A stretch of DNA of 23,949 bases, from the IMG/VR virus record IMGVR_UViG_3300030406_004733, positions 1 through 23,949 of that record, one strand, 5' to 3'. The position numbers and the translations under genes were made by a program. Position 1 is the stretch's first letter; every line of letters begins with the position of its first letter. A model generated the notes under the pieces. It had not been told where the DNA came from, ran no database searches, and was given only the letters and a program-made list of their open reading frames with translations. This document shows, piece after piece, positions 1-23,949 of the stretch. This DNA comes from a virus.

Positions 1-30
1 AATTATGCGGAGTACGTTTGGGTAAAGTAG
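1..30 (+). CDS. Possible C-terminal end of an upstream gene (partial)
   Basis: Frame 1 reads nine sense codons (N-Y-A-E-Y-V-W-V-K) and then TAG at 28-30, which would overlap the start of queE by a few codons, as most genes here do. Frame 2 also ends early (TAA at 23-25), so the fragment could belong to either frame. Nothing about its function can be read from so short a tail. Confidence 0.2.
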   Translation, partial: NYAEYVWVK

Positions 31-761
31 CAATAGGTGAAATGTATCCTTGTCTTCAAGGCGAGGGTAAGTTCATTGGTATACCTCACTTGTTAATAAG
101 GGTTTCGGGATGTAAATTGAGATGTCAATTTGCCGAATCATTTTGTGATACTCCTTTCGCAAGTTGGGCTCCTGAAAAGGGTAAATTCACTTTAGATGAT
201 GTAAGAGATTTGTATCGAAATTATCCTCAGATAAAATACACAATGATTACAGGTGGTGGTCCTACTGCACACGCAGATTTGTTAAAACAATTATGTGATA
301 TAGCAGTCAATCAATATAATCATTATGTTACAATCGAAACAGAAGGTTCGGAGTTTGTACAAACAGATGCTCAGTTTATATCGTTATCTCCTAAATTAGC
401 TAATAGTACTCCAAGACCAGGTACAATGAATCCGTATACAGGTAAATTAGTTACTGAAGCTAATAAGAAACAACACGAGAAATGGCGTTGTAATTATGAT
501 GCTATGAAAGAATTATTAAATAGTCACGAAGACTTTCAAGTCAAGCCTGTGATATCAAATAAAAATGAATTAGAAGAATTTAAAACACTTCAAAAGATAT
601 TAAGTGTTCCTAACGATAAAGTCTATCTGATGCCTGAAGGATTGAATAGAGAACAATTACGAAGACGTAGACAATGGTTATCAGAAGTTGCAGTAGAAGA
701 AGGCTATAATTTTACAGATAGATTACATATAATAACCTATGGAGATAAACGTGGAGTATAA
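18..761 (+). CDS. queE: 7-carboxy-7-deazaguanine synthase QueE (radical SAM)
   Basis: QueE converts 6-carboxytetrahydropterin to 7-carboxy-7-deazaguanine using a 4Fe-4S cluster and SAM, the step that creates the deazapurine ring. The 247-aa product has the N-terminal LQGEG motif (13-17), the RVSGC segment leading to the cluster cysteines (C32, C36, C43), CDTPFASW at 43-50, a TGGGP motif at 78-82 in place of the usual TGGEP, and SLSPKL near 122-127. Cysteine spacing is Cx3Cx6C rather than the common Cx3Cx2C, with four extra residues before the third Cys. The TTG at 18 is the first usable start and has GGAG at 9-12, but the frame is open to the window edge, so translation could begin upstream. 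It heads the deazaguanine cluster with folE, a queD-like gene and dpdA. Family assignment is firm; exact start and activity with the altered motifs are not. Confidence 0.88.
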   Translation: MGKVAIGEMYPCLQGEGKFIGIPHLLIRVSGCKLRCQFAESFCDTPFASWAPEKGKFTLDDVRDLYRNYPQIKYTMITGGGPTAHADLLKQLCDIAVNQYNHYVTIETEGSEFVQTDAQFISLSPKLANSTPRPGTMNPYTGKLVTEANKKQHEKWRCNYDAMKELLNSHEDFQVKPVISNKNELEEFKTLQKILSVPNDKVYLMPEGLNREQLRRRRQWLSEVAVEEGYNFTDRLHIITYGDKRGV

Positions 762-762
762 T

Positions 763-978
763 ATGATAGTTGAATATATAGGTTGGTTAGGATTTGTCTT
801 AATACTCTTTGGCTACTACTATAATGCACAACAGAAAATCTTCTGTTTTTATATATGGGGCATCGGCAATATTGTTTTTCTTGCGTATGCTTTGCTTATA
901 AATGCTATGCCCCAAGTAGCTATGTCAATATTTGTATTAGGTATGAACATTTATGGTTGGAAACAATGGAGTAAATAA
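763..978 (+). CDS. Small PnuC-like membrane protein (half transporter)
   Basis: The product is a 71-aa, very hydrophobic protein with about three membrane helices. It ends in NIYGWKQW, which resembles the C-terminal segment of PnuC-type nicotinamide riboside transporters, and contains a PQ pair (MPQVAM) as in SemiSWEET/PQ-loop half transporters. I chose ATG 763 because GTGGAG lies at 751-756 with ordinary spacing; an in-frame ATG at 739 would overlap queE by 23 bases. A protein this short would have to oligomerise to form a pore. Its place directly after queE suggests a small-molecule transport role, perhaps for a nucleoside or pterin-related compound, but that is inference. It could also be an unrelated small membrane protein. 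Confidence 0.6.
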   Translation: MIVEYIGWLGFVLILFGYYYNAQQKIFCFYIWGIGNIVFLAYALLINAMPQVAMSIFVLGMNIYGWKQWSK

Positions 979-1190
979 TGAAAATTAAAGTCGAAAAGAA
1001 AATAGTAAATGACGAAGTAGTCAAAACAGAAGAGTTAGTCTTCAAATTACCTAAAGTAATAGTAGATGAATTAAAGTGGGAAGATGGTACTCTTGTAGAA
1101 TGGGAAAGAGCTTTAGATTTAGATAATGAAGATGAGACTACAATAACGGTTTTACTTAGAAATATAGATGATAAAATACTTGAGGGATAA
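978..1190 (+). CDS. Small acidic hypothetical protein, weakly AbrB-like
   Basis: This 70-aa acidic protein starts on an ATG overlapping the stop of the preceding gene (TAATG) and lies two bases before folE, so it is translated as part of the operon. Residues about 24-42 (LPKVIVDELKWEDGTLVEW) have the pattern of the SpoVT/AbrB swapped-hairpin fold: a Leu-Pro pair, a hydrophobic helix, then an acidic-Gly turn and a strand. A charged tail follows. AbrB-type domains bind DNA as dimers, yet this one has few basic residues outside the N-terminus. I do not recognise a specific family; the fold suggestion is weak. It is probably a real gene, given its spacing and codon use. Confidence 0.55.
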   Translation: MKIKVEKKIVNDEVVKTEELVFKLPKVIVDELKWEDGTLVEWERALDLDNEDETTITVLLRNIDDKILEG

Positions 1191-1192
1191 AA

Positions 1193-1816
1193 ATGCAATC
1201 AAATGGAAATAAACCTTTAACAGAAGAACAAAAACAGGATAAGATAGCACGTGCAGAACATTACTATGGTAAGTTTATGTCGTCACTTGGTTTTGAATGG
1301 GAAACAGACCCTAATGCTTCAGAGACTCCTCATCGAGTTGCTAAGGCTTGGGTAAATGATTTAGCAGAAGGTTGTTTCAATCACCCTCCTAAGATTACAG
1401 CATTTGATAATGTTGATAATTACGATGGTATGGTGTTTGAAGGTAACATACAAGTACACTCAATGTGTTCACATCATCATCTTCCTTTCTTTGGTGTAGC
1501 TCACGTTGCTTACATCGCTAAGCCTGAAGGTAAAATTATTGGTTTGAGTAAATTAAATCGTACGGTTGAGTTTTATTCACGTAGACCTCAAGTACAAGAA
1601 AATCTTACAATGCAGATACACGACCACTTAGATGAAATATTAGAAGTTCATGGTGGTATTGCAGTAATGGTAAGTGCTAAACATTTATGTGCTTGTTTAC
1701 GTGGTGTTAAACATCCTCACTCTGAAATGAAAACATCTAAAATAAGTGGTGGTTTTAAAGATGGTAAAGATGGTGTACGTCAAGAGTTTTACAACTTTGT
1801 TAAGGATATGAAGTGA
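1193..1816 (+). CDS. folE: GTP cyclohydrolase I (FolE)
   Basis: FolE hydrolyses GTP to 7,8-dihydroneopterin triphosphate, the first step toward both folate and 7-deazaguanines. The 207-aa length is normal for the family. The zinc site is visible: C92, H94 and H95 in SMCSHHHLPFFG (90-101) and C166 in HLCACLRGVKHP (164-175), matching the Cys-His-Cys ligands of the E. coli enzyme. The GLSKLNRTVEFYSRRPQVQE block at 117-136 is diagnostic. The residue after the first Cys is Ser, where the E. coli enzyme has Glu. The gene overlaps the following methyltransferase by four bases (GTGA). Next to queE, a queD-like gene and dpdA, its likely job is supplying the pterin precursor for modified phage DNA rather than folate. 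Confidence 0.95.
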   Translation: MQSNGNKPLTEEQKQDKIARAEHYYGKFMSSLGFEWETDPNASETPHRVAKAWVNDLAEGCFNHPPKITAFDNVDNYDGMVFEGNIQVHSMCSHHHLPFFGVAHVAYIAKPEGKIIGLSKLNRTVEFYSRRPQVQENLTMQIHDHLDEILEVHGGIAVMVSAKHLCACLRGVKHPHSEMKTSKISGGFKDGKDGVRQEFYNFVKDMK

Positions 1817-2343
1817 AATTAATTTCAGAAGAATATAAAACAATATTACAAAAACTTCACTTATCAGGAAAATGGGGAAATGAATCTGTAAAACCTTGGA
1901 TGTTAGAAATTATTGAAAGACATATAGAAGAATATAACATATCTAACATATTAGATTATGGTTCAGGATATCCTGGTTTGAAATCTGTACTTGGTGAAAG
2001 ATATAATGTAACAGAATATGACCAAGGTATTGAAAGTAAAAGTAAAACTCCTAAACCCCAAGAATATGTAGTTTGTGTAGATGTGTTAGAACATATAGAA
2101 CCTGAATTTATAGATAATGTTTTAGATGATTTAAAACGTGTTGTTACGAATGTAGGTTTTTTTACTATCTCTTGTAGAGAAGCACTTATGATATTATCTG
2201 ATGGGAGAAATGCACATTTGATACAAAAGCCACGTGAATGGTGGAAAGAAAAATTATTAAAAAGATTTAACGTAATTGAAGAAACTTATATTGAAAGAGG
2301 AAAAGAACAATTACGAGTACTTGTAGAACGTAAGGAGAAATAA
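1813..2343 (+). CDS. Class I SAM-dependent methyltransferase
   Basis: The 176-aa protein shows the Rossmann-type SAM-binding pattern: motif I ILDYGSGYPG (46-55), an acidic residue after strand 2 (D70), and a motif IV region VCVDVLEHIEPE (87-98), followed by GFFTIS and the block HLIQKPREWW (135-144). This arrangement recurs in phage methyltransferases of unknown substrate. No DNA-methylase catalytic motif (DPPY/NPPY or a PC motif) is present, so it is unlikely to methylate adenine or cytosine directly. Start is GTG 1813, overlapping the folE stop. Lying between folE and the queD-like gene, it may methylate the deazaguanine base or a pathway intermediate; that is inferred from position only. 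A cell-wall or small-molecule substrate is equally possible. Confidence 0.78.
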   Translation: MKLISEEYKTILQKLHLSGKWGNESVKPWMLEIIERHIEEYNISNILDYGSGYPGLKSVLGERYNVTEYDQGIESKSKTPKPQEYVVCVDVLEHIEPEFIDNVLDDLKRVVTNVGFFTISCREALMILSDGRNAHLIQKPREWWKEKLLKRFNVIEETYIERGKEQLRVLVERKEK

Positions 2344-2690
2344 TGCAAACAAATATAATAGTAAAATTACAAGTAGAAGGCACTCATAATTGGCCCGATG
2401 CAACTGATGGTGCTGGTGCAGAGATGCACTACTTAGAATACAGACATAGGCATATGTTTCACATTGTAGCTAAAAAAGAAGTTATGCACGATGACCGAGA
2501 TGTTGAATTTATAATGTTCAAAAGAAAAATACATAGATATTTGAGAGAAATGTATTATACATCTGATTTAGATTTATGTGATTTTGGTTCTCAATCTTGT
2601 GAAATGATTGCTGAAGAATTGTATAACGAATTTGATTTATGTTATTGTGCTGTTTATGAAGATAATGAAAATGGAGCTGAGGTATATTAA
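2343..2690 (+). CDS. QueD / 6-pyruvoyl-tetrahydropterin synthase-like protein
   Basis: The 115-aa product has the size and layout of QueD, which turns dihydroneopterin triphosphate into 6-carboxytetrahydropterin. H15 in VEGTHNW and the pair H35 and H37 in YRHRHMF match the three zinc histidines of the family (His16, His31 and His33 in E. coli QueD). SCEMIAEEL at 85-93 corresponds to the PTxENxA helix, and EDNENGAEV near 106-114 to the C-terminal glutamate segment. The catalytic Cys expected four residues before the first zinc His of the HxH pair is Leu31 here. Proteins of this HRH type occur in phages, often unannotated. Placement between folE and dpdA supports a pterin or deazaguanine role, but the missing Cys means the reaction may differ. 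No gene symbol is assigned for that reason. Confidence 0.62.
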   Translation: MQTNIIVKLQVEGTHNWPDATDGAGAEMHYLEYRHRHMFHIVAKKEVMHDDRDVEFIMFKRKIHRYLREMYYTSDLDLCDFGSQSCEMIAEELYNEFDLCYCAVYEDNENGAEVY

Positions 2691-3142
2691 TGAAAAAATT
2701 TATTAGTTGGGAAGAAATAGATACACTTGTTGATAGTTTATCAGCACAGATAATTTTAGATTGTAAAAAGAATGGAACTACTCCTAAAGAAAGATATAAA
2801 GGTATTTATGCGTTACAACGTGGCGGTTTGATACCTGGTGTTATGTTGAGCCATAGATTAGATATACCTATGATAGATAGATTACAATCTTATTATGGAA
2901 GAGAATTTTTAATAATAGATGATATTGCAGATACAGGAGAAACACTATCTCATATGAGAGCTGAAGTTTTCAGAACGGCTCGTACTGCAACACTTCATTA
3001 TCATAGACAATCAAAAGTTGTTCCTAATTTTTGGGTAGATGAAAAAGGTGATGATTGGATTGTTTATCCTTGGGAAAAAAGTGATAGTGAAGAAATACAA
3101 GATTACTTGAAGGAGAAAAAAAATGAAGCTGTTCTTAGTTGA
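2690..3142 (+). CDS. Purine phosphoribosyltransferase (xanthine/guanine type)
   Basis: Type I phosphoribosyltransferases join a purine base to PRPP, giving a nucleoside monophosphate. The 150-aa length fits the XGPRT/HGPRT group. The PRPP-binding signature is clear at 73-86 (FLIIDDIADTGETL), the RGG loop at 44-46 precedes LIPGVMLSHRL, and WIVYPWE at 123-129 matches the WxxxPW element of xanthine-guanine enzymes that contacts the base. The gene overlaps the next by 20 bases. In this cluster it could recycle the guanine that DpdA releases from DNA, or activate a deazapurine. Substrate choice is inferred from family and context. Confidence 0.82.
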   Translation: MKKFISWEEIDTLVDSLSAQIILDCKKNGTTPKERYKGIYALQRGGLIPGVMLSHRLDIPMIDRLQSYYGREFLIIDDIADTGETLSHMRAEVFRTARTATLHYHRQSKVVPNFWVDEKGDDWIVYPWEKSDSEEIQDYLKEKKNEAVLS

Positions 3143-4154
3143 ATTAGAACCTATTGAAAAAAGATATACTAAACAATGGCACAAATGGATACCTGATTTA
3201 GTAAAAAAATATAAACCTAATTTAGAGTTTGAAATAGTATCAGGTAAATCTGATGGTGAAATTAAATCAGGAGAATTTCTTGATATAAATAGAACACAAA
3301 TCTATAAGAGTGAACAAATTATAGAAATGGCAAAATTATTTGAAGATGGTAAAGTAAGTGATGGTGATGCCTTTTTATTCTATGATGGTTGGCATTATGG
3401 TATACAAGCTCTACGATATATGGCACAATGTCAAGATATTGATGTAAAGATATATGGTATATGGCACGCAGGTACTTATGATGAGTGGGATTTATTAGCA
3501 CAAAAAGGTCTTGGATATTGGGGTGCTAACTTTGAACGTTCTTTATTTGAAGCAACTGATGGTGTATTTGTAGCTACTAATTTTCATAAAGAACTTATAT
3601 CATATGAAAGGCAAGTCCCTAAAGATAAAATACATATAACAGGTCATCCCTTTACACACTCGTGGATTAAAAATTACGATACATCTAAAAAAGAAAACAT
3701 AATAGTATTTCCACATAGAAAGGCTCCTGAAAAAAGGTTAGATGTCTTTTTAGAAATAAAAAAGAAAATGAAAGATAAAGGTTATAAATTTATTGTAACT
3801 ACTGATGAAACAAAAACAAAACAAGAATATTATGAATTACTTGCAAAATCAAAAGTTAGTTGGTCAGGAGGTCTACAAGAGACTTGTGGTATTTCTACGT
3901 TTGAAAGTCTATGGTTAGATAACATTGTAATGGTTCCTGATAGATTATCATATAGTGAAATGTATTTTGATTCATTTAAGTATGAGCCTAATCTTGATAA
4001 AAACGTTGATGTACAATGTCAAATGATAGAATATGCAATAGAAAATTATGATGAATATATTGAAGTAATGAAAGAAAATTCAGAAGAAATAAAAAAGATT
4101 CAAGGTCCTACTGCTGTTGAGAGAATGTTGAATCATATATTGGAGGTAAAATGA
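3123..4154 (+). CDS. GT-B fold glycosyltransferase
   Basis: This 343-aa cytosolic protein has no signal peptide or membrane helix. The C-terminal half follows the GT-B/family 4 pattern: IHITGHPF near 170, a strand IIVFPHRKAPEKRL that often opens the nucleotide-sugar domain, then GGLQETCGISTFESLWLDN around 248-267, resembling the E-x-x-G-x-x-x-x-E nucleotide-sugar motif, followed by a VMVPDRLSYSEMY segment. The N-terminal domain is not recognisable in detail. It starts at ATG 3123 behind GGAG, inside the end of the phosphoribosyltransferase gene, and its stop overlaps dpdA. Phage glycosyltransferases commonly decorate hypermodified DNA bases; position immediately before dpdA makes that the leading idea here. 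The sugar donor and acceptor cannot be read from sequence. Confidence 0.75.
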   Translation: MKLFLVELEPIEKRYTKQWHKWIPDLVKKYKPNLEFEIVSGKSDGEIKSGEFLDINRTQIYKSEQIIEMAKLFEDGKVSDGDAFLFYDGWHYGIQALRYMAQCQDIDVKIYGIWHAGTYDEWDLLAQKGLGYWGANFERSLFEATDGVFVATNFHKELISYERQVPKDKIHITGHPFTHSWIKNYDTSKKENIIVFPHRKAPEKRLDVFLEIKKKMKDKGYKFIVTTDETKTKQEYYELLAKSKVSWSGGLQETCGISTFESLWLDNIVMVPDRLSYSEMYFDSFKYEPNLDKNVDVQCQMIEYAIENYDEYIEVMKENSEEIKKIQGPTAVERMLNHILEVK

Positions 4155-5377
4155 GTACTTGGTTTAACAGAAAAATAAGTAAGTTCAAATACTTTCCTTC
4201 CTTTTCGGCAGGTGAGTTTGGACATGGTCTATATAAAAATCACAAATTTAGAGATGAATTAACGTGTAGATTTTATACAGAAGAATTTCCTGAAGAATTT
4301 AGATATACAGAATTTTTAATAACGGCAGGAGCTCACTATAGAAATATGAATTTTTATAATGAGATGGGTTTTAAAAAAGATGTTAATTTAGTAATGGGTG
4401 ATTCGGGTGGTTATCAGTTGGCAACAGGAGCTAATAAATGGAAAGATGGTATGAAAGAACAAACTTTCGAATGGTTAGAAAATAATTCTGATATTGCTAT
4501 GAATCTTGATATTCCTCCAAGAAGAACATTTGAAGGTAAATTTAAAGAATGTTTTGATTTCTCAATGGAAAACTTTAAATACTTTAATGAAAAACAATCA
4601 GGTCAAACTGCATTTTTAAATGTATTACAGGGTGAAGATGATGCTACGTATAAACAATGGTATGATGCTTGTAGTGGTTTTGACTTTCAAGGTTGGTCTG
4701 TAGGTGGTACTGCAGGTGATATCTATCGTTTTATGGCAAGTATATGTACTTTGTTAGAAGGTAGAGAACACGAGAAGAAAGCTAATAAGTATCTTCACAT
4801 ACTTGGTACAACACGTATTCACGATATGTTTATGTTATTACAATTACAGAAGTCACTTGAAGAAGTTGGTTCGGATATTTGTGTAACAACAGATTCGTCT
4901 ACTCCTGATAGAGCAACCGTATTTGGTTTATATTACATTGGTTTTGCATTTAAGAATCTTGGCTTTGAAGCTATCAATATGCCAAGAGAAAAACATCTTG
5001 AAGGTATGAGTGATATGGTTCAAGAGTTAAAAACAAAAAACTTAATTGGTGTAAATAACTTTGATAGATTCATAATGAAATATGCTAATATGGATGATAT
5101 TGCTGAATGGAATTGGGACGGACAATTTAGAATGAGATTACATAATTTCTATTTGTTTCTTGATGCTATTGAAATGATTGAACAAAGTGTATTTTCGTTA
5201 GAACATAGTTTAGAACAATTACTTAAAAAAGACTTATATCAAGTTGTTAGGTCTATCGATGAAATGGTTAAATCTGATGACCCTCGTAGAGTCTTTGAAA
5301 AATATAAAGCACTATACAATAGAGTTTCAAGTGTTAAGAAAAGTATAGTAGTAAAAGAAAATAATTTTATTCAATAG
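4151..5377 (+). CDS. dpdA: DpdA-type DNA 7-deazaguanine transglycosylase (TGT paralog)
   Basis: DpdA proteins are TGT relatives that exchange guanine in DNA for a 7-deazaguanine. TGT landmarks appear in order along 408 aa: DSGGYQ at 84-89 (active-site Asp), NLDIPP at 118-123, LNVLQG at 156-161 (TGT has FxIVQGG), GWSVGG at 181-186 (substrate-pocket GG), YLHILGT at 214-220, and VTTDSSTPDRA at 245-255, where Asp248 sits at the place of the TGT nucleophile. The C-terminal CxCxxC...H zinc site of bacterial tRNA TGT is absent, as is typical of DpdA, and the C-terminal third is instead helical and phage-specific. With queE, folE and a queD-like gene upstream this is very unlikely to be a tRNA enzyme. 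Starts at an ATGA overlap with the glycosyltransferase. Confidence 0.87.
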   Translation: MSTWFNRKISKFKYFPSFSAGEFGHGLYKNHKFRDELTCRFYTEEFPEEFRYTEFLITAGAHYRNMNFYNEMGFKKDVNLVMGDSGGYQLATGANKWKDGMKEQTFEWLENNSDIAMNLDIPPRRTFEGKFKECFDFSMENFKYFNEKQSGQTAFLNVLQGEDDATYKQWYDACSGFDFQGWSVGGTAGDIYRFMASICTLLEGREHEKKANKYLHILGTTRIHDMFMLLQLQKSLEEVGSDICVTTDSSTPDRATVFGLYYIGFAFKNLGFEAINMPREKHLEGMSDMVQELKTKNLIGVNNFDRFIMKYANMDDIAEWNWDGQFRMRLHNFYLFLDAIEMIEQSVFSLEHSLEQLLKKDLYQVVRSIDEMVKSDDPRRVFEKYKALYNRVSSVKKSIVVKENNFIQ

Positions 5378-5385
5378 GAGAACAA

Positions 5386-6186
5386 ATGAAATTAACGGTA
5401 GAACAACTACAAGAACGTATGCAGTACATTCGTGACCACATTGAATCTTTCAATACGGAAGAACGTGCTGCTAAGTTAAATAAAATGTATGACCACTTTG
5501 AAGAACGTATGATGTTAGCTCCGGCTTCATCTACTGACCATTTTCACAACTCGTGGCCCGGTGGTTACATTGACCACGTTATGAATATAACTGAAGCAGG
5601 TAAAAAACTATTTGAACTTTATAATGACTTTGGTTTCAATCTATCTTATGAATTAGATTCTGTTGTATTTTGTACAATGCATCACGATTTAGGAAAACTT
5701 GGTAGTCTTGATGAAGATTATTACAGACCTAATCCTTCTGAATGGCATAGAATAAATCAAGGTAAAATGTATGAAGTCAATCCTAATCTACACAATATGA
5801 CCGTAACTGATAGAGCAGTTTATACTTTAAGTCAGTTTGGTGTTACATATTCTGAAGAAGAGTATTTAGGATTAAGACTTGCAGATGGTATGTATGAAGA
5901 AGGTAATAAACCTTATCTTATGGGTTTTGGTGAAGCAAAAAAGATAAAATCAAATATTGCTCAATTAGTTCATCAAGCTGATATGATTGCAACACGATTT
6001 GAAATGGAACGTTATATGTTTGGTGAAGATGCTAATATACCATATGCTAAAATATTAGGTGTTGAAGTCGAACAATCTGTTGAAGAAAACGTAGAAGAAG
6101 TAGTTGAGACTAAAAAGAAAAAACCTAATGTAGATAAAGATTACAAAAATCAATTATTTGAAGATTTATTTGGAGATAAAAAATGA
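5386..6186 (+). CDS. HD-domain phosphohydrolase
   Basis: The 266-aa protein has the metal-binding residues of the HD superfamily: H64 in GGYIDHV, the H100-D101 pair in TMHHDLGK (97-104) and D199 in VHQADM (195-200). These enzymes hydrolyse phosphoesters, often nucleotides. Residues after about 225 form an acidic then lysine-rich linker and a short helix that look like an added tail. It has its own ribosome site (AGGAG at 5376-5380, shared with the dpdA stop) and overlaps the next gene (ATGA). Similar HD proteins are frequent in T4-like marine phages. A nucleotide-pool role beside the modification genes is plausible but not shown. Confidence 0.8.
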   Translation: MKLTVEQLQERMQYIRDHIESFNTEERAAKLNKMYDHFEERMMLAPASSTDHFHNSWPGGYIDHVMNITEAGKKLFELYNDFGFNLSYELDSVVFCTMHHDLGKLGSLDEDYYRPNPSEWHRINQGKMYEVNPNLHNMTVTDRAVYTLSQFGVTYSEEEYLGLRLADGMYEEGNKPYLMGFGEAKKIKSNIAQLVHQADMIATRFEMERYMFGEDANIPYAKILGVEVEQSVEENVEEVVETKKKKPNVDKDYKNQLFEDLFGDKK

Positions 6187-6449
6187 CACCAATAGAAATA
6201 TTATTAGCTGTCTTTCTACTTACAAGTGTATCGGCAAATGTAATTCAACTAAGAAGACAAGAAACTTTAGAATCTTGGTTTGAAGAAATGTCAACAGACT
6301 TAAACGAAGTACAATCAGAAATTAAAACTATTGACGAAAAGGAATGGTTTGAAACTGATGACGAAGTAGGAGATACTTTTAAAAGATTAAAAGAAACAAT
6401 TAACAAATTAGATAAATTCACAGGAGCTGAAGATGCCAAAGAAGCGTAG
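6183..6449 (+). CDS. Small membrane-anchored coiled-coil protein
   Basis: The 88-aa product begins with a hydrophobic segment (about residues 4-22, IEILLAVFLLTSVSANVI) that would serve as a single N-terminal membrane anchor, followed by an acidic helical region with heptad-like spacing. Such proteins are common just before late-regulator genes in phages but have no known function. It overlaps both neighbours (ATGA at its start, and 17 bases into the sigma-factor gene at its end), so it is certainly part of the same transcript. I recognise no family. Confidence 0.6.
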   Translation: MTPIEILLAVFLLTSVSANVIQLRRQETLESWFEEMSTDLNEVQSEIKTIDEKEWFETDDEVGDTFKRLKETINKLDKFTGAEDAKEA

Positions 6450-7155
6450 AAAAAAGAGTAAAATGTATTTTGGTCAAAAGACACAAGATGCTATAGTAGA
6501 ATACAATAGTATGGAACCGTGTCCTGAAAGAGATAAAATTTTTCACGAAAGTATTTATTTTCCAATTAGAAAGATTGCAGAAAACTTAATACACACTTAT
6601 AAATTCTATTATTTTCCTGATGGTTCTGAAGAAGTTATAGATGAAGTTGTAGCTAATATGGTTATAAATATGGATAAATATAATCCTGAAAAAGGAAAAG
6701 CTTTTAGTTATTTTTCTGTTATGGCTAAAAATTATCTCATTTTAAATAATAATAAAAATTATAAGATGGGTAAAATACACGACCAAATAGATGTTATGGA
6801 CTTCAATAGAAATCCATCAGCTGAAAATTCTTTAAGAGATGGTAAGTCTTTTAAACTTGAAGTATTTGAACAAATGTTTGAATATTGGGATAATAATTTA
6901 TTTAAAGTCTTTAAAAAGAAAAAAGATATTGCTGTAGTTGATGCTCTTTTATATCTTATGAAACATAATAAAAATATTGAGAACTTTAATAAAAAAGCTC
7001 TTTATATTTTAATTCGTGAGATGAGTGGTTCTAATACTCAACACATAACACGTGTTATAAATACTATGAAGAAGAAACATAATAACTTAATTCGTGACTT
7101 TAGAGATAAAGGAATAGCATTTAAACACAATATAACAGGTTCCGTTTACGTTTAA
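6433..7155 (+). CDS. gp55-like late-transcription sigma factor
   Basis: Phage T4 gp55 directs host RNA polymerase to late promoters together with the sliding clamp. This 240-aa protein begins with a basic patch (KKRRKKSK) and contains a sigma region 2-like block near residues 66-107: a helix EEVIDEVVANMVINMDKY, then NPEKGKAFSYFSVMAKNYLI, the conserved aromatic segment of sigma region 2. The C-terminal part is Lys/Asn rich with no clear region 4, as expected for gp55-type factors. It is the last gene before an intergenic hairpin and the structural operon, which fits a regulator of late genes. A shorter, diverged sigma-70-like factor of another class is the alternative. Confidence 0.75.
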   Translation: MPKKRRKKSKMYFGQKTQDAIVEYNSMEPCPERDKIFHESIYFPIRKIAENLIHTYKFYYFPDGSEEVIDEVVANMVINMDKYNPEKGKAFSYFSVMAKNYLILNNNKNYKMGKIHDQIDVMDFNRNPSAENSLRDGKSFKLEVFEQMFEYWDNNLFKVFKKKKDIAVVDALLYLMKHNKNIENFNKKALYILIREMSGSNTQHITRVINTMKKKHNNLIRDFRDKGIAFKHNITGSVYV

Positions 7156-7167
7156 TTTTGTATCTTT

Positions 7168-7198
7168 CTTAGTTAATATATATTTATTATTAACTAAG
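7168..7198 (+). promoter_or_regulatory. Perfect 11-bp inverted repeat in the gap before the structural operon
   Basis: CTTAGTTAATA at 7168-7178 is exactly complementary to TATTAACTAAG at 7188-7198, with a 9-base loop. It lies in the 53-base gap between the sigma-factor gene and the first structural gene. The right arm contains the AAG of the AAGGA ribosome site at 7196-7200, so an RNA hairpin could partly hide that site. There is no U-run after the stem, which argues against an ordinary intrinsic terminator. The AT-rich loop may also hold a promoter; I cannot define one. Confidence 0.5.
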
Positions 7199-7208
7199 GA
7201 ACATACAT

Positions 7209-7610
7209 ATGTCAGATTCTTATGAAGTTTTTGAGGGCAAATCCTTATCGGATGTCTTCAAAGATATCTATAACAATTCGGAAAGTAATAAAAAACAGAT
7301 AGAGGTTCTGATGAAGGACCTCTTGAAGTTTGTCACAGATACTGCATCTGCCGTTGCTCTTGTACCTATACTAAAAGATTATCTTGAAGTATCAGTAAAG
7401 AATGATGAACAACTAATCAAGGTTGCTGCAATCGTACAGAAACTTGCGAGTGCTGAAGCTAAAGGTTCAGATAATGAGTTTGGTCTAAGTGAACTTGAAA
7501 AAGAACAACTTATGTCAGGCTTAACTGATACCATTCAAGAAATACAAGAAGAGAGTGATAGGATAAGTGAGGAAATAGATAGCAAACAATCTACATTTCC
7601 TGAAGGGTAA
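7209..7610 (+). CDS. Small helical virion-module protein, function unknown
   Basis: The 133-aa acidic, almost wholly helical protein is the first gene after the hairpin, with AAGGA at 7196-7200 as its ribosome site. The middle (about 40-80) holds hydrophobic helices with the pattern VALVPILKDYLEVSVKNDEQLIK, and the C-terminus is a Glu-rich amphipathic helix. Similar small proteins precede baseplate genes in several marine myoviruses, and the position suggests a tail-assembly or minor virion role. No enzymatic motif is seen. Confidence 0.6.
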   Translation: MSDSYEVFEGKSLSDVFKDIYNNSESNKKQIEVLMKDLLKFVTDTASAVALVPILKDYLEVSVKNDEQLIKVAAIVQKLASAEAKGSDNEFGLSELEKEQLMSGLTDTIQEIQEESDRISEEIDSKQSTFPEG

Positions 7611-7612
7611 TT

Positions 7613-8869
7613 ATGAGTGACCAACATTCCGGTGGATTATTAAATTTTAACAAGTCTTATAAGTTTATAAAGGACATTGTACGGGAAATTATGGATGGTG
7701 AACCTGCACCCGAGTCTAAAGTTCCTTATGCAAGTGTTTATGGTGAAAACGATATAACAGACCCGGAAGGAAAAGTAACCACTAAAAATTTTAAACAAAG
7801 TGGTAATAAGAAAAATATTAAACCATCATCGATGCACTTCATATCGGTACCTGCTTCTAAAGAAGTTGTACCTCTATTTAATTATTCTGATGAACAATAC
7901 TATGGGCCTCCTTTACCAATATTTGATTCATTAGTTAATAGTTCACAAACCGTTCCTGTTTCTACACGAACTTTTAGACCTAATTTACAAATTAATCCAA
8001 TTCAATTAACTCCTGGTGATGTTGTTGTGCAGGGTAGATATGGTCACGCTATGACTTTTAGTGATGCAAACTTTCGTGGAAAACCAACAATAAGAATATC
8101 TAATAATCATAGGTCACGAGGCTATGATGAAATGAAAGTATTTAATGCTGATGTTCCTGTATTAGAAGATGCAACTAATGTATCACCAAGAGTTCCAATA
8201 TTTCCCGACCCAAATGTTGATGGTAGTTCTATCTATTTATTATCAGGTGGTACATCACCCAACATTGATTTAGAATCAGAACTTGTTTTAGCTCGTAATG
8301 ATAGATTTAATAAATATCACGATAATGTATTAAATTCTCGTGGAGATACAGATGGAGAAATTAAAACACCTGCATTTTTTCATAAAGATGTTACGGTAGA
8401 AGATAGTTTGTTACTTAGTTCTGATTCAATTTTTCTATATACAAAAGGTCTAAATAATAACGGAGGTAAAGATATTAGTATGTTGGCTTCAGGAAATGTA
8501 AAGATAAATTCATATAATAATATAGTATTGACCGTACCTGAAGTAAAATATCCTGATGCAGTTGATAAAACATATAGTGGTACTATACGATTAGGTTCTA
8601 ACGCATCTATCTCAGACTTAGCAAATGGAGAAATGCAACCAGCAATACGAGGAAATTCATATAAACAAACAATAACCGATATATTAGACTTGTTAGAATT
8701 ATTATCAGATAATCTTGCATCGTTAGCAGGTGGCGGTATAGCAGTAGATAAAAATGGTAATTCTATTGAAGGGGGTTTTGATGTGATGAAAAAATTATTA
8801 GATGGTAATATTCAAAGTGTTAGAAAAAAACTTGATTTAGATTTAGCTAAAAAGGTATACGTGTCGTAA
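7613..8869 (+). CDS. gp5-like baseplate/tail-tip protein with OB-type segment
   Basis: The 418-aa protein contains an OB-fold-like stretch around 131-163 (TPGDVVVQGRYGHAMTF...KPTIRIS), which recurs in phage baseplate hub and spike proteins, then a beta-rich region near 262-306 with short repeats of the type DSIFLYT...DISMLASGNVKINS, like the beta-helical part of spike proteins. No lysozyme domain is visible, unlike T4 gp5. The C-terminal about 75 residues are helical. It lies four genes before gp25- and gp6-like wedge genes, the usual baseplate neighbourhood. Best reading: a hub or spike component. The exact T4 equivalent is uncertain. Confidence 0.62.
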   Translation: MSDQHSGGLLNFNKSYKFIKDIVREIMDGEPAPESKVPYASVYGENDITDPEGKVTTKNFKQSGNKKNIKPSSMHFISVPASKEVVPLFNYSDEQYYGPPLPIFDSLVNSSQTVPVSTRTFRPNLQINPIQLTPGDVVVQGRYGHAMTFSDANFRGKPTIRISNNHRSRGYDEMKVFNADVPVLEDATNVSPRVPIFPDPNVDGSSIYLLSGGTSPNIDLESELVLARNDRFNKYHDNVLNSRGDTDGEIKTPAFFHKDVTVEDSLLLSSDSIFLYTKGLNNNGGKDISMLASGNVKINSYNNIVLTVPEVKYPDAVDKTYSGTIRLGSNASISDLANGEMQPAIRGNSYKQTITDILDLLELLSDNLASLAGGGIAVDKNGNSIEGGFDVMKKLLDGNIQSVRKKLDLDLAKKVYVS

Positions 8870-9552
8870 TGGGTATGTTAACAAAACCAATAACTGAAAA
8901 GGTTATGGCTCCTATTGACTCTATGAGAAGTTATAGAGATGACAAAATAACTAAATATGAGGAAGAAGCAGACAAAGGCGTAATGCCTCCTAATATCGAT
9001 AAAGATATTAAGAAGATGCAAAAGATAAAGGATTTTGCTGAGAAGATACCACCATTACTTAGAACAATAGAAAACACTATATTAGCTATAGAGACAGCAA
9101 AACGAATTGCAGAGGCAGCAAGAGATGCAGGTATAATAGGTAGTGCATTAGTTCCACCAGCAGCTGCTGCAGGAGTATTACAAAATAAAATTATAGAAAA
9201 GGTAAAAGAGGAGCTATCGGCTGCTAAGGCAGAATTACCTTTTGTAAAGATACTTATTGATGAGTTGAAAAAAACTGCTTTTGCTATAATATTGGCACTT
9301 TTAGCTATTAAGTTAACTGCAGCCAAAAAAGGTGGTGGTTCAGGAGATGAATCTTTAGATGATATACAAGATGATTTAGATTCAGCTATGGAAGAGGCTA
9401 ATGTCGATGGAGATGGTGAAGACCTTCTTGGTGGAACAGGAGTTGAAAGAATTACAAGAACAACTACCGTAAGTGGTACCACTACATCAGGTGGTGTTGG
9501 TGGAGGTAGTTCCGGTGGAGGAGGCTCCGGCGGAGGTGGTGGAGGATATTAA
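8869..9552 (+). CDS. Virion-module protein with Gly-rich C-terminal tail
   Basis: The 227-aa protein has a helical N-terminal two-thirds, including an Ala-rich region (74-103) and a hydrophobic segment at about 136-152 (KTAFAIILALLAIKLTA) that could be a membrane or buried helix. An acidic linker follows and then a Thr/Gly/Ser tail (195-227) ending in six glycines and Tyr. Tails ending in Gly-Tyr also close the gp25- and gp6-like proteins downstream. The start is ATG overlapping the upstream stop (TAATG). I recognise no family; position argues for a baseplate or tail-tip part. A tape-measure or injected protein with a membrane-active helix is an alternative. Confidence 0.6.
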   Translation: MGMLTKPITEKVMAPIDSMRSYRDDKITKYEEEADKGVMPPNIDKDIKKMQKIKDFAEKIPPLLRTIENTILAIETAKRIAEAARDAGIIGSALVPPAAAAGVLQNKIIEKVKEELSAAKAELPFVKILIDELKKTAFAIILALLAIKLTAAKKGGGSGDESLDDIQDDLDSAMEEANVDGDGEDLLGGTGVERITRTTTVSGTTTSGGVGGGSSGGGGSGGGGGGY

Positions 9553-9567
9553 CATACAGGAGTTAAA

Positions 9568-9927
9568 ATGAAGTCAAATCAATTAAAGAAAATAATCAAT
9601 ACATTAGTTCGTGAAGAAGTCAAAAAACAACTCGGCGAGATATTTATTAATGAAATTAAGTCTAAAAGGTCTACGCCAATTCAAGAGTCTGTTGAGACAT
9701 CAGAGTACCCAAAGTTAGGTGGTAAAACTTTCACGACAAATGATATGGCTGATTTATTAGGCTATGGTGATATGATGCCAAATAAAGGAAAAGGTATGTC
9801 AAATAAAGGTGTTGCAGAAATAGCACAAAAGGCAGGAGTTTCTCCTGACCAAGTAGACCCTGATGTACAAAAGGCTATCACTAAAGATTATCGTGAACTT
9901 ATGAGTAAAATGAATCTGAAAAAATGA
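9568..9927 (+). CDS. Small virion-module protein, function unknown
   Basis: This 119-aa basic protein opens with an amphipathic helix (SNQLKKIINTLVREEVKKQL) typical of small marine phage proteins found among structural genes, and has a Gly/Lys-rich middle and a helical C-terminus with AEIAQKAGVSPDQVDPDV near 83-100. A CAGGAG ribosome site precedes ATG 9568. Its stop overlaps the gp25-like gene (ATGA), so production of the two is probably coupled. No catalytic motif is visible. Confidence 0.58.
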   Translation: MKSNQLKKIINTLVREEVKKQLGEIFINEIKSKRSTPIQESVETSEYPKLGGKTFTTNDMADLLGYGDMMPNKGKGMSNKGVAEIAQKAGVSPDQVDPDVQKAITKDYRELMSKMNLKK

Positions 9928-10376
9928 GTGTAAGAGACATAGACTTAGACCCAAATAAATCTTTTGGTATTGGATTTCCATTAGACTATGATAGAGATAG
10001 TTATGGCTTCTTTAAGAGAAATGAAAAATATTATCAACAATTACAAGATAATATTAAAAATCTTTTGATGACAAAATTAGGAGAAAGACCTGGAAACGAA
10101 GAGTTTGGATGTCGTATACATAATATAGTTTTTGAACAAAATGAACCCGAGATTTTACAATCACAAGTCTTTGAAGCAATAGAAGAGGCTCTTAATCGAT
10201 GGTTACCATTCGTAACATTAGAAAATGTAGAATTATCTGCAGCAGGAAATAGATTAAATGCATTAGCAACATTTAGTTCTGATTTTAATGATGAGATAAT
10301 ATTGACATTAGAATTAGGTGTACCACCTGAAGGAGTTCCTGATGACATATTAACAGCTGGTGCTGGTGGATACTAA
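9924..10376 (+). CDS. gp25-like baseplate wedge subunit
   Basis: gp25 is a core wedge protein that contacts the sheath in contractile tails. The 150-aa protein has the family signature LMTKLGERPGNEEFGCRI at about 49-66, where the E-R-P-x-x-x-E/P-x-x-G block matches gp25 of T4 and its homologues in secretion systems, followed by the helix EPEILQSQVFEAIEEALNRW and beta strands. The N-terminus (DPNKSFGIGFPL) also fits. Slightly longer than T4 gp25 (132 aa), partly because of a C-terminal extension ending in AGAGGY. It lies directly before the gp6-like gene as in many myoviruses. Confidence 0.88.
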   Translation: MSVRDIDLDPNKSFGIGFPLDYDRDSYGFFKRNEKYYQQLQDNIKNLLMTKLGERPGNEEFGCRIHNIVFEQNEPEILQSQVFEAIEEALNRWLPFVTLENVELSAAGNRLNALATFSSDFNDEIILTLELGVPPEGVPDDILTAGAGGY

Positions 10377-10386
10377 GGAGAAATAA

Positions 10387-12360
10387 ATGCCACAACACGT
10401 GAAACAAAAAGAAGTTAAATATTTAAATAAAGACTTTAATTCATTTAAAGCAGCCTTAATAGAACACGCAAAAACTTATTTTCCTGATTCATATAATGAC
10501 TTCAATGAATCATCACCTGGTATGATGTTTATTGAAATGGCATCTTATGTTGGGGATGTTCTTTCATATTATATAGATAATCAATTTAAAGAATCATTAT
10601 TAGCTTATGCTGAAGAAACTAAAAGTGTTTATCAAATTGCACAAGCTATGGGATATAAACCAAGAATAGTTAGTTCTGCTGTAGCAGACGTTGATGTATT
10701 ACATACCGTTCCTGCAAAAGGTTCAGGAGCAACTAATGCTCCTAATCTTGATTATGGTGTAATCTTACAAGAGGGTACAGAATTAAAATCTACTTCAGGT
10801 ATATCTTTTTATTTAACTGAAGATGTAAACTTTCAATTTTCTTCAAGTGCATCTCCTGTTGATATTAGTGTTTTTGAAAGTAGTGCAGGTAATCCTACAA
10901 CTTATCTACTTAAAAAAACCGTATCTGCCGTTTCAGGACAACAATCAACGGAAAGATTTTCTTTTAGTGCAGGTAAAAGGTATGATAAAATAAGATTAGC
11001 ACAAAGTCAAGTTACTGAAATAGTTTCTTGCACAGATAGTGATGGTAATAGTTGGTATGAGGTTCCTTTTTTAGCACAAGACACCGTATTTATAGAATCT
11101 AATAATACTGCTGATTTAAGTCCTGAAGATTCTCAATTTTCTGATAAAGCACCATATTTGTTAAAATTAAAAAAGACTTCACGTAGATTTACCACATACA
11201 TAACAGCAGATGGTAGAACAGAACTAAGATTTGGTGCAGGTATTAGTGATAATCCTGATGAAGAGATTATACCTAATCCTGATAATGTTGGTTCAAGTTT
11301 ACCACATGGTGTTTCACAAATTGATAGAGCATTTGACCCAAGTAATTTTTTAAATACACGTGCATATGGACTTGCACCTGCTAATACTACATTAACCATA
11401 GTATATAGATATGGTGGAGGACTCAATCATAATGTGTCTTCAAATACAATTAATAAAATTACAAATCCTGTATTTGGTCCTGCTAAGGATGGACTTTCAC
11501 AACCATTGATACAGGCTTCTCGTGACTCAGTTGCAGTTACAAATCCAAAAGGTGCTGTAGGTGGTAAAGGAGGAGAAAACGTTATTGAAGTTAAAAATAA
11601 CGCTCTTGCATATTTTCAAGCTCAAGGTAGAACGATAACAAAAGAAGATTATATGATGAGAGCTATGACAATGCCAGCAAGATTTGGTAGTATTGCAAAA
11701 GTTTATATCGTACAAGATGAACAGATACAAGCAGGTAAAGACCTTGACCCTAATACGGCAGGAAATGCTGGTAAAAAATTGCCAACAGCAAATACAAGAG
11801 TTGCTAATCCATTGGCACTAAATTTTTATTGTTTAGGTTATGGTGCAACTAAAAAATTAATAACTTTGAATAATGTAGTGAAGAGAAATCTTGCAACATA
11901 TTTGAGTTTATACAGACCCGTTACAGATGCTATACAAATAAAAGACGCTTATGTAATTAATATAGGAGTAAGATTTAGTATTATAGTTAGAGCAGGATAT
12001 AACAAACAAGAAGTTATGCTTAGATGTATGGATGAAGTTAAGTTGTTTTTTGCTCCTGATAAATGGCAAATAAATCAACCTATTGTATTACAAGATTTAA
12101 TTAGAGATATAACATTAGTAGATGGAGTTAGTTCAGTGGTTCCTCCATTACAAGATAATCCTGATAAATTACCACTTATAATTTTTAATCGTTATGAAAA
12201 GAACAGAGGTTATTCGGGTAATATTTACGATATTGGTTCTGCTACAAAAGATGGTATAATTTACACATCGTTAGACCCAAGTATATTTGAACTTAAATTT
12301 CCAAGTGTCGATGTACAAGCAAATGTTGTTGCTGATTCATCTACAGGTGCTGGATATTAG
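10387..12360 (+). CDS. gp6-like baseplate wedge protein (baseplate J family)
   Basis: The 657-aa length is close to T4 gp6 (660 aa), the protein that forms the inner ring of the baseplate. The N-terminal block from about 13 to 95 (DFNSFKAALIEHAKTYFPDSY, then SSPGMMFIEMASYVGDVLSYYIDNQ and AQAMGYKPR) is highly typical of gp6/baseplate-J proteins. The middle holds a beta-rich domain, GRTITKEDYMMRAMTMP near 411-427 is the usual marker before the C-terminal domains, and VVLQDLIRDITLVDGVSSV is characteristic of the C-terminal region. It follows gp25 by ten bases with its own GGAG site and ends in TGAGY. Confidence 0.88.
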   Translation: MPQHVKQKEVKYLNKDFNSFKAALIEHAKTYFPDSYNDFNESSPGMMFIEMASYVGDVLSYYIDNQFKESLLAYAEETKSVYQIAQAMGYKPRIVSSAVADVDVLHTVPAKGSGATNAPNLDYGVILQEGTELKSTSGISFYLTEDVNFQFSSSASPVDISVFESSAGNPTTYLLKKTVSAVSGQQSTERFSFSAGKRYDKIRLAQSQVTEIVSCTDSDGNSWYEVPFLAQDTVFIESNNTADLSPEDSQFSDKAPYLLKLKKTSRRFTTYITADGRTELRFGAGISDNPDEEIIPNPDNVGSSLPHGVSQIDRAFDPSNFLNTRAYGLAPANTTLTIVYRYGGGLNHNVSSNTINKITNPVFGPAKDGLSQPLIQASRDSVAVTNPKGAVGGKGGENVIEVKNNALAYFQAQGRTITKEDYMMRAMTMPARFGSIAKVYIVQDEQIQAGKDLDPNTAGNAGKKLPTANTRVANPLALNFYCLGYGATKKLITLNNVVKRNLATYLSLYRPVTDAIQIKDAYVINIGVRFSIIVRAGYNKQEVMLRCMDEVKLFFAPDKWQINQPIVLQDLIRDITLVDGVSSVVPPLQDNPDKLPLIIFNRYEKNRGYSGNIYDIGSATKDGIIYTSLDPSIFELKFPSVDVQANVVADSSTGAGY

Positions 12361-12369
12361 GAGTAACTA

Positions 12370-13485
12370 ATGCATATATTTACATACGCTACAGAAGATG
12401 CAACTCTTTACGAAGCAAGTCAATCACGTAATTATGGTTTAGATGAAATTCTCGAAGTAAGAAAAGACGTAGACGATGCAGGTGTTGGAGTTGATGTATC
12501 AAGAATTTTAGTAAAATTTGATTTAACACATATTAGTCAAAGTGTAGTAGATGCAAATGTAACTGCAAGTGCTAAATATTATTTAAATCTGTATGATGCA
12601 GGTTCAGAAGGACTATCTACAACTCAAGAACTTTACGCATATCCTGTTAGTCAAAGTTGGGTAATGGGTAGAGGTAAATCTACAAGTGACCCTGTTGTCG
12701 AAGAAGGTGTTAGTTGGGGATATAGAACAGGTAAAAACGAAGAGACTTTTTGGACTTCAAGTGTTGCTGATACAGGTGGTACTTGGTTTGAAACTACAGG
12801 TCATATAGGAGAACAAACTTTCGTACATACCGATACTGAACACGATATGAGAATGGATGTAACTGATATAGTTAATAAATGGCTACATAGTACAATAGAT
12901 AATAATGGTTTTATTTTAAAACGTTCAGGTTCTGTTGGTAACGATGATATTGCAACTGATGAAGGTTCAAGTACACAATTAGGAAATTTTAAATTTTTTT
13001 CTCGTGATACACATACTATTTATAGTCCAAGATTAGAAGCAGTTTGGGACTCATCTGTTTGGTCTACAGGAAGTTTAAGTGATTTAAATGCAAGAGATTT
13101 AGAAGACGTACAAATTTATAGTCCAAATTTAAAAGAAAGATATACTACATCGTTTGATGGTAAACTTAGAATTGTTGGTAGACCTTCATATCCATTATTA
13201 ACTAATTCACCAACAGCATCTGCATACAATGTAGTAAAGTATTTACCATCAGGTTCACAATTTAGTATTCAAGATAATTTTACTGAAGACGTTATTATAC
13301 CTTATGGTACAGGTTCAAAGATTTCGTGTGACTCACGTGGTAACTACATAGACCTTAATACTACAGGTCTACAAAGTCAACGTGAATATAAGTTATTAAT
13401 CAAAGTCGTTAGTGGTTCATATAGTGGAAGTTCAGGAACTGATACTGAAATAGTAGATAACAACTTTACATTTTTTGTAAAATAA
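12370..13485 (+). CDS. Virion structural protein with DNRLRE-like domain
   Basis: The first about 205 residues of this 371-aa protein follow the DNRLRE carbohydrate-binding-like pattern: DATLYEASQSRNYGLDEILEV, then RILVKFDLTHI, a YYLNLYDAG strand, YPVSQSWVMGRGKST and VSWGYRTGK, and MDVTDIVNKWLHS...NNGFILKRSG. The C-terminal 165 residues are beta-rich and end in a strand (NNFTFFVK), like an immunoglobulin-type domain. DNRLRE domains act as surface adhesion or glycan-binding folds; within a baseplate module such a protein could serve as an external binding part. Overlaps the next gene (TAATG). Confidence 0.68.
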   Translation: MHIFTYATEDATLYEASQSRNYGLDEILEVRKDVDDAGVGVDVSRILVKFDLTHISQSVVDANVTASAKYYLNLYDAGSEGLSTTQELYAYPVSQSWVMGRGKSTSDPVVEEGVSWGYRTGKNEETFWTSSVADTGGTWFETTGHIGEQTFVHTDTEHDMRMDVTDIVNKWLHSTIDNNGFILKRSGSVGNDDIATDEGSSTQLGNFKFFSRDTHTIYSPRLEAVWDSSVWSTGSLSDLNARDLEDVQIYSPNLKERYTTSFDGKLRIVGRPSYPLLTNSPTASAYNVVKYLPSGSQFSIQDNFTEDVIIPYGTGSKISCDSRGNYIDLNTTGLQSQREYKLLIKVVSGSYSGSSGTDTEIVDNNFTFFVK

Positions 13486-13802
13486 TGCCATATACAGAAG
13501 AACAATTACAAAACAACGAGTATTTTCAAAATCTAAAACTCGAAGCAAAAAGAGAATATGAAGATGAGTTTAATGATGCTCTTAATTCATTTGCAGTTTC
13601 GGGTTCTATGGAAGGTAATAAACAATTACTAAGAGCAGGAAATCATCCACAAGGGGCTATACAAAGTTATGAAGACCCTGAAACAGGTTCAGCACAAGAC
13701 CATCCAAATACTTGGATAAAAATATCAAGAAAGCAAGATAAGTTGAAACGTGGAGAAGCACTTGCTGAAGTATTAGACAGAGACTTTTTGGAGTTAACAT
13801 AA
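13485..13802 (+). CDS. Small hypothetical virion-module protein
   Basis: The 105-aa protein is squeezed between the DNRLRE-domain gene and the 2277-aa gene, overlapping both by a single base (TAATG). The N-terminus is an acidic helix (EYFQNLKLEAKREYEDEF), the middle contains NKQLLRAGNHPQG, and the C-terminus is a basic then acidic helix. The motif KQLLRAGN is repeated nearly exactly as KQLLKAGN at the start of the next protein, which suggests a shared binding partner or fold. No family recognised. Confidence 0.6.
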   Translation: MPYTEEQLQNNEYFQNLKLEAKREYEDEFNDALNSFAVSGSMEGNKQLLRAGNHPQGAIQSYEDPETGSAQDHPNTWIKISRKQDKLKRGEALAEVLDRDFLELT

Positions 13803-16800
13803 TGGCAAGTAAGTTAACACCACGTGATAAACAACTTTTAAAGGCAGGTAATAAGTTTAGACCTGGTACTGCAAAATATGAAGGTGGAGTATTTGGTGCT
13901 AATGGAGATGATTACGTTTTATTATCAGTAATAGAACCTGCTACGAATCGTATCATTATAACAAAAGAATTGGAGCCAAATACTATTAATGATGATATTG
14001 TTTGTAAACCTGGCATCGATATTAGAGCTTTAGGATTTGCCTCAGGTAGATTTAGATTTAGATATGAATTTTTTAGAAGAATAGCAGGTAGTGATGATGT
14101 TGTTTTAGTAAGAAGTGACTTTGGTCACGAGGGTGAAATTTACAATGGACCATATTATATAAATTCTGATAATGAGTTTTTGTCAGGAGGCCCAAATCAA
14201 CCTGATAGTTTTGAGTTGATTCCAACAAAACTTAATTATGAAATAAAAAAGATTGGTAATTCACGTGACGAAGTTCGTATTCGTGCAAGAAACATAAACG
14301 ATGATATCTATAAAGAAAATTTATTCGATAGAGGATTTGCCTTTAAAACATTTATATCTGATGAAGAACGTAGACGTAATACTAATCAAGACCCAAAGTT
14401 AAGATTTTATAATCCATTTAATCCTGGTCTTCCACAAGGTGGATTTAATGCAGCAAGTGGGCCACCGCCTGATGATGACACATCTTCAACACATATTATT
14501 TTAGAAGATGGTGGTAGTTTTAGATTTAGACAAATACATCAAGGTGCAACACTACGTGTAAAAGATGCCTTTCTTATTGCAGAACAAGAAGATATTTTAT
14601 TAACAGAAAGAAACATTGTTTCTAATCCAAGTGGTGACACTATTATTTTTGATGATGCACTAAATCCATTATTACCTACAGGAGTTTACGATACAGAATT
14701 ACATACAGATGCTATAACGGTAGAAGCTTGGTCTACAGGTGTACTTGGTTATCAGAATCCAGGAGACCCTTTTTATGGTACAGGTCCAATTGGTTATCAC
14801 GCTAAATGGGTACGTGGTGAAGGTCGTAATGGTGGACAATGTATGAAGTTTGTAGATAGAAATGCTATCTACAGAAACGATACAGCTTGGCCCAGTGGAC
14901 AAGGAGTACATAGACCATTAGTTATATCTGCACAACTACCAGCAATATCAAACTATGGAGTAAATCCTGGTACTGATTTATTTTATATAACTTATTTTCA
15001 AAAAGCTTCTTCAATAAATAAAGGAGCTTCTATTAGTATAAAGTATGGTTCAGGATTTGGACTTGCAGAACCAAGACCTACAAATCCTCCTGAAGGATAT
15101 CACGTACCAGGTGAAGGACTAAATGACGCTCCATTAAATGCACCTGATGGATATTTAGCAGAACCAGGAGAAACTAAACCATCAGGAGAATTGATAGATG
15201 GTCAAGGAGCTGGTGTACTATCTCCAAACAAACAATGGTACATATCTTCTATACAAAATGGATTATACGTATGGGAACCAAATTATGACAAGTTTAATTT
15301 AGAAACAGGAGATGAAGAGGGAGTACTTGGTATACGAAGAGTTGGAACAGAGGACCCAGGTTCAGGCAATCCTGAAACGACTTGGGTATGGAGAGGTTCT
15401 ACGTGGACTCCAAAGTTTCCACCTGATATACCAGGTTGTACAGACCCTTCTGCTTTGAATTATCAAAGTTATGCAGATTCAGATAATGGTACTTGTGTTT
15501 TTGAACAATCAATTTTACCATCAACAGGTGATTTTGACGTAGTATTTAAATGTAGACATAAAGAAAACTTTAATGGTTTTGAGCCTTGGAACACTTTTTC
15601 AGGAACTAATTCTGAGTTCTTTTTAAAGTACGATGACACATTACAAGATTATCATATTTGGCAATCACGTTTTGGTGGTTCTGAAAATGCTGTAAATTAT
15701 TCAATGGGTATAGCAACTTTATTTGGAAACTATAAACAAAAAGCTAATTACATTTTAGGTACATCTTCGGTGATGGTGGCGAAAGCTTCAGGTAATATGA
15801 TAGGCGATTCTCCGTTACAGCAAGCTCCTGGTCTTTTAACCCTGATGACAAAATTTGGAAAAATCCAAGACATATCAGAATATCATAGATATGGTAGTGG
15901 TTATGTGAATAAAAGAAAAGGTCTGATAGTGTTTATTTCTTTTAATCAAGATTACAGAGATTATTTGGAAGATGAAAAGGGAGTATCAGAAGACCAAGCA
16001 CAAGGTATAGTAGTAGAATGTAGAACAGATGATGGACCAGGTCCACAAATTGTTGGTATTAACTATTACACAAGAGAAGATGGTAAAGGGGAAGTAGAAG
16101 TAGGAGAACGAGATTTAGGTACTTTAGATGAATTGAAACACGCAGTATTTGAAGACAGAGGTAATAAAGATAATCCAAGATTTTGGTTATTAGGAGATAC
16201 AGGTACACCTGCAAGAACAAAAACTGCTTCAGGTCCAAGAATAATAGACCCTTATACGAATAATGATGATTATTTTGAATATTGGTACGGTCAAGGACTT
16301 GGTTCTTTTCAAGCTATTTTTGGTAATGATGGTGCAGAAAAATTTGTTGGTATATCAGGAGACCAAGTTTATGCTACAGAATTAAATGCTAAAGGAGATG
16401 GATTACCAGGTTATCCAAAACCTTTATCAGACATTTATCCGGGTGTTGGTGAAAAAGATTTATATGTAAATAGAGGGTGTGCTAATCCATTTGCTAATAA
16501 TTATGGTGAAATATTTGAAGGTGAAAATGCAGGTTCAAATCCTGTAGACGAGTATAGAGCTTCTATCAATGATACTGAGGTTGGGTCGTTAATTAATTGG
16601 CCACTCGGACATGGTGGTAGAGTTCAAATATCAAATCAAAATCGTAATAGAGATGTGTTAGCAGGTAGAGCTTTTGACGAAAGAACAAAAGCTTCTATGC
16701 TTTCAATTTTAGATGCTCCTACATATACACAACGTAGAGCCTTAAATATACCAAACATTGATGGTGGTAATTGTGATTTTTCTGTTAGTAATGACCCATT

Positions 16801-19800
16801 GAAAAATGGTACATTATCACCAGGTGGTGCTTGGAAATGGAACGGACCTGATGCAGTTTGGGAATATCAAGGAACTTCTCCTGCTGCCATAACATTTGAA
16901 TCTGTACAATTTGAATCTGAACCCGTTACTATTGAAAATGATTGGGAACAAGTAACAGGTACTGCAGAAATACCAGCAAATATTTTAATCAATGAGCCAA
17001 TGGAACTTGTAGTAGAAGGACATAGAGTTGGTGGTACAGAAGATACTTCTACACAAGGAATCGTTTGGGTAGATGATATAGATTTAAGATTTCAAAAACC
17101 TGATGAAGTTTCTACACGACAAATTTTTGCTGATTATATTGGCGTTGTTAAGAATGTAGAAAATGACAATCTTATTAGACTTGATAAAAGTTTTGACCAA
17201 GTTGGTGAAGAAGTTGGTGCATTATCATCACCATTAAACGATGCTCGTTCAGCGGTTAGTTTACCAAGTTCAGCACAACCAGGCGATGCCACTCGTGCAT
17301 TTAATAATTTTGAACTTAGATACAGAGTTAATGATGAAGAAGAACTTAGAACTTATATTGAAGTTCGTGGTGAAAAATATCTAACTACTAATTTTAAACA
17401 ACATAGACTTACGGAGCCTAATTATCCACACGCAGTAGACTTTAAATTATATAATCCATTAGATACTATAGTTTCTAAATTTGATGGCGTAAAGATTATG
17501 AAAGAAATGGCGTTGCCATATGAAGATGAAATTGATTTACTTGATTATGTTCCAAGAGAAATAAATGGACTTGTTTTACTTAGTCCTAAACTCGAAGATA
17601 GTGAATCTCCTGTAAGACCAAGACAAGTAGATTTTGCTGATACAAATACTCTTTTAACAAGTGATAATAAAATAAAAGAAAAACTACAAGACCAACTATT
17701 ATCAGGGTCTATAGAAGAAGTAGAATTGAACGTAGAATATCAAAAAGGTTTTAGTGAATTTGTACACTTTTCTTCAGCTAAAAAACGATTAAGTAATTTT
17801 AGATATAAGTTAAAATTAATAGAATCATATACTCAAGAATCTGCAAGTGCTGCATCCTTGACACAAGCGTCTTATGGTAATGAGAAGAAAGATGTAGATG
17901 TTTGGAATGATAGAATAAGAAATGTTAAAAATGGATTTGATGGTTTTGAAAAGTATATGTATGAACAATCAAGTTCTGCTTATACATCATCTATGGGTAC
18001 GTTTTATGAAAACACTTGGCCTAAAGTTAGTGGTGCTGGAACAATGGCAAGTCCTTATGTTCTTGCACATACAACTTCATCACAAGCTATAAATTGGTAT
18101 AATGAACAAGAAGCAAGTGGTTCTGAATATGATATGTTTAATGGTAATAATTTGATTAACAATATACCTGAATTTGTAAACACTTCAGAAAATCAAGCCT
18201 ATTTAGATTTTATAAAAATGATGGGACAATACTTCGATAAAATTTATTTGTTCATAAGAGAGATGGGACAAATTAATGATAGAAGGTCAAGTATATCAGA
18301 AGGACTTGGAAAACAATTATATTATTCAGTAGCAAAAAGTCTTGGTTGGAATTTATCAGATGGAAAAGATTTAGTTGATTTACCTAACTTTATTTTAGGT
18401 CAAAGAGCAAGTGGTTCTAATGGTGGATTTGAAGAAATAGAAAGAACTGAACAAGATATCTCAAGAGAAATATGGTCACGTATAATATCTAATATGCCTT
18501 ATTTCTTGAAGAACAAAGGAACCGTAAGAGCATTAAAAGGCTTAATTAATTGTTATGGTATACCAAGTTCAATATTGAGAGTAAAAGAATACGGAGGACC
18601 TGATACTCCAAGTTCTATTAATTTTGAAATAAATAGAAAATTTACAAAAGCACTTGGATTTAGAAGTGGTCAAAAAGTTGATTTTAATTGGCAAATAGCA
18701 TCTGCTTCTGTGGCAGGTGATACTGCAGCATTTCCTGATACGATTGAATGGAGATTTAAAGCTCCTAAGAGTCAAGACCAATGGTTGTGGAGTAAAAGAG
18801 ATTCATCGAATAGATATAGAATGGGTGCTATTATGAGAGATAATGGTAGTCTTGATAATATTGGTTCAGTATTATTTTTCTTATCAGGTTCAAAGGGAAA
18901 TGTATCTGTAAGTTCTTCTAATTTTCCAATATACGATAATGAGTTTTATAGTGCAATGGTACGAAGAACAACTCATAGTGCATCAATAGATGATAACGTA
19001 GCTTATAATTTAGTTGTAAAAAAATATGATGCAGGTATAGATAGATTTCAATATGTGTCTTCTGAAATACTACAAGTTAGTGGTGCTGCAGGTGCAGTAT
19101 CTGAATCATACAATCAATCTTGGGATTCACATGGTACATTCTCTATTGGTGGTCACGCAGAATGGTCAGGAGTTACGACAGGTTCATTAGATTTTAATGG
19201 TAACGCAGTACCACAGATGTCAGGTGCAATGATGGAATATCGTATATGGACTGAACCTTTAAACACAGGCTCATTTGATAATCACGCTAATAATCCAAAG
19301 GCTTATGATGGTAATACTATTTCATCATCATATGAGGCTATCGTTTCTCGTTATTCTTTTGATGATGATAAAAATTTACAAGCTGATACTCTTGTTCGTG
19401 ATGTATCGGCAAAAACAACAGAAGTACAAAATGCTACTGCAGTAGGTTTTACAGGAAATACTTTTGAGTCTGTAGTAGATAGAACTAAAAGTTTAGTTCC
19501 AAATTTAGGACCATCGAAAGTAAGTTCTAATAAAGTTAGAATTGAAGATAACATCATTAGACCTGAATTTAGATTTATAAGTGGTAGTGATGGAGAATAT
19601 CGTGAATTACAATCAGAAGTTCCAATAGGAAGAGGCCGTCACGATTTTGCTCCAACTGATAGTAACAAGGTTGCTATATACTTTTCTCCTACAGATGCTA
19701 TTAATCAAGACATAATAGAGTCTTTAGCTAATATAAATTTTGATAACTATCTTGGTGACCCACGTGATAGATATGGAGAAGAGTATCGAGGACTTGAGGC

Positions 19801-20635
19801 AGCTCAAGATAAATATTGGTTAAAATATAATGCACCATTTAACTTTTGGCAGTATTTAAAATTATTAAAAACTTATGACCAAAGTATTTTTCCACAACTA
19901 AAGAAATTAGTTCCTGCACGTGCTAATGCAAGATTTGGAATATTAGTAGAACCTAATATACTTGAAAGAGCAAAAGAAGTAATGGGTAAAGCTCCTTCAT
20001 TTGACAATCGTTATTATGAATCTGTAATACATATGTCTGAATCATATTATTCTTTGAATGAATCATCATCAGAATTTGGAGGTGCTTATGGACAACCATA
20101 TTCACCATCTACAGATACACATTTTGATGATATCAATAAATCTATAACTTGGTATAACAATCACGACCCTTCATCAAGTGCTATAAGACTTGGTGGCGAA
20201 AATAAATATTTTCAAGGTATACTATCACAAAGTAGATTAGAAAATTTTGAGCATAGTGTATTTGAAAGACAAGGAACTCCAGGTGATATTTATGCAAGTG
20301 CATCTGTAACATTTGGTGATACGTTCAAAGACCAAGCATCTTTACAACCAATAGTATCAGGTTCAAGAATTAATCCATTGAAGAGTAAAATTAAACTATT
20401 CTATTCTTCACAATTTAGTGCATCAATGCATATGCCTTCAAGTTTTTCATATGAGGCTGCAGACATAAATGTTCCTGCAGAAAGTTCTACTGCTATGAGA
20501 AGATTATTTTTTGAAGGTATAATGAATACAAAACTTACAACTCACGATGGACTTGAGCCTGTTGAAGTAAAACTAACTTCACCAACAAGAATTGTAACAA
20601 AGGAGCCAGGAGATTCGAAACTTGACATCGAATAA
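13802..20635 (+). CDS. Giant multidomain tail/baseplate protein (2277 aa), probable receptor-contact component
   Basis: One uninterrupted frame encodes 2277 residues. Visible parts: an N-terminal beta-rich domain (about 40-115); a Cys-rich module GCTDPSALNY...NGTC at 545-565; a diverged, stretched second copy with C893 (GCANPFANNYG) and C991 (GNCDF); a helical stretch near 1455-1595 including GTVRALKGLINCYGIPSSIL; a LamG/concanavalin-like segment at about 1625-1860 (IEWRFKAP, SGAMMEYRIWTEPL and SRYSFDDD); and a C-terminal helical block at about 2000-2060 with FFWQYLK-like text (NFWQYLKLLKTYDQSIFP) and LVPARANARFGILVEPNILER, found in large tail proteins of marine phages. LamG and Cys modules are typical of surface-binding proteins. 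Position after gp6 fits a gp7/gp10-like wedge or fibre-base role. Exact T4 equivalent unknown. Confidence 0.7.
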   Translation: MASKLTPRDKQLLKAGNKFRPGTAKYEGGVFGANGDDYVLLSVIEPATNRIIITKELEPNTINDDIVCKPGIDIRALGFASGRFRFRYEFFRRIAGSDDVVLVRSDFGHEGEIYNGPYYINSDNEFLSGGPNQPDSFELIPTKLNYEIKKIGNSRDEVRIRARNINDDIYKENLFDRGFAFKTFISDEERRRNTNQDPKLRFYNPFNPGLPQGGFNAASGPPPDDDTSSTHIILEDGGSFRFRQIHQGATLRVKDAFLIAEQEDILLTERNIVSNPSGDTIIFDDALNPLLPTGVYDTELHTDAITVEAWSTGVLGYQNPGDPFYGTGPIGYHAKWVRGEGRNGGQCMKFVDRNAIYRNDTAWPSGQGVHRPLVISAQLPAISNYGVNPGTDLFYITYFQKASSINKGASISIKYGSGFGLAEPRPTNPPEGYHVPGEGLNDAPLNAPDGYLAEPGETKPSGELIDGQGAGVLSPNKQWYISSIQNGLYVWEPNYDKFNLETGDEEGVLGIRRVGTEDPGSGNPETTWVWRGSTWTPKFPPDIPGCTDPSALNYQSYADSDNGTCVFEQSILPSTGDFDVVFKCRHKENFNGFEPWNTFSGTNSEFFLKYDDTLQDYHIWQSRFGGSENAVNYSMGIATLFGNYKQKANYILGTSSVMVAKASGNMIGDSPLQQAPGLLTLMTKFGKIQDISEYHRYGSGYVNKRKGLIVFISFNQDYRDYLEDEKGVSEDQAQGIVVECRTDDGPGPQIVGINYYTREDGKGEVEVGERDLGTLDELKHAVFEDRGNKDNPRFWLLGDTGTPARTKTASGPRIIDPYTNNDDYFEYWYGQGLGSFQAIFGNDGAEKFVGISGDQVYATELNAKGDGLPGYPKPLSDIYPGVGEKDLYVNRGCANPFANNYGEIFEGENAGSNPVDEYRASINDTEVGSLINWPLGHGGRVQISNQNRNRDVLAGRAFDERTKASMLSILDAPTYTQRRALNIPNIDGGNCDFSVSNDPLKNGTLSPGGAWKWNGPDAVWEYQGTSPAAITFESVQFESEPVTIENDWEQVTGTAEIPANILINEPMELVVEGHRVGGTEDTSTQGIVWVDDIDLRFQKPDEVSTRQIFADYIGVVKNVENDNLIRLDKSFDQVGEEVGALSSPLNDARSAVSLPSSAQPGDATRAFNNFELRYRVNDEEELRTYIEVRGEKYLTTNFKQHRLTEPNYPHAVDFKLYNPLDTIVSKFDGVKIMKEMALPYEDEIDLLDYVPREINGLVLLSPKLEDSESPVRPRQVDFADTNTLLTSDNKIKEKLQDQLLSGSIEEVELNVEYQKGFSEFVHFSSAKKRLSNFRYKLKLIESYTQESASAASLTQASYGNEKKDVDVWNDRIRNVKNGFDGFEKYMYEQSSSAYTSSMGTFYENTWPKVSGAGTMASPYVLAHTTSSQAINWYNEQEASGSEYDMFNGNNLINNIPEFVNTSENQAYLDFIKMMGQYFDKIYLFIREMGQINDRRSSISEGLGKQLYYSVAKSLGWNLSDGKDLVDLPNFILGQRASGSNGGFEEIERTEQDISREIWSRIISNMPYFLKNKGTVRALKGLINCYGIPSSILRVKEYGGPDTPSSINFEINRKFTKALGFRSGQKVDFNWQIASASVAGDTAAFPDTIEWRFKAPKSQDQWLWSKRDSSNRYRMGAIMRDNGSLDNIGSVLFFLSGSKGNVSVSSSNFPIYDNEFYSAMVRRTTHSASIDDNVAYNLVVKKYDAGIDRFQYVSSEILQVSGAAGAVSESYNQSWDSHGTFSIGGHAEWSGVTTGSLDFNGNAVPQMSGAMMEYRIWTEPLNTGSFDNHANNPKAYDGNTISSSYEAIVSRYSFDDDKNLQADTLVRDVSAKTTEVQNATAVGFTGNTFESVVDRTKSLVPNLGPSKVSSNKVRIEDNIIRPEFRFISGSDGEYRELQSEVPIGRGRHDFAPTDSNKVAIYFSPTDAINQDIIESLANINFDNYLGDPRDRYGEEYRGLEAAQDKYWLKYNAPFNFWQYLKLLKTYDQSIFPQLKKLVPARANARFGILVEPNILERAKEVMGKAPSFDNRYYESVIHMSESYYSLNESSSEFGGAYGQPYSPSTDTHFDDINKSITWYNNHDPSSSAIRLGGENKYFQGILSQSRLENFEHSVFERQGTPGDIYASASVTFGDTFKDQASLQPIVSGSRINPLKSKIKLFYSSQFSASMHMPSSFSYEAADINVPAESSTAMRRLFFEGIMNTKLTTHDGLEPVEVKLTSPTRIVTKEPGDSKLDIE

Positions 20636-20702
20636 TGAATAAAAAATGTGTAACTTAATATTTAATATAGAGTGAATGTCTATTTTATCTTAGGAGTCTA
20701 AT
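20636..20702 (+). promoter_or_regulatory. 67-base intergenic gap, probably with a promoter
   Basis: This is the longest gap in the window. It is nearly all A/T, with TTAATATTTAATATAG around 20655-20670 and a good ribosome site TAGGAG at 20691-20696 for the next ATG. The TTAATAT string is also present in the other gap, at 7173-7179, which hints at a shared element. No strong hairpin or T-run is seen, so I do not call a terminator. A promoter here would fit separate expression of the highly conserved structural gene downstream. Confidence 0.3.
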
Positions 20703-21362
20703 ATGGGATTTTTAAACAATACATCAATAACCGTTGACGCTGTACTCACGAAAAAGGGTAGGGAACTTCTTGCTAAGGGCGAGAATCAGTTCAACATAAC
20801 AAAATTTGCTTTAGCAGATGACGAGGTCGATTATCGTTTGTGGGATGTAACACATCCTAATGGAAGTGATTATTATGGTAGTGTGATTGAAAATATGCCA
20901 CTACTTGAAGCATTTCCTGATGAGAATCACGTAATGCGATACAAGTTGGTAACTCTACCTAAATCAACTCAAGCAATGCCAATACTTGAAGTAGCACAAA
21001 GTGCTGTTACTTTAAGAAGATTAAATTCAGTATCTATCATCTCACCATCTACACAAAATGGTTCAGACGATACATTAGGATATACTTTTATCTTACATAA
21101 TCAATCAATGGCAAGACTTAGAGTTAGAGCAGGTTCACAAGTTTCTGCAACAGGTACAACGGTACCATTCTTCTTAGATGAAGATGATTTACCAAATAGC
21201 ATTTCAGTAGTAGGTAAGAGTGTTGAGATTAGACCTAAACGATTGACAAGAACTCAAACAACACAATTAACTATTGTTGGTAATGAAACGGCTGCTACAA
21301 CAACAATTAATATAACCGTGAGACGCAACAGAACATTTGGTGCGGCGTTCGGTGGGGCTTAA
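20703..21362 (+). CDS. Conserved virion structural protein with Ig-like C-terminus
   Basis: The 219-aa protein opens with NNTSITVDAVLTKKGRELLA and continues with FALADDEVDYRLWDVTHPNG, YYGSVIENMPLLEAFPDE and MRYKLVTLP, a signature seen in many marine myovirus structural proteins of unknown assembly role. Residues from about 126 on are a beta-sandwich-like domain (SVEIRPKRL, TTQLTIVGNETAATTTINITVRR), a likely immunoglobulin-type fold, ending in a Gly/Ala tail. A preceding gap and its own strong ribosome site suggest it may be expressed at a higher level than its neighbours. Expected to be an abundant tail or baseplate protein. Confidence 0.7.
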   Translation: MGFLNNTSITVDAVLTKKGRELLAKGENQFNITKFALADDEVDYRLWDVTHPNGSDYYGSVIENMPLLEAFPDENHVMRYKLVTLPKSTQAMPILEVAQSAVTLRRLNSVSIISPSTQNGSDDTLGYTFILHNQSMARLRVRAGSQVSATGTTVPFFLDEDDLPNSISVVGKSVEIRPKRLTRTQTTQLTIVGNETAATTTINITVRRNRTFGAAFGGA

Positions 21363-21375
21363 GGAGGAATAACTA

Positions 21376-22437
21376 ATGGCAATTTATCAAAGATTTCAAA
21401 CTGAAGCTGAGAATCCTGATAATCCTGATGTAATTTCAGGTGTTAGAGATGTTATATCTTCCGGTATGTGGAGTGGAGGTGTTGGAAACATTACTACTTT
21501 CCATACTTCTTCTACACAATCAGGGTCAACAGGAGATTATTACTTAGACGTATTTAAAGATGACCACACTAATGCATCACGTGAAGTTCAGTTTAGTGTT
21601 GCATATGGACACTTTGAAGGTAGTGGTTCAACAGGACAAAAAGGTGCTGTAGGTAATCGTGCTTCGGCAGCTATCTATAGTCAGTTTTCTAATATTCTTC
21701 TTGGACCTGGTGAAGACCAATTTGTTGTAGCGGGTAATAAAACATTAAATCACGCTTACTTCATTACATTACAAAGAGCAAGAATACGTGAAAAGATGGA
21801 CCCAGGTAATTGGGAACTTCATTTATCAGGTAGTAACTTTGGAGGTGGTGGAGCTCCTAATGCAATTGGTGTTGTTAAACTAATTGACGATTCAGGTGCC
21901 ACAACAGACCCAACCGTTAATCAAGGTGGTAGAGTATTCAACATCATTAGTGGTTCAATAGCAAATGGAACTGCAACAACACAAAAGGCAGCTGCAGATG
22001 AACCTAATGGTGGATATGGATTATTTTATCCTGATTTAGGAATAATTGTCTTAAATCCTCATACGTGTGCGCAGTCGTGTTCTACAATACCAATAGCTTC
22101 AGGTAGTAATACTAATGATGGTAATGATGTTAAGTTCTTTAAAACTATTAAAGGTGGTCAATACTTTCAAGCACGTAGAGAAGAAGTAATAAGTTCTACT
22201 CATTATTTCTGTAGAGTTGGTAATAAGAAATTTAATTTCTCAAGTAATCCAACATACTTTACTGCATCAGATGGTTCATTTACACAACCAACGTTTTTTA
22301 AGAATCCAAAATCTTTTATAACTCAAGTTGGTATGTATAATGATGCTAATGAATTATTAGCAGTAGCAAAGTTAAGTAAACCTTTATTAAAGTCTTTTGC
22401 AAGAGAAGCTATCGTAAAAGTTAAACTTGACTTTTAA
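21376..22437 (+). CDS. Virion structural protein, paralogous C-terminus with the next gene
   Basis: The 353-aa protein follows an AAGGAGG ribosome site at 21361-21367. Its N-terminal region includes REVQFSVAYGHFEGSGS and HAYFITLQRARIREKMDPGNW, a pattern common in marine phage tail structural proteins. Its last 40 residues, starting FITQVGMYNDANELL and continuing AVAKLSKPLLKS, align with the end of the following protein. The middle contains a Cys pair region (CAQSCS). Beta-rich throughout, with no signal peptide. Tail-fibre, baseplate or outer tail-tip part is likely; a more exact role cannot be read. Confidence 0.68.
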   Translation: MAIYQRFQTEAENPDNPDVISGVRDVISSGMWSGGVGNITTFHTSSTQSGSTGDYYLDVFKDDHTNASREVQFSVAYGHFEGSGSTGQKGAVGNRASAAIYSQFSNILLGPGEDQFVVAGNKTLNHAYFITLQRARIREKMDPGNWELHLSGSNFGGGGAPNAIGVVKLIDDSGATTDPTVNQGGRVFNIISGSIANGTATTQKAAADEPNGGYGLFYPDLGIIVLNPHTCAQSCSTIPIASGSNTNDGNDVKFFKTIKGGQYFQARREEVISSTHYFCRVGNKKFNFSSNPTYFTASDGSFTQPTFFKNPKSFITQVGMYNDANELLAVAKLSKPLLKSFAREAIVKVKLDF

Positions 22438-22452
22438 TAAGGAGGAACTAAG

Positions 22453-23511
22453 GTGTTTCGTAGAATACCTCCTGATGACATTAGCATAACTCCTTTTCAG
22501 AGCCACAAGGAATTTTCCTTTACTAATAGTAGTTCGGGTTCAGGAGTATATGCTTTTCAAGCTGTATCATCTTCTACATTTAATTATATCAGTAGTAGTG
22601 ACGAGAAATTATTTGTTGAGCCCGACCCAACAGGTTCTTTTAGATTCTATAAAAAACCTACATATTTTTGGGCAAGAAACAGATATTATAATTCTTTTTC
22701 AGATAGAACAGAAGGACCTCTAAATAATTTTGGTGGTAATAATGTTTATACTAATTTGACTTTACATGGTCAACTAAACATTTTATCTATACCATCTACA
22801 TTTACAGGAACAAAGATAAAACCTGGTAGTGTTGAGATAACAGATAATAGTTTAAATCATAAGACAATTACATTAAAAGATGATGGTTTTGGTAATCTAT
22901 ATGATAATGATTACTCAGCTTCATATGCAGCATATCAATCATCATCTTATGATTCTACTAAATTAACACAATCGGGTTCAGGACAGGGTTCACAATTATT
23001 AGGTGGTGTAATTGGTAATATATTTTATACTGATGGAATAATAACAATAACAGATACAGGAAGTTTATACAATGAAGTTCTAACAAAAACAGGTGCAGAT
23101 GGATGGGAAGTTGATTTTAAATCGTCAGTAAAAAATATTGAATATGAATATATGTGTGAAGTACCTGAGTTTAAATTCAATAAATCAACTAACATAACTA
23201 CAACATTTGAAAGAAGTGGTTCTATAGAAGTTCCTGAAAGTGGTTCTGCATATAAGTTTTTTCCTCCTGGAAATTCTCCAACTCATAACTTGAATACTCC
23301 AAGTGCAAGTTCTTATGGAGATAGAGCTTATGGAGCTACAGATAAGATAGCCCCTTTCGTAACACATTCTAAGTTTGCACCATATGTAACTCAAATTGGT
23401 TTATACAATGACCAAAATCAATTATTAGCTTATGCAAAATTAGCCAAACCAATTAAGAACGATGATGAATTAGCACTTGGATTTATTGTCCGTTTTGACG
23501 TTAACTCATAA
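22453..23511 (+). CDS. Virion structural protein, paralogous C-terminus with the previous gene
   Basis: The 352-aa protein starts at GTG 22453 behind AAGGAGG at 22440-22446; no ATG gives a better start. It is rich in Ser/Gly/Tyr and mostly beta by residue pattern. The last about 45 residues (YVTQIGLYNDQNQLLAYAKL, then AKPIKNDDE) match the end of the upstream protein, so the two are tandem paralogs with diverged N-terminal parts. Nearly equal length (353 and 352 aa) supports duplication. Probably forms part of the same tail substructure, possibly as a heteromer. Confidence 0.68.
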   Translation: MFRRIPPDDISITPFQSHKEFSFTNSSSGSGVYAFQAVSSSTFNYISSSDEKLFVEPDPTGSFRFYKKPTYFWARNRYYNSFSDRTEGPLNNFGGNNVYTNLTLHGQLNILSIPSTFTGTKIKPGSVEITDNSLNHKTITLKDDGFGNLYDNDYSASYAAYQSSSYDSTKLTQSGSGQGSQLLGGVIGNIFYTDGIITITDTGSLYNEVLTKTGADGWEVDFKSSVKNIEYEYMCEVPEFKFNKSTNITTTFERSGSIEVPESGSAYKFFPPGNSPTHNLNTPSASSYGDRAYGATDKIAPFVTHSKFAPYVTQIGLYNDQNQLLAYAKLAKPIKNDDELALGFIVRFDVNS

Positions 23512-23519
23512 TTATAGTT

Positions 23520-23949
23520 ATGAAGCTGAATGAAAAAATAGTACTCGATGTCGAAGTTGGTGACACTATTCTTGTTGGTAGATTTAAGAATAAAAAATTA
23601 GTCGTAAAAGACATTGGTAAAGATTCACATGGTATGCCAACTATCAATGGTAGAAAAGTAACTACTTTTCGTATATTAAAAACTGCTGAAGAAAAGATAA
23701 AAGAATTTCAAGAAAGTAATCCTCGTAAATGTCTATGTGAAAAATGTTGGAAAGGATATAAGATACATCCAACACGTAAAACTAAAGTACTATTTGGTAA
23801 AAGATATCCTAATTGTATAAAGAATGAAAACAAAGACGAAATTAAAGTTATACACGACTTTCTTACAAAATATACAAAGTCTGCTAAGAAAGCTTCTGCT
23901 ATGATTAAAAAGAATTATAAAAAAGTAAAGAAACAATTCAGAGGAGATT
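23520..23949 (+). CDS. Small protein with Zn-knuckle-like cysteines (partial, runs off the window)
   Basis: An open frame begins at ATG 23520 and is still open at the window end (143 codons read). Residues 1-52 (LDVEVGDTILVGRFKNKK, then VVKDIGKDSHG) form a small beta-barrel-like domain seen at the N-terminus of short marine phage proteins. C71, C73, C76 and C99 form a possible zinc knuckle with the CEKCWKGYKIH segment. The C-terminus is very Lys-rich. There is no clear ribosome site. Codon use matches the neighbours. Function unknown; nucleic-acid binding is a guess from the Lys and Cys content. Confidence 0.6.
   Translation, partial: MKLNEKIVLDVEVGDTILVGRFKNKKLVVKDIGKDSHGMPTINGRKVTTFRILKTAEEKIKEFQESNPRKCLCEKCWKGYKIHPTRKTKVLFGKRYPNCIKNENKDEIKVIHDFLTKYTKSAKKASAMIKKNYKKVKKQFRGD

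Follow-up and report, generated by a model that had tools for sequence, protein, structure and literature searches.

What product can be expected from a 7-deazaguanine DNA-modification cluster that lacks QueC? The question is raised by the left end of the DNA analysed here (the window, i.e. a whole virus record of 23,949 bases), which derives from a marine T4-like phage and is probably a piece of a larger genome. No QueC gene (PF06508) was found among the genes of the window, an absence that had been passed over in the preliminary description of this DNA. The reading that we consider best, with a probability of roughly 0.55, is a QueC-free 7-deazaguanine modification of phage DNA whose predicted chemistry would end in glycosylation.

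Organization of the cluster and its core enzymes

The plus strand of the window carries, between positions 18 and 5377, nine co-oriented genes that mostly overlap and otherwise abut (Table 1). Their content and order are kept in close relatives, and the cluster is therefore not a chance arrangement. The preliminary description had recognized a 7-deazaguanine DNA-modification cluster with co-oriented, overlapping genes for QueE, FolE, a QueD-like protein and DpdA; gene calls and Pfam and PHROG matches found all four in place, and the gene content and its preservation in relatives support this identification of the cluster. Its proposed extent (18-6186) was too generous: the nine genes of the pathway block stand, but the HD-type gene is placed outside the pathway and probably goes with the neighbouring late sigma factor and late-gene block. 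It adjoins DpdA and the sigma factor in clusters with QueC and with QueDl (the QueD-fold paralog) alike.

Table 1. Genes at the left end of the window
Product	Position	Strand	Start codon and profile matches
QueE-like radical SAM enzyme (7-carboxy-7-deazaguanine synthase family)	18..761	+	TTG start; phrog_2076, E 4.9e-38
79-aa membrane protein, half of a PnuC/NMN-transporter-like protein	739..978	+	PF04973, E 4e-5, under cut-off
70-aa ORF	978..1190	+	phrog_661, E 1.3e-5
FolE, GTP cyclohydrolase I	1193..1816	+	PF01227, E 4.2e-49
Small SAM-methyltransferase-like protein	1813..2343	+	phrog_24759, E 1.6e-18
QueDl (QueD-fold paralog)	2343..2690	+	phrog_17812 (family annotated 'unknown function'); no Pfam match
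PRT, purine (xanthine/guanine) phosphoribosyltransferase-like	2690..3142	+	PF00156, E 4e-9
GT, GT4-type glycosyltransferase (predicted)	3123..4154	+	PF00534, E 0.009
DpdA, predicted DNA-guanine transglycosylase related to DpdA2	4151..5377	+	PF01702, E 6e-4
HD-type phosphohydrolase-like protein, 266 aa	5386..6186	+	phrog_28876, E 1.4e-12

The iron-sulphur motif of the first enzyme is CX3CX6C and does not conform to the radical SAM cluster motif CX3CX2C, and its TIGR03365 match lies under the cut-off. We nevertheless call the protein QueE-like because profiles match over its whole length; CX3CX6C is the commonest spacing among relatives (44 counted), and other QueE spacings exist (Cx14CxxC in TIGR04508). 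Canonical QueD is not encoded in the window; in relatives its gene sits just upstream of QueE, the gene at which the present record begins. The gene of the 79-aa membrane protein adjoins QueE in many relatives, and a role in precursor uptake is a possible prediction for its product.

DpdA contains the motifs DSGGYQ (D84-Q89) and TTDSS (D248), and has five scattered cysteines without the TGT zinc site CxCxxC...H, exactly as had been described. D84 and D248 are invariant in 24 family members and align with the DSGGFQ motif and the catalytic FDC aspartate of TGT. Judged from the protein sequence, the missing zinc motif speaks against an ordinary tRNA TGT but is no argument against a DpdA. PF01702 is matched by 11 of the 24 members, a wider DpdA profile matches the Zymomonas TGT (E 4e-4), and hhalign gives a weak match to E. 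coli Tgt; a PDB sequence search with a small early profile gave nothing useful. The DpdA profile matches DpdA2 of Vibrio phage nt-1 (E 1.3e-35), and did not find DpdA1 of 9g and CAjan. These comparisons place the protein in the DpdA/TGT superfamily, on the DpdA2 side, with base exchange as its predicted activity.

It is highly improbable that the cluster serves to boost host tRNA queuosine, or to supply precursors, and leaves the DNA unmodified. Such a queuosine role has been proposed for phages in which the pathway occurs without DpdA (Hutinet et al. 2019, PMC6884629), whereas the window encodes a DpdA of the DpdA2 kind with the catalytic aspartate and DSGGxQ, and lacks QueC, which queuosine requires. 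Moreover, in phage 6E351A, a member of the group to which the DpdA2 phage nt-1 belongs, 15% of dG is modified (PMC12028318).

A QueD-fold protein in the place of QueC

The preliminary description had referred to a "QueD-like" protein. This name suits the fold and the zinc histidines, but the protein is not QueD: it is a different enzyme, standing in the place of QueC. In an alignment of 50 members the zinc triad H15/H35/H37 is invariant, as is Leu31, which occupies the position of the catalytic cysteine of the QueD motif CxxxHGH (also in the hhalign comparison with E. coli QueD). Since this cysteine is absent and a Pfam search gave no match to PF01242, QueDl was not classed as a QueD. The structure model (pLDDT 95) has E. 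coli QueD (4ntk) as its best PDB match (E 1.3e-5, TM 0.71); PDB sequence searches with a small and then a deeper profile gave nothing useful. A separate canonical QueD is present in 17 of 18 QueDl records, which indicates that QueDl acts at another step. The family (PHROG 17812) is widespread: over 560 stretches of viral contigs match it.

QueDl and QueC exclude one another. Among 173 non-identical groups of loci, 83 contain QueDl and 50 QueC, while none contains both. No QueC match (PF06508) above the cut-off was obtained in 32 whole related records, nearly all of them QueDl carriers and including six isolated phages whose genomes are complete, although control genomes were matched; likewise, QueDl was not found in 28 QueC records. 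Isolated phages carrying QueDl together with GT include Paride, ACP17, X1, Phosso and BUCT-ZZ01, whose whole genomes lack QueC. On a DpdA tree, at least four changes of state are needed for QueDl, three for GT and five for QueC, and pairs differing in both traits do so in the expected direction every time, the three independent pairs being too few for significance in a sign test. We conclude that QueDl takes the place of QueC.

The glycosyltransferase and other accompanying enzymes

GT accompanies QueDl in 52 of 83 groups and QueC in 0 of 50. It adjoins QueDl in 44 of the 62 groups having a core gene, as against 1 of 57 without QueDl, and the two genes frequently overlap; the pair recurs in differing gene orders in Paride, ACP17, X1, BUCT-ZZ01 and Phosso. 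This specificity was judged on loci retrieved by DpdA, QueDl and PRT, a scan with the GT of the window alone yielding five loci. Comparison of the neighbourhoods of DpdA homologs thus places GT beside them, and bears out the earlier view of this enzyme as a steady partner of the cluster.

In about one third of QueDl loci, however, there is no GT of these families within ~9 kb, so QueDl alone does not imply glycosylation; in many of these loci a P-loop kinase and a further DpdA-like protein are encoded instead. Loci with QueDl and no GT, including those of Cellulophaga phage phiST and MA9V-3, would fit an alternative that we regard as rather unlikely, namely that QueDl is the predicted decarboxylase DpdL, that the base is plain 7-deazaguanine (dDG) or 7-carboxy-7-deazaguanine (CDG), and that GT is a mere neighbour with another target. 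DpdL was reportedly predicted by Cui and co-workers in 2023 to decarboxylate CDG, and the substitution of QueDl for QueC is in keeping with such a role. It would leave unexplained the tie of GT to QueDl, the absence of GT from all 50 QueC groups and the overlap, by 4 bases, of the DpdA and GT genes in the window.

The structure model of GT (pLDDT 91) has a GT-B fold and matches MshA (3c4q) with E 2.5e-10 and Z 26.0 over 317 residues. The protein contains an EX7E motif (E253-x7-E261) and a phosphate-binding pair (R199-x4-K204); the (E/D)x7E motif is found in 87 of 88 family members. On the strength of fold and motifs, GT is predicted to be a retaining enzyme of the GT4 type. A tetrahydrobiopterin glucosyltransferase (9v0l; E 7e-8, Z 22.3) is also among the structural matches and QueDl has a pterin-synthase fold, from which one might suppose that FolE, QueDl and GT produce a glycosylated pterin and not a DNA base. 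This can hardly be the case: bacterial GT4 enzymes with other acceptors (MshA, BshA) score equally well or better, and the clusters also contain QueE, canonical QueD and DpdA, of which QueE and DpdA are unneeded for a pterin.

It also seems improbable that the target of GT is, as in T4, a different base (5-hydroxymethyl-cytosine or -uracil), or else sugars of the host or virion surface. Such glycosylation is common in T4-like phages, and cyanophage clusters of NDP-sugar and glycosyltransferase genes have been interpreted as outer-polysaccharide genes (PMC7824862). Against this, unrelated phages have GT within their deazaguanine clusters, and its occurrence follows that of QueDl. As regards another base, no PF00303 enzyme (thymidylate synthase or dCMP-dUMP hydroxymethylase) was found in 23 of 32 records scanned, including the nearest long relative (L003, a 126-kb contig), L015 (a 97-kb contig), ACP17, X1 and BUCT-ZZ01. 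In favour of the reading adopted here, sugar-activation genes (a split-HldE sugar kinase and a nucleotidyltransferase) lie between QueDl and GT in L015.

The other two enzymes that had been thought to extend the pathway fared differently. PRT is 29% identical to E. coli Gpt (E 8e-17), matches XGPRT structures in the PDB and has both the PRPP motif and the WIxxPW purine loop, as do 63 of 71 family members. Because it is XGPRT-like and occurs in QueC clusters without GT as commonly as in QueDl clusters, salvage of the guanine released by DpdA is the likelier predicted role, and tailoring of the base was abandoned as the leading idea. The methyltransferase is confined, among DpdA loci, to the window and one sub-clade of relatives (L006-type), its other relatives occurring in loci without core deazaguanine genes; it is thus neither a consistent partner nor a general tailoring step, and a role on the sugar or the deazaguanine is possible. 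In a distant methyltransferase locus (L281), genes for a YhhQ-like transporter and Kdo-type sugars lie nearby. A protein of 263 aa in L003 and 283 aa in L006 resembles, by eye, a 2OG-Fe(II) oxygenase (HxD...H..R), with no support from Pfam or PHROGs.

A predicted pathway and its relation to known systems

As judged from their families, FolE, QueE and a QueD encoded beyond the left end of the record would convert GTP into CDG. QueDl, having kept its zinc ligands, would then act on CDG in the stead of QueC, most likely so that the carboxyl group is lost or substituted. The DpdA2-like transglycosylase would put the resulting base into phage DNA in exchange for guanine, and GT might add a sugar from a nucleotide-sugar, either in DNA or just before insertion. 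With PRPP, PRT would turn the released guanine into GMP, returning GTP to FolE. Plain decarboxylation of CDG by QueDl would leave no obvious acceptor hydroxyl for GT. Of the glycosylated or methylated deazaguanine envisaged previously, we retain the glycosylated form, which might protect the DNA against restriction. More tentatively, several phage lineages may have exchanged QueC for a pair of QueDl and a GT4 enzyme, with glycosylated 7-deazaguanine as a new class of base, in some cases perhaps bearing an ADP-heptose-type sugar or more than one sugar.

To our knowledge, the glycosylated bases of phage DNA described so far are pyrimidines, and no report of a glycosylated deazaguanine in phage DNA was found in the literature searched, whose coverage is incomplete. 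If correct, the proposed pathway would extend the list of phage DNA bases by a purine bearing a sugar, assign a role to a family that is widespread yet unannotated, and allow the modification to be predicted from the genome by one simple criterion, the presence of QueC or of QueDl; guanine salvage coupled to base exchange would account for the ability of phages to afford the replacement of many guanines. The presence of carriers among isolated phages of common hosts makes the prediction directly testable.

Individual enzymes have recognizable counterparts. GT shares its fold, EX7E motif and phosphate-binding Arg/Lys with MshA and BshA, although identity is ~10-13% and a different acceptor is expected; PRT shares the WIxxPW loop and PRPP motif with E. 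coli Gpt, but lacks ~20 residues before the latter. The system as a whole has FolE, QueE, QueD (in relatives) and a DpdA2-related transglycosylase in common with the DpdA2-type systems of the T4-like phages nt-1 and 6E351A (PMC6884629, PMC12028318). In contrast to nt-1, which has QueC, the window has QueDl, a GT4 enzyme and an added PRT. The QueC-free phage modifications dCDG and dDG, reportedly described by Cui and co-workers in 2023, likewise call for a further step on CDG, but their scheme is not known to include a glycosyltransferase. In animal tRNA, mannosyl- and galactosyl-queuosine are made by QTMAN and QTGAL; there too a 7-deazaguanine derivative receives a sugar once it has been exchanged into nucleic acid, as proposed here, but the acceptor is a cyclopentenediol and the enzymes are eukaryotic, no match between QTMAN and the GT of the window being seen. 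The alpha- and beta-glucosylation of 5-hydroxymethylcytosine in T4 concerns a pyrimidine, which dCMP hydroxymethylase provides ahead of replication, and no member of that enzyme family was found in the nearest long relatives scanned; nevertheless, T4 glucosylation shares with the proposed system GT-B enzymes, T4-like phages, a glycosylated base and a likely anti-restriction role.

Gene content of the cluster

The window is an entire uncultivated virus record of 23,949 bases, in which the cluster is followed by late and structural genes of the T4-like kind. What the preliminary description had observed, co-oriented and overlapping 7-deazaguanine genes interleaved with three extra enzymes, is borne out. 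Along 18-5377 lie QueE, half of a PnuC-like membrane protein, an ORF of 70 aa, FolE and a small methyltransferase (MT), followed by QueDl (a QueD-like protein), PRT (a phosphoribosyltransferase), GT (a glycosyltransferase) and DpdA. These genes share the + strand and overlap by short stretches, and each main gene call is backed by family searches. Relatives were gathered using DpdA, QueDl, PRT, MT and GT as queries; ORFs were called and then scored with purpose-built profiles. The order in close relatives is QueD-QueE-PnuC-FolE-(MT)-QueDl-PRT-GT-DpdA-HD-sigma, with additional genes interposed in some; canonical QueD is directly upstream of QueE, i.e. beyond the left end of the window record.

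The half-length PnuC-like protein, kept beside QueE in many clusters, may serve precursor import. HNH endonuclease-like genes inserted in the cluster or fused to it are likely homing elements. Two relatives encode a further protein (263/283 aa), absent from the window, whose HxD...H..R spacing resembles by eye that of 2OG-Fe(II) oxygenases; no match to this family was found in Pfam or PHROGs.

The iron-sulphur cluster motif of the window QueE is CX3CX6C (CKLRCQFAESFC) rather than CX3CX2C, an unusual spacing that is the commonest among relatives (44 counted), others having CX3CX7C, CX3CX10C or CX3CX11C.

The window DpdA matches TGT weakly (PF01702, E 6e-4) and lacks the TGT zinc motif. The DSGGxQ motif, D120, H216 and D248 are invariant among its relatives, and D248 aligns with the nucleophile of TGT, the Asp in its FDC motif. 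A profile of 24 relatives matched Zymomonas TGT (E 4e-4) and DpdA2 of Vibrio phage nt-1 (YP_008125322; E 1.3e-35), and did not match DpdA1 of 9g and CAjan. The protein is best called DpdA2-related; DpdA2 was defined from nt-1 by Hutinet et al. 2019 (PMC6884629).

PRT shares 29% identity with E. coli Gpt, purine loop included, and matches XGPRT structures. Of the 84 groups of non-identical loci with PRT, 71 have it inside a deazaguanine cluster (45 with QueC, 20 with QueDl). Since DpdA, by analogy with TGT, would free one guanine per exchange, the simplest role for PRT would be recycling of guanine to GMP. Among DpdA loci, only the window and L006-type relatives carry the methyltransferase, whose other relatives occur in different settings; the gene content around one of these (L281) suggests precursor import and a Kdo-type sugar.

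Features of the window cluster and of related viral loci
Locus	Position	Feature or gene order
Window	18-761	QueE
Window	739-978	PnuC/NMN-transporter-like membrane protein, 79 aa
Window	1193-1816	FolE
Window	1813-2343	MT
Window	2343-2690	QueDl
Window	2690-3142	PRT
Window	3123-4154	GT
Window	4151-5377	DpdA
L003	4835-5434	HNH endonuclease-like
L015	3143-4486	HNH endonuclease-like
L172	8461-9342	HNH endonuclease-like (fusion seen by eye)
L003	5778-6569	263/283-aa protein, between QueDl and PRT
L006	5604-6455	263/283-aa protein, between QueDl and PRT
L015	5223-7019	Kinase, nucleotidyltransferase, HAD protein, cupin, between QueDl and GT
L174 (Xanthomonas phage X1)	5840-6373	PAPS-reductase-family ATP pyrophosphatase
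L140	3244-10349	Two or three GT4-type genes
L175	7358-11515	Two or three GT4-type genes
L281	8035-12226	MT relative, YhhQ-like transporter (PF02592), 2OG-oxygenase-like protein, DAHP/KDO8P-synthase-family protein, CTP-transferase
L096	8505-10634	DNGAFE protein, P-loop kinase, dCTP-deaminase/dUTPase-like protein
L109, L114, L132, L166, others		As L096
Paride, ACP17		DpdA-GT-QueDl
X1		GT-DpdA-QueDl
BUCT-ZZ01		DpdA-QueDl-GT
Sinorhizobium phage Phosso		QueDl-GT

QueDl and QueC are mutually exclusive

The model of QueDl has a QueD fold (pLDDT 95; top solved structure E. coli QueD 4ntk, E 1.3e-5, TM 0.71). Its zinc histidines H15, H35 and H37 are invariant in 50 members, as is Leu31, at the position of the QueD catalytic Cys. 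Canonical QueD is encoded separately in 17 of 18 QueDl records. QueDl is therefore a second T-fold enzyme, probably acting after QueE at the step that QueC would take. Cui and colleagues reportedly predicted, in 2023, a decarboxylase (DpdL) of 7-carboxy-7-deazaguanine (CDG), possibly the same family as QueDl.

Among 173 non-identical groups, QueC occurs in 50 and QueDl in 83, never together (Fisher's p 1.7e-24 in the 119 groups with a core gene, i.e. QueE, QueD or FolE; shared descent not corrected for). Over whole records, QueC was above the cut-off in 0 of 32, including six isolated phages with complete genomes, and control genomes gave a signal; conversely, 28 QueC records yielded no QueDl, and a QueDl profile does detect known carriers. 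On the DpdA tree (54 rows) QueDl changes state at least four times, GT three and QueC five, which backs the direction of the pattern from three independent pairs, without significance.

In phage X1 the ATP pyrophosphatase adjoining FolE does not match QueC; it might be a QueC substitute.

Pairing of the glycosyltransferase with QueDl

GT is modelled as a GT-B protein of the retaining GT4 kind (pLDDT 91), matching MshA (E 2.5e-10; Z 26.0 over 317 residues), with motifs E253-x7-E261 and R199-x4-K204; (E/D)x7E is kept in 87 of 88 family members. It is present in 44 of 62 core-gene groups with QueDl versus 1 of 57 without, and in 0 of 50 QueC groups, and the pairing survives differing gene orders in isolated phages. 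About one third of QueDl loci lack a GT within about 9 kb.

Many GT-less loci instead encode a short TGT-like protein (DNGAFE, by eye), possibly another transglycosylase subfamily, with a P-loop kinase and a dCTP-deaminase/dUTPase-like protein; a second family in GT-less loci matches phrog_887 'queuine tRNA-ribosyltransferase' (E 7.5e-18), and Cellulophaga phage phiST carries QueDl and a kinase without GT. Thus, QueDl seems to be the entry to a QueC-free branch, completed in various ways by different phages.

The L015 deazaguanine cluster includes, beside GT and DpdA, a kinase and a nucleotidyltransferase that each resemble one half of E. coli HldE (26% and 38% identity); together with the HAD and cupin genes they would be equipment expected for activated-sugar synthesis. 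The closest relatives with long records, and several isolated carriers, lack a gene of the thymidylate-synthase/hydroxymethylase family; in these a hydroxymethyl-pyrimidine acceptor of the T4 type is therefore unlikely. In some carriers QueDl and DpdA are accompanied by two or three GT4-type genes, perhaps for building an oligosaccharide.

Proposed pathway and known systems

Gene content, folds, motifs, the exclusion between QueC and QueDl and the pairing of QueDl with GT are direct results of the analysis. Judging by their families, FolE, QueD and QueE would convert GTP to CDG, DpdA would exchange the base and PRT would salvage guanine; what QueDl catalyses, and that a sugar is put on the deazaguanine, we infer. 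QueC-free deazaguanine DNA modification with glycosylation is, as a whole, slightly favoured (probability roughly 0.55), and a rival in which the DNA base carries no sugar is rather unlikely. A literature search of incomplete coverage found no report of a glycosylated deazaguanine. A deazaguanine system was noted earlier in PA5oct (PMC7824862), and the DNA of nt-1 and 6E351A contains deazaguanine (PMC12028318).
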